Of a stretch of DNA of 64,000 nt, positions 1-64,000 are shown in pieces. This DNA is from Aquimarina sp. AU58. GTDB lineage: Bacteria; Bacteroidota; Bacteroidia; Flavobacteriales; Flavobacteriaceae. The notes beneath the pieces were generated by a model, which did not search any database, was not told the DNA's origin, and worked only from the letters and a program-made list of their open reading frames with translations. A program made the translations under genes and the position numbers. How positions within the stretch are numbered: the stretch's first letter is position 1; each line of letters opens with the position of its first letter. The stretch covers positions 310,001 to 374,000 of the forward strand of contig NZ_OMPD01000014.1 of NCBI RefSeq assembly GCF_900312745.1, written 5' to 3'.

Positions 1-2337
1 TATAGAGTTAATCAGCCTAATATTTGGGACGATTGGAATGAAATAGCCTCTAATACAGGACCTAATGTAGCTATTGCATTACGAGAAGATGCCCCAGAGT
101 TTGAAGAAGTAACAAGACTTTTAAGGACCGGTACACAGATTGTAAAATCTAATCATAACGAAGAGGCAAGTTTATATAGCGAAGAGCAATATTTTGCTGT
201 CGAAGAAAACTTTTTTGACGTGTTTTCTTTTAAATTTTTACAAGGTGATTCTAATACAGCACTTAGTGAACCTATGAGTATGGTGATGACAAAAAAAACA
301 GCAGAACGTTATTTTGGTACAGAAAACCCAATAGGAAAAACAGTAGAAGTAAAAGATTATGATAACTCATGGAAAACCTATACTGTAAAAGGAGTACTTG
401 CCGATGTTCCTTATAAATCGCATATTCAATTTGATATGTTGGTTTCCTTAAAAAGTTATTCTGAAATGATGCAAAGGAACGGTTGGAAATGGATTTGGAC
501 AGCATTTTCGACCTATGGATTAGTGAAAGAAGGAACCGATATAGCTGCATTTACCAAAAAAATTCAGGCTATTCCCCCAAAATGGGCGCCACCTACAACA
601 GAACGTATTTTTAATCAAACATTTAAAGAATTTACAGCAGGACATGATTGGACATTATACCTGCAACCTCTTAGAGAAATATACTTATCTGAAGCTCCTG
701 CCATTCACTCCTTTGGACCAACTGGAAATCCAATGTTTGTTAAAATATTTGGAGCAATAGGTGTACTGGTACTTATATTATCCAGTATCAATTTCATGAA
801 CCTCTCTACCGCAAGATCATCAAAGAGAGCAAAAGAAATAGGAGTGAGAAAAGTTTTGGGATCCAAACGAAAAGCACTAATCAAACAATTTGTTATAGAA
901 TCTACACTCTTTGTTTTGATAGGGACTGTTTTTGCCTTGATATTCGTACAACTTTCTTTGGGCATATTTAGTACAATTGCAGATGTACAGCTCGAACTGA
1001 TTCCATATTTAGGAAACCCAATATTTCTAGGAATTGTGCTATTATTTGTATTAGGATTAGGTTTAATTTCTGGAAGCTACCCTGCGTTTTACCTTTCAAT
1101 GTTTCAACCTATAGAAACCCTTAAGGGAAAAATAAGCACAAAATTTAAAGGAAAAGGAATTAGAAATGGATTAGTTGTCTTTCAGTTTACTATTTCTATT
1201 GCTCTGGTAATTTGTACCTTATTTGTACAAAAGCAATTGGTATATACTTCTTCGTTAGATCTAGGATTCGAAAAAGATAATATTCTACAAATTCATAATA
1301 TTGAGCAAATCGGTTTTGATACTGAAGCACTTAAGACAAAGCTTTCGTCAAATACTGCTTTCTCAAAAGTTGGAAAATCATTTGGACTACCACCAAATAT
1401 ATGGTCCGGAGATCGATACAAAACACTGGGTGCTAATGACCAGGTGGTTCAACTTAGAAATGTAAGAACAGAAGAAGATTATCTCGATGTATTGGGAGTA
1501 GAATTTGTTGCCGGAAGAAATTTTGATTCGTCAAGATCCAATGATAAATATAAAGTGATATTAAATGAAAAAGCGGTTAAAACCCTAGGGTGGGGTAATC
1601 AAGAATCTTATAATGCAGATTCTCCTATAGGAAAAATACTGGCTTTAGCTTCTGGAAGTGAAGATGAATTTGAAGTGATGGGCGTAGTTAAAGATTTTAA
1701 TATTAATAGCGTACAACAAGAAATAGCACCATTGGTCATCATTCATCATCAAAATGATAAGGTTTGGGATTATGGTGCAGGCTTATCTTATTATTCGATG
1801 AAACTTAATCCTGCAGTGGTTAAAAACCCTGGTGAACTTCAAACATTGATTGATAAAGTTAAAAATGATATTGCACAAATAGACCCTTCAGTTCCATTTG
1901 AATATAGTTTTATGGATCAGGATTTTGAAAACACTTTTGTGTCAGAACAAAGAATGGGAGTAATACTTAGTATATTTACCATTATGGCTTTGCTTATAGC
2001 ATGTCTTGGCTTGTTTGGTCTGGCTGCTTTTACGGCAGAGCAACGTATCAAAGAATTAAGTATTAGAAAAGTACTGGGTGCCAAGGTATCAGAATTAGCT
2101 TTTTTGTTCTCTTCAGAATTTACAAAACTGGTTCTTATTTCTATTATTCTTGCTTCACCTATCGCATACTTTTTGGTAGATGAGTGGCTTAAAGATTTTG
2201 CGTATAGAACCCCAATAGATAGTTGGGTGTTTATAGTAGCAGCGATAAGCGCATTTGTAATTACATTGGTAACAGTAAGTTTTCAAACCATTAAAGCAGC
2301 ATCAACAAATCCTGTAAAAAATTTAAGGGCAGAATAA
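1..2337 (+). CDS. MacB/FtsX-family ABC transporter permease, N-terminus cut by window edge
   Basis: The reading frame is open from the first base, so the true start lies before the window; 778 residues are visible. It begins inside a MacB-type periplasmic domain, followed by four predicted membrane segments, a second extracytoplasmic domain and a C-terminal FtsX membrane block. Two near-identical cytoplasmic coupling segments, KEIGVRKVLGS and KELSIRKVLGA, show the internal duplication typical of the roughly 800-residue Bacteroidota permeases of this family. Members export lipoproteins, peptides or drugs, or transduce mechanical energy; the substrate here is unknown. The ATPase 263 bp downstream on the same strand is the probable partner. 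Such permeases often occur as several paralogues with one ATPase, so upstream genes may belong to the same operon. Confidence 0.9.
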   Translation, partial: YRVNQPNIWDDWNEIASNTGPNVAIALREDAPEFEEVTRLLRTGTQIVKSNHNEEASLYSEEQYFAVEENFFDVFSFKFLQGDSNTALSEPMSMVMTKKTAERYFGTENPIGKTVEVKDYDNSWKTYTVKGVLADVPYKSHIQFDMLVSLKSYSEMMQRNGWKWIWTAFSTYGLVKEGTDIAAFTKKIQAIPPKWAPPTTERIFNQTFKEFTAGHDWTLYLQPLREIYLSEAPAIHSFGPTGNPMFVKIFGAIGVLVLILSSINFMNLSTARSSKRAKEIGVRKVLGSKRKALIKQFVIESTLFVLIGTVFALIFVQLSLGIFSTIADVQLELIPYLGNPIFLGIVLLFVLGLGLISGSYPAFYLSMFQPIETLKGKISTKFKGKGIRNGLVVFQFTISIALVICTLFVQKQLVYTSSLDLGFEKDNILQIHNIEQIGFDTEALKTKLSSNTAFSKVGKSFGLPPNIWSGDRYKTLGANDQVVQLRNVRTEEDYLDVLGVEFVAGRNFDSSRSNDKYKVILNEKAVKTLGWGNQESYNADSPIGKILALASGSEDEFEVMGVVKDFNINSVQQEIAPLVIIHHQNDKVWDYGAGLSYYSMKLNPAVVKNPGELQTLIDKVKNDIAQIDPSVPFEYSFMDQDFENTFVSEQRMGVILSIFTIMALLIACLGLFGLAAFTAEQRIKELSIRKVLGAKVSELAFLFSSEFTKLVLISIILASPIAYFLVDEWLKDFAYRTPIDSWVFIVAAISAFVITLVTVSFQTIKAASTNPVKNLRAE

Positions 2338-2345
2338 AACTATTT

Positions 2346-2380
2346 CAGACCTCACAGGTCTCAAAGACCTGTGAGGTCTG
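2346..2380. repeat. Extragenic palindromic element A (16-bp perfect arms)
   Basis: The arms CAGACCTCACAGGTCT (2346-2361) and their exact reverse complement (2365-2380) flank a 3-base loop, 9 bp after the permease stop. There is no T tract, so it is not a classical terminator, though the hairpin could stabilise the 3' end. It shares the core CAGACyTCrCAGGT with the element at 3276-3316, which suggests a dispersed repeat family. Confidence 0.8.
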
Positions 2381-2600
2381 GAGCAAGGACTATTTTAAAA
2401 ATTAAAAAATAAATCTAATTAAAACCTGGGTATCTAAAAAGAACAATAAAACGTAATGATAGACAGCGCAAAGTATTCTAACGCCTGATTCTTAAAAAAC
2501 ACAGATTACTTTGTACTTTGTAGAAACGAAAAGCAGGACTTTTTAGATATCCTATTTTAAATCCAGATTAAAATATCATAAACAACTAAAAAAATAAAAC

Positions 2601-3263
2601 ATGTTATTACAACTAAAAAATATATCAAAGTGGGTACACTCAGGAGGGCAGAAGGTGTTCTTACTAAAAGACATTAATTTTTGGGTGAACGAAGGAGATT
2701 TTATCTCAATTATGGGGCCCTCTGGTTCAGGAAAATCTACTTTGCTCAATATCATCGGGATGCTAGATGATTTTAATGAAGGAGAATATACATTTCTGGA
2801 AGAAAAAGTACATTCACTTAAAGAAAAACACCGTGCTAATCTGTATAAGGAATATATAGGATTTGTGTTTCAGGCCTATCACCTGATCGATGAATTAACG
2901 GTAAAAGAAAATCTTGAGATGCCATTATTATATAAAAAACACAATGCGTCAGAAAGAAAATCTTTGGTGGCTGATATGTTGGATCGCTTTAATATTGTGG
3001 GTAAAAAAGATCTTTTTCCTTCTCAGTTAAGTGGAGGACAGCAACAATTAGTTGGTGTTGCCAGAGCACTTATTGCTAGTCCAAAATTAATCCTGGCAGA
3101 TGAACCTACCGGGAATCTTAATTCTAAGCAAGGAGAAGAAATTATGGAAATTTTTACGCAATTAAATAAAGAGGGGGTAACCATTATACAAGTAACTCAC
3201 TCAGAAAAAAATATGGCATATGGTTCTCGAGTCATCAATTTATTAGATGGTAAAATTGAGTAA
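2601..3263 (+). CDS. ABC transporter ATP-binding protein, LolD/MacB type
   Basis: A 220-residue ATPase of the LolD/MacB/FtsE group that energises FtsX-type permeases. It has Walker A GPSGSGKS (39-46), signature LSGGQ (143-147), Walker B LILADE (163-168), a D-loop following in PTGNLNS, and the switch histidine H200. The residue after LSGGQQQ is Leu rather than the usual Arg, without other signs of decay. The upstream permease is the likely partner. Two overlapping TACTTTG motifs at 2507-2520 resemble the Bacteroidota -7 box (TAnnTTTG) with one base missing, so the gene may have its own promoter despite following the permease. Family assignment is firm; substrate is unknown. Confidence 0.93.
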   Translation: MLLQLKNISKWVHSGGQKVFLLKDINFWVNEGDFISIMGPSGSGKSTLLNIIGMLDDFNEGEYTFLEEKVHSLKEKHRANLYKEYIGFVFQAYHLIDELTVKENLEMPLLYKKHNASERKSLVADMLDRFNIVGKKDLFPSQLSGGQQQLVGVARALIASPKLILADEPTGNLNSKQGEEIMEIFTQLNKEGVTIIQVTHSEKNMAYGSRVINLLDGKIE

Positions 3264-3275
3264 GTATTTTGTTTT

Positions 3276-3316
3276 AATCAGACTTCGCAGGTTTTAAAAA
3301 CCTGCGAAGTCTGATT
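3276..3316. repeat. Extragenic palindromic element B (19-bp perfect arms)
   Basis: Left arm 3276-3294 (AATCAGACTTCGCAGGTTT) and exact reverse-complement right arm 3298-3316 are separated by three bases, 12 bp after the ATPase stop. It shares the core CAGACyTCrCAGGT with element A at 2346-2380. It could act as a transcript-end hairpin, but the same sequence on both sides of one gene looks like a mobile or amplified palindromic repeat. Confidence 0.8.
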
Positions 3317-3406
3317 GATTCTTTAAGATTTCACTGAAAGTAGGGTATTTTCAAGAATACCTTCAGTCTACATTTGTTTTCAAATAAACCTGAATAATCA
3401 AAAACT

Positions 3407-3892
3407 ATGACTGAGCAAAAAGAAATGACATTATCATCGAACTGGACAACTCTTGGTATTTACATACAACTTCTGGCGTGTTTAATAGGTGTCCCTTACA
3501 TGTTTTTTTTATTTATGCAAAAAGAATTTGATATTGGAATGGTAATTTTTGGAGCGTTTGTTTTAGGGATTACAGCACTGATTATTTGTCAGTTTATATA
3601 TGCATGTGATGCTCGGGTCATAAACGACAAACTGGTATTAAAAAAACAATTTAAACCCTCAAAAACGTATTCTTTTGAAAAAATCGGTAATCCACGTTCA
3701 TTCAGGATAAAAAGGACAAGTTATGTAACAGTAAAAATGGAAAATGAGGATAAGGTCTTAGAAAAATATTTGATCATCAATAATCATCACTTGTTATCAT
3801 TTGAAAATAAAAATGCCAAACAAGTGCTGATTTCTTTGAGAAATATGGATAAACAAGAAAATGAGACTCTGAACAATACTGATATTAAGTAA
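3407..3892 (+). CDS. Small two-helix membrane protein of unknown function
   Basis: A 161-residue protein I do not recognise. Residues about 15-70 hold two hydrophobic helices (IYIQLLACLIGVPYMFFLF and VIFGAFVLGITALIICQFIY). About 80 mixed beta-type residues follow and may form a small PH-like or bPH cytoplasmic domain, as seen in many two-helix Bacteroidota proteins (inference from shape only). It lies downstream of the ABC ATPase on the same strand and is separated from it by palindromic element B, so it may or may not be cotranscribed. The C-terminus is polar and rich in Asn and Lys. Confidence 0.75.
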   Translation: MTEQKEMTLSSNWTTLGIYIQLLACLIGVPYMFFLFMQKEFDIGMVIFGAFVLGITALIICQFIYACDARVINDKLVLKKQFKPSKTYSFEKIGNPRSFRIKRTSYVTVKMENEDKVLEKYLIINNHHLLSFENKNAKQVLISLRNMDKQENETLNNTDIK

Positions 3893-3931
3893 GGAGTTAC
3901 TCCTCAGAAATGAATAGATAGCTTTAAAATA

Positions 3932-5449
3932 TCACTCAGAATCTATTTCGGGAGCAACTGTAAATTGTTTTATAGCAGAATTTGGTTCTATGATGTTGTA
4001 TCCTTTCCAGAATTCTGGATTGTATCTGGATAGGTATTCTGGTTTAATACTCTTATTTTCGGTGCTGGCCTTGTAATCAGCTTCGGATAATGGGCTAGAG
4101 TCAAAAACAACAATCTCGAACTTATTTACATTTGCCATAATCACATCGAGTGCCAGAGACAGCTCATTTTGTTTACGCCTTCCTTTTACATGTTTATTTT
4201 TTTCGATCACTTTTAGAGGGCGGTCAAAACCAAAACGATTTCCTCTACGCATTTCAAGATATTTCAGGTCGTATTTGTTGTTTTTTCCTTTAGAAAAAAT
4301 CACTTTATTACGATATAAATTATCCTGAAACATAACTCCCAGAAGTTTAAAACTTTTAAGGTTTTTTACATTTTCATAATCGGCTCTAACAATAGCAAAA
4401 TCTTCAGTATTAACATATAATGTACCTTTAAAATCTGCTCTCCATTTTGGCGAAAAATTAATAATATATACACTATTATCATCCATATAGGTGTAATCGA
4501 TAAGTTCGAAATTATATCTGCCTGATTTGTTCAAAAAATTAGACATCACATCTTCGTTAAAGAAAAGGCTTGACATCAAACTTTCTAATCCAGATTTTCG
4601 ATGTTTTAAAAATTCACTCTTGTCGTCTTTTTTCTTTTGATTATCGATTTCATCTTTAACAACCGACGCTTCTTCTGTATTTTCTAGCAAAGAATCTACT
4701 TGTACCTTGGTGCCAAAGAGGCCAGATTTTATTTTAAGGTAAGAATTAGGTTTTACATTTTTCTTAAATATAGTTTCCATACGTTCGGCTACAGCCTCCA
4801 TAGACACCCTATTATTTTTATCGTAGAGTTCTGCGGCCTTTATAATGTGAAGTTTCCTCTTATCGAAATTACCATACAGATCACATAAAATTTCGGTATA
4901 ATATTCTGCTCTTTTGGGAAGAATAGAGGTTACACTATCGATCAATTTTTTATTAAGCTCTTTGATCGTAGATTTTTTAAATTTGACATCAAACTTTTTT
5001 ACGGTATTAAACTCGGATTCTCTAAAAAACAATCGTCTTTTGGATAACCCAAAATTATAATTTTGATCTACTCGTTCTTTAACATTATCAATAATTTCGT
5101 CTACGGTTAGATTTTTATTTGAAATAAAAACACCTTTTAACTCTATTGCTTTGGGCTGGATATAAATGATACTATCGGTTACATTCTTTACGGATACACC
5201 TACTTTTTCATACCCCATTGAAGAGATGTAGATAGAATCAATTTTGGCAAGATCACCATTTAGATTTAGACTAAACCTTCCTTCTTCGTTAGTGATTACT
5301 CCTTGATTTTCTGATAATTGTATGGTAGCATAGGGAATAGGCTCGTTAGTTTTTTTATCCACTACCTTAGAAGTAATGGTTTGAGCAGTTACCATAGTAC
5401 CTATGGATAAGAATAAAAATAAAGCCGATACTACCTGATTATAGTGCAT
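3932..5449 (-). CDS. Exported carboxypeptidase-regulatory-like domain protein
   Basis: A 505-residue protein with a signal peptide (about 1-22, ending TMVTAQ). A CarboxypepD_reg-like beta-sandwich (about 23-105) follows, with the usual motifs NEPIPYATIQL and TNEEGRFSL. The rest (about 110-505) is a long unassigned region typical of Bacteroidota proteins that carry this domain without a TonB barrel. It includes a Lys/Asp-rich insert around 270-285. It is probably periplasmic or attached to the outer membrane. The gene is convergent with the small membrane-protein gene on its 3' side, and its 5' side faces a 505-bp palindrome-rich intergenic region. No enzymatic motif is visible, so a structural or envelope-assembly role is only a guess. 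Confidence 0.8.
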   Translation of the reverse strand: MHYNQVVSALFLFLSIGTMVTAQTITSKVVDKKTNEPIPYATIQLSENQGVITNEEGRFSLNLNGDLAKIDSIYISSMGYEKVGVSVKNVTDSIIYIQPKAIELKGVFISNKNLTVDEIIDNVKERVDQNYNFGLSKRRLFFRESEFNTVKKFDVKFKKSTIKELNKKLIDSVTSILPKRAEYYTEILCDLYGNFDKRKLHIIKAAELYDKNNRVSMEAVAERMETIFKKNVKPNSYLKIKSGLFGTKVQVDSLLENTEEASVVKDEIDNQKKKDDKSEFLKHRKSGLESLMSSLFFNEDVMSNFLNKSGRYNFELIDYTYMDDNSVYIINFSPKWRADFKGTLYVNTEDFAIVRADYENVKNLKSFKLLGVMFQDNLYRNKVIFSKGKNNKYDLKYLEMRRGNRFGFDRPLKVIEKNKHVKGRRKQNELSLALDVIMANVNKFEIVVFDSSPLSEADYKASTENKSIKPEYLSRYNPEFWKGYNIIEPNSAIKQFTVAPEIDSE

Positions 5450-5574
5450 AATTTGATATTTAGATCAATAAAGTCCCTATATATAAGACGCTATGTTGGA
5501 GTATAAAGTTGCCTGATACATCCAACAAAAGGAAGACTGAAACAAGAACCATTTGTTACAAAGGAATTTACAAA

Positions 5575-5624
5575 TTAAAAAAATCACAATCAAGATACTA
5601 GTATCTTGATTGTGATTTTTTTAA
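5575..5624. repeat. Perfect 50-bp palindrome, possible bidirectional terminator
   Basis: Two 25-bp arms (5575-5599 and 5600-5624) are exact reverse complements with no spacer, centred on GATACT/AGTATC. Each end carries a run of seven A or T, so RNA from either strand would form a hairpin followed by U residues. The inner arm ATCACAATCAAGA nearly matches ATCACGATCAAGA in the hairpin at 5896-5934, which suggests duplication of one element. Confidence 0.8.
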
Positions 5625-5825
5625 GTATTTAAATATATGGCTAGTGACGATATGGGTTGTATTGCCCTAAAAGCTTGTATAATTATGAGTTAGATTAATC
5701 ATCTTTAGATCCAGGATACTATATTTCTTAAAAAAATAATGCACTTAATTTGTGTAACTTACGGTTTTACCGTAAATTTATGGTGTCAAAATTGTAAAGT
5801 CAAAGGGAGGACTTGGAGTAAACAC

Positions 5826-5857
5826 AAAAATGATGCAGTATATACTGCATCATTTTT
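5826..5857 (+). terminator. Perfect 32-bp palindrome with T tract
   Basis: The arms are 5826-5841 and 5842-5857 (core ATGATGCAGTAT/ATACTGCATCAT), followed by T residues to 5860 on the plus strand. This is a good intrinsic-terminator shape for plus-strand transcription, yet no plus-strand gene precedes it for about 2 kb, which is unexplained. Confidence 0.55.
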
Positions 5858-5895
5858 TTTATGTAAATATAAAGCAATAGGTGATCTCAAATAAA

Positions 5896-5934
5896 AAAAT
5901 CACGATCAAGACAGCGCTTCCAGATCGTGATTTT
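5896..5934 (-). terminator. Intrinsic terminator of the permease/peptidase gene
   Basis: Read on the minus strand, the arms AAAATCACGATC and GATCGTGATTTT enclose a 15-base loop and are followed by T7. It lies 21 bp after the stop of the large permease/aminopeptidase gene and ends that operon. Confidence 0.8.
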
Positions 5935-5954
5935 AAATGGCATATCGATTAAGA

Positions 5955-8900
5955 TTACTCTTCTTCTATAGGCCTTAAGTTATCTCCAGAATTTCTGTCG
6001 ATTAATTTATTATAAGGATCAATGCCTGCTTTTATCGGTTTTTTATCGGTAACAATAGTAAATGTATTTTCACCAGGTTGTAGCCATTTTCGTTCTAAAT
6101 AATACGGAGTTTTAAGGGGTACTTCCTGTTCGTCAACACTATCTTCACCAAATAATCCAATCTCGATGTAATTAGTAGTATCATCGGTACGTTCTTCTTT
6201 GCCCGTATCATCATAATAGATTTTTTTTGAATCTACTGTAAAAGTGGTTTCATACGTACCGTTATCCAGTGCTTTGGTCTTAGCACTAGTAACACGATTT
6301 TCATAAAGTACTATTTTTGTAAACCCATCTTCTACAGCGTATTTTAAAGAATCTGGAGCTATTTTATAAATGGCATCATATAGATTTTCTGAAGTAGGAT
6401 ACACTCCTTTTTCATACTCTCTATACTCATTAAGAAAACCTTTAAGAGCTTCATTCACGTTGTTTTCACCAAGAAGATCCTGAAGTTCATACATCACCAT
6501 AGACCCTTTTTCATACCAGATATGTGGCCCTGTTTCTACATTTATTAGAGATCGTTCTGGTTTAAAACTAAAAGCTCTGCTTTGTAAATACCGATCTAAA
6601 GAATATTTAAGGAAGTTTTTGATTCCGTTTTCACCATATTCATGTTTCATGGTCATAAGCGAGGAATATTCTGCCAAAGTCTCAGAAATAATATTGGCAC
6701 CAGATGTTTTACTAGGAGTGACTAGGTGACCCCACCATTGGTGTGCTACCTCGTGAGTGGTCACTCTAAATGCATAATTAAAATCTTCGGATTTATCAAA
6801 ATTAGCGGCAAACCCAAAATCTTCAGAATAGGGGATAGTCGTTACAAAAGACTGCGCAAATGTCGAATGTGCAGGAAATTCTACAATCCTGATTACCGAG
6901 TTGGGATACTCATAAAAATTGGTTGAGCAGTAGTCTAAAGCTATCTTAACTCCTTTGATAAAATGCTCCAAGTTGCGTTTGTGTTTTGGAGAGTGGTAAA
7001 TCTCGATATTCACTTTTTTTCCACTTGGTGCAGTCCAACTGGATTTTTCTACATCATATCTCGCAGATACTACATTAAAAAACAGATCAGTCTTTGATTC
7101 TAAGGCATAATGATAATAAGCTCTGTTATTTTCTTGCCATTGTTTTACCAATTTACCAGGAGCCAGAGCAGTTTGATCTACAGACGTACTAAGTATAGCT
7201 TCAAAATTAATGTAATTGGCGTCTTCATTAAACAGATTTTTCTTTAATGCCAGACTGTCCGTTCGAGGAGGGTATAGATAATCGAGTTTTTTTAACCCGT
7301 GTTTTACACGCACTCCATTTTCGACCAGGCTTCGCTCATAATGAAATCTCGGGAATATAGTATTATTAAGAAAAGATCCATTATGCAATATTTCGGTCTC
7401 CATACGATTGGTGAAACCTTTGGTTTCTGAAAATACTTCTATGGTAAGATTAGCTTTCTCATTAGGCTGCATTGCTTTAGGAAGCTTATAAAAATACATC
7501 CTGTATACAGAATCTGTAACCACAGGCGAGAGGGGACTACCATTATAAATCACTTTTTTCAGGCTGGTATGAGAACCCGGGTATTGAACCTCTAGCAATA
7601 AGGTGTCTATAGGAGAATCATAATTGTTTATGATTTTGAAATCTCCTTTGGCTTTTATATTACGGTCTTCAGGAAAAATATCGATATATGCTTTTAGATC
7701 GGTTACTTGCGGATGAGCCTGGCCAATATACTTTTCATATTTTTTTTCGGCATCTGCATTGATTTTTTCCAAGTGGTTTCCGGCAACCATTGTGTTAAGT
7801 ACATTAAGATTATAGTAACTATACCCGGCAACTGCGATAAAAGCCATTACGGTAACTACAAATACTCCAATGGTTTTGGGGGTGAACCTTTGTTTGGCCA
7901 ACAATAACCGCTCTTTGGCCGTAGCAAAAAACCCTCGAGTCCAGAATACTTTTCCTATGATCATCAAGATCGTAGTACATAGAATCCAATACATATTTAA
8001 CCAGGTGATTCCTGTAAGATAATGGCCAAAACCATTAAGATCACTTAGAAAAATTGGTGTAGTACCAGTAAACATATACATAGGATTGGTACTTTTAAAA
8101 GCAAGCGCTACCAAAAGAGGTAATCCAAAATAGATGATAATAACTATAAAATGACCTAAAAACTTATTATTTACCAGTACATGTACAAAGAAAGAAAGTA
8201 AGATAGTCATTAAAAAACCAGGAAATACCAAAGCAAAATTATAGATAAAATACATCCCCAGATCATACTGAAAATACCCGTTAAAAGTTTGAAAGAAAAT
8301 ACCAATGATGATATTTACAATCGTAAGAACAAAAGCGATACCAATAAGCGATATTATTTTTGAAAAATATAAACTAGAATCACTAATAGGTAAGGCATCA
8401 TAAAAAACAAAGGTCTTATTTTTTCTTGTTCTGTGAACAGCTTCTCCCGAATAGATAACCAGTATTATAATAGAAAAAAAAGAGATAACACCATTGATAT
8501 ACATTACAACATATCGGGTTAATGGTAAATTCGGAGTTCCGTAAGTTTCATTAAGATTGTAAATACTGAACACAGAAAAGATGACTCCTATAATCATTAG
8601 AATAATAAAAACAGGACTTTTAAAAATAGATAAAAATTCAATTTTACTAAGAGAAAAAAGGTTGTTCCACTCTGTTTTTTTGGTAAAAACTTGGGTTATA
8701 GACGTGATTAGTGAAGGTGTATACTCACCGTTTTCTATTTTATTTCCTTTTTTACCAGAAAGTAAAAATTTCTTATAGTCGAATCTAAAAAGAGTAATGA
8801 GAAAGAATAGTAAGCCTATGGCTAACCAGAACATTCTATTTAATAAGAAGCTACCATATATTGGTAGTTGGTTTGTATTCAACTCATTAATTGACCAGTA

Positions 8901-9557
8901 TTTCTTAACAAAAGTAAAAGCTCTGTTTCCAAAAGGATCTAGATAAGGTGTTAACCATTGGTTGTCGAGACTAGATACAAAATCTCCCGAAATACTATAT
9001 AATAAAAACAAGCAAATTCCGCCTAGATAGATAATAGGCATTTTCTTAAAAAAGGCCATTAGGCAAAAAAACAAAGAACCAATTACTAATGCGTTGATTT
9101 GCAGTAAGAATATAAAAGGAAAAAGGTATGACGACAGGTTAAAATCGGTATAATTTCCGTAATCGGCACGTGCCAGATACTCACCAAAGCCAAACCCTAT
9201 CATGGTACCTAATACAACAGATAGATTGAGTAAAGTAACCATAGCATAGCTACCCAAAAACCGACCTAAAACATAAGATTTTTGAGTAATCGGAAACGTA
9301 AAATACGTTTGCGCTGTTTTATGATCCTTATCTCTAAAAATGGGAACTCCCATAATCGCAGCATAAAAGAAAATACAGATAACCGATATAGGCCCCATGG
9401 TCTCTGCTATTGTATTGGGACTATTGACAAATTGAGCAGTTACCGATTTTTCAAAAACAGACATTAAAATGGCTATTGTAAATCCCAGAGCAACATATAT
9501 CCAGGTAGCAGGTCGTTTTAAACGGTATTTTAGTTCGAATAAGAATATTTCTATCAT
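5955..9557 (-). CDS. ABC-2 type permease fused to M1-family aminopeptidase
   Basis: A 1200-residue fusion. Residues 1-580 form an ABC-2-like permease with about twelve hydrophobic helices in two blocks, each starting with a cytoplasmic amphipathic stretch. The C-terminal half is a gluzincin domain with HEVAHQWWGH at 935-944 (zinc ligands H935, H939; catalytic E936) and a probable third ligand E959 in ISETLAEYSS. A beta-sandwich (about 620-800) precedes it, as in M1 peptidases. The start overlaps the stop of the upstream ATPase gene by 4 bp, so the two are translated as a pair. The architecture is known in Bacteroidota as 'ABC transporter permease/M1 family aminopeptidase'; the substrate is unknown. 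The peptidase domain probably faces the periplasm (inference). Confidence 0.92.
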   Translation of the reverse strand: MIEIFLFELKYRLKRPATWIYVALGFTIAILMSVFEKSVTAQFVNSPNTIAETMGPISVICIFFYAAIMGVPIFRDKDHKTAQTYFTFPITQKSYVLGRFLGSYAMVTLLNLSVVLGTMIGFGFGEYLARADYGNYTDFNLSSYLFPFIFLLQINALVIGSLFFCLMAFFKKMPIIYLGGICLFLLYSISGDFVSSLDNQWLTPYLDPFGNRAFTFVKKYWSINELNTNQLPIYGSFLLNRMFWLAIGLLFFLITLFRFDYKKFLLSGKKGNKIENGEYTPSLITSITQVFTKKTEWNNLFSLSKIEFLSIFKSPVFIILMIIGVIFSVFSIYNLNETYGTPNLPLTRYVVMYINGVISFFSIIILVIYSGEAVHRTRKNKTFVFYDALPISDSSLYFSKIISLIGIAFVLTIVNIIIGIFFQTFNGYFQYDLGMYFIYNFALVFPGFLMTILLSFFVHVLVNNKFLGHFIVIIIYFGLPLLVALAFKSTNPMYMFTGTTPIFLSDLNGFGHYLTGITWLNMYWILCTTILMIIGKVFWTRGFFATAKERLLLAKQRFTPKTIGVFVVTVMAFIAVAGYSYYNLNVLNTMVAGNHLEKINADAEKKYEKYIGQAHPQVTDLKAYIDIFPEDRNIKAKGDFKIINNYDSPIDTLLLEVQYPGSHTSLKKVIYNGSPLSPVVTDSVYRMYFYKLPKAMQPNEKANLTIEVFSETKGFTNRMETEILHNGSFLNNTIFPRFHYERSLVENGVRVKHGLKKLDYLYPPRTDSLALKKNLFNEDANYINFEAILSTSVDQTALAPGKLVKQWQENNRAYYHYALESKTDLFFNVVSARYDVEKSSWTAPSGKKVNIEIYHSPKHKRNLEHFIKGVKIALDYCSTNFYEYPNSVIRIVEFPAHSTFAQSFVTTIPYSEDFGFAANFDKSEDFNYAFRVTTHEVAHQWWGHLVTPSKTSGANIISETLAEYSSLMTMKHEYGENGIKNFLKYSLDRYLQSRAFSFKPERSLINVETGPHIWYEKGSMVMYELQDLLGENNVNEALKGFLNEYREYEKGVYPTSENLYDAIYKIAPDSLKYAVEDGFTKIVLYENRVTSAKTKALDNGTYETTFTVDSKKIYYDDTGKEERTDDTTNYIEIGLFGEDSVDEQEVPLKTPYYLERKWLQPGENTFTIVTDKKPIKAGIDPYNKLIDRNSGDNLRPIEEE

Positions 9558-10438
9558 ATTGTTGCCTCCTGTTCTTTTCTGTTAATACAGTAGAAATAGA
9601 AATCTTCTAAGTCATTATTTACCGCTTCAAATCCTTCTCCTGGATTAGCATCACTATATACGTTTACATAAAATTGCCCGCCTCTTAGGTAATTCGATAG
9701 CACAGTAAATTCGTTTTCAAAAGCCTCTAATTCAGATTTGTCGATATGTTTTCTGTATACTTTTCCATTTAGAGTATCAGACAATGTTTGTGGATTACCT
9801 TGTACCAATATTTTACCTTCATTAAATACAGCCATATTTTGACATAGGTTGGTTACATCGTCTACAATATGCGTACTTAAAATAACAACAGCATTCTCAC
9901 CTAACTCACTTAATAGATTATGAAAACGGTTACGCTCCAGGGGATCCAATCCCGCCGTAGGTTCATCAACAATAATTAGTTTTGGATTCCCTAAAAGGGC
10001 TTGAGCAATACCAAAACGCTGTCTCATTCCTCCCGAAAAATCACCGAGATTGCGATTTCTAAACTTATATAGATTTACTTTATTTAGTAAATCTGCAACA
10101 TAACCTTTACGTTCCTGGTTATTGGTAATACCTTTTACCTTTGCAATATGATTAAGCATCATTTCTGCAGAAACCTTTGGGTAAACGCCAAAATCCTGAG
10201 GCAGATATCCTAATACTTTTCTTAATTCCCCCGGTTGTTTAAAAACATCAATTCCATCAAAATCAATAGTTCCCGAATCGGCTAGTTGCAATGTAGCGAT
10301 AGTTCTCATTAATGTTGATTTTCCTGCACCATTGGGGCCTAACAGGCCAAACATTCCTTTCTCTAAAGTGAGATTAACATCATTTAATGCTTGTGTCCCA
10401 TTGGGATACGTTTTATTAAGATTCTTTATGGTAAGCAT
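9554..10438 (-). CDS. ABC transporter ATP-binding protein (ABC-2 exporter type)
   Basis: A 294-residue ATPase with Walker A GPNGAGKST (about 34-42), signature DFSGGMRQR (LSGGQ variant), Walker B LIIVDEPTAGLDP and switch histidine in LSTHIVDD. This is the CcmA/NatA-like group that pairs with ABC-2 permeases. The last about 80 residues after the nucleotide-binding domain form the regulatory tail usual for these exporters. It is the first gene of a two-gene operon with the permease/M1 peptidase, overlapping by 4 bp. A TAAATTTG -7 box lies 57 bp upstream (10495-10502, minus strand). Confidence 0.93.
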   Translation of the reverse strand: MLTIKNLNKTYPNGTQALNDVNLTLEKGMFGLLGPNGAGKSTLMRTIATLQLADSGTIDFDGIDVFKQPGELRKVLGYLPQDFGVYPKVSAEMMLNHIAKVKGITNNQERKGYVADLLNKVNLYKFRNRNLGDFSGGMRQRFGIAQALLGNPKLIIVDEPTAGLDPLERNRFHNLLSELGENAVVILSTHIVDDVTNLCQNMAVFNEGKILVQGNPQTLSDTLNGKVYRKHIDKSELEAFENEFTVLSNYLRGGQFYVNVYSDANPGEGFEAVNNDLEDFYFYCINRKEQEATI

Positions 10439-10740
10439 ATTTACAAATTTGCCAGTTAAATTATTAAACTCTTTCTATCCTGTTCTATTTATTGCAAATT
10501 TATCACTTTGCTACTTAATTATTTTATAGCCTCTTTATTAGGAGATTATGGTTATTCTGCTTAATAACAAAGAACAAAAGTCAGAATGAATTCATTTCAA
10601 TATTAGTAATCTTTGTTAAGATTTTGTTACATGATTTGATATATTTTTAAGTAAAATTACCTTTAGGTACCTAATTATTAATGATCGGTTAGTAATAGAT
10701 ATATGAGTATCTTTACGAGATTAAATTTTTACAGTTAAGA
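10439..10740. promoter_or_regulatory. Divergent promoter region, ABC operon (minus) and hemB (plus)
   Basis: This is a non-coding 302-bp spacer between divergent genes. On the minus strand TAAATTTG (10502 to 10495) fits the Bacteroidota -7 consensus TAnnTTTG. On the plus strand TATCTTTA (10708-10715), 25 bp before hemB, matches it except for the last base. No clear TTG -33 box is found at the expected spacing for either. No operator palindrome stands out. Confidence 0.5.
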
Positions 10741-11715
10741 ATGCAACAAATACGTAGAAACAGAAGACTAAGGACAAATGATGCTATTCGTTCTTTGGTA
10801 AGAGAAAACATAATAACTCCCCATGATTTTTTGGTTCCCCTTTTTATTGTGGAAGGAAAAGGTATAAAAGAAGAAATATCTTCTATGCCTGATTACTATA
10901 GATATAGTTTAGATTTACTAGGTAACGAAGTTAAAGAGCTATGGTCATTGGGGTTAAAATCGGTACTACTTTTTGTAAAAGTACCTGATCATCTTAAAGA
11001 TAATAAGGGTACAGAAGCATTAAATTCTAATGGCTTGATGCAACGCGCAATAAAAATTGTTAAAGAAGCTGTTCCCGAAATGTTAGTGATGACCGATGTA
11101 GCTCTGGATCCATATTCTTCATATGGCCATGATGGTATTGTAGAGGATGGGGAGATCATTAATGATGAAACCTGTAAAGTTTTGGCAGAAATGTCATTAT
11201 CACATGCACAGGCAGGGGCTGATTTTGTAGCACCAAGTGATATGATGGATGGGCGAATCTTAAGTATGCGGGAACTGCTCGAAAAAGAAAATTATAAAAA
11301 TACTGGCATCATGAGCTATAGTGCCAAGTATGCTTCTGCTTTTTATGGTCCTTTTAGAGATGCTTTGGATTCTGCTCCGGGATTTGGAGATAAAAAAACA
11401 TACCAGATGGATTTTGCTAATCGTGACGAAGCAATCAAAGAAACACTTATAGATATCGAAGAAGGAGCAGATATAGTAATGGTAAAACCTGGATTGTGTT
11501 ATCTTGATATGGTAAGAGATATTAGAGATGTGGTAGATGTACCTGTTGCTGTATACCAGGTAAGTGGTGAGTATGCGATGTTAAAAGCAGCTGCAGAAAA
11601 AGGATGGCTAGATCATGATGCTGTAATGTTAGAACAAATAATGGCTTTCAAAAGAGCAGGAGCACAAATTATTGCAAGTTATTTTGCTAAAGATGTGGTT
11701 AAGCTTTTGAGTTAA
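10741..11715 (+). CDS. hemB: Porphobilinogen synthase (delta-aminolevulinic acid dehydratase)
   Basis: A 324-residue enzyme of full family length that condenses two 5-aminolevulinate molecules to porphobilinogen in cytosolic haem and tetrapyrrole synthesis. The two Schiff-base lysines are seen: K196 in MSYSAKYASAFYGPF and K249 in IVMVKPGLCYLD. The metal-site segment reads DVALDPYSSYGHDG, without the cysteines of the zinc-type enzyme, so a magnesium-type HemB is expected from family knowledge. The ATG directly follows the -7-like TATCTTTA box. It is followed by unrelated small genes, so no haem operon is visible; the TonB receptor at 36-38 kb might be a haem transporter but is far away. Confidence 0.97.
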   Translation: MQQIRRNRRLRTNDAIRSLVRENIITPHDFLVPLFIVEGKGIKEEISSMPDYYRYSLDLLGNEVKELWSLGLKSVLLFVKVPDHLKDNKGTEALNSNGLMQRAIKIVKEAVPEMLVMTDVALDPYSSYGHDGIVEDGEIINDETCKVLAEMSLSHAQAGADFVAPSDMMDGRILSMRELLEKENYKNTGIMSYSAKYASAFYGPFRDALDSAPGFGDKKTYQMDFANRDEAIKETLIDIEEGADIVMVKPGLCYLDMVRDIRDVVDVPVAVYQVSGEYAMLKAAAEKGWLDHDAVMLEQIMAFKRAGAQIIASYFAKDVVKLLS

Positions 11716-11857
11716 TTTTGTAACCCGGCTAAGATCTGCGATGATAAAAAGACAATAATTAAATCGATATAAATATCTTTTAGTTAAGAAAGTTTATGTA
11801 TTAGTGTGACGCTAAAAACCTTAGTTTAACAATAGAATTTAATAAAATCATAAGTTT

Positions 11858-12244
11858 ATGGTCAGTAGAGATAGGATATATCAGACGTTTGGAGAGTTAC
11901 TTTATGTAATTGCAATGAGTGATGGGGTGATACAAAAAAAAGAAGTCGAAACGCTCGAAGATATTTTAAAAGGACATCCGAAAGGAAAAGATATTAAGTG
12001 GTCTTTTGATTACGAAAATGAGAATCAAAATGATGTCGAAACGTTATATAAAAAGATAATCGAAGTGTTTTCTGATAATGGTCCTGATGAGGAGTATGAA
12101 TTTATGATGTATGCATTAGCCAAAATTGCAGATGCCAGTGAAGGGATGGATCCAAAAGAAGAAAAAGTGATTACCAATTTCTCTAGGGATTTGTTAGAAC
12201 GTTTTAAAAAAGATATTGAGAAAATCAAAGAAAAATATAAGTAG
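11858..12244 (+). CDS. TerB-like acidic helical protein
   Basis: A 128-residue, mostly helical cytosolic protein. The N-terminal part (FGELLYVIAMSDGVIQKKEVE) has the TerB/DjlA pattern: a hydrophobic helix, then a D-G-x-I-x-x-x-E turn that in TerB binds metal. A second D-x-x-E-G-M-D-P-K-E-E copy near 100-108 fits the two-fold repeat of that fold. TerB domains occur in tellurite-stress and membrane-associated complexes, but most Bacteroidota single-gene copies have no known role and there are no other ter genes nearby. A name implying tellurite resistance is not justified. Confidence 0.7.
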   Translation: MVSRDRIYQTFGELLYVIAMSDGVIQKKEVETLEDILKGHPKGKDIKWSFDYENENQNDVETLYKKIIEVFSDNGPDEEYEFMMYALAKIADASEGMDPKEEKVITNFSRDLLERFKKDIEKIKEKYK

Positions 12245-12285
12245 TCTTTTCTAACCAGAGACTAGTAACACTATCCATTATTTAT

Positions 12286-12687
12286 ATGCAAAAAATAACC
12301 TTATTCCTCATGGCAGCAGTTTTGTTATGTGTAAGCTGCCAATCTGAAAAAAAGGAAAATTCTAACCTTAAAATAGGAACAAAAAAAGAGAAATCCTCTC
12401 CTTATGACCTGGGCAAGAAAATATTTAACGGTAAAGGAAAATGTTATACTTGCCATAAGATTGATAAAAAGTCTATCGGCCCTGGAGTTATTGAGATTAT
12501 GAAGGTTTATAAAGCTCAAAATAAAGATTTGATCTCATTTTTGAAACAAGAAGCAGATCCCATTGTAGATCCTGAAACCTTTGCTGTAATGAAAACCAAT
12601 TTTGCGATTATCAAAACATTTACAGAAGAAGAGCTCAAAGCTGTAGAAGTGTATATGACCGAAGTAAAGACCAATAAAGCAGAATGA
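12286..12687 (+). CDS. c-type cytochrome lipoprotein
   Basis: A 133-residue protein with a lipoprotein signal peptide (LLCVSC, lipidated Cys about 18) and one haem-attachment motif CYTCH (53-57). The probable axial Met is in the PETFAVMKTNF segment. A lysine-rich linker (20-38) precedes the haem domain, so it is a small membrane-tethered monohaem electron carrier on the periplasmic face. The stop overlaps the start of the next gene (DinB) by 4 bp, implying co-translation. The partner oxidase or reductase is not in the window. Confidence 0.88.
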   Translation: MQKITLFLMAAVLLCVSCQSEKKENSNLKIGTKKEKSSPYDLGKKIFNGKGKCYTCHKIDKKSIGPGVIEIMKVYKAQNKDLISFLKQEADPIVDPETFAVMKTNFAIIKTFTEEELKAVEVYMTEVKTNKAE

Positions 12688-13202
12688 TATACAGAATCTT
12701 AGTATTTGTTTTTTTGATTTCTGGTACCATTATGGCCCAGCAAGACACCCCAAAAAACGCTTTTCTCGAAAAATGGAAAAACTCTAAAGATTATCTTTTA
12801 AAAATTGCAGAGCAGATGCCAGAAGATGATTTTGGATTTAAACCAACAGAACGAGAAATGAGTTTTAAGGAACAATTATTTCACATTCGTGGAAATATGC
12901 TCTGGTTAGGGATTACGTATTTTTCTTCAGAAGAATTTGACAGAGAGAAATTAAAAGAAAACCTACCAGAAACCAAGACAGAAATCATTGCTTTACTCAC
13001 TAAAGCATTTGATAAAGTATATACTCGCATCCAGAAAACCGATGAAGATGACTTGAAGTTTGAGGTTGATTTTTTTGCAGGGCGAAAATCAAAACTTCAA
13101 ATTCTTAACCTATTACAAGACCATGTTACCCATCATCGCGGGCAACTCATTGTTTACCTCAATTTAAACAATATTGAACCGCCACGATATGTGGGGTGGT
13201 AA
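12684..13202 (+). CDS. Exported DinB-family protein
   Basis: A 172-residue protein with a signal peptide (IYRILVFVFLISGTIMAQ) followed by a four-helix DinB/YfiT-like bundle. The metal-binding histidines can be placed in KEQLFHIRGN and LQDHVTHHRGQ, the classic H...HxxxH arrangement. DinB-fold proteins bind divalent metal and include thiol-dependent S-transferases and many unassigned members; this is not DNA polymerase IV. It overlaps the cytochrome gene by 4 bp, so the two probably act in the same compartment, although a joint role is speculative. Confidence 0.85.
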   Translation: MIYRILVFVFLISGTIMAQQDTPKNAFLEKWKNSKDYLLKIAEQMPEDDFGFKPTEREMSFKEQLFHIRGNMLWLGITYFSSEEFDREKLKENLPETKTEIIALLTKAFDKVYTRIQKTDEDDLKFEVDFFAGRKSKLQILNLLQDHVTHHRGQLIVYLNLNNIEPPRYVGW

Positions 13203-13208
13203 GAGGTT

Positions 13209-13747
13209 ATGAAATCTGTTTTTTTAATATTATTAAATACAAAACGTACCTTAGAGTATTTAGATGATCAGGATGAAATAGATCTGAATATAAAAAGTAT
13301 ATTTCTTTTCTTCTATTATGGAATGGTTGTCTATTTTTTGAATTTAGACATAGAAACTGTTTTAATTAACCCTTTTTGGGATATGACATTTGTTTCGTCT
13401 CTTTTTGTATTCTTTGGAGTGTTAATGAGTTTAGGGTTACATAAAATAAATATGTGGTTAAAAGGTAATGGGAGTTATGCAGATATACAAGCAGTTATAT
13501 CTCATGCTTCAATACCAATTACCCTAAGTTTAAGTATTATCTTCTTCTCTAAGAGAATTTTTTTAAGGATCTGGATTTTGATTGGAAAATACTCTATTAT
13601 CTAAGTTGGATACTAACTATTAAGATTTTAATTCAAGGGTTTTTGAAGTATAATAATTCAAATTATCGTAGAATGTTATTGAATATTAGTCCTTTACTTT
13701 TGTTTTATATTGGACTTTTAATATTAAAATTTATGAAGTTTAAATAA
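13209..13747 (+). CDS. Yip1-like membrane protein with apparent -1 frameshift
   Basis: The first frame (13209-13604) gives 131 residues with three hydrophobic helices. From 13565 the -1 frame continues without a stop to 13747, adding about 60 residues (WKILYYLSWILTIKILIQG and two further helices). Together they make a 179-residue, five-helix protein like Yip1-domain proteins. The frames join at T7 (13558-13564). In the zero frame this is the heptamer T TTT TTA, an ideal -1 slippery site; a lost T (ATT TTT TTT AAG expected) is the alternative. So this is a recoded gene, a recent pseudogene or a base-calling error. The gene starts 6 bp after the DinB stop. Yip1 assignment is tentative. Confidence 0.6.
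13559..13565 (+). promoter_or_regulatory. Candidate -1 frameshift slippery heptamer T TTT TTA
   Basis: Codons TTT (13560-13562) and TTA (13563-13565), preceded by a T, make the X XXY YYZ sequence used for -1 slippage in many recoded genes. After slippage the frame reads TTT TTT AAG and stays open for 60 codons. No strong stimulatory hairpin is obvious downstream. Confidence 0.4.
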
Positions 13748-13815
13748 TTTATTCCATAAATTAAATGGCAAAGAGGGAAGTAATTAGTTAATTTAGCGTT
13801 TTCAAGAAAACCACA

Positions 13816-14889
13816 ATGACTCTATTAATTATTTACGCCGTACTTTCTATTTTCTTTTCGTTTTTATGTTCGATACTAGAAGCAGTTTTGCTTAGTGTGA
13901 CTCCAACTTTTATCAATGTCAAGAAAAAAGAGGGCAAAGCATATGCCAGTAGCCTTGAAACATTAAAAAAAGATGTTGATAAGCCACTAATTGCAATTCT
14001 TACAATCAATACCATTGCACATACCGTTGGAGCTATTTTGGTCGGAGTACAGGCAAAAAAAGCTTTTGGAGATGAGGGTAATGGTGTTTTTATTGTTTCG
14101 AGTATAATGACGTTATTAATTTTGGTAGCTTCTGAGATTATTCCAAAAACAATAGGAGCAACCTATTGGAAACAACTGGCAAATTTTACATCCAAAATTC
14201 TTAAAATTTTGATATGGCCATTGAAATGGACAGGTATACTTTGGGTATTACAATTAACGACCAAACTTATTGGTGGTAAAGGACATCATGGATCTGTATT
14301 AAGCAGAGAAGATTTTACGGCTATGGCAGATATTGCCCATGAGGAGGGTGTTTTTGAAGAATCAGAATCTAAGGTAATTAAAAACCTATTATCTTTTAAA
14401 GAGGTTTTTACTAAAGATGTGATGACCCCCAGAACAGTAATGAAAATTGCTTCGGAGGATACAACACTTGAAGAGTTTTTTAATGAAAATCAAAATCTTC
14501 GTTTTTCTAGAATACCTGTCTATAAAGAGAATGCAGACAATATAACCGGTCAGGTATTAAAGGATGATATTTTTAAAGAAATGGCAAATCAGAATGGGCA
14601 TAAGAAGATTGGAGAAATAAAAAGACCTATACTTTTTACGACAAGAAATTTGCCAATACCTGATTTGTTTAATGAACTGATTCAGTCCAAAAATCATTTA
14701 GCTTTGGTAGTTGATGAATATGGTTCTGTAAATGGACTGGTAACCATGGAAGACGTTATAGAGACATTATTAGGTTTGGAGATAGTAGATGAAAGTGATA
14801 CCGAAACTGATATGCAAATCCTAGCTCGAAAAAATTGGGAAAACCGCGCAAAACGACTTGGGATTTTGGATGACAAAAAAGAAGAATAA
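13816..14889 (+). CDS. CNNM/CorC-type transporter-like protein (DUF21 + CBS pair)
   Basis: A 357-residue membrane protein. A DUF21/CNNM domain with about four hydrophobic segments covers residues 1-160, and a CBS pair covers about 190-325 (KDVMTPRTVM and LALVVDEYGSVNGLVTMEDVIETLLG are hallmark motifs). The C-terminal CorC_HlyC domain of many homologues is absent; the protein ends about 30 residues after the CBS pair. Family members are linked to Mg/Co or other ion homeostasis; 'hemolysin' is a historic label. The final stop base is shared with the start of ogt (TAATG), so the genes are translationally coupled. Confidence 0.9.
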   Translation: MTLLIIYAVLSIFFSFLCSILEAVLLSVTPTFINVKKKEGKAYASSLETLKKDVDKPLIAILTINTIAHTVGAILVGVQAKKAFGDEGNGVFIVSSIMTLLILVASEIIPKTIGATYWKQLANFTSKILKILIWPLKWTGILWVLQLTTKLIGGKGHHGSVLSREDFTAMADIAHEEGVFEESESKVIKNLLSFKEVFTKDVMTPRTVMKIASEDTTLEEFFNENQNLRFSRIPVYKENADNITGQVLKDDIFKEMANQNGHKKIGEIKRPILFTTRNLPIPDLFNELIQSKNHLALVVDEYGSVNGLVTMEDVIETLLGLEIVDESDTETDMQILARKNWENRAKRLGILDDKKEE

Positions 14890-15365
14890 TGGATGAGGTA
14901 TATGTAGAAACCCCTTTAGGAATCGCCACTATATCAGGAGATGAAGATGGTATTGCAAGCGTTTCTGTTACCAAAGAGGCTGCTAATACTCCTTCAAAAA
15001 CTATTCCTTCACATTTACAAAAGGCAGTCTTACAGCTCAAAGAATATTTTGATGGTCAACGTACCGATTTTGAGCTTACTTTGAATCCGTCAGGAACTGA
15101 TTTTCAGAAAAAAGTTTGGGCCGAATTACTCAAAATTCCTTTTGGAAAGACCGTATCCTACCTTGATATTGCCAAGAAGCTTGGAGATCCAAAAACAATA
15201 CGAGCTGCAGCAAGTGCCAATGGTAAAAATCCATTATGGATCATTGTACCTTGCCATCGGGTTATTGGTAGTGATGGATCACTTACCGGATATGCAGGTG
15301 GATTATGGCGGAAAAAATGGTTGCTCGATCATGAAAACCCTGTAAAACAACAATCGTTATTTTAA
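14889..15365 (+). CDS. ogt: Methylated-DNA--protein-cysteine S-methyltransferase
   Basis: A 158-residue suicide DNA-repair enzyme that transfers alkyl groups from O6-alkylguanine to its own cysteine. The acceptor motif IVPCHRVIG places the nucleophile at C122. The DNA-binding helix with the Arg finger reads KTIRAAASANGKNPL, where Ala replaces the usual RAVG spacing residue. An N-terminal domain of about 70 residues precedes it. Length matches single-domain Ogt/AGT proteins without the Ada zinc domain. It starts on the stop codon of the CNNM/CBS gene. Confidence 0.95.
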   Translation: MDEVYVETPLGIATISGDEDGIASVSVTKEAANTPSKTIPSHLQKAVLQLKEYFDGQRTDFELTLNPSGTDFQKKVWAELLKIPFGKTVSYLDIAKKLGDPKTIRAAASANGKNPLWIIVPCHRVIGSDGSLTGYAGGLWRKKWLLDHENPVKQQSLF

Positions 15366-15403
15366 TTTCATAAAAATTGTTTAGTTAGTTATTTTAATAT
15401 TTC

Positions 15404-15424
15404 CAGTTTCAAAAAATGAAACTG
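15404..15424. terminator. Weak hairpin after ogt
   Basis: Arms CAGTTTC and GAAACTG enclose a 7-base loop 38 bp after the ogt stop. A T tract appears only 15 bases later, so terminator activity is uncertain. Confidence 0.35.
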
Positions 15425-15582
15425 AGATATCGTATTATTGTTTTTTTGTCATAACAGTGATGATAAATATAGGAGTCATCAAATTTTGAAACCCTTTATT
15501 TATCTGCAATTAATTTTCATACATTAGCTAAACAAGTTATTTGTTTGTAATACTATCATATTAACTCAAAACTTACATAGAA

Positions 15583-16749
15583 ATGGTAAAACGGATACTC
15601 AAATTTTTCTTTAAAAGCTTACTTACTATTATTTTACTCTGTGTAACATTACTGTACATTTTTGATTATGATTATATTCTAAAAGGAGTTAGGGTGGTTT
15701 ATATGACAGGCCATACCACTGCATATATTGATGATTATTCGTATTTTGATAATCGTACTATAGAAAAGGGAAATGCTACTCTCGCTTGGGCTACTCATCC
15801 AGAATATAATAGAACGCAAAGCACAGATAGACTTAATGCTATTAATAAAGAACTAGGTACTGTTGCCTTTATGATTATTAAGAATGATAGTATTTGGTAT
15901 GAAAACTACGCTGAAGGATTTGGGATCGATTCTAAAACCAATTCTTTTTCTATGGCAAAAAGTATGGTAACTGGTATGCTGGGAAAAGCAATTATGGATG
16001 GTTATATTAAAAACCTGGATCAGCCAGTTGGAGATTTTCTTCCCGAATTTTCGCAAGGTCTTGCGGCAAAAACCACTGTAGGAGATCTTTCTTCTATGTC
16101 TTCTGGCTTAAACTGGACCGAACATTATACCAGTCCGTTTTCTATTACAGCCAGAGCCTATTATGATCCCAATATCAGAGATGTAATGTTAGGACTGGAT
16201 GTTGTCGAGGAGCCAGGACAAAGGTTTGAATACTTAAGCGGAAATACTCAATTATTAGGTATGGTTATTGAAAAAGCTACCGGTAAAAAGCTTGCAACCT
16301 ATTTAAGTGAGAGTTTTTGGAAGCCTTTGGGGATGGAACATGAAGCCATATGGCAATTAGATAGTGAAGATAGTGGTATGGAAAAAGCATATTGCTGTAT
16401 TGCAAGTAATGCCAGGGATTTTGCTCGTTTTGGAATGCTGTTTAAAAACAAAGGAATGTTTGCAGGCGAACAAATACTACCAGCAGAATTTACAGAATTG
16501 GCAACAAAACCAAGATTTGAAGATGGACAAATGTATGGATATGGTTTTTGGTTGTCTGATCATCTGGATAAGAAAATTTTTGCTATGCGAGGTATTTTAG
16601 GGCAATATGTAATTTGTGTCCCAGAGGATAATATTATGATTGTACGATTAGGACATAATCGCGGTCAGTTTGTACCCGGAGAATCATTTACAGAGGATTT
16701 CTTTGTCTTTATTGAAGAAGCTTATAAAATGCTTAATAATGCTTCATAA
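15583..16749 (+). CDS. Membrane-anchored class C beta-lactamase-like serine hydrolase
   Basis: A 388-residue protein with an N-terminal membrane anchor (residues 5-27, SLLTIILLCVTLLYIF) and a beta-lactamase/esterase domain facing the periplasm. The SxxK motif is S123-M-A-K126. The tyrosine motif is Y217-L-S-G in a position normally Y-x-N. The third motif region lies near GILGQYVICVPEDNIMIVRLG. Such proteins are DD-peptidases, esterases or amide hydrolases; true beta-lactamase activity is not implied. Its 3' end overlaps the start of the exonuclease gene by 11 bp. Confidence 0.88.
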   Translation: MVKRILKFFFKSLLTIILLCVTLLYIFDYDYILKGVRVVYMTGHTTAYIDDYSYFDNRTIEKGNATLAWATHPEYNRTQSTDRLNAINKELGTVAFMIIKNDSIWYENYAEGFGIDSKTNSFSMAKSMVTGMLGKAIMDGYIKNLDQPVGDFLPEFSQGLAAKTTVGDLSSMSSGLNWTEHYTSPFSITARAYYDPNIRDVMLGLDVVEEPGQRFEYLSGNTQLLGMVIEKATGKKLATYLSESFWKPLGMEHEAIWQLDSEDSGMEKAYCCIASNARDFARFGMLFKNKGMFAGEQILPAEFTELATKPRFEDGQMYGYGFWLSDHLDKKIFAMRGILGQYVICVPEDNIMIVRLGHNRGQFVPGESFTEDFFVFIEEAYKMLNNAS

Positions 16750-17452
16750 ACTTAATCTAGAACATATCTTGTTTCTGGATATAGAAACTGTTCCCGAACA
16801 TGAGCATTTTGAAAACCTTAGTGAAGAAACAAAATACTTGTGGGCCGATAAAACCAAATATCAACGTAAAGAAGAATTCTCTCCCGAAGAGTTCTATGAA
16901 AGAGCAGGGATATGGGCCGAATTTGGTAAAATAGTATGTATATCTGTTGGGTATTTTGCACTCAAAGGTGAAACGAGATCTTTTAGGACCACATCCTTTT
17001 ATGGAGAAGAAAAACAGTTACTGGTAGATTTTAAAAACTTAATCGAAACCCATTTTGGAAGACCACATCATTTGCTTTGTGCCCATAATGGAAAAGAGTT
17101 TGATTTTCCTTATATCGCTCGTAGAATGATTATTCATAATATAGGATTACCTCATAAATTGAATTTATTTGGTAAAAAACCCTGGGAAGTACCTCATTTA
17201 GATACTTTGGATTTATGGAAATTTGGAGACTATAAACACTATACGTCTCTAAAATTACTTACCAATATTTTAGGTATTCCATCACCAAAAGATGATATTG
17301 ATGGAAGCCAGGTACGACAAGTTTTTTATGAAGAACAGGATATTGACCGTATCATCATTTATTGCGAGAAAGATACAATTGCTGTTGCTCAGGTTTTACT
17401 TCGGTTGCGACAAGAAGAATTATTAGACGAAGATGAGGTTATATCTGTATGA
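16739..17452 (+). CDS. Predicted 3'-5' exonuclease (DnaQ/PolB-like fold)
   Basis: The ATG at 16739 is preferred over an in-frame upstream ATG at 16670, because the exonuclease fold begins right after it (LFLDIETVPE). This gives 237 residues. Acidic motifs of the DEDDy nuclease fold are visible: DIE near residue 15, a hydrophobic-N-G-x-x-F-D-F segment (CAHNGKEFDFPYIARRM), and YCEKDTIAVAQVLL near the C-terminus with Y-x3-D. This fits the family named 'predicted 3'-5' exonuclease related to PolB exonuclease'. The 11-bp overlap with the serine hydrolase suggests cotranscription but not shared function. Confidence 0.88.
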   Translation: MLHKLNLEHILFLDIETVPEHEHFENLSEETKYLWADKTKYQRKEEFSPEEFYERAGIWAEFGKIVCISVGYFALKGETRSFRTTSFYGEEKQLLVDFKNLIETHFGRPHHLLCAHNGKEFDFPYIARRMIIHNIGLPHKLNLFGKKPWEVPHLDTLDLWKFGDYKHYTSLKLLTNILGIPSPKDDIDGSQVRQVFYEEQDIDRIIIYCEKDTIAVAQVLLRLRQEELLDEDEVISV

Positions 17453-17892
17453 TTTAGACAAAAACTTAACCTTTTAATCAATTTGTTTTCTGATATGGAA
17501 AAGAAAGGAAACGAGTCCTTTCTTATTCCATAATACTACTAATTTTGACGAAACGTTTACAAAGTCGAGCCGAAAACAGGAGTAACAACTCATTTATTTT
17601 AATCAGGGTTTGAATTTTTTAATCTTTCTGTAGCCTACAGAATTATTTTAAACATAAAAAAGTAACATATCTTTTATGTTATTGTTCTTTCTAATTATGA
17701 CGTGGTGAAAAGATTGCTTACGAAGTATATATCTAAGATACAGATTCTATTAATATGTGCAAATCTTTTTTGAGATAAAATTTTTCTTATGTTATTCTTA
17801 AGACATATAATTGATGATATAGTGGTACTCCTAAATAGCAAACAAAAAACCACCTTGTAAAAGGTGGTTTTGTACAGTATATTTGATTTTAT
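17453..17892. other. 440-bp intergenic region between convergent genes
   Basis: I see no gene, tRNA or repeat in it, only very AT-rich sequence. The terminator of the subtilase gene lies at its right end. Confidence 0.6.
17845..17872 (-). terminator. Intrinsic terminator of the subtilase gene
   Basis: An AAAACCACCTT/AAGGTGGTTTT hairpin with a short TGTA-type loop lies 21-48 bp after the minus-strand stop. Read on the minus strand it is followed by a T run, so it ends the T9SS subtilase transcript. Confidence 0.8.
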
Positions 17893-20800
17893 CTATTTTA
17901 AAATAAGTTTTTTGGTTATGGTTTTAGTATCTGATTTAACCGATACAAAGTACATTCCAGATGGTAAATTATTCAATTCTATTTTATTTGCAGACATTTT
18001 ACCGTGTCGTACGGTTTGACCTGCTTTATTAACGATTCTGTATGTAGATCCATTAAAATTATTCATTTTGATTATAATGAAATCTTTTGCAGGAATTGGG
18101 TGAATAACAATGTCAGAGCTTTCTAAATCTGTTTTAAGACTCTGCATTGTGGCATTACCTACACAGAAGTTTTTAGTATCCTCAGAAGTAAATGATCCAC
18201 CAGAAGCTAGTACTGCACCAGAGGCACTATTGGTTAATTCATAAGAACCATTACCAACACTACAGCAAATCCCATCACCATATGTATCTTTAAATACTAA
18301 CGTATAACACCCTGCATCCAGCGTTTTAGTTATATTAAGAGTAGAACCATCAGGTTGAGATGGATATGTTCCTCCAGAATGTACTACCTGGTTGTTACTA
18401 TCTTTAATCTCCCAGCTTGTTTCTTCAGGGTAGTTATCAAAAGTAATACGCAGTTTTACATCATACGTAGCAGATGCTCCTGTAGTAGTTACATTAAGCG
18501 TGTTACTAGCTGCAGATTCGTTTCCAGCCGCATCCTTAGCTTTTACGGTAAACTGGTATGCTGTATTAGCCGTTAATCCTGTAATATTTCTTGTAGTTGC
18601 AGTTACCGATCCAAGATTAGTAGATCCCTGATACACATCATATCCGGTCACTCCTACATTATCGGTAGCAGCATTCCATGATAGGGTAAGTGTTGTTTGT
18701 GCCACATTAGAAGCTGCTAATCCAGTTGGAGCAGAAGGGGCTTGAGTATCACCACCAGTTGATCCCCCGATCACTACTGTATAGTCTTCTACTTCACCAT
18801 AATTAAATGATTCACAAGGGCCAGGAATGGTATTGTATCTCATAGATACTCTCATTCTTGTACTTCCGTCTTTTGCACTTGAAGGTACAGTAAAGCTACC
18901 ACTTACCGGAGTTGTTTGTGAAGCCGCATTAGTCCATACTTGTTCTCCTGTATCGGCAAAGTCACCATCTTGATTATAATCAATCCATACAGAGTATCCT
19001 TCATTATATTTAGTTCCGGTCCATGTAGGAGTAATGGTAATGGTATTGGCATTACCTTTAGATAGGTTAGTAGATTCAGCAGTAAAATCACTATATCCAC
19101 CACTTGCTCCTGTAGATGTTTTATCGATGGTTCCTAATTTTACATTACTAATGTATTCATCAGTTACACTTTGACCATTAGAGTCACAGTAATTAAGTTG
19201 TACATCTGTAGTTGTAAAATTAGTAGAGCTACTATAATTAGAAGTAGTTCCATCGGCACATTTACTTCTTAGCTGTACTTCATAAGTAGTAGATGGGTTT
19301 AATCCAGAAATCACTTTAGAAGTTCCGTTTTCGGCAGAAGTTGTCCAGTTTGTTGTTCCAGTTTGTCTGTAGCGAAGATCATAGGTTGCACCGGCTACAG
19401 CAGTCCATCCTATAGTTGCAGTGTTTGATCCCACAGCCGAAGAAGATACTCCTGTAGGTACTGAAGCAGTACAAGGCGTAGTTGTTCCTGTTAACCCAGT
19501 AACAATAAGAGAAAAATTTTGACTCCCTCCTGTTAATGTTCCTTTATGAGTAACCGTAATAGTATAGGTTCCAGAAGCATTAGCTATGTCCACTCTTTCA
19601 AATGGATCCACATTATTGTCTCCTGTACTATTTGTAGTAATACTGGTAAGCTTGTACGGGCTAGATGTATTAGAACCTTTTGTAACTCTAATATCTAAAT
19701 CATTTACTAATACAGGTGTATTAGAATTTGTTGCAGTTACAGCAGTTCCTGCTCTATCTGTCCAGGAAATAGAAGCCATTAATGGGCTACTACCATCTGA
19801 GTCAACAGTTATAGTATACGTTTGGCCACTCGTAAGTGTTAGTTCTTCTATTTTTGAAGCAGTTCCTTTATTGGTAATAGCTTCGGCAGCAACTTTGGCA
19901 TTTAATAACCCCCATCCGTGAACTGCGTCAGGTCCAGAAGGGCCAACATCATCAGCAGTATGAAGCGCTAATCCTTTTAAGGTCGCAGCTTTCATAAAGT
20001 TTCCATTATTACTATTGTAGTATTGTTGTAATAGTAAAAGCGTACCGGTTACATTAGGTGCAGCCATTGAAGTACCAGAAATACTGTTATATGCTGTATC
20101 ACTATTGTCATAGGTAGAGTATACACCAGTACCATTACCAGTAATGTCTGGTTTAATTCTATAATCATCAGTTGGACCTTCACTACTTTGAGAGTTGATA
20201 GTCATGCTATTAAGAGTCCCATCATTATTTACATTGGCATCTTGACCATTAGCAACTACAAGATTGTTTTTTGAAGTAGAGTGTCCTGTTAATTTATCAT
20301 AAGAAGAGTTTCCATCAAGTGGTTGAGCGTTTGAATTGTTATCAAGTCCATCATTTCCTGCAGCTACTACCATAAGATAGAATGGTGCGTTAAACATGAT
20401 TTCATCCCATTTTCTGGATTCATCTATATAAGCTCCAAAATACTGATCAGGAACTGCACTGGCTCTAAAACCATAAGAGTGATTAGATAATAACATTCCA
20501 TTTGCAGCAGCTGTTGTTGCTTCTGAATCGTCATTATTCCAATCATGTGTTTTAGCTTTTGCTTGAGAAGCCATTCCTTTTGCATTGGCCTGTACTCCAG
20601 AGGCAACTATTGTTCCCGTAACATGCTGGGCATGAAAACTATTACCATTAAGTGTTGTAACACCATCATTAATAGCAACCCTGTTATTTCCTCCTGCACC
20701 GTCAAATTCCTGGTGAGTAGGTCTTGTCGCTCCACCATCCCAGACATAAGCAGTCATATTTTGCCCGTCTAGATTTAGGCCTAAAGAACCTCCTGAGTTT

Positions 20801-21177
20801 AAATGATTTGCTCGAGTAGATTTTGCAGCATCTACATTAAATGTAGTGTAATAGATAGGGGTACCATCTTTTGCTAATCTTTGTAGTTCTGAAAAGCTTC
20901 CGTCGGCATTTGTCATTTTGACTTGCCATCCGTTTCTTTTGGCAGCTGCTATAGCTTCTTTCTTTTGTAATGCAGCTTTACTTGCTAATTCAGTCTGTAG
21001 TTGATTTAATTTTACCAGATTACTTTGTTGAGCGATCTTTGCCTTTTGTGAAGGATTTTGAGCGAAAAGTCCACCAGATAAAAATATCATTGAAGAAATA
21101 ATAATGATATTTAATTTTGGTGACACTTGCCCATTAAAGCCCCTCAACGAAATAAGGCTTTTGTAGCTTTTTTTCAT
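17893..21177 (-). CDS. T9SS-secreted S8 (subtilisin-like) serine protease
   Basis: A 1094-residue multidomain secreted protease. It has a long signal region (1-40, ending GLFAQ) and a propeptide-like helix (about 42-85). The S8 catalytic domain covers about 130-430, with triad D147, H182 and S370 (SGTSMAAP) and oxyanion N275 (AAGNDG). A proprotein-convertase-like beta domain (about 440-560), FN3 (about 565-655), a GEVED domain (about 665-800), a second FN3 (about 815-900), a CUB-like domain (about 905-1010) and a type A T9SS sorting domain (about 1020-1094) follow. It should cross the outer membrane by the T9SS and be released or anchored. The GEVED-FN3 part is nearly identical in DNA to that of the neighbouring T9SS gene. 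Confidence 0.95.
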   Translation of the reverse strand: MKKSYKSLISLRGFNGQVSPKLNIIIISSMIFLSGGLFAQNPSQKAKIAQQSNLVKLNQLQTELASKAALQKKEAIAAAKRNGWQVKMTNADGSFSELQRLAKDGTPIYYTTFNVDAAKSTRANHLNSGGSLGLNLDGQNMTAYVWDGGATRPTHQEFDGAGGNNRVAINDGVTTLNGNSFHAQHVTGTIVASGVQANAKGMASQAKAKTHDWNNDDSEATTAAANGMLLSNHSYGFRASAVPDQYFGAYIDESRKWDEIMFNAPFYLMVVAAGNDGLDNNSNAQPLDGNSSYDKLTGHSTSKNNLVVANGQDANVNNDGTLNSMTINSQSSEGPTDDYRIKPDITGNGTGVYSTYDNSDTAYNSISGTSMAAPNVTGTLLLLQQYYNSNNGNFMKAATLKGLALHTADDVGPSGPDAVHGWGLLNAKVAAEAITNKGTASKIEELTLTSGQTYTITVDSDGSSPLMASISWTDRAGTAVTATNSNTPVLVNDLDIRVTKGSNTSSPYKLTSITTNSTGDNNVDPFERVDIANASGTYTITVTHKGTLTGGSQNFSLIVTGLTGTTTPCTASVPTGVSSSAVGSNTATIGWTAVAGATYDLRYRQTGTTNWTTSAENGTSKVISGLNPSTTYEVQLRSKCADGTTSNYSSSTNFTTTDVQLNYCDSNGQSVTDEYISNVKLGTIDKTSTGASGGYSDFTAESTNLSKGNANTITITPTWTGTKYNEGYSVWIDYNQDGDFADTGEQVWTNAASQTTPVSGSFTVPSSAKDGSTRMRVSMRYNTIPGPCESFNYGEVEDYTVVIGGSTGGDTQAPSAPTGLAASNVAQTTLTLSWNAATDNVGVTGYDVYQGSTNLGSVTATTRNITGLTANTAYQFTVKAKDAAGNESAASNTLNVTTTGASATYDVKLRITFDNYPEETSWEIKDSNNQVVHSGGTYPSQPDGSTLNITKTLDAGCYTLVFKDTYGDGICCSVGNGSYELTNSASGAVLASGGSFTSEDTKNFCVGNATMQSLKTDLESSDIVIHPIPAKDFIIIKMNNFNGSTYRIVNKAGQTVRHGKMSANKIELNNLPSGMYFVSVKSDTKTITKKLILK
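18536..19191 (-). repeat. 656-bp duplicated block, copy 1 (GEVED + FN3 coding)
   Basis: This block aligns without gaps to 22081-22736 at an offset of 3545 bp, with only scattered substitutions. It encodes the GEVED domain and the following FN3 domain of the subtilase. Such identity between paralogous modules points to recent duplication or gene conversion. Confidence 0.85.
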
Positions 21178-21257
21178 TGTTATTGAGTTTGAGTTAGTGT
21201 TATTTTTGTTTTTTTGAAGAATTCAAAGAAAACATTCGAATTTCTTAAATTATTCGC

Positions 21258-21357
21258 AATAAAAAAAAGTTTTTCGATGAAGAGAAAGAAAATTACTGTA
21301 TAAAACATTAAGATTATTTTAATGCAACTATGTTGCAAGAAAAATCTTTCTTTTATT
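21258..21357. repeat. 100-bp upstream repeat, copy 1
   Basis: It matches 25609-25707 with about ten differences and one single-base gap. It includes the inverted repeat TGCAAC-TAT-GTTGCA (21323-21337) and an AAGAAA/TTTCTT hairpin. It lies 81 bp upstream of the subtilase start. It may be a shared regulatory region or part of the duplicated gene module. Confidence 0.75.
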
Positions 21358-21526
21358 GTCTAGTTAACTTATTGTTTCAAAACGAAATGCACAACGGGTT
21401 TATCAAACATATTTTTATATTAAATTGATATATGTACGTAGTATTATGATGTTTTTCTTACAAAAGAAAAGTATAGGATTAAGCATTTTTAATTTGTCGC
21501 CTTAAGACTACGATTGCTGTAAATAG

Positions 21527-21557
21527 AAGACCCCGAAACAAACTGTTTCGGGGTCTT
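21527..21557. terminator. Bidirectional-looking terminator hairpin
   Basis: Arms AAGACCCCGAAAC (21527-21539) and GTTTCGGGGTCTT (21545-21557) enclose a 5-base loop. The hairpin is GC-rich and lies 22 bp after the stop of the minus-strand BNR-repeat gene. Its T tract is better on the plus strand, but it probably terminates the minus-strand transcript. Confidence 0.75.
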
Positions 21558-21578
21558 TTAAAAAATATTGAATTTATA

Positions 21579-24500
21579 TTATTGCTTGATAATAAACTTC
21601 TTAGTTAGTGTTTTATCATTTGATATTACCGAAAAGAAATACATCCCATCTGGTAAACCGCTTAATTCTACCTTGCTTTCAGACACTTTACCATTTCTTA
21701 CCATCTGACCAATGTGATTAATGATTCTATAGTCTAAATCCTTATCATTGTTCATTTGAATTGTAATAAAGCCTTTTGCAGGAACAGGAGAGATCACAAA
21801 TTCAGAATTTTTCAAATCTGTTGTTGTAATGTCGTTACTGTTGATATTATTTAATTGCGTATTAAAAGGTGGAGTGGCAAAGAATGCACCACATGCTCCA
21901 AGATTATTCCATCCAGAGTTAGTACGTTCATAAAGATATCCTTGATACGTTACACGATCACCAACCTGATAATTTACTGAACTATCATATGCAGCCACAC
22001 CTGTACAAGGGTCAGAACTTCCTCCTGTTGTAGTCACATTAACTGTATTACTAGAACCAGAAACATTCCCAGCAACATCTTTAGCTTTTACCGTAAACTG
22101 GTATGCTGTATTAGCCGTTAATCCGGTAATATTTCTTGTAGTCGCAGTTATCGATCCAAGATTAGTAGATCCCTGATACACATCATATCCAGTTACACTA
22201 ACATTATCGGTAGCAGCATTCCATGATAGAGTAAGCGTTGTTTGTGCAATATTAGAAGCAGCTAAACCAGTTGGAGCAGAAGGGGCTTGAGTATCGCCAC
22301 CTGTTGATCCACCGATCACTACTGTGTAGTCTTCTACTTCACCATAATTAAATGATTCACAAGGACCAGGAATGGTATTGTATCTCATAGATACTCTCAT
22401 TCTTGTACTTCCGTCTTTTGCACTTGAAGGTACAGTAAAGCTACCACTTACTGGTGTTGTTTGTGATGCAGCGTTGGTCCATACTTGTTCTCCTGTATCG
22501 GCAAAATCTCCATCTTGGTTGTAATCGATCCATACTGAGTATCCTTCATTATATTTAGTTCCGGTCCATGTAGGAGTAATGGTAATGGTATTGGCGTTAC
22601 CTTTAGATAGGTTAGTAGATTCAGCAGTAAAATCACTATATCCACCACTTGCTCCTGTAGATGTTTTATCGATGGTTCCTAATTTTACATTACTAATGTA
22701 TTCATCAGTTACACTTTGACCATTAGAGTCACAGTAGTTTGTTGGATTACCACCATCAGTAGTGGTGGCTGTTACAGTATTACTAAAATCAGATTGGTTT
22801 TCGGCAGCATCTTTAGCCTTTATTTTAAAAGAATATGCTGTATTTGCAGTTAACCCTGTAGCTTGATATGTAGTAGTGGTTACTGTACCAATAACAGTAT
22901 TACCTTGATATACATCATATCCGGTAACTCCAACATTATCTGTAGAAGCAACCCAAGAAAGATCAATTGTATTTTGTGTTGCATTGGATGCTGTTAAATT
23001 TGAAGGAGTAGAAGGGGCTTGAGTGTCTGCAGTTGATGATCCTACAAGAGGGACTTTCCAAACACCTCTTCCATAAGTACCTGCTAATAATACTTGATCT
23101 GTATAATTAACTTCCAAATCTCGTACAGAAACATTAGGTAAATTTTGAGAATAATTTTCCCAATTGTTATTTCCTTGCTTATAATACACTCCTAAATAAG
23201 TACCTACATAAATAGTTTCGGTACCTTTTTGGTGTCGGACTACATTTTTGGCTTCACTTGGCAAATTACCTGATATGTTAGAAAAATTTGATCCCTGATC
23301 AGTAGATTTAAAAACTCCGTTAGAAGCTCCTGATGAAGAATAACCACTGGTAGATATGTAAATGATATTAGTGTTATCATTGTGCACTTCTATAGAAGTA
23401 ATATCTGTAGTAGAAGTATGGATTTTTGTCCAGTTTACTCCTTTATTCGTACTTTTATATAAATCATTTTTACGAGAAACATAAATATTGTTTGTATTAG
23501 ACGGGTCTACTTCAATATGATCCAGTTTACCACCAAAATTGAAGGTAGTAAGTTTTTGAAAAGAATTATTATTTAGTTTATAAAAGCTAGAATATCCTGC
23601 ATAAATATTTCCATCTTTATCAGAAACCAAAGGAGTAACCCAATTTCCTGATTCAGGACCCCGGGTTACATGAGTTTGTGTTGTTCCTCTATTGGTAGTT
23701 TTATAAAGAGATCCTCCACCTTGTATAAATCCATAATATGTATTGGGATCTGTACCACTTACTGCACAATCCATCCCATCGGCACCAAAATAGTTATTCC
23801 AAGTGTTTCCGTTACGTGCATATCCTCCATTATCCTGAAGTCCTCCTACAACATTATTAGAGCTACTATTTGCTGCTACCGATATTCTGTAAAACTGACC
23901 TATTTGTAGTCCTTTGGTTAAATCTGTAAAGCTTCCTCCATTATTTTCTGATAAGTATACTCCTCCATCACTACCACACATTAATTTTCCGTTATAATAA
24001 CGTAAAAAGTGAATATCTGCATGGGTGTATGTAGCTTGTTGAGGGTTTGCCCAACCATTGATTACCGAGAAGTTATTTCCCCCATCGGTAGATTTCCATA
24101 CATTAAGACATCCTACAAAAACAGTATTGGCATTTGTATCCGAAACGGTTAGTGCTAAATCATACCAAGCTTGACTTGATTCAAAGATATTAGTAGTTTC
24201 TTGAGTTTTTGTAAAACTATTTCCACTATCGGTTGAGCGGTATAAACCTTGAAAAGCATAATTAGCATTTCTGGTTTTGGCACTTAAAACATAGACATAG
24301 TTAGGATTGGCAGGTGTGACTTCGATGACAAACCTTCCCGAACTTGATGGTAGTCCACTTTGTATTTTTGTAAAGCTGGTTCCGCCATTTGTCGATTTAT
24401 AAAAAGAATCTTTTGTAGCTGCATAAATTACATTAGAATCGCCTGGCTTGAGTTTAATATCCTTTACGTCTCCATTCAATGTTTTAGTCCACGCAACTCC

Positions 24501-25280
24501 TGCGTTAGTAGTTTTGTAAACTCCCTGACTAGTTGCGACCCATAATGTATTCGAATTATTGGGATCGATATAAATATCATTACTCGTAGTTTGTGAATTT
24601 GAAAACTCTAGACCTGTTTTTGCCCAGGTATTTCCTCCGTCAGTAGATTTGAGAACTCCAATGCTATATGAATCATTTGCATCATCATCTCCGGTAGAAA
24701 TATAAACAATATTCGAATTATTAGGATCGATAGCTATACCAGAAACACCAATTTGAGGAAGATCGTCTGACAAAGAGGTCCAATTTGCACCTTTGTCTGT
24801 AGATTTCCATATTCCTCCTGCCGGAGCTCCAATATAAAATGTATTAGGATTATTAGGATCTATAATAGCAACATTTACACGTCCTTGTCCTGGAGACCAT
24901 GAACCTGTTACTTCATGATTAAATGGCCCCATAGGAACCCAGCTTGCAGCTGCATTTGTAGAAGAAGTCATACTGTTCTTTTCTTCCCAGGCTCTCCATA
25001 AGTGCTCAGGAGTTGGTACGGTACCATCTGGTAATAAAGAATTCTTCCAATATTCCTGCCATCTCTTAAAAGGCTTATATCCACTACCTTTTTTCTTATG
25101 ATTTTTGTCTGTCCAATAGGTATTAAATGCAGTAGTAATCTTTTGAAATTTTACGGGAGTGTTGACTCCTGAAGAACTCTTGCTTTGATTTAAATCCTGC
25201 ATCCAGGGGGCGCTTGAATTATATTGGGAATGCCCAATATAGCAAATGAGTGCGGCTAAAATGATAAGTGGTTTTTTCAT
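21579..25280 (-). CDS. T9SS-secreted sortilin/BNR-repeat beta-propeller protein
   Basis: A 1233-residue secreted protein. A signal peptide (1-19) is followed by a large VPS10/sortilin-like BNR beta-propeller (about 110-745) with many repeats of S-T-D-x-G-x-x-W and D-P-N-N-x-N-x-x-Y/W type, as in glycan-active or protease-like surface proteins. An FN3 (about 755-845), a GEVED domain (about 850-985), a second FN3 (about 1000-1085), a small C-G-V..Y..GD-V-Y-G-Y-ER-G-W-C carbohydrate-binding-like module (about 1095-1130) and a T9SS sorting domain (about 1155-1233) follow. No catalytic site can be named with confidence. It lies tandem to the subtilase gene and shares a 656-bp block with it. Confidence 0.9.
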   Translation of the reverse strand: MKKPLIILAALICYIGHSQYNSSAPWMQDLNQSKSSSGVNTPVKFQKITTAFNTYWTDKNHKKKGSGYKPFKRWQEYWKNSLLPDGTVPTPEHLWRAWEEKNSMTSSTNAAASWVPMGPFNHEVTGSWSPGQGRVNVAIIDPNNPNTFYIGAPAGGIWKSTDKGANWTSLSDDLPQIGVSGIAIDPNNSNIVYISTGDDDANDSYSIGVLKSTDGGNTWAKTGLEFSNSQTTSNDIYIDPNNSNTLWVATSQGVYKTTNAGVAWTKTLNGDVKDIKLKPGDSNVIYAATKDSFYKSTNGGTSFTKIQSGLPSSSGRFVIEVTPANPNYVYVLSAKTRNANYAFQGLYRSTDSGNSFTKTQETTNIFESSQAWYDLALTVSDTNANTVFVGCLNVWKSTDGGNNFSVINGWANPQQATYTHADIHFLRYYNGKLMCGSDGGVYLSENNGGSFTDLTKGLQIGQFYRISVAANSSSNNVVGGLQDNGGYARNGNTWNNYFGADGMDCAVSGTDPNTYYGFIQGGGSLYKTTNRGTTQTHVTRGPESGNWVTPLVSDKDGNIYAGYSSFYKLNNNSFQKLTTFNFGGKLDHIEVDPSNTNNIYVSRKNDLYKSTNKGVNWTKIHTSTTDITSIEVHNDNTNIIYISTSGYSSSGASNGVFKSTDQGSNFSNISGNLPSEAKNVVRHQKGTETIYVGTYLGVYYKQGNNNWENYSQNLPNVSVRDLEVNYTDQVLLAGTYGRGVWKVPLVGSSTADTQAPSTPSNLTASNATQNTIDLSWVASTDNVGVTGYDVYQGNTVIGTVTTTTYQATGLTANTAYSFKIKAKDAAENQSDFSNTVTATTTDGGNPTNYCDSNGQSVTDEYISNVKLGTIDKTSTGASGGYSDFTAESTNLSKGNANTITITPTWTGTKYNEGYSVWIDYNQDGDFADTGEQVWTNAASQTTPVSGSFTVPSSAKDGSTRMRVSMRYNTIPGPCESFNYGEVEDYTVVIGGSTGGDTQAPSAPTGLAASNIAQTTLTLSWNAATDNVSVTGYDVYQGSTNLGSITATTRNITGLTANTAYQFTVKAKDVAGNVSGSSNTVNVTTTGGSSDPCTGVAAYDSSVNYQVGDRVTYQGYLYERTNSGWNNLGACGAFFATPPFNTQLNNINSNDITTTDLKNSEFVISPVPAKGFITIQMNNDKDLDYRIINHIGQMVRNGKVSESKVELSGLPDGMYFFSVISNDKTLTKKFIIKQ
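22081..22736 (-). repeat. 656-bp duplicated block, copy 2 (GEVED + FN3 coding)
   Basis: Gap-free counterpart of 18536-19191. In protein only a few residues change, for example Val/Ile and Gly/Ser substitutions in the FN3 part. Confidence 0.85.
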
Positions 25281-25712
25281 TTTTTGTGTTGAGTTTATGT
25301 TAAAAAAATTGATTTATTAAACTTGATGAACTAGAAGTTCATAGATCCATAAGGGTAATTAATCATTACCACTCTATAAATATTATTATAGAATAATAGA
25401 AAGTTTTTTATAGGGTTAATTCGTTTCTCGATATTCTTTGAAGTAGAGAAAAACTAGTAGTATACTAAGATTATAAAATTTTAAATCTTATTGCTAATAC
25501 TGGGAGGAGGTAGGTTTTTGATTTGGTTTCATGTTGAGTTGTGTTTAAGTTAGTTAAATTCCCTTCAAAAAATCGAAGGATCATGACCAAAGGTCATCAA
25601 ATCTTTTTAATAAAAAAAAGTTTTTCGACAAAGAGAATAAAATTGCTGTACAAAACATTAAGAACTTCATAATGCAACTATGTTGCAAGAAAAATCTTTC
25701 TTTTATTCTATG
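25281..25712. other. 432-bp upstream region of the BNR-repeat gene
   Basis: No gene is seen. It holds the second copy of the 100-bp repeat at its right end, directly beside the stop of the YheT-like gene, and a short ATGACC/GGTCAT hairpin at 25583-25597. Confidence 0.6.
25609..25707. repeat. 100-bp upstream repeat, copy 2
   Basis: It corresponds to 21258-21357 and contains the same TGCAAC-TAT-GTTGCA inverted repeat (25673-25687). It lies 329 bp upstream of the BNR-repeat gene and 6 bp from the stop of the neighbouring hydrolase gene. Confidence 0.75.
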
Positions 25713-26678
25713 TTAATTTGGTTGATCAAAAAAACTCAATGTTCGCAATTCATTATAATATACTTTATTCGGAAGATAAAAACCTACATGACCACCATAT
25801 TCTGGGGTTTCAAGAAATAAATTAGGGTTTTCTTCAGCTTCATCAAAAGGATAACAAAGATCTCCCAGGAAAGAATCATTTTTGGCATTAAGGATTAATG
25901 TAGGTGTTTGTATATTTTTCAGAAATTGTTTAGAACTACATTTAGAATAATAATCCATTGCATTTTCATACCCATGTGCTCTACTGGTATAGAGCTCATC
26001 AATATCCATAAGAGATGTACAGGCTTTAATATCGGATATACTTAGGATATTAGAAAATTGTACTTGTCGATCATATAGCTTGGCTTTGAGGTGATTAATA
26101 AACCGTTGTTGATAGATATAATTTTTGGGTTTATTTATTTCTGATAGCGAATCATAAAGATCACAAGGAACCGAAATAGCCGCAGCAGTTTTTATCTCTG
26201 GGGCTAATGAACGACCTTCTCCCAGGTATTTTAGTATAATATTACCTCCTAAACTAAATCCGCATATCGATATATTTGTATAGGTATGTGACATAAGAAT
26301 ATGCCTAATAATACGATCCAAATCTTCACTGGATCCGGCATTATAGGATCTATAAAGACGATTTACTTCTCCACTACAGTTTCTAAGATTTATTGCTACA
26401 GAATCCCAGCCATTATGATTTAGGTGTCTTGCTAACCCCAGTATATATTGGCGTTGTCCATTACCCTCTAATCCATGAATAATGACTGTGAGTTTTTTTG
26501 AGTTTGGTATTGTACTGTAACTCCAGTCAAGATCGATAAAATCTCCATCATCAAGCTCTACACGTTCTCTTTTTTGAGATACTCCTTTTACTTTGCGTAG
26601 TAGATTAGGATATATAGTAGAGATATAATCATTTCTGAATAAAAAAGGAGGGGTATACTTAGATTCAAGTAACGGCAT
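25713..26678 (-). CDS. YheT-family alpha/beta hydrolase
   Basis: A 321-residue cytosolic alpha/beta hydrolase. It has the oxyanion segment VIIHGLEGNGQRQY (about 66-78), the AINLRNCSGE motif typical of the YheT/ABHD1-3 group, and nucleophile S142 in GFSLGGNI. The late His lies in PEYGGHVGFY and an acidic residue in NAKNDSFLGD. Family members are carboxylesterases or lipases of unclear substrate. Its ATG shares one base with the stop of the upstream bestrophin gene, so the two form an operon. Confidence 0.92.
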   Translation of the reverse strand: MPLLESKYTPPFLFRNDYISTIYPNLLRKVKGVSQKRERVELDDGDFIDLDWSYSTIPNSKKLTVIIHGLEGNGQRQYILGLARHLNHNGWDSVAINLRNCSGEVNRLYRSYNAGSSEDLDRIIRHILMSHTYTNISICGFSLGGNIILKYLGEGRSLAPEIKTAAAISVPCDLYDSLSEINKPKNYIYQQRFINHLKAKLYDRQVQFSNILSISDIKACTSLMDIDELYTSRAHGYENAMDYYSKCSSKQFLKNIQTPTLILNAKNDSFLGDLCYPFDEAEENPNLFLETPEYGGHVGFYLPNKVYYNELRTLSFFDQPN

Positions 26679-27679
26679 TAGTATAATATGTTATCCTTTG
26701 GTTGTTCTTTTTCTGGAAGATTTTTTTCATCAAGCATATCACGCAGGTCAATTTCAATAGTTTTACATAATGCAGTCATTGGCACATCATTAATTCTTCC
26801 TTCAAAAGGATCTTCACTATTGCTTCCAATTTTTTCCATAGTAAAGAAAACCCAACTTATTAAAATAGAAAGCGGTATCATTAAAAAGACAAACCATTGC
26901 TCTATACCATTAGTCATTACGTTTAGTTTATTTTCAAAAACATTAAGTAACCCAAAAGGTAATAGTAGAATAAATATCCAGGTAAACAACGTACTAAAAT
27001 AGGCATATTGTCTCGGGAAGGGAGTATTTTTTATACGTTCGCATTTACCTTGAAGATTGTATAGTTCTTCTAGGATATTATGCAAAAGCTGCTTGTCAAA
27101 CTCTGTAATTTTACCTTGATCCAGGAGTTGTTTAATATGAAGTCCTTGATTTTTAACTAAATGAGTAGAGGGATTCTTCCTTTTTAGTAAATCATGATAT
27201 TCCTGATCAGATACAAAAATTTTTGAGGCGTCACATGCAGGTTTTTGTTCTCCGTGTTTTTTAAAAAGGCTTTCAACGGCTATGTTTTCTTTTAAACTAA
27301 AAGAAGTTGGTTGTCTGAGTTGAATTCTTAAAGCATTGATCCAGGCTATATGTCTATAAATCAAAATTTCCTTAGTTTTTTGATCATCATGTACCAGGCA
27401 TAATACCTGATTGGCCCAGGTTCGGGAATAGTTTACGATACCACCCCAAATCTTACGAGCCTCCCAAAACCGATCATAACTTTGACTGTTTTTAAAACCG
27501 ATATAGAATGCTACAGCTATACCAATTACAGTGAGAGGTTGAAAAGGAATATCAATAAATTTCCAGTCTAAAAAATGATACAGTGAAAAAATAACTGTAG
27601 TGTATATAGTGAAGAAAATGATGTTTTTCCAAGCATAACGAAGGATAAGCCCCCAACCAATATTTCGTTTAATATACAT
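26678..27679 (-). CDS. Bestrophin-family chloride/anion channel (UPF0187)
   Basis: A 333-residue membrane protein. It shows the bestrophin pore signature GIAVAFYIGFKNSQSYDRF followed by WEARKIWGGIVNYSR, with a second pair of hydrophobic helices at about 215-270 and a C-terminal FTMEKIGSNSEDPFEGRxND segment that marks the family. Bacterial bestrophins form pentameric anion or cation channels in the inner membrane. It is the first gene of a pair with the YheT-like hydrolase. The gene upstream (thioesterase) is divergent. Confidence 0.93.
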   Translation of the reverse strand: MYIKRNIGWGLILRYAWKNIIFFTIYTTVIFSLYHFLDWKFIDIPFQPLTVIGIAVAFYIGFKNSQSYDRFWEARKIWGGIVNYSRTWANQVLCLVHDDQKTKEILIYRHIAWINALRIQLRQPTSFSLKENIAVESLFKKHGEQKPACDASKIFVSDQEYHDLLKRKNPSTHLVKNQGLHIKQLLDQGKITEFDKQLLHNILEELYNLQGKCERIKNTPFPRQYAYFSTLFTWIFILLLPFGLLNVFENKLNVMTNGIEQWFVFLMIPLSILISWVFFTMEKIGSNSEDPFEGRINDVPMTALCKTIEIDLRDMLDEKNLPEKEQPKDNILY

Positions 27680-27841
27680 GATGAGTTTTTTTTAAAGTAA
27701 AAAGGCCATATAGGTTTTCAAAACCTGTTTCATTAAAATCCTGAAAATAGTATACGGTCTGGATATTTTTTGTTTTATGTGTGTTATCAAATATACATAA
27801 TTTAATAGCATTCTGTTATGCGCGCATAATAAGTTATTTTG

Positions 27842-27849
27842 TATTTTTG
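27842..27849 (+). promoter_or_regulatory. -7 promoter box TATTTTTG for the thioesterase gene
   Basis: An exact TAnnTTTG match, 18 bp before the chosen ATG (27868). Its position shows that the longer in-frame start at 27781 would lie upstream of the promoter, supporting the later start. Confidence 0.55.
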
Positions 27850-27867
27850 CCACTCAAAAAGAGCGAT

Positions 27868-28344
27868 ATGTATTTAAAAGATTTTGAAATTAGATGGAAT
27901 GATATTGATGCAAATCGTCATTTGGCGAATAAAGCATATATAGAATTTGCAGCACATACCCGAATGTCTTTTTTAACAGAGAAGGGCTTTGATCAACGTC
28001 TTTTAGGTAAGTTTAATATTGGCCCTGTCGTATTTTATGAGCATATTTATTACTTTAAAGAAGTGTTTTATGGTAGACCGGTAAAAGTTTCTTTAGAAAT
28101 TTCGGGATTAAGTGAAGATGGAAAATTTTTTGAGTTTAGACATAAATACTATGATTATAAAGGGCGAAATTTTGCACAATGCGAAATGATGGGTGCCTGG
28201 ATGGATTTAAATACTCGAAAGTTAATTGCACTTCCCAAAGAAATACACCAACTATTAGATGCTGTAGAACGACCAGAAGATTTTAAGGTACTTACCAAAG
28301 AGGATACAAGAAAATTCGCTAAAACTCCGGTAGATTTAGAATAG
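27868..28344 (+). CDS. Hotdog-fold acyl-CoA thioesterase
   Basis: With the start at 27868 it has 158 residues, the normal size for a 4-hydroxybenzoyl-CoA thioesterase-like protein. The active-site region RWNDIDANRHLANKAYIEF carries the catalytic Asp and the H-x-x-N loop of YbgC/FadM-type enzymes. It hydrolyses acyl-CoA thioesters in the cytosol; the natural acyl chain is unknown. The in-frame ATG at 27781 would add a hydrophobic stretch without family support and precedes the TATTTTTG box. It converges on the EamA transporter gene with a 2-bp gap. Confidence 0.9.
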   Translation: MYLKDFEIRWNDIDANRHLANKAYIEFAAHTRMSFLTEKGFDQRLLGKFNIGPVVFYEHIYYFKEVFYGRPVKVSLEISGLSEDGKFFEFRHKYYDYKGRNFAQCEMMGAWMDLNTRKLIALPKEIHQLLDAVERPEDFKVLTKEDTRKFAKTPVDLE

Positions 28345-28346
28345 GT

Positions 28347-29243
28347 TTAAGAGGTTATCTTTTTAGGAGGTTTGGTAACCAGATATACGCCCAAAAAAAC
28401 CAATAGTGCAGATATTATTTTAACTGTATTTAGCGTATCTGCACCCATTAGCATGGCAAAACTAATTGCTAATAGGGGTTGTAAATAAATGAATGCCGCA
28501 ATTGTAGAAGCTCTTAAATGTCTTAGGGCAAATATATTTAACAAATAGGTAAGAAATGTAGTTGCTACGACAACGAAAATCATTTTCCAGATTACCTCAT
28601 AAGGTAATGAACTCCATGTTACTTCACTAAATTCTGAAATGGTAAGCGGAAAATTAATAATAACACCTAGTAAGAAAAACCATTTCATTAAAGTAATAGA
28701 ATGATACTTGGCTGTCAAGGGTTTTACCAATACTAAATAGATAGCATATGAAGCTGCATTGATAATAAATAAAGCATTTCCTAATGGGATGTTTGGAGCA
28801 TCCTGACGTATTTCGGAACCAAAAAGGATAAGACCCAGCGCTCCCGAAAAACCTAGAAAAATACCAATAGTTCTTAAAATAGTAATTTTTTCTTTTATAA
28901 AAAAAGCAGATAAAATAAACACCAAAATAGGAGAAATGGTGATCATTACAGAACTGTTGATAGGTGTTGATAATTGCAATCCTTTAAAAAACATAAGCAT
29001 GTTGATTGCCATTCCAAATACAGTACAAGCAACTACCCTTGGCCAATCATTGCGTTCTATTTTTTGTTTTGGCGCCCATATAGATGCAAGCCAAAATAAT
29101 AGTGCAGCACCAACTACACGTAATAAAATAAAGCCAAATGGTTTGATATAGATAGGCATAACACCTTTGGCCACAGTATGGTTTATGCCATATATCAAAC
29201 TGGCACCAAATGCAGCCAGTAATGCAGCAGTTCTTTTATCCAT
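28347..29243 (-). CDS. EamA/DMT-superfamily transporter
   Basis: The ATG at 29243 gives a 298-residue protein with ten predicted membrane helices in two EamA repeats (each about 140 residues), beginning MDKRTAALLAAFGASLIYG. A longer start at 29306 would add 21 non-hydrophobic residues and deeper overlap. This class exports amino acids, nucleotide sugars or other metabolites; substrate is unknown. The start overlaps the stop of the ArsC-like gene by 8 bp, so the genes form an operon. Confidence 0.9.
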   Translation of the reverse strand: MDKRTAALLAAFGASLIYGINHTVAKGVMPIYIKPFGFILLRVVGAALLFWLASIWAPKQKIERNDWPRVVACTVFGMAINMLMFFKGLQLSTPINSSVMITISPILVFILSAFFIKEKITILRTIGIFLGFSGALGLILFGSEIRQDAPNIPLGNALFIINAASYAIYLVLVKPLTAKYHSITLMKWFFLLGVIINFPLTISEFSEVTWSSLPYEVIWKMIFVVVATTFLTYLLNIFALRHLRASTIAAFIYLQPLLAISFAMLMGADTLNTVKIISALLVFLGVYLVTKPPKKITS

Positions 29244-29589
29244 TAATGGCAATACTGGCCTGTTCGACCACTTTTTTGCTGTTTCCGACAAAGATTTTAT
29301 CATCAATAATGATTACCGGTCGTTTTAAAAAGGTATAATGATCTAAAATTAATTTTTTATAACCCTCTTCAGATAAATTCTGATTTTTAAGATCCCGCTC
29401 TTTGTATAACCGTGCTCTTTTACTAAATAAAGCCTCATAGTTTCCAGCTAATTCATACATTTCTTCAATTTGCTCTGTGGTAATGGCTTCGTTTTTAATG
29501 TCTTGTAAAATGAAATCTGAAGATGGATTTAACTCATTTAAAATGCGTCTGCAAGTATCGCAAGTAGACAAATGATATATTTTTTTCAC
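29236..29589 (-). CDS. ArsC/Spx-family thioredoxin-fold protein
   Basis: A 117-residue protein with the CDTC motif at 10-13 (HLSTCDTCRR). The conserved Arg lies in HYTFLKRPVIIIDDKIFVG, as in the ArsC/Spx/YffB family, of usual length. Family members are glutaredoxin-like reductases or stress regulators. No arsenic genes (arsB, acr3, arsR with arsenic context) lie nearby, so arsenate reduction is not supported. It overlaps the EamA gene by 8 bp. Confidence 0.88.
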   Translation of the reverse strand: MKKIYHLSTCDTCRRILNELNPSSDFILQDIKNEAITTEQIEEMYELAGNYEALFSKRARLYKERDLKNQNLSEEGYKKLILDHYTFLKRPVIIIDDKIFVGNSKKVVEQASIAING

Positions 29590-29627
29590 AGTTGATTATT
29601 TTAAGTGTCAAAATCATCACAAAGGAA

Positions 29628-29679
29628 ATTCATTTCACAATTAAAACTCATATTTTTAGCTAAAAATTATGAAATGAAT
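29628..29679. repeat. Nested inverted repeats upstream of the ArsC-like gene
   Basis: Outer arms ATTCATTTCA (29628-29637) and TGAAATGAAT (29670-29679) enclose a perfect 16-bp palindrome ATTTTTAGCTAAAAAT (29652-29667). The structure lies in the 204-bp spacer between divergent genes and could be an operator pair or a transcript leader structure. Confidence 0.6.
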
Positions 29680-29793
29680 CACAACGATCATGTTGTTACT
29701 AAATGATATGATCATTGGTACATTCTATACTCGTGCTAATTACAGTGAGAGTATGACTTTTTTAAAAACAATAAAATTAAATATATAAACGCC

Positions 29794-30258
29794 ATGCAAG
29801 ATCCAATAACAATTACTCGTGTCAATCGAAAAATGTTAGAAAAAATGTTAGATAGTTATTCTTTAGACCAATTAAATGAAGTGCCTGAAGGATTTAAAAA
29901 CAATTTGATCTGGAACATTGCACACGTGGCGGTAACCCAACAATTATTAGTGTATAAATTGAGTGGATTACCAATGATGATTGACGACGAAATGGTAGAT
30001 CTGTATAGAAAAGGAACAAAGACAGAACGGCCAGCTACCGCAGAAGAAGTGTCAGAAATAAAGAAGCTTTTATTTACAACATTAGATAAAACAGAAAAGG
30101 ATCTTAGTAATGATATTTTTAAAAATTACAATGATTACGAAACTAGTACCGGATTTATATTAAAATCTGTTGAAGATGCAATGAATTTTAATAACTATCA
30201 CGAAGGGATTCATTTAGGATATATTTTGGCACTTAGAAAAGCTATACAATCGTCTTAG
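29794..30258 (+). CDS. Cytosolic DinB-family protein
   Basis: A 154-residue four-helix DinB-fold protein without a signal peptide. Metal-ligand histidines can be placed in NLIWNIAHVAVTQQ and NNYHEGIHLGYIL. It is shorter than and distinct from the exported DinB protein at 12.7 kb. The family includes bacillithiol/mycothiol-type transferases and many unassigned members; nothing in the neighbourhood tells more. Confidence 0.87.
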   Translation: MQDPITITRVNRKMLEKMLDSYSLDQLNEVPEGFKNNLIWNIAHVAVTQQLLVYKLSGLPMMIDDEMVDLYRKGTKTERPATAEEVSEIKKLLFTTLDKTEKDLSNDIFKNYNDYETSTGFILKSVEDAMNFNNYHEGIHLGYILALRKAIQSS

Positions 30259-30391
30259 ATTTTTTAAAAATGCGATTTATATAGTATTTTTCACAAAATA
30301 TGTTAAACATATACTTTTCTTAATCATGAAAGAAATATTCTTAATAACTTTCACTTAAAACCTAAGATAGCTATAACTTAAAAATAAAATC

Positions 30392-30970
30392 ATGGAAAAA
30401 GGAATTAAAATTAGCATAATATTACTGTTGTTTTTTTGTATTGCTTGTAGTTCTGATGATGACAAATTATATGGCCCAGAGGCAGTAGAGTCTAATTTCA
30501 AAATGAATAATAAGGTGTATTCGACACCCTTTGGGCATTATCAAAAAGATAATTCTGTAAATAATGTAGAAGATAGATATGTGATATTTCTTTTTAATAT
30601 TGATTTGATACCAATTACCGAGGAAGATGGAGGCATCCTTTGTTCTTCTCTTTCAGATTTAAATCAAGGTATTACTATTTATCTAAATTCTAGTGAGGAT
30701 AATATTCTTGCTCCTGGGAATTATAAATATACTAATGATTCTTCTGCGAATTCTGGTTTCACAGGAACTGTATTTCATGATGCACATGTGGAAGGAGATT
30801 TTTGCGAAACTATTGAGGTGAATCAGTTGGAGATATCTGGAGGAGAGTTTACGGTATCAAAAAATGAATATATATATACCATTACGTATATCTTTACCTC
30901 AAATGATATTACTATTAAAGGCTCTTATCAAGGAGAATTAAGGGAAACTACATTTAGTAATTTGTTATAA
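30392..30970 (+). CDS. Lipoprotein of unknown function
   Basis: A 192-residue protein with an SPII signal peptide (LLFFCIAC, Cys about 20) followed by SSDDD, the acidic +2 segment that Bacteroidota use to send lipoproteins to the cell surface. The mature part is beta-rich and Asn/Asp-rich with no domain I recognise. It converges on the DUF3298 lipoprotein gene; a weak ACTCCT/AGGAGT hairpin (30985-31005) lies between the two stops. Confidence 0.75.
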   Translation: MEKGIKISIILLLFFCIACSSDDDKLYGPEAVESNFKMNNKVYSTPFGHYQKDNSVNNVEDRYVIFLFNIDLIPITEEDGGILCSSLSDLNQGITIYLNSSEDNILAPGNYKYTNDSSANSGFTGTVFHDAHVEGDFCETIEVNQLEISGGEFTVSKNEYIYTITYIFTSNDITIKGSYQGELRETTFSNLL

Positions 30971-31025
30971 ATAAATTTAGAATAACTCCTAATATTCATA
31001 GGAGTAAAATGTTATAACTTCCTTC

Positions 31026-31805
31026 TTATTGAATTACAACAGCAAAAAACGAGACAACCTCTTCCTTATTCAATCTTAATTCTATAGGCCCCTCTGCATA
31101 GGAGTTGATTTCATATTGATTGTAATAGAGTACCACCTCTTTGTCTGTAAACCCTATAGCCGAAGGTAAGCTGTAAGTATCATTTTCAAAAAAGAAACCT
31201 GTACTATTAATCGATTCGTCTTCTGGGATTTTATGTTGTGTTCTAAAGATTTTTTCTGCATAATCTTCAAACTCATCATAATTTTTAAATAATGCTTTAT
31301 TCGAAAATTGTTTCCCTGTCTTGGTGTCAATATTGAGATAAGAAACTGTACTATTTCCATGAGCACCACCAGTAAATATATAAGAATCCATTAGGACAGA
31401 GAGTAAACTTTGACATCGAAAACTAAGCTCACAATCAATAGAAGCTTCATAAGGAATAATTTCTTCAGGGAATTCTTCACTAATATTTTGATATGAACTA
31501 TTAAATTGAGAGATCGCTTCTTTCAGAGTTGGTGCTGATGTGTTTTCGCCAATATTCAAAATAGAACAAGCAGCATTTTCTATTTCTTTATTAATAGTAG
31601 TGGCAATTGGGGTGTCATCAACAGTTTTTAGTAAATTGATCTCTAAAGAAGCGCAATCGACATTTTTGCAATCAAGAAGAGTATCTACAGTAAAATTTTG
31701 TTTTTCAAAAGTGAAAGATTCTGTATGGTCGCAGCTATATAATCCCAAAAAAATTAGTAGCAAAAGAATGAATTTTGACTTCGTGTTAGTTTTTGTGTTA
31801 ATCAT
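31026..31805 (-). CDS. DUF4163/DUF3298 (PdaC-RsiV-like) lipoprotein
   Basis: A 259-residue protein with a lipoprotein signal (LIFLGLYSC, Cys about 25). The mature part has the DUF4163 region (about 40-130) and the DUF3298 region with TGGAHGNSTVSYLNID and the late NQYEINSYAEGPIELRL motif. This pair occurs in PdaC deacetylase accessory regions and RsiV-like proteins that bind glycan or lysozyme. There is no catalytic deacetylase domain here, so a ligand-binding role at the envelope is the most that can be inferred. Confidence 0.85.
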   Translation of the reverse strand: MINTKTNTKSKFILLLLIFLGLYSCDHTESFTFEKQNFTVDTLLDCKNVDCASLEINLLKTVDDTPIATTINKEIENAACSILNIGENTSAPTLKEAISQFNSSYQNISEEFPEEIIPYEASIDCELSFRCQSLLSVLMDSYIFTGGAHGNSTVSYLNIDTKTGKQFSNKALFKNYDEFEDYAEKIFRTQHKIPEDESINSTGFFFENDTYSLPSAIGFTDKEVVLYYNQYEINSYAEGPIELRLNKEEVVSFFAVVIQ

Positions 31806-31850
31806 CTACTAAAGGTATTCGACGAAATATGATTAGAACGAATTAAATCA

Positions 31851-31858
31851 TACATTTG
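31851..31858 (+). promoter_or_regulatory. -7 promoter box TACATTTG for the cystathionine synthase gene
   Basis: An exact TAnnTTTG match 60 bp before the start of the PLP enzyme gene. No TTG is found at the expected -33 spacing. Confidence 0.5.
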
Positions 31859-31918
31859 TCCCGTTTTTCAACATAAAACGACCAAGTTAATTTATTCTTG
31901 TTAAAAACTAATAAATAG

Positions 31919-33058
31919 ATGAAATTTAACACTAAAACAATTCACGGAGGACAGAAACACGATCCGGCTTATGGTGCCGTTATGCCTCCGATATATCAGA
32001 CATCTACATACGCTCAAACCACTCCGGGAGGACATAAAGGTTTTGAATATAGCAGAACGCATAATCCAACAAGAAAAGCATTAGAAGATTCTTTTGCCAG
32101 TATCGAAAATGGAAAATTTGGACTTGCTTTTGGATCGGGACTTGCTGCCATAGATGCAGTAATCAAATTATTGAAACCTGGTGATGAGGTTGTTTCTACT
32201 AATGATTTATATGGAGGAACGTATCGTTTGTTTACTAAAATCTTTGAAGATTTTGGAATTAAGTTTCACTTTATAGGGATGGAAAATGCAGATAAAGTAG
32301 AAGATTATGTAAATGAGAATACGAAATTAATATGGGTTGAAACACCTACCAACCCTATGATGAATATTATTGATATTAAAGCCATAGCTGCAATATCAAA
32401 AAAACATAATCTTTTATTGGCTGTAGATAACACTTTTGCTACTCCATATTTGCAAAGGCCTTTGGATCTTGGTGCCGATATTGTAATGCATAGTGCTACC
32501 AAATATTTAGGAGGGCATAGTGATGTGGTTATGGGAGCATTGATCGTAAAAGACGAAAAACTGGCAGAGCGACTTTACTTTATTCAGAACGCAAGTGGTG
32601 CTGTTTGTGGACCACAAGATAGTTTTTTGGTGTTAAGAGGAATCAAGACCTTACATATACGTATGCAACGACACTGTGAAAATGGTGAAGCCATTGCAAA
32701 ATATTTGAAGAATCATCCTAAAATAGAAAAAGTATACTGGCCAGGTTTTGAAGATCACCCTAATCATGAAGTTGCCAAAACACAGATGGATGGTTTTGGA
32801 GGTATGATTTCTTTTGTTACTAAAGGAAGTGATTATGATAGTGCAATTAAGATCGTAGAGAATCTAAAATTTTTCACTTTAGCAGAATCTCTTGGAGGAG
32901 TAGAAAGCCTTGCAGGACATCCTGCAAGTATGACACATGCTTCAATACCAAAAGAAGAACGAGAGAAAACAGGAGTAGTTGATTCTTTAATTAGATTAAG
33001 TGTCGGAATAGAAGATGTTAATGATCTCATTGCAGATCTCGAACAAGCTATTGGATAG
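31919..33058 (+). CDS. Cystathionine gamma-synthase family PLP enzyme
   Basis: A 379-residue PLP-dependent trans-sulfuration enzyme. The PLP lysine is K195 in HSATKYLGGHSD, and the phosphate-binding region (SGLAAID) and a DNTFATPYLQRP motif are all present. It is full-length for the Cys/Met metabolism PLP family. This sub-branch catalyses cystathionine gamma-synthase or gamma-lyase reactions (metB/mccB), which sequence alone does not separate; the SLGGVESLAGHPASMTHA segment is shared by both. It is followed by gdhA after 103 bp with its own promoter. Confidence 0.93.
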   Translation: MKFNTKTIHGGQKHDPAYGAVMPPIYQTSTYAQTTPGGHKGFEYSRTHNPTRKALEDSFASIENGKFGLAFGSGLAAIDAVIKLLKPGDEVVSTNDLYGGTYRLFTKIFEDFGIKFHFIGMENADKVEDYVNENTKLIWVETPTNPMMNIIDIKAIAAISKKHNLLLAVDNTFATPYLQRPLDLGADIVMHSATKYLGGHSDVVMGALIVKDEKLAERLYFIQNASGAVCGPQDSFLVLRGIKTLHIRMQRHCENGEAIAKYLKNHPKIEKVYWPGFEDHPNHEVAKTQMDGFGGMISFVTKGSDYDSAIKIVENLKFFTLAESLGGVESLAGHPASMTHASIPKEEREKTGVVDSLIRLSVGIEDVNDLIADLEQAIG

Positions 33059-33085
33059 CCTAATTATTAAATTAAAAAAATAAAC

Positions 33086-33113
33086 TTGTTTTTTTAGGAA
33101 TATCATATATTTG
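33086..33113 (+). promoter_or_regulatory. Promoter of gdhA (TTG-N17-TATATTTG)
   Basis: TTG at 33086-33088, a 17-bp spacer and TATATTTG at 33106-33113 give the full Bacteroidota sigma-ABfr-type promoter, 48 bp before gdhA. It is the best-matching promoter I found in the window. Confidence 0.7.
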
Positions 33114-33158
33114 GCGTGATATTTCAACCTATAGATAAGAATCTATTAATTCAATTAA

Positions 33159-34505
<1,347 letters not shown>

Positions 34506-34526
34506 ATAAGATTTATTTTATAAGCA

Positions 34527-34558
34527 AAAGCCGTTTAGAGAAACCTCTAAACGGCTTT
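34527..34558 (+). terminator. Intrinsic terminator of gdhA
   Basis: Arms AAAGCCGTTTAGAG (34527-34540) and CTCTAAACGGCTTT (34545-34558) pair perfectly around an AAAC loop, 21 bp after the stop. The U run is short. Confidence 0.85.
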
Positions 34559-34683
34559 GTTGTTGATTAAAAGAATATTTAACCCCGATTATGCATTTCG
34601 TTTCCTATAAATTATGTTATCCATGAATCAAGTGTAAGGATGATATCATTTTGTTATGTATTTTTATAGTTAAATTGGTTCTT

Positions 34684-35211
34684 ATGAAGCATGCTGGTCT
34701 TTTCTTTTTTTTAGTGCTATTAATCTCATGTGGAGTCACACATACGATTTATGATTATGATGAACAACAGGATTTTTCAATATATAAGACCTATGCTTTT
34801 TATCCAGAAATGAGTTCTGGGCTTAATGATTTGGACCAAAAACGATTATTGATGGTAGCAGAAACTGTTATGCAAAGTAAAGGGTTTACCAAATCTGAAA
34901 CTCCGGATATTTATATGAATTTTAAGACGATTATTAATAAAGCACCTTCACGTAATAGTATTGGAGTAGGAGTTGGTAGTGGTAGCGGTGGTGTTAGTAT
35001 CGGTGTAGGAGGATCTATTCCTATTGGCGGACCAGAAACTTTTCTTGAACTTACTATTGATTTTGTCGATGTAAAAAAAGATGAATTGGTATGGCAGGCG
35101 ATTGCCGAGAAGAGGTTTTATCCTAATGCCTCGCCAGACGCACGTACCAATTTCTTTCAAAAAATTATTGAAAAATCCCTGGTTAAATATCCGCCTAAGC
35201 ATAAAGAATAA
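34684..35211 (+). CDS. DUF4136 lipoprotein
   Basis: The ATG at 34684 is chosen because it opens a lipoprotein signal (HAGLFFFLVLLISC, Cys about 15); the in-frame ATG at 34651 adds a second hydrophobic stretch. The mature 160-residue protein has the DUF4136 hallmarks: an early DYDEQQDFSIYKTYAFYP segment, a Gly/Ser-rich linker (GVGVGSGSGGVSIGVGG, about 90-110) and the LVWQAIAEKRFYPN strand. It is an outer-envelope protein of unknown function, very common in Bacteroidota. It lies 30 bp upstream of recO. Confidence 0.85.
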   Translation: MKHAGLFFFLVLLISCGVTHTIYDYDEQQDFSIYKTYAFYPEMSSGLNDLDQKRLLMVAETVMQSKGFTKSETPDIYMNFKTIINKAPSRNSIGVGVGSGSGGVSIGVGGSIPIGGPETFLELTIDFVDVKKDELVWQAIAEKRFYPNASPDARTNFFQKIIEKSLVKYPPKHKE

Positions 35212-35241
35212 GATTACCTTTTTATTTATTTTCGATTTATA

Positions 35242-35961
35242 ATGATAATCAACTCACCAGCAATAGTAATACATTCCTTACGATATAGTGAAGCAGACCT
35301 GATTGTTTCATTGTTTACGAAAACGAGTGGGTTACGCTCTTATTTACTAAAAGGAGTTTTAAAATCTAAACGAGGAAAAATCAGAGCATCATTATTTCAA
35401 CCACTCACCTTATTAGAAATACAAGCTTTTCATAGAGATAAAGGCTCTTTAGAGAGAATTAAAGAGGCCAAAATAAAAACAATTTATAAATCGTTACATA
35501 CAGATTTTGTAAAAGGGACATTGGTGTTTTTTATTTCTGAAGTACTTAAGAACTCTATACAAGAAGAAGAAACGAATACAGATCTATTCGAATATATTGA
35601 AACCGCTTTAATGTGGCTAGATACACATGATACTATTGGTAATTTTCATATTACATTTTTAACCAAGCTTACCCAATATCTTGGCTTTTATCCAGATGCC
35701 CCTCATGCAGAATCAGACTATTTTAATATGCAGGAAGGCGTTTTTCAATCTATCAGTAGTAATATATATTGTGTAAGCGGAGATCAGGTAAAATTATTTA
35801 AACAATTTTTAGGCACAACATTTGAGGCAAGTATGGATATTAAACTATCGAAGAACACACGAAGTGATATTCTAGCTATGCTATTAGTATATTTTGAACT
35901 ACATTTGCACGGTTTTAAGAAGCCGAAATCACTTTCAGTTTTAAACGAAATTTTTAATTAA
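35242..35961 (+). CDS. recO: DNA repair protein RecO
   Basis: A 239-residue recombination mediator that, with RecR and RecF, loads RecA onto SSB-coated DNA. The N-terminal OB-fold starts SPAIVIHSLRYSEADLIVSLFTKTSG, followed by SLFQPLTLLEIQ and the helical C-terminal domain. The four zinc cysteines of many RecO proteins are not present, as is common in Bacteroidota. It is followed after 4 bp by the TonB-dependent receptor gene on the same strand, an arrangement often seen in this phylum. Confidence 0.93.
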   Translation: MIINSPAIVIHSLRYSEADLIVSLFTKTSGLRSYLLKGVLKSKRGKIRASLFQPLTLLEIQAFHRDKGSLERIKEAKIKTIYKSLHTDFVKGTLVFFISEVLKNSIQEEETNTDLFEYIETALMWLDTHDTIGNFHITFLTKLTQYLGFYPDAPHAESDYFNMQEGVFQSISSNIYCVSGDQVKLFKQFLGTTFEASMDIKLSKNTRSDILAMLLVYFELHLHGFKKPKSLSVLNEIFN

Positions 35962-35965
35962 GATA

Positions 35966-38371
35966 ATGCGGTTATTTATATTTCTTTTATTGACTATGTT
36001 TTTTGCATTGCCTTGTAATGCTCAAAAAATTACAATACTTAGTACGGTAAATAACCAGCCTATTCCTAATGTAGCTATTTACAATAAGATTAAATCTAAG
36101 AGTGCGATAACTGATTTTGATGGAGTGGCTGATATTTCTGCATTTTCTGATACCGAAATCCTATATTTTACTCATATCTCGCATTTAGGGATAAGTATAA
36201 TTAAATCTAAAATACCAAAATCACGTTCTGTATATTTAAAACCAGATGAAAACCAACTTTCTGAAGTCGTTATTTCGGTATCAAAATGGGAGCAGGAACA
36301 AAAAGAAATTACACAAAAAATTGTAAGTATTTCTTCTAATGATATTGAATTGTCTATGCCACAAACATCTGCAGATCTTTTACAAAGTAGTGGACAGGTC
36401 TTTATTCAAAAAAGTCAGTTAGGAGGAGGAAGCCCCATTATTAGAGGTTTTTCTACCAATCGATTACTGCTCACGGTAGATGGAGTGAGAATGAATACCG
36501 CAATATTTAGAGGAGGAAATGTGCAAAATGTAATATCGGTTGACCCTTTTACTGTTGATAGAACAGAGGTAATATTAGGACCAGGCTCTGTTGTATATGG
36601 AAGTGATGCAGTAGGAGGAGTAATGAATTTTTATACAGCGCAACCTAAGTTTGCTGTAAACAGTAAGAATAAACTAAGTGGTAATGCACTTATCAGATAT
36701 GCCAGCGCCAGTAATGAAAAAACAGGACATGTTGATTTTAATATTGGATTGGAGAAGTGGGCATTTTTAACCAGTGTAAGCTACACAGATTTTGATGATT
36801 TAAAAATGGGAAGTCATGGTCCCGATGATTATTTGAGAAATGAATATGTAGAAACCATAAACGGAGAAGATATTGTTATACAAAACGCTGATCCTGAAAA
36901 ACAAGTGTTTACAGGGTATGATCAGATCAATTTGTTGCAGAAAATTCGTTTTATGCCTAACGAGAAATGGGATTTTAATGCCAATCTTATCTATACAGAG
37001 ACATCTGATTATCCGCGTTATGATCGCTTGATTAGAAAGAGGGATGGAAATTTAAGATCTGCCGAGTGGTTTTATGGACCACAACTCTGGTTTATGGGTA
37101 ACCTACAGGTATCACATAAATCAAAAAGCAAGCTGTATGATAAAATGAAAATCACTGCAGCGTATCAATATTTTGAAGAAAGTAGAAATGATCGCAATTT
37201 TGGTAGTGATATTTTAGAAAGAACCCAGGAACAGGTAGATGCTTACTCATTAAACTGGGATTTTGAAAGAAAATTTAACGATAAGACTACTCTGTATTAT
37301 GGATTAGAGTATGTATTAAATCAAGTGTATTCTGATGGGTCTGAACGTAATACTATTACTAATGTTATTGAAGACGCACCCTCTAGATATCCCGATGGAT
37401 CTACTTGGCAATCGATAGCAGCATACCTTAGTATAAAGCATAAGTTAAGTGAGAAACTAAGATTTCAAGGAGGATTAAGATATAATAGAATCATCTTATA
37501 TTCAGAATTTGATGACAAGTTTTTTGATTTTCCATTTACCGAAGCAAATATCGATACCGAAGCCTTGACGGGCACTGCGGGATTAAGTTGGTTTCCTAAT
37601 GATATGATACAATGGAAATTGAATTTATCTACAGCCTTTAGAGCACCTAATATTGATGATGTTGGTAAGATTTTTGATTCAGAACCAGGCTCTGTTGTAG
37701 TGCCTAATCCAGACATAAAATCTGAATATGCGTATAATGGTGAAATAGGAGTGAAATTAAATTTTGATAAAAATTTATCTATAGATCTGTCGACGTATTA
37801 TACATATCTTGAAGATGCATTAATACGAAGAGACTATAACCTAAATGGGCAAACAGAAATCGATTTTGGAGGAGAACTAAGTAACGTACAAGCTATTCAG
37901 AATGCAGCAAATGCAAGAGTATATGGCTTTGAGGCTGGATTAGAATATAGGTTTTTTGAAAATTTTAAACTAATATCTAAGTATACTTTTGTTGGAGGAG
38001 AAGAAGAATCTGATGATGGTACTACTGCTCCTTCAAGACACGTTTCTCCTCAGTTTGGGACTACTCAGGTAAGTTATATGTTACCTAAATTTACAATTGA
38101 TGCTTTTGCAGTGTATAATGGAGAGTTTAGTTATGAAGACCTGGCTCCTTCTCAACAAAACAATGATTTCTTGTATGCCAAAGATAAAGATGGGAATCCA
38201 TATTCTCCATCCTGGTATACATTTAACCTTAGAACACAATATCAAGTAACAAAAAATATAAAAGGTATATTATCGATAGAAAATATTACCGATCAACGAT
38301 ACCGTCCTTATTCTTCTGGTATTGTTGGTGCAGGAAGAAATTTTATTCTATCAGTAAAATATACGCTTTAA
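35966..38371 (+). CDS. TonB-dependent outer-membrane receptor
   Basis: An 801-residue outer-membrane receptor. A signal peptide (1-20, ending PCNAQ) leads to a carboxypeptidase-like N-terminal domain (about 21-95, ITDFDGVADIS), then the plug (about 110-235, with PIIRGFSTNRLLLTVDGVRMN and VVYGSDAVGGVMN) and a 22-strand barrel ending in NFILSVKYTL with a C-terminal hydrophobic residue. The RGGNVQNVISVDPF segment resembles haem/haemoglobin and siderophore receptors, but the ligand cannot be fixed. It lies 4 bp after recO, so it is probably cotranscribed with that gene and not tightly iron-controlled from a local promoter. Confidence 0.92.
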   Translation: MRLFIFLLLTMFFALPCNAQKITILSTVNNQPIPNVAIYNKIKSKSAITDFDGVADISAFSDTEILYFTHISHLGISIIKSKIPKSRSVYLKPDENQLSEVVISVSKWEQEQKEITQKIVSISSNDIELSMPQTSADLLQSSGQVFIQKSQLGGGSPIIRGFSTNRLLLTVDGVRMNTAIFRGGNVQNVISVDPFTVDRTEVILGPGSVVYGSDAVGGVMNFYTAQPKFAVNSKNKLSGNALIRYASASNEKTGHVDFNIGLEKWAFLTSVSYTDFDDLKMGSHGPDDYLRNEYVETINGEDIVIQNADPEKQVFTGYDQINLLQKIRFMPNEKWDFNANLIYTETSDYPRYDRLIRKRDGNLRSAEWFYGPQLWFMGNLQVSHKSKSKLYDKMKITAAYQYFEESRNDRNFGSDILERTQEQVDAYSLNWDFERKFNDKTTLYYGLEYVLNQVYSDGSERNTITNVIEDAPSRYPDGSTWQSIAAYLSIKHKLSEKLRFQGGLRYNRIILYSEFDDKFFDFPFTEANIDTEALTGTAGLSWFPNDMIQWKLNLSTAFRAPNIDDVGKIFDSEPGSVVVPNPDIKSEYAYNGEIGVKLNFDKNLSIDLSTYYTYLEDALIRRDYNLNGQTEIDFGGELSNVQAIQNAANARVYGFEAGLEYRFFENFKLISKYTFVGGEEESDDGTTAPSRHVSPQFGTTQVSYMLPKFTIDAFAVYNGEFSYEDLAPSQQNNDFLYAKDKDGNPYSPSWYTFNLRTQYQVTKNIKGILSIENITDQRYRPYSSGIVGAGRNFILSVKYTL

Positions 38372-38388
38372 CATTATAGAATAGGGAT

Positions 38389-39042
38389 CTGAAGAATACA
38401 TTATTCATATTCGATATCGATGGGACACTTACAGATAGTGTGCCTATGTATTTGATTTCGGTTACAAACTCGTTATTGGCACTAGGGATTTCTAATATAG
38501 ATACCGATTATGATAGGTATAAACATCATACCGATAGTTATGCATTGAGATATAACTACGAGCGCAATTTTAAGAAAGCCTTTCCCAAAGAACTATTAGA
38601 TGATTTTGAAATCGATTTGGTTGATCAAATGGGAATGTTTGATCCTGTAAAAGAAATTGATGGTGCCAAATCATTAATTCGGTTTTTTAAAGATAGTAAT
38701 ATTCCTTTTTGTTTTGCAACAGGCGCATTACCTAAACCGGCAATGATCAAATTAGATCAATGTGATATCTGGTATGATGAAAAACTATTGGCAACTTCAA
38801 AAACGCACGAGTCGAGAGAAGGTTTTGTTTTAGAAGCTATAGAAAGATCAAAAATGTATTATGGTAAAGAAAATTTTGACCATATCGTATCAATAGGAGA
38901 TGGTGTTTGGGATTTAAAAACGGCCCAAAATTTATCTCTTGATTTTGTAGGTATAGGAGATAAAAACAAGGCAAAACTTCTGGAAAACGGAGCTAAACAT
39001 TGCTTTTCTACCCTGTCAGCTTTCAAAAAATCATTGATCTAA
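38389..39042 (+). CDS. HAD-superfamily phosphatase with probable CTG start
   Basis: HAD motif I, FDIDGTLTDS, is encoded at 38410-38439, upstream of any ATG or GTG in this frame (first GTG 38440, first ATG 38446). An in-frame TAG at 38377 limits the gene, and the only plausible initiator before motif I is CTG at 38389, giving MKNTLFIFDIDGTLTDS, a typical HAD N-terminus. This yields 217 residues with motif IV SIGDGVWDLKTAQ; a GTG or ATG start would lose the nucleophile Asp. So this is a CTG start, a mutated ATG or a base error. The gene lies 17 bp after the TonB receptor and overlaps the next convergent gene by 4 bp. Phosphatase substrate is unknown. Confidence 0.75.
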   Translation: MKNTLFIFDIDGTLTDSVPMYLISVTNSLLALGISNIDTDYDRYKHHTDSYALRYNYERNFKKAFPKELLDDFEIDLVDQMGMFDPVKEIDGAKSLIRFFKDSNIPFCFATGALPKPAMIKLDQCDIWYDEKLLATSKTHESREGFVLEAIERSKMYYGKENFDHIVSIGDGVWDLKTAQNLSLDFVGIGDKNKAKLLENGAKHCFSTLSAFKKSLI

Positions 39043-39533
39043 TTTTTAGGAGCTCTTAGTTTTTGTATTAAGGCAGTATCAAATCCTTCTTTAAGTTTAG
39101 TGATTTCGGCTACATTTTCGTTAGGGATAGCAATGGATAATACATAATGCTTTATTTTCCAGCCATTAGCTGTTTTTTGAATAACACCGCTACCACGACA
39201 AATCCCCATTTGAGTATCTAATAGTTCATCAAACCAGGCAATATCACTTTCCTTTTGCACAAAAATATTTCTTTCAAGAGTAGAAAAACTCCAGGCTTTT
39301 CCTTTATCAAAATAGGGTTTAGCAAAGGCTTTAAATTCGCTGTTATTCCAATTTTCTGTAGCATCGGTACCTATAAAAATAGCATCTTCGGTCATAAGGC
39401 CAAAATACGCTTCAAAATTGGCATCGGCTGCAGCTTTGTGCCATTGCTCAAGAGTAGTATTTATTTCAGTATTTTGTTGTGCAAAACAAAAACTATAGAC
39501 GAATAGTAGTAAAAATAGGATTGACTTTTGCAT
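39039..39533 (-). CDS. Exported SnoaL/NTF2-like protein (DUF4440)
   Basis: A 164-residue protein with a signal peptide (SILFLLLFVYSFCFAQ) followed by an NTF2-like alpha-beta cone fold. The LEQWHKAAADANFEAYF and MTEDAIFIGTDATENW segments match DUF4440/SnoaL-like proteins, which include small cyclases, isomerases and catalytically unassigned members. No catalytic residues can be assigned. It is the second gene of a minus-strand pair after a lipoprotein gene 16 bp upstream, and converges on the HAD gene. Confidence 0.85.
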   Translation of the reverse strand: MQKSILFLLLFVYSFCFAQQNTEINTTLEQWHKAAADANFEAYFGLMTEDAIFIGTDATENWNNSEFKAFAKPYFDKGKAWSFSTLERNIFVQKESDIAWFDELLDTQMGICRGSGVIQKTANGWKIKHYVLSIAIPNENVAEITKLKEGFDTALIQKLRAPKN

Positions 39534-39548
39534 ACGTTTAATGTTTAA

Positions 39549-40082
39549 TTAGTTCTCTTGGTCTTCAAGTTCTCTTAAAAGTTCTTTTTCAATATTTTCC
39601 GGAATTGCTAATGACAATTCATTTAATTGTATGATCAAACTATTATAAGCTTTAATTAGCCTTGTATTAGCTTCCATAACCATATCCGAATCTTTATTTT
39701 TCTTTTCAGAAAGTAGTTTTAGTAAACCTATTTCAGTAGATAGAACACTAATTCGAGAGTTAATAGTATTTATATTTAAATCTTCAGAAAGGTTTTCTTT
39801 AAATGTGCTTACTAGCAAATCTATACTATCAACATGTTTGTTTACGTAGAAAGCATTTTCATTACGTAGTATAGTTATAAAACTTCTGAGATTTTGAAAA
39901 TCTTCAAAAATTTCAAGACTTCTTTCAGCTTCCGGAGAAAGTTTCAGAAGGTTTAATTTAATTTTTTCTTTAGAAAGACTATCAAGCTTAGCAACAGGGG
40001 CTTTTCCTTGTGTATTGGTGTTTTTTTCACTTTGACATCCAAAACAAAGTAATGTAATCCCTAAAAAGAAAAATAGTCGCAT
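39549..40082 (-). CDS. Small helical lipoprotein
   Basis: A 177-residue protein with a lipoprotein signal (FFLGITLLCFGC, Cys about 16). The mature part is helical and rich in Lys, Glu and Leu, with likely coiled-coil stretches (EKIKLNLLKLSPEAERSLEIF) and no domain I recognise. A gap of 16 bp separates it from the downstream NTF2-like gene, so they are probably one transcript. Confidence 0.75.
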   Translation of the reverse strand: MRLFFFLGITLLCFGCQSEKNTNTQGKAPVAKLDSLSKEKIKLNLLKLSPEAERSLEIFEDFQNLRSFITILRNENAFYVNKHVDSIDLLVSTFKENLSEDLNINTINSRISVLSTEIGLLKLLSEKKNKDSDMVMEANTRLIKAYNSLIIQLNELSLAIPENIEKELLRELEDQEN

Positions 40083-40444
40083 TGTATGTTTTTTAATAAG
40101 AACTCAAAAATAGGGTATTTATGTCAAAATGATAGTAAAGTGATCGCCAAATAGAATAGATATTAAAATTTGTATACTTGTTTAGACTTCTTATGTATTT
40201 TATTTCTTGAGTATCGTAAACCTTACTGGATTAGTGTTTTTTTAATCCTTTTTTCACATCAGAATATCCATATACAAAAGGAATAGTAAATTTTTATTAT
40301 CAATTATCTTCAATAGCCTAACGAATTCTAATTAGATCCTTATGAATTCTAAATAGAGCTAAATTTTAAAAACTACACAAGTTACTTTTGCGATGATTTT
40401 TTTTATTTAAACTAACACAAACACAAATCACTTACTTAAACCTC
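40083..40444. promoter_or_regulatory. 362-bp divergent upstream region
   Basis: It separates the lipoprotein gene (minus) from the T9SS metalloprotease gene (plus). TACTTTTG (40383-40390) is an exact -7 box 55 bp before the protease start. No operator palindrome stands out. Confidence 0.5.
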
Positions 40445-43400
40445 ATGATCATGAAAAATTTAAACTTTAATGAGAGGATGTTTTCTGGCATATTTAAAAA
40501 GACGTATATAATAGTCTTTTTATTGATTCTTTCTTTTTCTTCTTTTGCACAAGATAAGAAAGAAGTTGTTATAGGAACTGTAAACAGCTTCTCAGAATTA
40601 GTATTTTCGAATAAGTCAAGAAATAGCAACTTTACTATTAAACTATCCGATAAAGAATCATACAATCTTAAGATTAATGTTAAAAAGAATACTGTAGATG
40701 GGTATTTTGTAACTGGTAATGTTTTGATTAGTAGTGTTAAATCTACTGCTACAACAGAGCCTGTTTTTAGTTTTACTAAAAACGACGGAAAAATATCTGG
40801 AGAGATTATCTTTTATGATCAGAAAAAAGCATTTAAAATTTCTACCAATGATCATGGAGAAGTACTGGCGAGTAATCAAAATATTCATAGTATACTATGT
40901 GTAGATTTCGAACAAGAAAAAGCTGCTGTTAATGATGATTCTGGTGTAATTATTCCACAAAAAGCACAAATACAATTAGAGAGCCTTCCCGGAGCATCTC
41001 ATGTTATCTATCTTGATTTTGATGGAGAAGTAGTGTCTGGAACTCGTTGGGCTGGAGGTAGAACTATTAATGCTCAACCAGCAGGATTTAGTGATGAAAA
41101 AATTCTTGCGGTATGGAGGATTATGGTAGATGATTTTAATCCTTTTAATATAAACGTGACGACCAGAAGAGATGTATTTGATGCTACTCCAAAAAACCAA
41201 AGAATGATGGCGATATTTACGCCTACAAACGATGCAGCTCCCGGGTCTGGAGGAGTAGCGTATCTAAATTCTTTTAGTTGGAATTCTGACGATCCATGTT
41301 GGGTGTTTAACCTGGGAACAAGAACAGCCGGAGAAACAGGGTCTCACGAGGTAGGACATACTTTGGGATTAGGACACGATGGAACAAGATCTGGAACCAC
41401 ATATTATTCGGGACATGGGCAGTGGAGTCCAATTATGGGTTGGAGTGCTAATAAAACATTAGGTCATTGGAGTAAAGGAGAATATAATAATGCCAATAAT
41501 ACTGAGAATGATTTAGCAATTATTTCAAATTCTAGAAATGGTTTTGGGTATAAAAAAGATGATCATGGAAATACTATAAATAATGCTACAGAATTAGTAT
41601 CCGATACTAATGGAAATGTATCTAAAGCAGATAACGAAGGAATCATTGAAAGAACATCGGATAAAGATGTATTCTCTTTTCAAACTTCTGGAGGAGAGGT
41701 GAGTTTTTCTTTTGACCCAAATCCATACCATCCAAATTTAAATATTAAAGCAAGGTTATTAAATAGTAATGGAGAAGAAGTTACATTCTCTGATCCACAA
41801 GGCTTAAAAGCATCAATAAGTACTACTTTACAAAGTGGTAAATATTATATCGAAATAGATGGAGTAGGAGAAGGAAACCTATCTACAGGTTATTCTGATT
41901 ACTCTTCTTTAGGGTTGTTTTCGATTTCTGGAAAGTATCCTAAAGAAAGTGATACAGATACCGAAGCCCCAAGTGTTCCAACAAATTTATCGGCTTCAAA
42001 TGTTGAAGAAACATCATTGTCTTTATCATGGGTAGCCTCTACAGATAATGTTGGAGTAACAGGGTATGATGTATATCAGGGAGATGTAAAAATTACCAGC
42101 GTTAGTGGTACCTCTTATAATGTTACCGGGTTGACCGCAAATACTACATATGAATTTAGAGTAAAGGCTAAAGATGCTGCGGGAAATACTTCCGGGTTTA
42201 GCAATACAGTATCGGTTACTACTAAAGAAGCTACAGATACCGAAGCTCCGAGTGTTCCAACAAATTTATCGGCTTCAAATGTTGAAGAAACATCATTGTC
42301 TTTATCATGGGTAGCCTCTACAGATAATGTTGGAGTAACAGGGTATGATGTATATCAGGGGGATGTAAAAATTACCAGTGTTAGTGGTACCTCTTATAAT
42401 GTTACCGGGTTGACCGCAAATACTACATATGAATTTAGAGTAAAGGCCAAAGATGCTGCGGGAAATACTTCCGGGTTTAGCAATACAGTATCGGTTACTA
42501 CTAAAGAAGCTACAGATACCGAAGCTCCGAGTGTTCCAACAAATTTATCGGCTTCAAATGTCGAGGAAACATCATTGTCTTTATCATGGGTAGCTTCTAC
42601 AGATAATGTTGGAGTAACAGGGTATGATGTTTACCAGGGAAATGTAAAAATTACCAGTGTTAGTAGTACCTCTTATAATGTTACCGGGTTGACCGCAAAT
42701 ACTACATATGAATTTAGAGTAAAGGCCAAAGATGCTGCGGGAAATACTTCCGGGTTTAGCAATACAGTATCGGTTACTACCAAAGAAGCTACAGATACCG
42801 AAGCTCCGAGTGTTCCAACAAATTTATCGGCTTCAAATGTTGAAGAAACATCATTGTCTTTATCATGGGGAGCTTCTACAGATAATGTTGGAGTAACAGT
42901 ATATGATGTTTACCAGGGAAATGTAAAAATTACTAGTGTTAGTAGTACCTCTTATAATGTTACCGGGTTGACCGCAAATACTACATATGAGTTTAAAGTA
43001 AAGGCTAGAGATGCTGCAGGAAATACTTCCGGGTTTAGCAATACAGTATCGGTTACTACAAAAGAAGGAAGTACAACAGATATCTGCGAAGGCGTGCAGA
43101 CATGGGTATCTGGAGTAAGTTATGCTATTGGAGATCGAGTAATTTACAGGGGTTATGTTTATGAAAGAACTGCCAACGGATGGATAAAACTAGGAAAATG
43201 TAATGCTAGTCTTTGTGAAGGAGTAGATACTTGGGTATCGGGAGTACGTTATAATATAGGAGATCAAGTAGTATATAGAGGTAATCTATGGGAACGTGGT
43301 GCAAGAAGATGGATACTTGTTTCATCTTGTAGTGAACAAGCGAACAAATTTGATTCAGTTGCTCCGCCACAAAAGATGAGTGTGTATCCTAATCCAATAA

Positions 43401-43594
43401 GTGGAAGTGTGCTAAATATTGTTTTTAATCCTTCTCAAGAAGCAACCTATAGTATTTATAATCTATTAGGAAAAATAGTGTCTAGTGGTTATTTTAAGTC
43501 TTCTGTACAGATAGATCATTTGCAAACAGGAACATATATCTTGAAAGTTACTTCGGATAAAACACAGCATATTACTCGATTTGTAAAAGAATAG
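40445..43594 (+). CDS. T9SS-secreted zinc metalloprotease with four FN3 repeats
   Basis: A 1049-residue protein (an ATG two codons later is equally possible). A signal peptide (about 1-36) and a beta-rich N-terminal domain (40-150) lead to a metzincin-type catalytic domain with HEVGHTLGLGHD, zinc ligands H301, H305 and H311, catalytic E302 and a Met-turn in PIMGWSA. Four FN3 domains (505-876) follow, encoded by 279-bp tandem DNA repeats. Next come two Cys-bounded carbohydrate-binding-like modules (about 880-965, CEGVxxWVSGVxYxIGDxV) and a T9SS sorting domain (about 975-1049). It is secreted across the outer membrane, probably to degrade extracellular protein. A strong terminator follows. Confidence 0.94.
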   Translation: MIMKNLNFNERMFSGIFKKTYIIVFLLILSFSSFAQDKKEVVIGTVNSFSELVFSNKSRNSNFTIKLSDKESYNLKINVKKNTVDGYFVTGNVLISSVKSTATTEPVFSFTKNDGKISGEIIFYDQKKAFKISTNDHGEVLASNQNIHSILCVDFEQEKAAVNDDSGVIIPQKAQIQLESLPGASHVIYLDFDGEVVSGTRWAGGRTINAQPAGFSDEKILAVWRIMVDDFNPFNINVTTRRDVFDATPKNQRMMAIFTPTNDAAPGSGGVAYLNSFSWNSDDPCWVFNLGTRTAGETGSHEVGHTLGLGHDGTRSGTTYYSGHGQWSPIMGWSANKTLGHWSKGEYNNANNTENDLAIISNSRNGFGYKKDDHGNTINNATELVSDTNGNVSKADNEGIIERTSDKDVFSFQTSGGEVSFSFDPNPYHPNLNIKARLLNSNGEEVTFSDPQGLKASISTTLQSGKYYIEIDGVGEGNLSTGYSDYSSLGLFSISGKYPKESDTDTEAPSVPTNLSASNVEETSLSLSWVASTDNVGVTGYDVYQGDVKITSVSGTSYNVTGLTANTTYEFRVKAKDAAGNTSGFSNTVSVTTKEATDTEAPSVPTNLSASNVEETSLSLSWVASTDNVGVTGYDVYQGDVKITSVSGTSYNVTGLTANTTYEFRVKAKDAAGNTSGFSNTVSVTTKEATDTEAPSVPTNLSASNVEETSLSLSWVASTDNVGVTGYDVYQGNVKITSVSSTSYNVTGLTANTTYEFRVKAKDAAGNTSGFSNTVSVTTKEATDTEAPSVPTNLSASNVEETSLSLSWGASTDNVGVTVYDVYQGNVKITSVSSTSYNVTGLTANTTYEFKVKARDAAGNTSGFSNTVSVTTKEGSTTDICEGVQTWVSGVSYAIGDRVIYRGYVYERTANGWIKLGKCNASLCEGVDTWVSGVRYNIGDQVVYRGNLWERGARRWILVSSCSEQANKFDSVAPPQKMSVYPNPISGSVLNIVFNPSQEATYSIYNLLGKIVSSGYFKSSVQIDHLQTGTYILKVTSDKTQHITRFVKE
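41957..43072 (+). repeat. Four tandem 279-bp repeats coding FN3 domains
   Basis: Units start at 41957, 42236, 42515 and 42794, each 279 bp (93 codons). Units 1-3 are almost identical in DNA and unit 4 has more changes. The pattern suggests recent tandem amplification or slippage and could vary in copy number between strains. Confidence 0.93.
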
Positions 43595-43652
43595 AGAAAG
43601 ATGAAAAACTAAAAAAATAGACTTTTATACTTAGGTTAGTCTACAGAATTTA

Positions 43653-43692
43653 AAAACAGCTATAGTTAAATGGTCGCTATAGCTGTTTTTTT
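43653..43692 (+). terminator. Intrinsic terminator of the metalloprotease gene
   Basis: Arms AAAACAGCTATAG and CTATAGCTGTTTT surround an 11-base loop, followed by a T run (to about 43692), 59 bp after the stop. It may also serve the convergent mod operon. Confidence 0.85.
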
Positions 43693-43750
43693 TGAATTCA
43701 TTTTTCAACCTTTGTATTGTGTAGTATAGTTATATTATATAAGGTTATGA

Positions 43751-44626
43751 TTAATTTATTTTCTGTAATAAAGGGTTAAATGCTTTTGAAGCAACAATTA
43801 CTTTGTCTCCCACAGTTATTGTTTTTATGTCGTCGTCTTCAGCAACTATTTTTACAAAATTTGACCCTATCAAAATGGTAACAATATAAATTATATCTTC
43901 TTTTTCAATTTGAATTATTTCTCCCGAAAATTGAAATTTCCCACTTATTTGTTTTGTAGTAAATACTTCAATAGGTTTTCCTTGTCTAATTATTTTTCCA
44001 TTTTTAATACTAAATACGGTATCAGACATTTTTATGACTTCGCCTATCTCATGGCTTATAAGTATAGTAGTTAAATTAAATTGTTTATGTACTTTAAGGA
44101 TATAGTCTTGCAGTTTTGTGCGCATTTTTATATCCAATGCAGAAAGAGGCTCATCCAACATTAAAATCTCTGGTTTTCTTACCAATGCCCTGGCTAAGGC
44201 TACTCTTTGTTTTTGCCCCCCTGAAAGATTTAAGGGTTTACGATCTTGTAGATCACCTAATTCGATAATATCTATGAGTTCATTAACAATTTCTTTGTCT
44301 TGTCCTTTTTCTACTGCAAAAAGAAGATTTTCTTTTACAGTCATATTAGGAAACAAGGCATAATCCTGAAACACAAATCCAATTTTTCGTTGTTGGGGTT
44401 TTAGACAAATCCCATTTTTGGTGTCAAGCCATGTGTTTTGGTTTACTGTAATCCGTCCTTCATTTGCTTGTAATAATCCGGCAATCATTCTAAGTATAGA
44501 AGTTTTACCGGCTCCAGAGTCTCCATATAACGTAACTAATTGACCTTGCTCTATATTGATGCTAATATCAAGTTGCATTGCTCCATTTGCTGCTGTTAAT
44601 TCTTTTTGCAAAGCTATATGTATCAT
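43751..44626 (-). CDS. modC: Molybdate ABC transporter ATP-binding protein
   Basis: A 291-residue ATPase with Walker A GDSGAGKTS (about 35-43), signature LSGGQKQRVALARAL, Walker B EILMLDEPLSALD and switch His in ILISHEIGEV. A single C-terminal TOBE/Mop-like domain (about 230-291) makes it shorter than enterobacterial ModC with its longer Mop region. It energises molybdate (or tungstate) import with ModB. It is the last gene of a four-gene operon, overlapping modB by 4 bp. Confidence 0.93.
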   Translation of the reverse strand: MIHIALQKELTAANGAMQLDISINIEQGQLVTLYGDSGAGKTSILRMIAGLLQANEGRITVNQNTWLDTKNGICLKPQQRKIGFVFQDYALFPNMTVKENLLFAVEKGQDKEIVNELIDIIELGDLQDRKPLNLSGGQKQRVALARALVRKPEILMLDEPLSALDIKMRTKLQDYILKVHKQFNLTTILISHEIGEVIKMSDTVFSIKNGKIIRQGKPIEVFTTKQISGKFQFSGEIIQIEKEDIIYIVTILIGSNFVKIVAEDDDIKTITVGDKVIVASKAFNPLLQKIN

Positions 44627-45297
44627 TTCCAGAATCGTTTTAAATATCCACCATTAACCAGGTATACCAGTAATAAGATGCTAAATGTAATTGCAAATAA
44701 TATAAGCGAATACCAATTTGCTACATCATAATTAAGAGCCTCTACCTCATCATAAATAGCAATAGAGGCCACTTTTGTTTTTCCTGGCATATTACCACCG
44801 ATCATTAATACAACGCCAAATTCACCAATGGTGTGAGCAAAAGCCAATACAACTCCTGTGAGTAATGATGGTTTTATATTGGGAAGTAATACCTTGAAAA
44901 GAGTTGTGATTTTAGATTTTCCTAAGACATAGGATGCTTCTGTTATTGATGAGGGTAAATTTGAAAATCCAGCTTGGATGGGGTGCACCATGAATGGTAA
45001 ACTATAAATAATCGATGCAAGAATAAGTCCTTTGAATGAAAAAATAAGTTGTATCCCAAGATATTCATTTAACCAACTTCCAAAAGCATTTGCAGGACTA
45101 AAAGCCACTAGCATATAAAACCCTAAAACGGTTGGAGGTAAAACCAAAGGCATACTTACCAGAGTTTCTAATAATGGTTTTACTCTAGATTTTGTGTGAG
45201 CAAGCCAATAGGATAGAGGGATAGAAATAACCAATAGCAAAAGCGTGGTAACTAATGCCAGTTTAAACGTTAATACTAAAGGTTGCCAATCCATCAT
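44623..45297 (-). CDS. modB: Molybdate ABC transporter permease
   Basis: A 224-residue inner-membrane permease with five to six helices. The EAA-loop segment SSITEASYVLGKSKITTLFKVLLP (about 117-140) contacts ModC. The VLPPTVLGFYMLVAF motif near residue 55 is typical of ModB. It overlaps modC and the upstream TOBE gene by 4 bp each, which indicates tight translational coupling. Confidence 0.93.
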   Translation of the reverse strand: MMDWQPLVLTFKLALVTTLLLLVISIPLSYWLAHTKSRVKPLLETLVSMPLVLPPTVLGFYMLVAFSPANAFGSWLNEYLGIQLIFSFKGLILASIIYSLPFMVHPIQAGFSNLPSSITEASYVLGKSKITTLFKVLLPNIKPSLLTGVVLAFAHTIGEFGVVLMIGGNMPGKTKVASIAIYDEVEALNYDVANWYSLILFAITFSILLLVYLVNGGYLKRFWK

Positions 45298-45692
45298 TCT
45301 GATAACATTATTTCGGTGGTTTTAATCATGGCTGTGATTTTTTCGCCAATTTCTAATTGTAATTGATCAACAGCATCAGAAGTAATGATTGCAGTTAGAT
45401 GCCCAACAGTAGAATCAATAGTCAACGTACTTAATAATGTTCCTTTTTTTATATTAATAATCTCTCCGATAGCTTTATTCTGTATACTTAAAGAATGTTC
45501 TACCCCTTTTCCAACAATTACCTCTGTTTCTTTAAAAATCATTTTAATATGATTTCCTTGTTTTAAATAGGAAGCTGTATCGGGTGTTTCAATTATAATA
45601 GTATTAAAATTAATAGTTCCGACATGAACAGTTACCAATGATAAACTACCATTAGTTTTTATAGACATTATTTCCCCCTGTAGGACATTCAT
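45294..45692 (-). CDS. Stand-alone TOBE/Mop-domain molybdate-binding protein
   Basis: A 132-residue cytosolic protein made of two TOBE/Mop-like units (about 1-68 and 69-132). Each has a GxI/VxxIKxGxLxxxVTVxxGxxxLxAxIT-type pattern (second copy GEIINIKKGTLLSTLTID). Such proteins bind molybdate oxyanions inside the cell as storage or sensor domains. It lies between modA (4-bp gap) and modB (4-bp overlap). In many bacteria the two Mop units are fused to ModC, so here they look split off, with one TOBE unit left on ModC. Confidence 0.85.
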   Translation of the reverse strand: MNVLQGEIMSIKTNGSLSLVTVHVGTINFNTIIIETPDTASYLKQGNHIKMIFKETEVIVGKGVEHSLSIQNKAIGEIINIKKGTLLSTLTIDSTVGHLTAIITSDAVDQLQLEIGEKITAMIKTTEIMLSE

Positions 45693-45695
45693 AGA

Positions 45696-46445
45696 TCAAT
45701 TTTCTTTTGTTGAATAACCAAAATTTTCGAGAATTTTTCTCGCGTCTGCAGAAGATAAAAAGTTATAAAACTTTTCTGCATCCCCTTGATTCTTTTGGTT
45801 AAGAATAACAACTCCTTGAGCAATTGCAGAGTAATCTATATCTTCTAGATCAATCCATTTGCCTTTATTGCTCATTTCTTGAGATAAAACTACGGATTTT
45901 GAAGTAAAACCAATTTCTGCCGATTTTGAAATAATAAACTGATTAGTTTGTAAGATACTTTCTCCGTATACCAATTTATCTTTTACATTTTCATAAAGGT
46001 CATGGTTTTTTAAAACTTCTATTGTAGCCAGACCATAGGGAGCCATTTTAGGATTTGCAAGCGCGATATGGTGTATCTTCGCACTTTTAAGGACTTCTAG
46101 AGATGGATCAATAGTATCAATCATTGACCACATAACCAATTTTCCATAGCCGTAGATTTTTGGTGTTTTGATAGTAAAACCTGTATCAAATAATTCTTTT
46201 GGATATTTCATATCGGCAGAAACAAATACATCAAAAGGAGCACCTTCTTTAATTTGCGCAGTTAATTTTCCTGATGAGCTTATAATAAGATCACAAGCAA
46301 TACCGGTTTGATTTGTAAAAGTCTTGGATAGCTCTTTCATTGCAAATTGCATATTTGCAGCTACAGCAATAGTTAATTTTTTTTCTTGATTTTTCTGACA
46401 TGCTGTTATCAAATATATAAGAAGTATAAATATTGCTTTTTTCAT
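45696..46445 (-). CDS. modA: Molybdate-binding lipoprotein of the ABC importer
   Basis: The ATG at 46445 opens a lipoprotein signal (KAIFILLIYLITAC, Cys about 16), so the 249-residue version is preferred over an in-frame ATG 57 bp earlier. The mature protein is a type II periplasmic binding protein with LTIAVAANMQFAMKELSKTF, LIISSSGKLTAQIKEGAPFD and YGLATIEVLKN, the usual ModA motifs. It captures molybdate outside the inner membrane. It is the first gene of the mod operon; a -7-like TATCTTTA lies about 30 bp upstream. No molybdenum cofactor genes are in the window. Confidence 0.92.
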   Translation of the reverse strand: MKKAIFILLIYLITACQKNQEKKLTIAVAANMQFAMKELSKTFTNQTGIACDLIISSSGKLTAQIKEGAPFDVFVSADMKYPKELFDTGFTIKTPKIYGYGKLVMWSMIDTIDPSLEVLKSAKIHHIALANPKMAPYGLATIEVLKNHDLYENVKDKLVYGESILQTNQFIISKSAEIGFTSKSVVLSQEMSNKGKWIDLEDIDYSAIAQGVVILNQKNQGDAEKFYNFLSSADARKILENFGYSTKEN

Positions 46446-46621
46446 TTTTTGTAACTGTTCTCCTGTATTACTTTTCTGTAAAGATAACAACTCAACAAGC
46501 AATCACGTGTAGAGATCGAGTACTATCTATGTTACTTTTTTATCTAAAGTAATTTTTATAACACAAATCATGATGTGATGGTATTTCTTCATATAACTTT
46601 TATAGTATTGACCGTTGCAGT

Positions 46622-47059
46622 TTATTTTGCATACACATTAGGATCAAATTTCTCCATATAAATTTCTGGTTTTGGAAGCTTTGTAAATCCGTATTTTTCA
46701 TATAGCCATTCGGCAGTACTTGTTAACAAAATCCAACGTCTCAAATTTTGTAAATTAGAATGTCCCATGATGGTTTCCATTAGCCATTTACTTAATCCTA
46801 ATTTTCTATACTCTTTGAGGATAAAAATATCTCCTAAATAAGCAATTGTTGAATAATCCGAAATCACTCTTGCATACCCAATCTGTTTCTGCTCAGAATA
46901 AATCCCAAAATTAAGAGAATTCTCTATTGATACTTTTACTGTATCATATGAAATACCATCACTCCATCCTGATTCATTTGTTAGAAAATTATATATCAAT
47001 AAAACATCCAACTTGTTCTTATCTGTTGAGATGCTGTAGTTTTCCTTAGATACTTCCAT
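46622..47059 (-). CDS. GNAT-family acetyltransferase
   Basis: A 145-residue N-acetyltransferase using the ATG at 47059. The acetyl-CoA binding region appears as LGDIFILKEYRKLGLSKWLME (motif A, R-x-x-G-x-S), preceded by GYARVISDYSTIAY. It acetylates an unknown amine; the WLYEKYGFTKL segment is family-typical. It lies 131 bp after the MBL-fold gene on the same strand, with a terminator between them. Confidence 0.87.
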   Translation of the reverse strand: MEVSKENYSISTDKNKLDVLLIYNFLTNESGWSDGISYDTVKVSIENSLNFGIYSEQKQIGYARVISDYSTIAYLGDIFILKEYRKLGLSKWLMETIMGHSNLQNLRRWILLTSTAEWLYEKYGFTKLPKPEIYMEKFDPNVYAK

Positions 47060-47133
47060 GTTTTTAGTTTTGACCTGCAATATGATCGAATCCATTACTT
47101 TTGAGGATACAAAGTACCGAAATTAAACGAAAA

Positions 47134-47161
47134 AGCGATTTAAGAGTGAACTTAAATCGCT
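47134..47161 (-). terminator. Intrinsic terminator of the MBL-fold gene
   Basis: Arms AGCGATTTAAG and CTTAAATCGCT around AGTGAA pair perfectly. On the minus strand they are followed by a T-rich run (CTTTTTCGTTT), 30 bp after the stop of the MBL-fold gene. Confidence 0.8.
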
Positions 47162-47190
47162 ATTATTTGTGTATTATTATCAAAAGAAAT

Positions 47191-48054
47191 TTACCATTTC
47201 ATTTCACCTTTAACCACTTTGGCACCCAATTGAAGCGCTATACCCAAACCTGCATTTGGATACAATTTTTGCATGGCAGCAATAAGTTCTTCAGAGTTTT
47301 TTGATTTTGCTTCTTCTTTCTGATAAGCAATCAAATAGTTTTTAGAATAGGTAATAGCATTACGATTTAAGTTTTTGTTATCTAAGGCATGTGCAGAGAC
47401 AACAACTTCTGGATTAAGGCGTTCCATTTCTTCTAAAACAGATAACCAGGCAACGCGTTTTTCTGTAGTGCTCGCATCTGCTATCCATAGATGTAGATTG
47501 TCATATACATTTACACCTCCTACAATTGCTTTTAGAGATGGAATCCAGACAAATGCCCTTTCTGGAGTAGGGCCATTAAGACCTTTTATTTCTATAGATT
47601 GACCTTCGAGATCTATCGTATTTCTCTCTAATATTTCTGGAAAAACAACTTTTTTCGTTCCATTGTTTCCTAGTTTTGGACCCCAAATCTGTAATTTTTT
47701 TTCATATGTTTTTTTGATGTGGGATAGCGTATACTTGTTGGCATAAATGGTTACATCTGGGAAAGAGTTTTTAAATACTTCTAACCCAAAATAATAATCA
47801 GGATCCCCATGACTTATATAGATAGTTGTAAGATTTTTACCACTTTTTAGGATTTCTGCAACTACGTTATGTGCATCAGAAAGTGTGAATTGCGCATCAA
47901 TAAGAACTGCGTCTTTTTCTCCATAAATTAAAACAGAAGCGATGTGAAAACTGTTTTCGTCTGCCCGATACACTTTGTATTCTAGGTTTTGTGCTGTACT
48001 ACTCATTGTTATTGAAATTAATAGTATTGTTATTAAAAAATTGATTTTGTTCAT
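47191..48054 (-). CDS. Exported MBL-fold metallo-hydrolase with altered metal site
   Basis: A 287-residue protein with a signal peptide (MSSTAQ end) and a metallo-beta-lactamase fold. The metal motif reads TIYISHGDPDYYFGLEVF. The usual HxHxDH becomes H-G-D-P-D-Y, so two of the three expected histidines are missing. A later His (VVSAHALDN) may be a second-site ligand. The family hydrolyses thioesters, lactones or lactams; here the altered site leaves activity open. It is followed by a terminator and has a possible Crp/Fnr operator upstream (48109-48124). Confidence 0.85.
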   Translation of the reverse strand: MNKINFLITILLISITMSSTAQNLEYKVYRADENSFHIASVLIYGEKDAVLIDAQFTLSDAHNVVAEILKSGKNLTTIYISHGDPDYYFGLEVFKNSFPDVTIYANKYTLSHIKKTYEKKLQIWGPKLGNNGTKKVVFPEILERNTIDLEGQSIEIKGLNGPTPERAFVWIPSLKAIVGGVNVYDNLHLWIADASTTEKRVAWLSVLEEMERLNPEVVVSAHALDNKNLNRNAITYSKNYLIAYQKEEAKSKNSEELIAAMQKLYPNAGLGIALQLGAKVVKGEMKW

Positions 48055-48108
48055 TTTAATGTTCTTTTAAATGATGGTACAAAGTTGCATACATCAGTTT
48101 TCAAAAAC

Positions 48109-48124
48109 ATTGAACTAGTTCAAT
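48109..48124. promoter_or_regulatory. Palindromic operator ATTGAACTAGTTCAAT
   Basis: A perfect 16-bp palindrome in the spacer between the MBL-fold gene start (48054) and the stop of the Crp/Fnr-family gene (48142). A CAACTTTG -7-like box at 48080-48087 (minus strand) would put its centre near -41, the class II activation position for CRP-type regulators. The protein that binds it is inferred. Confidence 0.5.
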
Positions 48125-48141
48125 AACTATGAGTATCTTGA

Positions 48142-48726
48142 TTATTTTTTTGAAGCGATCTTTTTTCGAATTTTACTTACAAATTCATGTGAGATTCCTA
48201 AGTAAGCTGCAATCTGTAAATTGGTAAGTTTTTGTGCTATTTTTGGATAGGTTTTAATAAAATGTAGATAACGCTCATCTGCTGTATAACAATGATTTCG
48301 TATCAACCTTCTTTGTAAAGAAACCAAGGTTTTTTGTGACATAATACGAAATAGCTTTTCCACTTTAGGCATTTGCTGATACAGTAGTTCTTTGTCTTTT
48401 TTATTGATCAATAAAACTTCACTGTCTTCAAGGGCTTGAATTGATAATAGAGCAGGAGCTTGATTTGTAAAACTATCTATGTCGGTCACCCACCAATCTT
48501 CGACAGCAAAATATAAAACATTTTCATTTCCATCATTATCTATCGTGTATACACGAAAACAACCTTTGGTTACAAAACCTTCAAATCGACATACATCACC
48601 TTGTCTAAGTAAAAAATCTTTTTTAGAAATAGTCTTTGGATAAAAGAAATGACTATAGGTCTCAAATTCTGAATCAGAAAATTGAATGTGTTTATCTATA
48701 TTTTCCTTAAGAAGAGTGTATGGCAT
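48142..48726 (-). CDS. Crp/Fnr-family transcription regulator
   Basis: A 194-residue regulator with an N-terminal cyclic-nucleotide-binding-like beta domain (about 20-115; CRFEGFVTKGCFRVYTID) and a C-terminal HTH (NLQIAAYLGISHEFVSKIRKK, about 165-190). It lacks Fnr cysteine clusters and the classic cAMP-binding Arg/Ser pair is not evident, as in many Bacteroidota members. It probably regulates the MBL-fold gene downstream of it, via the palindrome at 48109 (inference). A second Crp/Fnr-type gene lies at 60.4 kb. Confidence 0.88.
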   Translation of the reverse strand: MPYTLLKENIDKHIQFSDSEFETYSHFFYPKTISKKDFLLRQGDVCRFEGFVTKGCFRVYTIDNDGNENVLYFAVEDWWVTDIDSFTNQAPALLSIQALEDSEVLLINKKDKELLYQQMPKVEKLFRIMSQKTLVSLQRRLIRNHCYTADERYLHFIKTYPKIAQKLTNLQIAAYLGISHEFVSKIRKKIASKK

Positions 48727-48763
48727 TTTCTATTTCTCGTTTACAGGTAATATCTTAAATAAA

Positions 48764-49534
48764 TTATTTTTTAAACCCTGTGGTAAAGAGATTTCTGGCT
48801 CCTTTTATACCACATTTTTGATACGCATGATACGTTTGAGCCGCTCTTTCTTCAATTTGTTTTCCTGTCTCATTTTTAATCCAACCATCGATTGCTGACT
48901 TCAGTGTATATGCCTCGGGTGCCATTAAATGTGTAGTCCATAAAATGGGGTTTGCTTTTGCGTGTTCTATTTCTTTTGAAAAATAATTTTGACTATAACA
49001 TGCCAAAACTATAACCTCCTTTTTTTTAATAACCTCTTTCTTGTATGAAATATCTACGTTAAATTCCATTAAGCCATCGTGACCGATATATGCGAGTAAA
49101 TCAGAATCTCCACCAAATTTTAATGTTTCTGAGTTTACTTCGATCGAAATAGGGTTTTGAGAATTAGAGGCCAGTAGAAAATCTTCAATACAGGTTTGGA
49201 TTTTTGCACCATCGTATGCATCAGCTAATAAATAAACCTTTTTGGTACTATGTTTAAATAAAACTCGATCCAGTAGTACCGGATTATCCATTTCAAAATC
49301 TTTTACTAATTTCCAGTCCTTTGCTTTAAACTTAAAGAAAGATTTTACTCCATAACCAGCACCCCAATATAAATTATGTTTTGGATCTTTTCCGTTCCCC
49401 AATTTTGCTGGAACAGGAACAATTCCTTGATTCTCATTATCACATAAAGCTACATATACATGAATAGTCTTTACCTGACTATGCATTTTAAAACATAAAA
49501 GCGAGATTAATATCAGGAAGAATATCTTTTTCAT
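48764..49534 (-). CDS. Exported protein of unknown function, STPE/caspase-like fold possible
   Basis: A 256-residue protein with a signal peptide (IFFLILISLLCFKMHSQ). I do not recognise a domain. Notable segments are VYVALCDNENQGIVPVPAKLG, GKDPKHNLYWGAGYGVKSFF, LLAYIGHDGLMEF and VIVLACYSQNYF. A conserved H-D pair (GHDG) followed later by an A-C-Y-S motif recalls the His/Cys arrangement of caspase-like peptidases, but this is only suggestive. It lies 37 bp upstream of the Crp/Fnr gene on the same strand. Confidence 0.7.
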   Translation of the reverse strand: MKKIFFLILISLLCFKMHSQVKTIHVYVALCDNENQGIVPVPAKLGNGKDPKHNLYWGAGYGVKSFFKFKAKDWKLVKDFEMDNPVLLDRVLFKHSTKKVYLLADAYDGAKIQTCIEDFLLASNSQNPISIEVNSETLKFGGDSDLLAYIGHDGLMEFNVDISYKKEVIKKKEVIVLACYSQNYFSKEIEHAKANPILWTTHLMAPEAYTLKSAIDGWIKNETGKQIEERAAQTYHAYQKCGIKGARNLFTTGFKK

Positions 49535-49554
49535 GATCGTGAATACTTATATTT

Positions 49555-50001
49555 TTATTTGTTGAATTTACAAACAAATTTCTTATGAGTATTTACAAAG
49601 TCTTGATTTTCATAAAAGCTATGAGCGTTTTCTCTTTTAATATTTGAGGTAACTTCAAGTTGAATTATTTCCTTTTCTTTGGCTATACTTTTGAGTTGAT
49701 CTATTAGTTTTTGTCCGATTCCTAAACCACGACAACTACCTGTTACAAACATTTCCTGAATTTCGCCAATCAATCCATTATGGTGAAGTAGATTTTGAAC
49801 ATGACAACTTAAAAAGCCGACAATTTCATTTTCAACTATAGCTATAAGATATATGTTATGGTGATTCTTTATGTTTTCGAAAAAAATCTGTTCTTGCTTT
49901 TCTTTTTCGAAGGTTTGATTTTCTAATATTTCGATAAAATGATGAATAGATAAAAAATCAGAATCTTTAGCTCTTCTTATTTCTACTTCTTTGTTGCGCA
50001 T
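49555..50001 (-). CDS. GNAT-family acetyltransferase
   Basis: Using the ATG at 50001 it is a 148-residue acetyltransferase beginning RNKEVEIRRAKDSDF. The acetyl-CoA motif is EMFVTGSCRGLGIGQKLIDQL (R-G-x-G-x-G). The C-terminal NAHSFYENQDF segment is typical of GNAT proteins. Substrate is unknown. It lies 80 bp downstream of the TetR regulator, which may control it. Confidence 0.87.
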   Translation of the reverse strand: MRNKEVEIRRAKDSDFLSIHHFIEILENQTFEKEKQEQIFFENIKNHHNIYLIAIVENEIVGFLSCHVQNLLHHNGLIGEIQEMFVTGSCRGLGIGQKLIDQLKSIAKEKEIIQLEVTSNIKRENAHSFYENQDFVNTHKKFVCKFNK

Positions 50002-50081
50002 ATTCGAGTTGTTGAATAACAATCGTTAAATGTTGAATTTTATCTTATGTGTTTTTCTGTGTTAAGAGGCATAGTTTTATA

Positions 50082-50639
50082 CTAATTATACATCGCTTTT
50101 ATAGATGCCAGAGTTTTTTGAAAAGGAGAGAGATCCGACAAAGCTTTAGATACAATTAGACTTCCTTGTATTAAAATTAAGGTTTGCTCTGCTTTACTCT
50201 TTGCATCGCTTTCTGATAAACCAAATGCAATTCCTAAAGTATTAAAACCTGTAATCCATTGACTCATAATTTGACTTAATTGTTCTCCAAATAATTCGAG
50301 ATTCGAGTCCATTGTTAAAGCCCTTAAAATACATGTCTTTTGGCCTCCTCCATAAAGATTATCTATGTTTATAAGTGCTTTTTCAAGTCTTTCGGATGGC
50401 AGAATATTAGTATCAGACAAAAAAGAAAGAATATTATCGGCCACCCATTTTTCTACATAATCCAGAACGACAGAGGTAATTTCTTTTTTTCCATTGGGGA
50501 AACGATGATATAAACTTGCTTTCCGTAGACCTGATGAACTAGCAAGTTCATTAAGACTAGAGCCGTCATAGCCTTTAGAACGAATAACAGACATTAAGCC
50601 TTCTAACAAATCCTGATCATTTACTTTTTGTGGTCTCAT
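50082..50639 (-). CDS. TetR/AcrR-family transcription regulator
   Basis: Using the ATG at 50639 it has 185 residues. The N-terminal HTH is LNELASSSGLRKASLYHRFP, preceded by the QDLLEGLMSVIRSKGYDG segment. The C-terminal part is the ligand-binding/dimer domain, with a Cys in the TCILRALT helix. A near-palindromic operator (50668-50683) lies 29 bp upstream, so it is likely autorepressed. Its targets are probably the genes downstream on the minus strand or elsewhere; no divergent target gene is present. Confidence 0.9.
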   Translation of the reverse strand: MRPQKVNDQDLLEGLMSVIRSKGYDGSSLNELASSSGLRKASLYHRFPNGKKEITSVVLDYVEKWVADNILSFLSDTNILPSERLEKALINIDNLYGGGQKTCILRALTMDSNLELFGEQLSQIMSQWITGFNTLGIAFGLSESDAKSKAEQTLILIQGSLIVSKALSDLSPFQKTLASIKAMYN

Positions 50640-50667
50640 AGGGCAAATGTACAAATAAAAAATATTT

Positions 50668-50683
50668 TACCAAACGTTCGGTA
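50668..50683. promoter_or_regulatory. TetR-type operator TACCAAACGTTCGGTA
   Basis: A 16-bp palindrome with a single mismatched pair (A5/C12) fits the form TACCnAACGTTnGGTA known for TetR-family operators. It lies in the promoter region of the tetR gene. Confidence 0.65.
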
Positions 50684-50713
50684 ATATGTGTTTGATTGCA
50701 ATATAAAACCATA

Positions 50714-50850
50714 TTATTTTATGTCGAAGTCTTTTATTCTATCGCTTTTAGAAGTATTTTTAGTTATTTTCAAATTTTCAAAATCCGTGTTGTCAATTAT
50801 TATTTCTGCCAATTCTTCTGGTTGATTCTCTTTGATGTAAATTTTTAAGA
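50714..50850 (-). pseudogene. C-terminal remnant of a uridine-kinase-like P-loop protein
   Basis: On the minus strand an open stretch of about 45 codons ends at TAA (50714-50716) and has no start codon; an in-frame TGA lies just upstream. It reads KIYIKENQPEELAEIIIDN followed by TDFENLKI, which resembles the C-terminus of bacterial uridine/nucleoside kinase-like proteins (PEELADIVIDN type). Only this tail survives, directly after the serine hydrolase gene, so it looks like the scar of a deletion. Identification rests on a short stretch. Confidence 0.45.
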
Positions 50851-50866
50851 CTCAATTTGATTCATA

Positions 50867-52516
50867 TCATTTAGTTCTTAATTTTCTTTTTGCATGTTGT
50901 AAATTTTCTTTAAATAATTTCACGTTACGGTGATTTGTTTTTTCTCCTAATTCAATTGCTTTTGAATAAGAAGTAATTGCTTCATTATAACTTTCACACA
51001 CTAAAAAACCTTCGCCTAAGCTATCCCATACATTTGGTGAACTAGGATATCGTTTTGTATTTTCTTTAAAAAACTCAATTGCTAATTCACAATTATCATC
51101 AAGAAATTTATAACCTAATCTATTTATAGAATGCTCAGTGGGTTTATAATTTTTAAAAAAAGACTGTTTTAAACTGTCTGCAATTCTCTGATTTCCATTT
51201 TGGTAATAGAGGTACATAATATGTCCAATAGAAGTTTCTGATGGTAACACTTTATAGCCACATAACTCAGATAGTTTTTCAAAATAACTATTCAATGCTT
51301 TAATACCTCCATTTTTTTTAAACTCATTTAAAGAACTTCTGTCTGGGTATCCTTTCATTTTATAAATATCTTCAAGACCATGCGCTGTTAGATATAGTTG
51401 ATGTATTATCTCTCTGTCTTTAATTGGACTTACATTCGAGAGAAATATAATTGTTGTACCATCATCAAATATGTTTATTGATGAGCGATGACCATGAAGA
51501 GCGCCACCATGAGTATACATTTTTATCTTGGTGTTTCTTTCTATTAGATCATCCCAATTGCGAATCCAACCATAACAATAGCCATGCTTATTTGGGGTTA
51601 ACATTTTCTTGGTATAGGCAGCAGATAATAATTTGTTTGTCCTAATTGCTTCGCTCCAAATAAATAAATCATCTACTGTAGAGTGTATCCCTCCGGTAGC
51701 ATATATATTAGACTGATCTCTAAACGGTACATTATTAAAGTTTCCTCCATATTTCATAAAAATCATACGAAAGGTTTCATCTTCAATAAAAGAATAACCT
51801 TTTGCAGTTTCATTTTTTATAAATTCATTAGTTTCATATCCGGTGTTTTTTAGCCCTAAAGGTTTTGTTATTTTTGTTTCAAGTAATTCTGAAAAGGGTT
51901 TTTTTGAAACTTCTTCCAAAATAGCTCCTAAGAGCATATACCCTAAGCTACTATAATAAAATGTTGTCCCTGGTGTATAGGCTAGTTTTACTTTCCCTAC
52001 TAGTATTGCCAATTCTCTGGGAGTATAAGCAGTAGATATAAAAGCGTCTTGAGTTATTCCAGTTTTTAAAATACCTTCATAATGTGGTAATCCAGAAGTA
52101 TGCGATAATAACTGATGAATTGTTATTTTATTACCTAATTCTTTTGGGAAATAAGGTAAATATGTTGATACAGTACCTTCTAACTTTATAACACCTTCTT
52201 CAACCAGTTGCATTACTAACATCGCTGTAAACTGTTTGGTTATTGATCCAATTGGGAATTTGGTATCTACAGTATTTGGTATATTTTGTTCTCGATCTTT
52301 TAGTCCATAAGCTTTTTTAAAGGTTATTTTCCCTTTTTTTGCAACCAGAACAACTCCGTTAAAAGGACTACTGATTTTTTTTCTTCCATTTTCAGAATAC
52401 TCTTGCATTAGCGCATCTAGTGATTTTGGAGAATCACTGCATGAATTAAAAAAGAGGGTTATAATTACTATAAATAGTAGTACACGAATTGGTTTTAATG
52501 ATGATTGATGAATCAT
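50867..52516 (-). CDS. Serine hydrolase (beta-lactamase family) lipoprotein with C-terminal TPR
   Basis: A 549-residue protein with a lipoprotein signal (VIITLFFNSC, Cys26). The class C beta-lactamase/DD-peptidase domain (about 35-400) has S91-I-T-K94 as SxxK, Y188-S-S as the tyrosine motif, and HGGALHGH in place of KTG. The last 100 residues hold one or two TPR-like units (NVWDSLGEGFLVCESYNEAITSYSKAIEL). Such fusions occur in Bacteroidota and probably let the hydrolase bind a partner. Substrate is unknown. A 5' HTH gene is 95 bp away. Confidence 0.88.
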   Translation of the reverse strand: MIHQSSLKPIRVLLFIVIITLFFNSCSDSPKSLDALMQEYSENGRKKISSPFNGVVLVAKKGKITFKKAYGLKDREQNIPNTVDTKFPIGSITKQFTAMLVMQLVEEGVIKLEGTVSTYLPYFPKELGNKITIHQLLSHTSGLPHYEGILKTGITQDAFISTAYTPRELAILVGKVKLAYTPGTTFYYSSLGYMLLGAILEEVSKKPFSELLETKITKPLGLKNTGYETNEFIKNETAKGYSFIEDETFRMIFMKYGGNFNNVPFRDQSNIYATGGIHSTVDDLFIWSEAIRTNKLLSAAYTKKMLTPNKHGYCYGWIRNWDDLIERNTKIKMYTHGGALHGHRSSINIFDDGTTIIFLSNVSPIKDREIIHQLYLTAHGLEDIYKMKGYPDRSSLNEFKKNGGIKALNSYFEKLSELCGYKVLPSETSIGHIMYLYYQNGNQRIADSLKQSFFKNYKPTEHSINRLGYKFLDDNCELAIEFFKENTKRYPSSPNVWDSLGEGFLVCESYNEAITSYSKAIELGEKTNHRNVKLFKENLQHAKRKLRTK

Positions 52517-52611
52517 ATTTGTTTCATTTTGATTATTCGAAACAAATGTATAGGAGTGAAGGAGGATGTATTATGTCAGAACTATGACATTCTTATGCCA
52601 TTTATTGCTAA

Positions 52612-53199
52612 CTATAAGAAATTAGGTATAAATGACATGGTAAGAATGTTTTTATTATTTAACCGAATGGTGTTTTCAGCGATGATAAAAATGTTAATTG
52701 CTAAACAGAATAAGTAAACGATTAAAGCGATGTAGAGTCCGTTTCCAGCATTTCCTGTGATAAGGTTATTAAGGAAAACGACTAAAAAGAAGGAGAATAC
52801 GGTAGCTACTGTCCAAATGATTTGAAAACTAATTATTTTACCTCCTAAGTGTTTTAAATCTTTTAATGTTCCGTTTAGTTTCCAAATCATAAGCGGAATA
52901 ATGATATTACCTAAAGGGATAATTAATGTCGCTAGAATAGATAAATTCATTTTTTTAAGAATAGATATTTCATTTGCTAAATTCTGTATGTTGGGTTTTT
53001 TAACGGTCAAATTAGAAATATCTATATCTAGTTTTTTTGCTAGCGTTTGTAGCGTAAAAAGACGTGGTGTAACAGAACCTTTTTCAATTCGCTGTATGGT
53101 TCTTAGAGAAATATTTGACATTTCGGCTAATGCTTCTTGAGATAAACCTTTGGCCAAACGAGCTTCTTTAACTTTTTCTTTTACAGTTATTGTATCCAT
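52612..53199 (-). CDS. XRE-family HTH regulator with membrane domain
   Basis: A 195-residue protein with an N-terminal Cro/C1-type HTH (about 5-62; LSQEALAEMSNISLRTIQRIE and TPRLFTLQTLAKKLDIDI). A linker and four hydrophobic segments (about 88-185; ILATLIIPLGNIIIPLMIW, IWTVATVFSFFLVVFL and others) follow. Membrane-tethered XRE regulators of this DUF4870-like form are known but their signals are not. It lies 95 bp upstream of the serine hydrolase gene and may control it. Confidence 0.87.
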   Translation of the reverse strand: MDTITVKEKVKEARLAKGLSQEALAEMSNISLRTIQRIEKGSVTPRLFTLQTLAKKLDIDISNLTVKKPNIQNLANEISILKKMNLSILATLIIPLGNIIIPLMIWKLNGTLKDLKHLGGKIISFQIIWTVATVFSFFLVVFLNNLITGNAGNGLYIALIVYLFCLAINIFIIAENTIRLNNKNILTMSFIPNFL

Positions 53200-53281
53200 G
53201 GTGTTGTTTTAAGTCTCCTTATGTTCTTGTATCAAAAACATAGGTTTTGAAGTGACTTTTTTTAATTCTAAGCAGTTTAAT

Positions 53282-53722
53282 TTAAGGTTTATCTGATGTT
53301 CGTTCAAATATTTTTTGTTCTTTTTTCTCAATAAAATTCTGATTTAGATAAAACTTGTGAGCAGATTTTCTTTTTACATTACATCTTACCCTGATAGTTT
53401 TATAATCATTAACGTGATTTTCTAGATGCCTGACCAAAGTACTAGCGATTCTATTCCTTCTGTATTTTTCACTAACGATAAGCCCTCCGACTTCTAAAAA
53501 GGGAGAAGATGTTAATCTAATCGAAATAAACCCATGTATATATCCAATAACTATTGTATTTAAAACAGCTACAAATGCAAAATGATCTTTATTAGAATTT
53601 ATTGAAATGATCTGTTTTTTAATTAGAGATTCATCAATTTGATAGCCAAGTTGTACGGAAAGTTCAGCTATTGAAAATGCATCAGATTTTCGTAATTCTC
53701 TTATTTTAATTTCTTCAGGCAT
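53282..53722 (-). CDS. GNAT-family acetyltransferase
   Basis: A 146-residue acetyltransferase. Motif A is EVGGLIVSEKYRRNRIASTLV (R-R-N-R-I-A) and the C-terminal SAHKFYLNQNFIEKKEQ is family-typical. Residues 1-15 (KIRELRKSDAFSIAEL) begin the fold right at the start, supporting the ATG. Substrate is unknown. It lies 17 bp after the SRPBCC gene and is probably in the ArsR-SRPBCC-GNAT transcript. Confidence 0.88.
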   Translation of the reverse strand: MPEEIKIRELRKSDAFSIAELSVQLGYQIDESLIKKQIISINSNKDHFAFVAVLNTIVIGYIHGFISIRLTSSPFLEVGGLIVSEKYRRNRIASTLVRHLENHVNDYKTIRVRCNVKRKSAHKFYLNQNFIEKKEQKIFERTSDKP

Positions 53723-53739
53723 ATCGTTTAAAAAAAATG

Positions 53740-54198
53740 TTATTTTTCTTCAAGGAATTCTCCAAGTCTATCAAAAACAGAACCCCAACCATTCATGATA
53801 CCCATTTTTGTTTGTTGCTCACAATATTCTTCTGTTGGATGTATCACATTAAAAGTAAAATTAGTTTTATCTCCATTTTCCTCAAATAGAGCTTGTATTT
53901 CTACACCTTCGGTCATGGGTTTGAAGTTTGCAGATGAGCATATTTTTTCGAGCTCAACAATTTCTAAATACACCCCATCAGAAATGAATTCGTTTCCGTC
54001 TGGCATTTGCATAGCGTATTTCCACTTACCACCAACTCTAAAATCATGTTCAATTACTTTTGTGTTCATTCCTTTTGGTCCCCACCATTGAGCAATGTGT
54101 TCGGAGTGAGTCCAGGCTTCCCAAACTAATTTTATAGGTGCATTAAAGGTTCTTTTTAGGGTTACGGTTCGATTGTTTGCTTCACTTTGATTACTCAT
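53740..54198 (-). CDS. SRPBCC/AHSA1-family protein
   Basis: A 152-residue START-like protein with the family hallmarks LKRTFNAPIKLVWEAWTHSEHIAQWWGP and GGKWKYAMQMPDG, ending with MNGWGSVFDRLGEFLE. These proteins bind hydrophobic ligands and in bacteria are often encoded with an ArsR repressor, as here: the ATG overlaps the stop of the arsR-like gene by 8 bp. Ligand and role are unknown. Confidence 0.92.
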   Translation of the reverse strand: MSNQSEANNRTVTLKRTFNAPIKLVWEAWTHSEHIAQWWGPKGMNTKVIEHDFRVGGKWKYAMQMPDGNEFISDGVYLEIVELEKICSSANFKPMTEGVEIQALFEENGDKTNFTFNVIHPTEEYCEQQTKMGIMNGWGSVFDRLGEFLEEK

Positions 54199-54520
54199 TT
54201 TCTTTATTTTTTGTTTGTAATTTGGTTAAATAATTCTCGAAAGAATCGAGTCTGTCTTCCCACAGATTTCGATATTGTTCTATCCATAAGAAAGCGGGGA
54301 TAAGGTTTTTAGGTTGGATTTGGCAAAATCGCTCTCTACCTTGTTTGTTAATGGTTATTATTCCACATTCTTTCAGGATTTTTAAGTGTTTTGAAATTGC
54401 AGGACGACTAACATCAAATTTTTGGGCTACCGTATTTACGGTTAATGTTTCGTCTGCCAGTAACTCTATAATTTCTCTTCTAACAGGGTCAGCTATTGCT
54501 TGAAAGACATCTCTTCTCAT
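54191..54520 (-). CDS. ArsR-family HTH repressor paired with SRPBCC
   Basis: Using the ATG at 54520 it has 109 residues; earlier in-frame ATGs add residues without family support. The winged HTH is DPVRREIIELLADETLTVN and VSRPAISKHLKILKECGII. There are no metal-binding Cys pairs (ELCVCDL is absent), so it belongs to the non-metal group that pairs with AHSA1 proteins. An inverted repeat GCGTAA...TTACGC lies 33 bp upstream as a probable self-operator. Confidence 0.9.
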   Translation of the reverse strand: MRRDVFQAIADPVRREIIELLADETLTVNTVAQKFDVSRPAISKHLKILKECGIITINKQGRERFCQIQPKNLIPAFLWIEQYRNLWEDRLDSFENYLTKLQTKNKENE

Positions 54521-54552
54521 GATTTTAGGTAACTGGTTGGTTACAAATATAA

Positions 54553-54572
54553 GCGTAATCATTCGGTTACGC
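54553..54572. promoter_or_regulatory. Candidate ArsR operator GCGTAA-N8-TTACGC
   Basis: A 6-bp inverted repeat with an 8-bp spacer lies 33 bp upstream of the arsR-like start, placing it at the promoter. The binding protein is inferred from position. Confidence 0.5.
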
Positions 54573-54677
54573 AATTTTTTTACAAGAAATTGTAGTTAAC
54601 GAATAGAATTTGCTAAGAAAAAGGGATAGTTAGGATAATGTGATAATCATTTTAAAATTTTGATTTTTCTTAAGAAG

Positions 54678-56069
54678 TTAGCAATTTCTATTCATCCATT
54701 CTTTAAAATCAACATATCCTAGTATATGATTAGGAATTGGATGTTCCTCAAGTTGTTCTTTAAGTACTGCAAAAGCTTTTCTTTTCTCTATAACATCATA
54801 TTCGACAGTTTTTGATAAAAACTTTAGCACGATTTTTTCATAGAAAACTATGTTTTTCTGTTTTTTGAGATGCTTTTTCATAGAGTTTATCAAATATCTC
54901 AGCGTAAACCCATTACCAAGCTCATAGTGAACCAGTAGATTTAGCCAATAGGTATAGGTGATTAGATCTTTTCGATCTTTTTTGGTTTGATGATTAAGGA
55001 TATCATTGATCCATTGTAATGCTTTTTTGTTATCTTTTTTTAAGAAGTAAATATTTGCAAACTGAAAACGAAAAGATAGCCAATAATTATTGGGGACAAG
55101 AGTTTTATGTAGCTCAATAAAATTTTGAATCTCATCAATAATTTCGTGAGTGGTATGTAGTTCTTTTAGATTCCTGTGAATTTCAAGTTCTATGTTATAG
55201 AGTCTTAGTTTTTCTTTAATCAAAGCTGCAGAGGTAGTCCCGATAGCAAGTGCTTTTTGTTTTAACAGTAAGATTCTTACAAAAGCCTCTTTATATTGTT
55301 TTTTAAATACAAGAAAACCAAGAAGATTATTGTTTACAGAAAAATACATAGCAAAGTATTCTTTTAGCAATTCAGGATTTTGTTCCCATTCTTTGATGAG
55401 ATCTTCTAGAGTTTGTTTTGCTTTATCAGTATGTTTGGCAAGGAGTTGTTTTCTGTATTTATGCAGTGTTTTAAGGGTTTTGTTTTGTAACGAAACACTT
55501 TTTTTGTGTGATAATGAGAATTGAGTGGGGTCTATATTGGCTAATAAAAGACTGATATATTCATTCGTAGATTCGAGTGTTTCTTTTTGTTTTTGAATAA
55601 TAGTTTTAAATGTTTCAAAATCCTGGGGATATAATGCTTGGTGCACTTTTCTTTTCCAATCTTGGATATGAAAAAGTAAAACATCTTGTTGAAAGTTTTT
55701 TGCTTTTTTTTCGGCCCGATTTAATTCGCTTAAACAAATGGTATACTGGCCTTTATGAAATAGAATTTCTACATTGCGAATAATGTCTATAAGCTCTGCG
55801 TTTTTTGAAATTCTAGAGTGATAATTCCTTAGCGATTGAAGAATACGCTGTTTTAGATAGTTTTTTATTGTCGTTAATTGTGTTACAAATGCTTTGTCTT
55901 TAAAAAGAGCTTTAATTTGTGCTTCATCATATTCTTTTTGAGCTTCTATTGCATCAAAAAGATTTAAGTATTCTGAAGATTCATTTCCTTGTGTACTTAA
56001 TTTAAAATATCGCTTTTCGCTTTTACTCAATGATTGGATAAGGTAAAATAATTCTTCGTTTTTCTTCAT
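54678..56069 (-). CDS. Large helical repeat protein of unknown function
   Basis: A 463-residue cytosolic protein that is almost fully helical and rich in Lys, Leu and Glu. It begins KKNEELFYLIQSLSKSEKRYF, which I associate with a conserved but unnamed Bacteroidota family. The middle and C-terminal parts (for example NVEILFHKGQYTICLSEL and WINDILNHQTKK) look like degenerate TPR-type helix pairs, suggesting a scaffold. No signal peptide or catalytic motif is present. It stands alone between the ArsR operon and a divergent glyoxalase-like gene. Confidence 0.78.
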   Translation of the reverse strand: MKKNEELFYLIQSLSKSEKRYFKLSTQGNESSEYLNLFDAIEAQKEYDEAQIKALFKDKAFVTQLTTIKNYLKQRILQSLRNYHSRISKNAELIDIIRNVEILFHKGQYTICLSELNRAEKKAKNFQQDVLLFHIQDWKRKVHQALYPQDFETFKTIIQKQKETLESTNEYISLLLANIDPTQFSLSHKKSVSLQNKTLKTLHKYRKQLLAKHTDKAKQTLEDLIKEWEQNPELLKEYFAMYFSVNNNLLGFLVFKKQYKEAFVRILLLKQKALAIGTTSAALIKEKLRLYNIELEIHRNLKELHTTHEIIDEIQNFIELHKTLVPNNYWLSFRFQFANIYFLKKDNKKALQWINDILNHQTKKDRKDLITYTYWLNLLVHYELGNGFTLRYLINSMKKHLKKQKNIVFYEKIVLKFLSKTVEYDVIEKRKAFAVLKEQLEEHPIPNHILGYVDFKEWMNRNC

Positions 56070-56105
56070 TTTAGAAACCTATGTTTTTGTAAAAGTATAA
56101 TTTTT

Positions 56106-56131
56106 TTGACACATAGGATCACCTACCTTTG
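56106..56131 (+). promoter_or_regulatory. Promoter of the VOC-family gene (TACCTTTG -7 box)
   Basis: TACCTTTG (56124-56131) is an exact -7 box 30 bp before the start. A TTG at 56106-56108 could be the -33 element, with a 15-bp spacer that is 2 bp short of usual. Confidence 0.5.
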
Positions 56132-56161
56132 AGATATTAGAAACCAATAAATTATAATATC

Positions 56162-56524
56162 ATGTCAAATGCAATTAGCTGGTTTGAAATACCAAGCACT
56201 AATTTTGAAAGAGCAATACAATTTTATAATGTGCTTTTAGAAGCCGAACTGCAACCTATGGAGATGGATTTTAAAATGGCTTTTTTTCCGTATAAAGATG
56301 GAGGTGTAGGAGGTTGTATTACTCATGGTAATGGTAATAAACCTTCACAAGAAGGTACATTTGCTTATCTTAATGGAGGTGATGATTTATCTATTCCTTT
56401 GGCTAGGGTAGAAAAAGCAGGTGGGAAGATTTTAATGCCGAAAACTTCACTGGGAGAAAATGGATATATGGCGATTTTCCTGGATACCGAAGGAAATAGA
56501 GTGGCTTTCCATTCTATGAAGTAG
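56162..56524 (+). CDS. VOC-family (glyoxalase/bleomycin-resistance-like) protein
   Basis: A 120-residue protein with the paired beta-alpha-beta VOC fold: ISWFEIPSTNFERAIQFYNVL at the start and GYMAIFLDTEGNRVAFHS at the end. The E/H metal-ligand pattern is partial. Members include glyoxalases, dioxygenases and resistance proteins; the activity here is unknown. It starts 38 bp after the -7 box at 56124. Confidence 0.88.
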   Translation: MSNAISWFEIPSTNFERAIQFYNVLLEAELQPMEMDFKMAFFPYKDGGVGGCITHGNGNKPSQEGTFAYLNGGDDLSIPLARVEKAGGKILMPKTSLGENGYMAIFLDTEGNRVAFHSMK

Positions 56525-56534
56525 CATTTTGTAT

Positions 56535-56579
56535 CTCTTGTCACATTAAGTAATGTGAAAAGACTGAATGTGGCAAGAG
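56535..56579 (+). promoter_or_regulatory. Mutually exclusive hairpins between VOC and DUF2461 genes
   Basis: CACATTA (56542-56548) can pair with TAATGTG (56551-56557). The longer segment CTCTTGTCACATT (56535-56547) can instead pair with AATGTGGCAAGAG (56567-56579) with one G-U pair. The two structures exclude each other, as in attenuators. This is seen in sequence only. Confidence 0.35.
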
Positions 56580-56618
56580 GTATTTATTCTGTTTTTACTA
56601 ATTTTAATTACTGTATTG

Positions 56619-57284
56619 ATGCACTATTTTACAGAAGATTTTGTGGCTTTTTTTAAAGAGTTGGCAAAGAATAATCATAAAGACTGGTTTCATGAAAACA
56701 AAAAAAGATATGAAGCTAGCGTGAAAAAACCTTTTGAGGTATTTGTTGGTACTATGATAAGGGAAATACAAAAATTGGATCCGGCACTACAGGTTGAACC
56801 TAAGAATTGTGTACTTAGGATTAATAGAGATATTCGTTTCTCTAAAGATAAGTCTCCTTATAACTTACATTACACAGCTTTTATTTCGAGTAAAGGGCGT
56901 AAAGACAAAAGTATCCCGGGTATATTTTTACGTTTTTCGCCAGAAATGGTAGGTGTCATGGGTGGGTGTTTTGGCCCGTCAAAAGAACAATTACATAATA
57001 TAAGAACCACAATTAATAAATCGCCTAAGACATTTAGGAATTTATTAGAGGATAAGGATTTTGTGCAGAAATTTGGAGAAATAAGAGGCGAAACAATGAA
57101 ACGAATCCCCAAAGAATGGCAGGCGGCATGTGAAAAGGAACCTTTAATTGCTAATAAACAGTTCTACTTTGTTGGAGAAGAAGCTCCAGGTCTGATTAGT
57201 AGTGATGCCTTGGTCGAAGAAATGATGGCATATTGGCAAACGATGCGTCCTGTAAATGAATATTTATTAAAAGCAATTCAATAG
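56619..57284 (+). CDS. DUF2461 protein
   Basis: Using the ATG at 56619 it has 221 residues; the in-frame ATG at 56568 would add a hydrophobic leader that is not part of the family and would run through the hairpin. The sequence HYFTEDFVAFFKELAKNNHKDWFHENKKRYE and FLRFSPEMVGVMGGCFGPSKEQL are hallmarks of DUF2461 (YcaQ/TIGR02453), a conserved family without known activity. It is followed by the TfoX-like gene after 2 bp. Confidence 0.92.
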   Translation: MHYFTEDFVAFFKELAKNNHKDWFHENKKRYEASVKKPFEVFVGTMIREIQKLDPALQVEPKNCVLRINRDIRFSKDKSPYNLHYTAFISSKGRKDKSIPGIFLRFSPEMVGVMGGCFGPSKEQLHNIRTTINKSPKTFRNLLEDKDFVQKFGEIRGETMKRIPKEWQAACEKEPLIANKQFYFVGEEAPGLISSDALVEEMMAYWQTMRPVNEYLLKAIQ

Positions 57285-57286
57285 CT

Positions 57287-57646
57287 ATGGCATACAATGA
57301 ATTTATAGCAGATCGTATTCGGCAGATTTTTAGAGAACAAAAGGCAGATTTTTATGAAAAGAAAATGATGGGAGGACTATGCTTTATGGTCGATAATAAA
57401 ATGTGTTGTGGAATCCATTTTAGCAAGAAAAAGGAAATGGATTTACTAATGGCACGAATAGGGATAGATGCAACCGAAGAAGCTATGAAAAAAGAAGGGT
57501 GCCAACCCATGGATTTTACTGGTAGACCCATGAAAGGTTTTGTTTTTGTTACACCCGATGGTTTTGATCTGGATGAAGATCTCGAGTATTGGGTGCAATT
57601 ATGTTTGGATTTTAACCCTTTTGCAAAGAGTAGCAAAAAGAGATAA
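57287..57646 (+). CDS. TfoX N-terminal-domain protein
   Basis: A 119-residue protein that corresponds to the TfoX N-terminal domain alone (MMGGLCFMVDNKMCCGIHF and MDFTGRPMKGFVFV). In gammaproteobacteria TfoX controls competence, but stand-alone N-domains in Bacteroidota have no known role. It starts 2 bp after the DUF2461 stop, so the two genes form an operon. Confidence 0.88.
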   Translation: MAYNEFIADRIRQIFREQKADFYEKKMMGGLCFMVDNKMCCGIHFSKKKEMDLLMARIGIDATEEAMKKEGCQPMDFTGRPMKGFVFVTPDGFDLDEDLEYWVQLCLDFNPFAKSSKKR

Positions 57647-57721
57647 AATCAACCAAGATCACTTAAATTAATTGTGTTCTGGCTATTTTTCTAGACCCCG
57701 ATATCTTAAAAAAGTAATTAT

Positions 57722-57729
57722 TACATTTG
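57722..57729 (+). promoter_or_regulatory. -7 promoter box TACATTTG for the TPR/AraC regulator gene
   Basis: An exact TAnnTTTG match 24 bp before the chosen ATG (57754). It overlaps an in-frame TTG (57727), which therefore cannot be the start. Confidence 0.55.
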
Positions 57730-57753
57730 GATGGTTGTATCATATCCGGACTA

Positions 57754-59466
57754 ATGATTTTTTTTAAAAGAATTTTATTAATACCCTTATTTTTTTCTGT
57801 TGGATTATCTGTTTTCTTAACAACAGGAATGTTTGCTCAAACAAAAGATGTTCCAGTGCCTGATAGCCTTGTTGGTAAATCCTCTAAAGAATTAGGAAGA
57901 TTTATAAAGATATCCACACCAGAAGAGGCAAAAATTTACGAACTAGTACTTTCTAGTCTCAAAAATCAGGATAGCGCCAAGACTAATGAGTATTATTATA
58001 TAGCACTTTCTTTTTACAATACGGGAAACTTCGAAAGAAGTGCATATTATTTTAACCATGCAGCAAAGGCGGCAAAGCAAGCGAACTACGATCTGTTTTT
58101 ATGTGCTATTTATTTAAAACTTGGCAATTCTTATCTCAAGGATTGGAAAAATCAAAAAGCATTAGATTCCTATTACAAGGCTTTGGAAATTGCACAAAAG
58201 AATAGAAATATTAAATATGAGATTGTTGCAAATTCAGGGATTACCATGATTCGTAGAAGAATGAAACAATTAGATAAAGCTTTAGAAGTTTGTAAACATT
58301 CCCTAAAACTTGCAGAGAACTCTTCTTTTAAAAATGGTAAAAACCATGTCAATCTAATTACTATTATTAGTGAAATATACATGGATCAAAAGAAATATGA
58401 TTCTGTACTTTATTATGCAGAAATAGGAATTAGACTTAGTGAGCCTATAAATTATCATATAGGAACTATTGATTTAAACACTAAAAAAGGAGCAGTGTTT
58501 TTTTATAGAAACGATTTGCCTAAGGCATTCGAGTATTTATATCTGGTAGAAGATATTGTGAATACTCATAAGATTAAGCAAAAAAAATCTATACTGAATC
58601 TGCATTATTTTCTTGCTCGTTGTTATTATAAACAAGGAGCATACAGAAAGGCAATTACATCTTTGGATCGAATATTAAACTTGTTAGAAGAAAAAGATTC
58701 AAGAAATGATAGAGTTTTGGATGCATATCGACTACTGGCAGATTGTTATGAGGCTATAGGAAATGAGAGAAAATCTAAATACTGGCTTAATAAACATACG
58801 ATACTTCAGGCTCAATTTCAGGACGAAAAGGATAAAACCGTTAATAAAATATACAATAAGGATACCCAGGAGCTGGGAGAGACTATAAAGGAACTCGAGA
58901 ATAGACAACAAAAAGAAGTAAGATATAGTATAATTGTAGTATTGATATTGTTAATATCGTTGATAGTAGTTGGAGGGTTGTTTTACAGGAAACAAAAAAT
59001 GAATAAAACTATTTTTAACGATTTGATGGATAAAATATCTAATCTGGAGTCTGAACGTAAAACAGAAATAATAGGATCTAAAGATAGTGCTAAGGAGATT
59101 ATAATCGATGATGAGAAAATCAATAATGTGCTAAAGGGGTTAGATAGATTAGAAAATCAGGAATATTTTTTGAAATCTGATTGTAGTCTCAGTACGATGG
59201 CCAAAAAAGTAAAAACTAATACTACATACCTTTCAAAAATTATCAAAATACATAAAGGAAAAAGCTTTAATGATTATATCAATGATTTAAGGATAGAATA
59301 TGTATTAAAAAGATTGAAAAATGACAAGAAGCTTAGATCTTTTTCGATTAAATCAATTGCTTCAGAAATAGGATATAAAAGCGATAATTCTTTTACCAAA
59401 CATTTTAGATCCAAAACGGGTTTAAACCCTTCTTATTATATTAAAAAAATCGAAAACTTAGGATAG
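57754..59466 (+). CDS. Membrane-anchored TPR/AraC-family transcription regulator
   Basis: Using the ATG at 57754 it has 570 residues. The order is a signal or anchor (FFKRILLIPLFFSVGLSVFL, about 1-28), a periplasmic TPR domain (about 45-365, several A-x-x-x-Y-x-x-A-L repeats), one transmembrane helix (VRYSIIVVLILLISLIVVGGLF, about 390-411), a linker and an AraC-type double HTH (about 470-570; LSTMAKKVKTNTTYLSKII and SIKSIASEIGYKSDNSFTKHF). The receptor thus senses a periplasmic signal and acts on DNA directly. It lies 114 bp upstream of the first GG-leader peptide gene on the same strand and is the best candidate regulator of that locus. Confidence 0.92.
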   Translation: MIFFKRILLIPLFFSVGLSVFLTTGMFAQTKDVPVPDSLVGKSSKELGRFIKISTPEEAKIYELVLSSLKNQDSAKTNEYYYIALSFYNTGNFERSAYYFNHAAKAAKQANYDLFLCAIYLKLGNSYLKDWKNQKALDSYYKALEIAQKNRNIKYEIVANSGITMIRRRMKQLDKALEVCKHSLKLAENSSFKNGKNHVNLITIISEIYMDQKKYDSVLYYAEIGIRLSEPINYHIGTIDLNTKKGAVFFYRNDLPKAFEYLYLVEDIVNTHKIKQKKSILNLHYFLARCYYKQGAYRKAITSLDRILNLLEEKDSRNDRVLDAYRLLADCYEAIGNERKSKYWLNKHTILQAQFQDEKDKTVNKIYNKDTQELGETIKELENRQQKEVRYSIIVVLILLISLIVVGGLFYRKQKMNKTIFNDLMDKISNLESERKTEIIGSKDSAKEIIIDDEKINNVLKGLDRLENQEYFLKSDCSLSTMAKKVKTNTTYLSKIIKIHKGKSFNDYINDLRIEYVLKRLKNDKKLRSFSIKSIASEIGYKSDNSFTKHFRSKTGLNPSYYIKKIENLG

Positions 59467-59586
59467 TATTTTCATAGATAAGTAGCTTCTAATTCCTACC
59501 GCAATTTATTTAAATTGAGGATAACAAATTATGATCGATGTTATATAGAAAGTATATTATTTTATAAATATTAAACTAATATGATC

Positions 59587-59754
59587 ATGAAAAAACATCA
59601 AAACAAAAGGATCGACCTTAAAAAAATTACTATTACCAGAATTAACCACAGCGCAATGAGAATGGTAAAAGGTGGAGAATGTGAGGTTACGGATGAAGAT
59701 ACAGGAACTCATGAGAGTCTTTGCGTTTGTCAAAGCGGGCGTGACGTATTTTAG
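59587..59754 (+). CDS. Lanthipeptide-like GG-leader peptide (small gene)
   Basis: A 55-residue product (57 if the ATG at 59581 is used). The leader KKHQNKRIDLKKITITRIN ends at a double glycine (residues 29-30, MVKGG) and follows the LKKxTIxxxNxxxM pattern of Bacteroidota class I lanthipeptide and GG-type natural-product leaders. The 25-residue core ECEVTDEDTGTHESLCVCQS ends GRDVF, with three Cys and several Thr/Ser, so it could carry thioether rings. No lanthionine synthetase, peptidase-transporter or immunity gene lies within the window. It may be an orphan precursor or a secreted non-modified peptide. Confidence 0.72.
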   Translation: MKKHQNKRIDLKKITITRINHSAMRMVKGGECEVTDEDTGTHESLCVCQSGRDVF

Positions 59755-59979
59755 ATTTACCTTTTTTAACTATTCCAATTTTTTAGGTTGTTACGAGTGT
59801 TTTCTTGCTCCTCATTTTATCTAATATACGGGAGTTATGTTTTTCTCTCTCTTTGTTAGATTATACCTTAGAGTAGAAAGTCAAAGTGTTGTTAACAATA
59901 ATGTTTTGATAAAGGGGGAAGCCGAAAACCTTTTAATAGAGTAGGTAAGTTTTATAATTCAATTTAAATCTAATAAGTT

Positions 59980-60171
59980 ATGTTATCAAAAATTCTAAGT
60001 TTAAAAGATGTTCAGCAATTAAACAAAAAACAACAAGAAACTATTAATGGAGGGATACAACATCCTGTTGGATGTAGAACCAGAAGGGATTGCTTCCAAG
60101 CAATTGGGGAATGGGATTGGTATTGCTCTATATCGCCATATGGTGGTTATGGGACTTGCATGCCGTACTAA
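59980..60171 (+). CDS. Cys-rich GG-leader bacteriocin-like peptide
   Basis: A 63-residue peptide. The leader LSKILSLKDVQQLNKKQQE runs to NGG (residues 23-25) and matches the double-glycine leaders of flavobacterial bacteriocin-like peptides. The 38-residue core has four Cys with C-x5-C-x10-C-x10-C spacing, aromatic residues and Gly-Tyr repeats (SPYGGYGTC), so it probably forms two disulphides. It starts 225 bp after the first peptide gene and ends before a strong terminator. No transporter or immunity gene is near. Activity (toxin, signal or adhesin) is unknown. Confidence 0.78.
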   Translation: MLSKILSLKDVQQLNKKQQETINGGIQHPVGCRTRRDCFQAIGEWDWYCSISPYGGYGTCMPY

Positions 60172-60209
60172 AGATTATGTTGTACTAAATATGATTCTTT
60201 GAAATTTAT

Positions 60210-60233
60210 AAGACTGTCTGAAAAGACAGTCTT
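60210..60233 (+). terminator. Strong intrinsic terminator of the peptide locus
   Basis: Arms AAGACTGTCT and AGACAGTCTT around a GAAA tetraloop, followed by T residues, 39 bp after the second peptide gene. It ends the peptide transcript before the Crp/Fnr gene. Confidence 0.92.
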
Positions 60234-60369
60234 TTTTGTTAAATATTTTTTAGCATGTTTGCAAATCTGTAGAGTGTGCTATTAGTTTTATCATCAAAAT
60301 AGAACTTTCTTTTTCCTTGTTAATATGCAAAGGATGTAGTATTTTAAAAACCTCACAATTTATAAGGTT

Positions 60370-60942
60370 ATGATTACTACCCTAGTGGCATATGTTAGAA
60401 ATTATATTGATATTTCTGATGAAGAAATAGAGCTATTTTGTCGATATCTTAAGGTAAGAAAATTCAAAAAGAAAGAATATGTGTTAGAAGAAGGAAAAGT
60501 CTGTAAAGCAAGATATTTTATTGTAAAAGGATGTGTGCGGTCATATTATATTGATGAAAAAGGAGTCGAGCGAATTCTTGATTTTGGTATTGATGAATGG
60601 TGGTTTACAAATTATAATAGCTTAATTAATCAAAGGCCTTCAGAAAATTTTATTCAAACTATTGAAGATTCAGTAATATTAGAGCTACATCAAGATTCTT
60701 TTGAAGAACTATCTGCTAAACTTCCTAAAATTGATAGATTATTTAGGATAATCACCGAAAAAACTCACATTGCCCATATCAATAAAACCAAGTATACTCG
60801 TAATCTTTCTGGAGAGCATCTATATAAACAATTTGTGTTAAGCAATCCGAAGTTTTCGCAAAGAGTTCCCCAGTATATGATCGCTTCTTATTTAGGTTTA
60901 TCACCAGAGTTTGTGAGTAAGGTAAAAGCAAAATATCGTTAA
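60370..60942 (+). CDS. Crp/Fnr-family transcription regulator
   Basis: A 190-residue regulator with a cyclic-nucleotide-binding-like domain (about 20-120; KARYFIVKGCVRSYYIDEKG) and a C-terminal HTH (QYMIASYLGLSPEFVSKVKAK). Layout and length match the Crp/Fnr protein at 48.1-48.7 kb, suggesting paralogues. Fnr-type iron-sulfur cysteines are absent. It sits between the peptide locus and the T9SS FG-GAP gene and may regulate either. Confidence 0.88.
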   Translation: MITTLVAYVRNYIDISDEEIELFCRYLKVRKFKKKEYVLEEGKVCKARYFIVKGCVRSYYIDEKGVERILDFGIDEWWFTNYNSLINQRPSENFIQTIEDSVILELHQDSFEELSAKLPKIDRLFRIITEKTHIAHINKTKYTRNLSGEHLYKQFVLSNPKFSQRVPQYMIASYLGLSPEFVSKVKAKYR

Positions 60943-60994
60943 AAAGAATTAGATATTATACATTTTTTAAAACAATGCATTATATGATATTCTT

Positions 60995-61033
60995 CTTAAT
61001 ACAAAACCTCTTCTTTGGAGGTCCTGTATTAAG
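60995..61033 (-). terminator. Probable terminator of the FG-GAP gene
   Basis: Arms CTTAATACAAAACCTC and GAGGTCCTGTATTAAG pair (two G-U pairs on the minus-strand RNA) around a 7-base loop, 24 bp after the minus-strand stop. The T tract is weak. Confidence 0.55.
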
Positions 61034-61056
61034 ATTTAAGTTTTGTATCTGTTTTC

Positions 61057-63534
61057 TTATCGACGTACAATTCTTTTAATAGTTCTACCTTTGTTAGTTT
61101 CAACCTCCATAAAATACACTCCAGATTTAAGAGATGAAATATCAAAAGTAGAGTTAGAGGTTTCAAATACTTTTCTTCCGTAGTAATTATATACAGAAAC
61201 TTTTTTTACAGTAATCGTAAGATTTACAACTCCATCAGTTGGATTAGGATATAGTTTAAAGGTAGATATTGTATCTTCTTGTTGTGAAACAATAGTGTCT
61301 AATACAATACAAGAGGATCTGGTTGTACAACCATTTTGTGTAATATCAACAGCATATGAGCCATTTTCAGACGCCGTAAATGATTGATTTGTTTCTCCAG
61401 ATATAGGTTGATTTGTTTCACAATTAACCCACTGATATGTTGCATCTGTTTGAATGGCTGTATAAGTTAGTGAATTATTTGTTATTGTTACATCTGGTAA
61501 TGCGTTTATGGTTATGTCTACCATGCTAGAGGTAGCACATGTGCCTAATGTGGTATAGGTTACGGTATGGGTTCCAGGTATAGATTTCTGGATATTAATT
61601 TCTCCAGAAATTTCATTAATACTTAATCCCGATGTTGAACTAAATGTTCCTCCTTCTACCCCGGTTATTGTCGGTATGGGATTATTTGCATCAGGACAAT
61701 AGGTCAAATCATCAAAACTGAAAGCAGAATTATCTAATTGAGTAATATTTACGACTACATCATTAGAATTGGGACAGGTTCCCTTGGTTGTATATGTTAC
61801 AGTATAAGACCCTGTTGTACTGGTAGCAATATCGATTGTTCCGGTATTAGGATCAATGCTTAATCCTGATGTACTAGAAAATACTCCTCCAGCTAATCCC
61901 GAAATCGAGGGGGTAGGGTTAGCATCTTCTTTGCAATAATTACTTGAACTATAGTTAAAACCTGGATCGTCCAATTCGATGATATCTACAACAACATCAC
62001 TAGAATTGGGACAGGTTCCCGTAGTTGTATAGGTTATAGTGTGAGATCCTGTTGTGCTGGCGGCAATATCGATTGTTCCGGTATTAGGATCAATGCTTAA
62101 TCCTATTGTACTAGAGAATACACCACCAGTCAATCCCGAAATCGAAGGTGTAGGATTAGTATCTCCTTTGCAATAATTACTTGAGCTATAGTTAAAACTT
62201 GGATCATCGATGGCGTTAACTACAATAGTAATCGTCGTACAGGTAGCTGTTGTCTCGTCAATGCAAGAGATACCATCATCTTCTCCTCTGATATAATAAG
62301 TGGTGCTTGGTGCGGTGGGGGTGACCTCAAAGGTCGATGTATTAGTCTTTGTTGTGCCTATAAGAGTACCTCCGCAAGAATCAGTATATATCGACCATGT
62401 AGAGGCGATATTAAGATTACCGGTAATAGTTATGGTAGAGGTTTCTCCTTCACAAGTAACAGGTGTTGCTGTAATAGTTGATATGGTTGGTGGTATACAT
62501 ACAGGAACTTGTCTAAACCAGGCAAATCTAGGGGCATTAAAATTTGCTAAAATAGCATCTTTTAAACCATCTCCATTTACATCGCCAAAATCAACAGTAG
62601 GAAAATCTCCTATATCGGCATTAGTTAATTCTCCATCCATAGTCTTTTGAGAAGTCGAGAAATGAGGATTTGTAGCTGTTCCAGTGTTTTCTATCCACCT
62701 CACGAAACCTGTGTCAATCATAAAATACATATCATAATCCCCATCTTTGTCAAAATCTTCAAATACAGGTATGGGTACATCCATATTAGTATATGCACTT
62801 TCATCATCCCAGGGGCTATCCGCTTCAGATTGTAATTCAAAATTAGGATTTTCTTTGGTGCCTATATTTTTATAGTATGTTAGCTTATCACCTCCCAATG
62901 CTACTAAATCGAGATCTGTGTCATTATCAAGATCTACAAACCCTAAACCTGGAAATTCTGCGATATCTTGATCCAGAAGCCCAGGTAAACAATCTGGAGC
63001 ATATTCAAATACCGGTACTTCTTTAGTGCCAATATTCCTATAAAATCGAATATCATCATCTGTTAAGCCTTCATAATTATATTGAGATCCAATAAATAGA
63101 TCCAGATCTCCATCATCATCAATATCTGCCAATTGCGGTCTATTTTGATTTCTCGCAGAGCTACTGGCATGTATTTTTATAGTATCTAAAGTAGGTATTG
63201 ATGCCAGAACCCAATAGGGAGCTGTAGCTGTACCCGTATTTTCGAAGTAATGAATAGATCCTCTTTGGCTTCCGGAAATAAAATCAAGATCATTGTCATT
63301 GTCAAGATCTACCAGTATAGCAGAAGGAAGACGCCCATCTGAAGTAGGTATTTCTGTAGCTCCTCCCGGGCCATATAATCCAGCAGGTTCGGGTCCAGGA
63401 CGTGTAGAACCACTACCATCAGGATTAGAGAGAATTCTTCCTCCTCTAAACTCCCAGCTTATATAATCTGCTTGCGCAAGCATTAATTGATTCCCCAAAT
63501 GAAAAAGTAAACAAATAAGTAATAGTTTTTTCAT
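61057..63534 (-). CDS. T9SS-secreted FG-GAP/Ig-like surface protein
   Basis: Using the ATG at 63534, which opens a signal peptide (KKLLLICLLFHLGNQLMLAQ), it has 825 residues; an earlier in-frame ATG adds 16 residues without function. FG-GAP/VCBS repeats (about 50-350, many D-x-D-x-D-G-D-x-D calcium loops such as DLDNDNDLDFISGS) form a beta-propeller. Ig-like repeats, including three 79-residue modules with a shared NYC...P.PSISG..GG.FSST core, and a T9SS sorting domain (VYNYYGRKVFETSNSTFDIS, last 75 residues) follow. It is probably a surface adhesin or polymer-binding protein. A second T9SS-type role is suggested by the calcium loops only. Confidence 0.93.
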   Translation of the reverse strand: MKKLLLICLLFHLGNQLMLAQADYISWEFRGGRILSNPDGSGSTRPGPEPAGLYGPGGATEIPTSDGRLPSAILVDLDNDNDLDFISGSQRGSIHYFENTGTATAPYWVLASIPTLDTIKIHASSSARNQNRPQLADIDDDGDLDLFIGSQYNYEGLTDDDIRFYRNIGTKEVPVFEYAPDCLPGLLDQDIAEFPGLGFVDLDNDTDLDLVALGGDKLTYYKNIGTKENPNFELQSEADSPWDDESAYTNMDVPIPVFEDFDKDGDYDMYFMIDTGFVRWIENTGTATNPHFSTSQKTMDGELTNADIGDFPTVDFGDVNGDGLKDAILANFNAPRFAWFRQVPVCIPPTISTITATPVTCEGETSTITITGNLNIASTWSIYTDSCGGTLIGTTKTNTSTFEVTPTAPSTTYYIRGEDDGISCIDETTATCTTITIVVNAIDDPSFNYSSSNYCKGDTNPTPSISGLTGGVFSSTIGLSIDPNTGTIDIAASTTGSHTITYTTTGTCPNSSDVVVDIIELDDPGFNYSSSNYCKEDANPTPSISGLAGGVFSSTSGLSIDPNTGTIDIATSTTGSYTVTYTTKGTCPNSNDVVVNITQLDNSAFSFDDLTYCPDANNPIPTITGVEGGTFSSTSGLSINEISGEINIQKSIPGTHTVTYTTLGTCATSSMVDITINALPDVTITNNSLTYTAIQTDATYQWVNCETNQPISGETNQSFTASENGSYAVDITQNGCTTRSSCIVLDTIVSQQEDTISTFKLYPNPTDGVVNLTITVKKVSVYNYYGRKVFETSNSTFDISSLKSGVYFMEVETNKGRTIKRIVRR
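61502..62215 (-). repeat. Three 237-bp tandem Ig-like modules
   Basis: Three modules of 79 codons repeat in the FG-GAP protein; the two upstream ones (61740-62215) are very similar in DNA at an offset of 237 bp, the third is diverged. It signals past tandem duplication of an Ig-like domain. Confidence 0.8.
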
Positions 63535-64000
63535 AACTATAGTTTTAAATAGTTGATCTCTAAATCTTATAATACACATCATTATGATATATACTTTTTG
63601 TATATACCATAGTCAATTAATAATTTTAAATGGCAGCACATCTCTGCAAACCAATTATGGAGATAATAGGGGCAATTTAATTTAGAGACATTTTATGTTC
63701 TCTCGGTCTGTGGTTTTAAGAAGTACTGTATTACCATTACCAAGAGGGGGGAAAGTAAGTAATTTTATATGTATAATACAGTTGAGTGCAAAATTAGTAA
63801 TTTAGTTTTTCTTTAACAAGATAATATTATGTTAATACCCTGTTTTATATTTTTGTATTAACCAAAAAAGCAGGAATCGGTTGTTTTTTCGAGCTTCAAA
63901 AACGATTTTTGAAATAATAAATTAAATCCTGAGAAGATTGCTTTTTTAATAATACTCTAGTTTATATTCGTGAGTACTTTTTAATCAAACGCCCATACCT
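63535..64000. other. 466-bp region at the right window end
   Basis: No gene is seen. It contains the upstream region of the FG-GAP gene with a TATATAC/GTATATA hairpin (63587-63605). The rest is AT-rich with no clear repeats. Confidence 0.55.

Follow-up and report, generated by a model that had tools for sequence, protein, structure and literature searches.

How a gene that looks like a lanthipeptide precursor might serve its host at a site where no lanthipeptide enzyme is encoded is the question raised by pepA (59587-59754, plus strand), a small gene of Aquimarina sp. AU58 that lies in a stretch of 64,000 nucleotides (C2:310001-374000), analysed as a whole and referred to here as the window. 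Its 55-residue product consists of a basic leader, MKKHQNKRIDLKKITITRINHSAMRMVKGG, with GG at residues 29-30, and a 25-residue core, ECEVTDEDTGTHESLCVCQSGRDVF, with three Cys and five Thr/Ser; an alternative in-frame start, the ATG at 59581, would add two residues. An earlier note, made from the letters of the DNA, had described a 55-codon gene with a GG-ending leader and a 25-residue, three-Cys core, and the open reading frame on the plus strand agrees with this description. The note had also ascribed the leader to the type found in Bacteroidota class I lanthipeptides, which is borne out by the NCBIfam family NF038153 (lant_leader_L1a), with 25.2 bits against a curated cut-off of 22. The leaders of class I LanA peptides from Bacteroidetes follow the pattern LxLxKx5L and often end in GG, as described in one study (PMC7268733). 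A radical-SAM reading of pepA (TIGR04149, rSAM-modified RiPP) was rejected at 16.8 bits, under the cut-off of 25.

Matches to pepA at E <= 1 are present in 43 of 91 genomes, comprising the own genome, 51 of the same genus and 39 of the same order, and the best six, the own one among them, have identities of 75-100%. Across seven orthologues from as many genomes, dN/dS is 0.25 (leader 0.13, core 0.46), the three core Cys are invariant and most of the core Thr/Ser are retained. Conservation of leader and core in related genomes, on which the earlier note had made its own reading depend, is therefore found. Because the leader exceeds the family cut-off, orthologues occur in the same genus and dN/dS is 0.25, pepA is, judged by its sequence, a genuine gene and not a chance reading frame.

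The earlier note had further called this precursor an orphan. As far as modifying and export genes are concerned the word is apt, the genome's matches to LanB (PF04738), LanC (PF05147) and C39 (PF03412) all lying outside the window, but it does not fit the rest of the neighbourhood, in which a full-length regulator gene, a second GG-leader peptide and a conserved dyad adjoin pepA. In a wider view it fits even less, pepA being part of a regulator-peptide cassette at a site that shares its synteny with the full lanBC clusters found in relatives. The interpretation of pepA given in that note is, on the whole, partly supported.

The regulator, here named REG (57754-59466, plus strand), is encoded directly upstream of pepA by an open reading frame of 579 codons from TTG 57727, for which ATG 57754 is the likelier start. 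It combines an N-terminal signal or anchor helix, a predicted periplasmic TPR domain, one transmembrane helix and a C-terminal AraC-type HTH, with Pfam matches over the cut-off to TPR_12 and HTH_18 and hydrophobic segments at residues 5-23 and 401-419 (numbered from TTG 57727, 579 aa). An AlphaFold2 model (73 sequences; mean pLDDT 89.3, pTM 0.65) has, numbered from the ATG, a helix at 2-28, TPR helices at 44-334 and a long helix at 338-435 that includes the membrane segment, followed by the DNA-binding domain. Since the N-terminal helix is combined with a membrane segment between the TPR and the DNA-binding domain, the TPR side of the modelled protein should be periplasmic. The internal hydrophobic helix is found in all 143 of 143 REGs paired with a peptide, and the N-terminal one in 121 of them. 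Relatives of REG occur in Aquimarina, Dokdonia, Kordia and other Flavobacteriaceae or Bacteroidia: a query of the single REG matches 4 of 295 genomes of the class at E 1e-30, the own one included (four candidates scored per genome), and with a REG profile, 57 of 249 genomes of the family match at E 1e-60, including the own genome and one of the same genus (five scored per genome). Among plasmid records, 15 match REG, none of them covering more than 80% of the query.

The pairing of such a regulator with a GG-leader peptide recurs many times. The own genome contains 15 REGs that match over both TPR and HTH, one of which (L051) has stops in the match; a GG-leader peptide lies at most 400 bp behind ten of the fifteen under a strict rule (eleven if an AG leader is counted), and five have none. 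In four other genomes, a GG peptide is found behind 12 of 27 REG matches, some of which are partial, and among other AraC-type loci, matched mainly through the AraC-type domain, behind 0 of 14. A further 79 loci were picked for a pepA-like peptide (from 80 chosen by hand among the matches listed, the 80th, L235, being read separately); 70 of them have REG upstream of the peptide, one has REG only and eight have no REG, with gaps of mostly 100-230 bp. Of these eight, L186 is truncated at the end of its contig, and L227, L229 and L231 come from other families. A search of the family returned 30 loci, one of them the window's own, and the 29 others include 11 with a GG peptide, counting L247 of the same genus; in the other genera of the family, the peptide is behind 10 of 28 REG loci and missing from 18. 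In a genome from another family of the order, REG and a GG peptide are encoded divergently next to each other, and a split LanB is encoded one gene away. In another REG set, the peptide is present in 74 of 99 cases. This figure is biased, since the peptide was the reason for choosing many of the loci, and it leaves aside L003-L044 (short flanks), REGs that end less than 500 bp from the end of the locus and REGs with identical ends. Under a lax peptide rule, the background is 7 of 89 other open reading frames of at least 200 aa, in nine sources that had been selected for peptides or enzymes; one of the seven lies in the window. That REG and a GG peptide form a recurrent cassette, present many times per genome, is well supported by these comparisons of gene order, and the REG-pepA pair looks like a dedicated signal-and-sensor cassette.

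Two variants were seen alongside. Behind the peptide-less REGs of L126, L127, L133, L152 and L272 follows a protein of about 125 aa, similar-looking in all five. Its N-terminus is hydrophobic and it has a CxC motif; it may be another type of ligand or partner. In L109 (5043-9152), two tandem GG peptides stand behind a protein of 1124 aa, about 300 aa of which match REG.

At the same site, several relatives have the gene order REG-pep1-pep2-lanC-lanB-lanB', where lanB encodes the N-terminal and lanB' the C-terminal part of the dehydratase. Some relatives have two to four REG-pep1 units, every REG with its own pep1; in L110-L112, L114, L115 and L121, such 2-4 units lie in or beside one lanthipeptide cluster, and, where a dyad was found, its operator arms differ from unit to unit. 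On the left, one to three of the genes at 56162-57646 are shared with L110, L112, L113, L115 and L122 at 72-93% identity; on the right, the protein encoded at 61057-63582 is shared with L110, L111, L113 and L120 at 58-67%, so that L110 and L113 share both flanks. Given this synteny on both sides, the window is, by gene order, the same site without lanC and lanB, with regulator, operator and both peptides kept. The right-hand protein (minus strand), which neighbours the lanthipeptide cluster in those four relatives, is a large, secreted-looking repeat protein with a sorting-like C-terminal tail, as judged by eye.

The second of the two peptides, pepB (59980-60171, plus strand), has a GG leader of a different kind (MLSKILSLKDV...INGG) and a four-Cys core. 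In seven genomes its dN/dS is 0.16, and its core, at 0.14, is more conserved than that of pepA. It matches no NCBIfam family up to E 10, and PF14406 scores 14.1 bits, under the cut-off of 25. The constraint on both peptides bears on one explanation of the site, namely that it is the relic of a lanthipeptide cluster, functionless or drifting after the loss of lanC-lanB. Such a fate would agree with the synteny to complete clusters and with the two flanks found together in L110 and L113; it is, however, at odds with purifying selection on both genes (0.25 and 0.16 in seven genomes), with the invariant Cys of pepA and with the retained dyad, and we regard it as improbable.

Machinery encoded elsewhere, which the earlier note had offered as a possibility, does have candidates in the genome, in the form of one split LanB, two LanC and four C39 (PF03412) matches. 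The LanB, on contig C12, has PF04738 and PF14028 and adjoins another REG and a C39 ABC transporter. The LanC at C2:3430992, also near a C39 ABC transporter, reads WCYG and LCHG, presumably the Zn-ligand motifs of LanC, and the one at C2:969701, which lacks these motifs, reads WTYG and FCNG. A class I lanthipeptide calls for LanB and for a LanC that has the Zn motifs, and both are present somewhere in the genome; as for their being encoded with the precursor, none is in the window, and in relatives they stand beside the same cassette. A LanC-like gene in L100 (9645-12600; G000:C2 near 970-972 kb) lacks the usual Zn motifs and is accompanied by a Cys-rich peptide, whose leader ends in RAGG and has the genome's top NF038153 score, and by what looks, by eye, like an enzyme of the formylglycine-generating type. 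Measured against the Dokdonia LanB parts (L087), the own LanB has 44% identity and cassette-linked ones have 57-59%; modification of pepA in trans is thus possible, but not by the cassette-linked enzyme type.

Among 31 genomes of the genus, the own one included, a pepA-like match (E <= 1, several of them weak) is present in 22 of 25 with LanB and in 0 of 6 without it, two of the six being incomplete (55% and 89%). These counts would support a genus-wide dependence of pepA-like peptides on LanB, but this was rejected, as genome size and relatedness confound them and as in G006, which lacks LanB, a GG peptide nevertheless accompanies one REG. Core Cys are absent from several REG-linked peptides (for example L128, L143, L144, L196 and L208), so lanthionine is not the common denominator of the cassettes.

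Between REG and pepA lies an imperfect dyad, op1 (59498-59520), ACCGCAATTT-ATTT-AAATTGAGG, the probable operator of REG, whose left arm is identical and whose right arm is variable in seven orthologues. When the genome was searched for the window dyad ACCGCAATTTATTTAAATTGAGG with up to three mismatches, ten matches were obtained (two for the reversed control): op1 itself, the sole one with zero mismatches, and its opposite strand with two, besides a second site with two and seven sites with three. Of 100 non-redundant REG-peptide intergenic regions, 38 contain an inverted repeat whose arms pair at 9 or more of 10 positions, compared with 12.7% of 1000 dinucleotide shuffles. In the window, op1 is followed by a probable pepA promoter (59530-59560, plus strand), TTATGAT ... 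TATATTAT, a block conserved in the seven orthologues, which we take to be of the Bacteroidota -33/-7 type. Between pepA and pepB is a degenerate and uncertain second dyad, op2 (59809-59832), which, read on the minus strand, differs from op1 at 5 of 22 specified bases. For 32 of the 34 cassettes, the region 32-93 bp past the pep1 stop contains the closest match to the cassette's own op1, with two to nine mismatches, and across these 34 units, in which related cassettes are not independent, the second dyad resembles its own op1 above the op1 of other cassettes (median rank fraction 0.16, p 1.6e-6).

The operators also follow the DNA-binding part of their regulators. Operator distance tracks HTH with TPR held fixed (0.34, n=80; 0.32, n=41; p 0.001) and does not track TPR with HTH held fixed (-0.07 to 0.05). 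By core class, the operator-HTH value is 0.63 (n=18) in one, the second giving no significant value (0.17, p 0.08, n=24), and in a nearest-neighbour test of the operator there was no preference for HTH (HTH-nearest 8, TPR_N-nearest 14). Dyads that sit right behind REG and right behind pep1 occupy positions typical of transcription terminators, and a T-rich stretch (59835-59853) follows op2, so that terminators or RNA hairpins might be seen in place of operators. Against this, the arms are rich in A+T, no T tract follows op1 in the seven aligned orthologues, and the arms vary between cassettes and with the HTH while being alike within one cassette, all of which leaves a terminator or hairpin function with little probability. 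As operators, then, the dyads are fairly supported by their sequence patterns as the control element of the cassette, and because second dyads behind pep1 resemble the own op1 and operators track HTH, REG probably acts on both pepA and pepB through op1 and op2.

Whether the peptide is also what REG senses can be approached through the covariation of the two, for which near-identical REGs were thinned beforehand and permutations that leave relatedness in were used (for L182, the GG was placed manually). Among 56 close cassettes, distance between pep1 cores follows that between REG residues 45-215, with TPR_C and HTH removed, at 0.44, and the leader does so at 0.13; the signal peaks at REG residues 101-160 and rises again at 181-240. 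Within two core classes, the core values are 0.26 (n=24) and 0.29 (n=35), both with p 0.001, and the leader values -0.06 and 0.07, although in the second class the core tracks TPR_C too (0.195, p 0.001). In 35 cassettes, the pep2 core reaches 0.19 (p 0.009) and falls to 0.01 with pep1 held fixed, and pep1 with pep2 held fixed stays at 0.49. Cassettes new to a second sample were weaker, at 0.148 (n=50), with 0.31 for the close ones (n=21), and the family's divergent half (n=59) gave no covariation of core and TPR_N (0.03, p 0.2). Nor did a nearest-neighbour test of the core reveal a preference for TPR_N: in the close set, the TPR_N-nearest cassette was closer in 16 cases and the HTH-nearest in 16, and against TPR_C the count was 7 to 17. 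On trees, from which one core of unclear class was left out, core class changes once for TPR_N, once for TPR_C and three times for linker plus HTH; much of the pooled signal comes from one deep split, so that the pooled Mantel value overstates the case, and the within-class values are more trustworthy. That REG senses mature pepA is what we infer, with support from these values and short of a result, because the divergent set, the nearest-neighbour test and the deep split go against it.

Taken together, we propose, with a confidence that is evenly poised, that REG switches on pepA and pepB and senses mature pepA, as an outward-facing analogue of RRNPP signalling. REG would bind op1 and op2 and turn on the two peptide genes. 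After cleavage at GG, the pepA product would leave the cell through a C39 ABC transporter whose gene lies elsewhere, its core possibly having been dehydrated and ring-closed before export by LanB and LanC encoded in trans, and the mature core would then bind its own REG at the first TPR repeats, setting the activity of the regulator. Each cassette would thus form one private autoinduction channel, with pepB-type peptides and, in relatives, the downstream lanC-lanB as the output. A broader and somewhat more tentative claim, to which we give a little less than even weight, is that this represents a novel peptide-pheromone system of the Flavobacteriaceae, in which one-piece membrane receptors (TPRs outward, AraC inward), each with its own operator and its own cognate exported peptide, possibly lanthionine-ringed, would provide many private channels per genome that control lanthipeptide production, and which would here have been kept without local biosynthetic enzymes.

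A different role for the same genes is possible, if rather doubtful: pepA may be an ordinary, dispersed class I lanthipeptide precursor and itself the product, modified in trans by the genome's single split LanB and a LanC, with REG controlling production and sensing something else, such as the state of the envelope, prey or another peptide. It would fit that LanB, LanC and C39 exporters are all encoded, that the genus counts, several weak matches included, run 22 of 25 to 0 of 6, that the Cys of the core are invariant and most of its Thr/Ser kept, and that the cassette adjoins lanBC in relatives. On the other hand, the own LanB is of a distant type (44% against 57-59% for cassette-linked ones), several REG-linked peptides do without core Cys, the LanB-less G006 keeps a REG with a GG peptide, and a dispersed precursor leaves the tracking of the sensor half by the core unexplained.

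The proposed signalling cassette has partial counterparts among known systems. With the NF038153 L1a family (Bacteroidetes LanA, with a split LanB as in pinensin) it shares a leader over the cut-off, the lanC and split lanB downstream in relatives, and a split LanB, LanC and C39 ABC transporter in the genome; it differs in that no enzyme is encoded at the pepA locus and in that most sampled peptides of the type are paired with a TPR-TM-AraC regulator, often with a dyad. RRNPP quorum sensing, with Rap-Phr, PlcR-PapR and NprR-NprX among its members, likewise has a TPR regulator gene next to a short propeptide gene, export of pepA being presumed from its GG leader. The REG profile matches RapI, RapF and others, and Foldseek matches phi3T Rap and RapI, but this similarity is not specific, LGN and designed TPRs scoring higher. 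The receptors of RRNPP systems, known from Firmicutes, are located inside the cell (PMC10075063), whereas REG is predicted to span the membrane with its TPRs outside, has an AraC-type DNA-binding part and goes with a GG-leader peptide. Membership of REG-pepA in RRNPP was rejected because a predicted membrane span does not suit a cytoplasmic receptor, the DNA-binding domain is of AraC type and the likeness to Rap is non-specific.

Nisin-type lantibiotics are autoinduced through the two-component pair NisRK; there, too, the locus is one for a lanthipeptide and the regulator may sense a peptide, but REG is a one-component membrane regulator and the signal would be a separate pep1, not the presumed product pep2. 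The prochlorosins, in which one LanM serves many scattered precursors, resemble this genome in its many dispersed precursors and few modifying enzymes, and differ in that the enzymes here are of class I and most precursors have their own regulator. In the accessible part of the literature, regulators in Bacteroidetes lanthipeptide clusters are mentioned in general terms only (PMC7268733), and TPR-domain genes are noted in two Bacteroidales RiPP clusters, where the TPRs may regulate once a pheromone is bound, while a third cluster has an HTH gene (PMC10352776). The latter is the nearest published hint to the pairing, which is itself not described in the accessible parts of either source (PMC7268733; PMC10352776). 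A search of open-licence literature returned no account in which a TPR-AraC regulator goes together with GG peptides. Gram-positive bacteria are well known for peptide autoinduction; for Bacteroidota, none of the REG-peptide kind was found in open-licence literature.

If REG does sense its neighbouring peptide, a single gene pair would combine sensor, transducer and output control across the membrane. Such pairs would then offer orthogonal peptide-operator combinations for engineering and a handle for turning on silent lanthipeptide clusters. For the organism itself, it would mean about ten such channels in this genome, and for the marine flavobacteria, it would explain many of the 'orphan' lanthipeptide-like precursors that have no adjoining enzymes.
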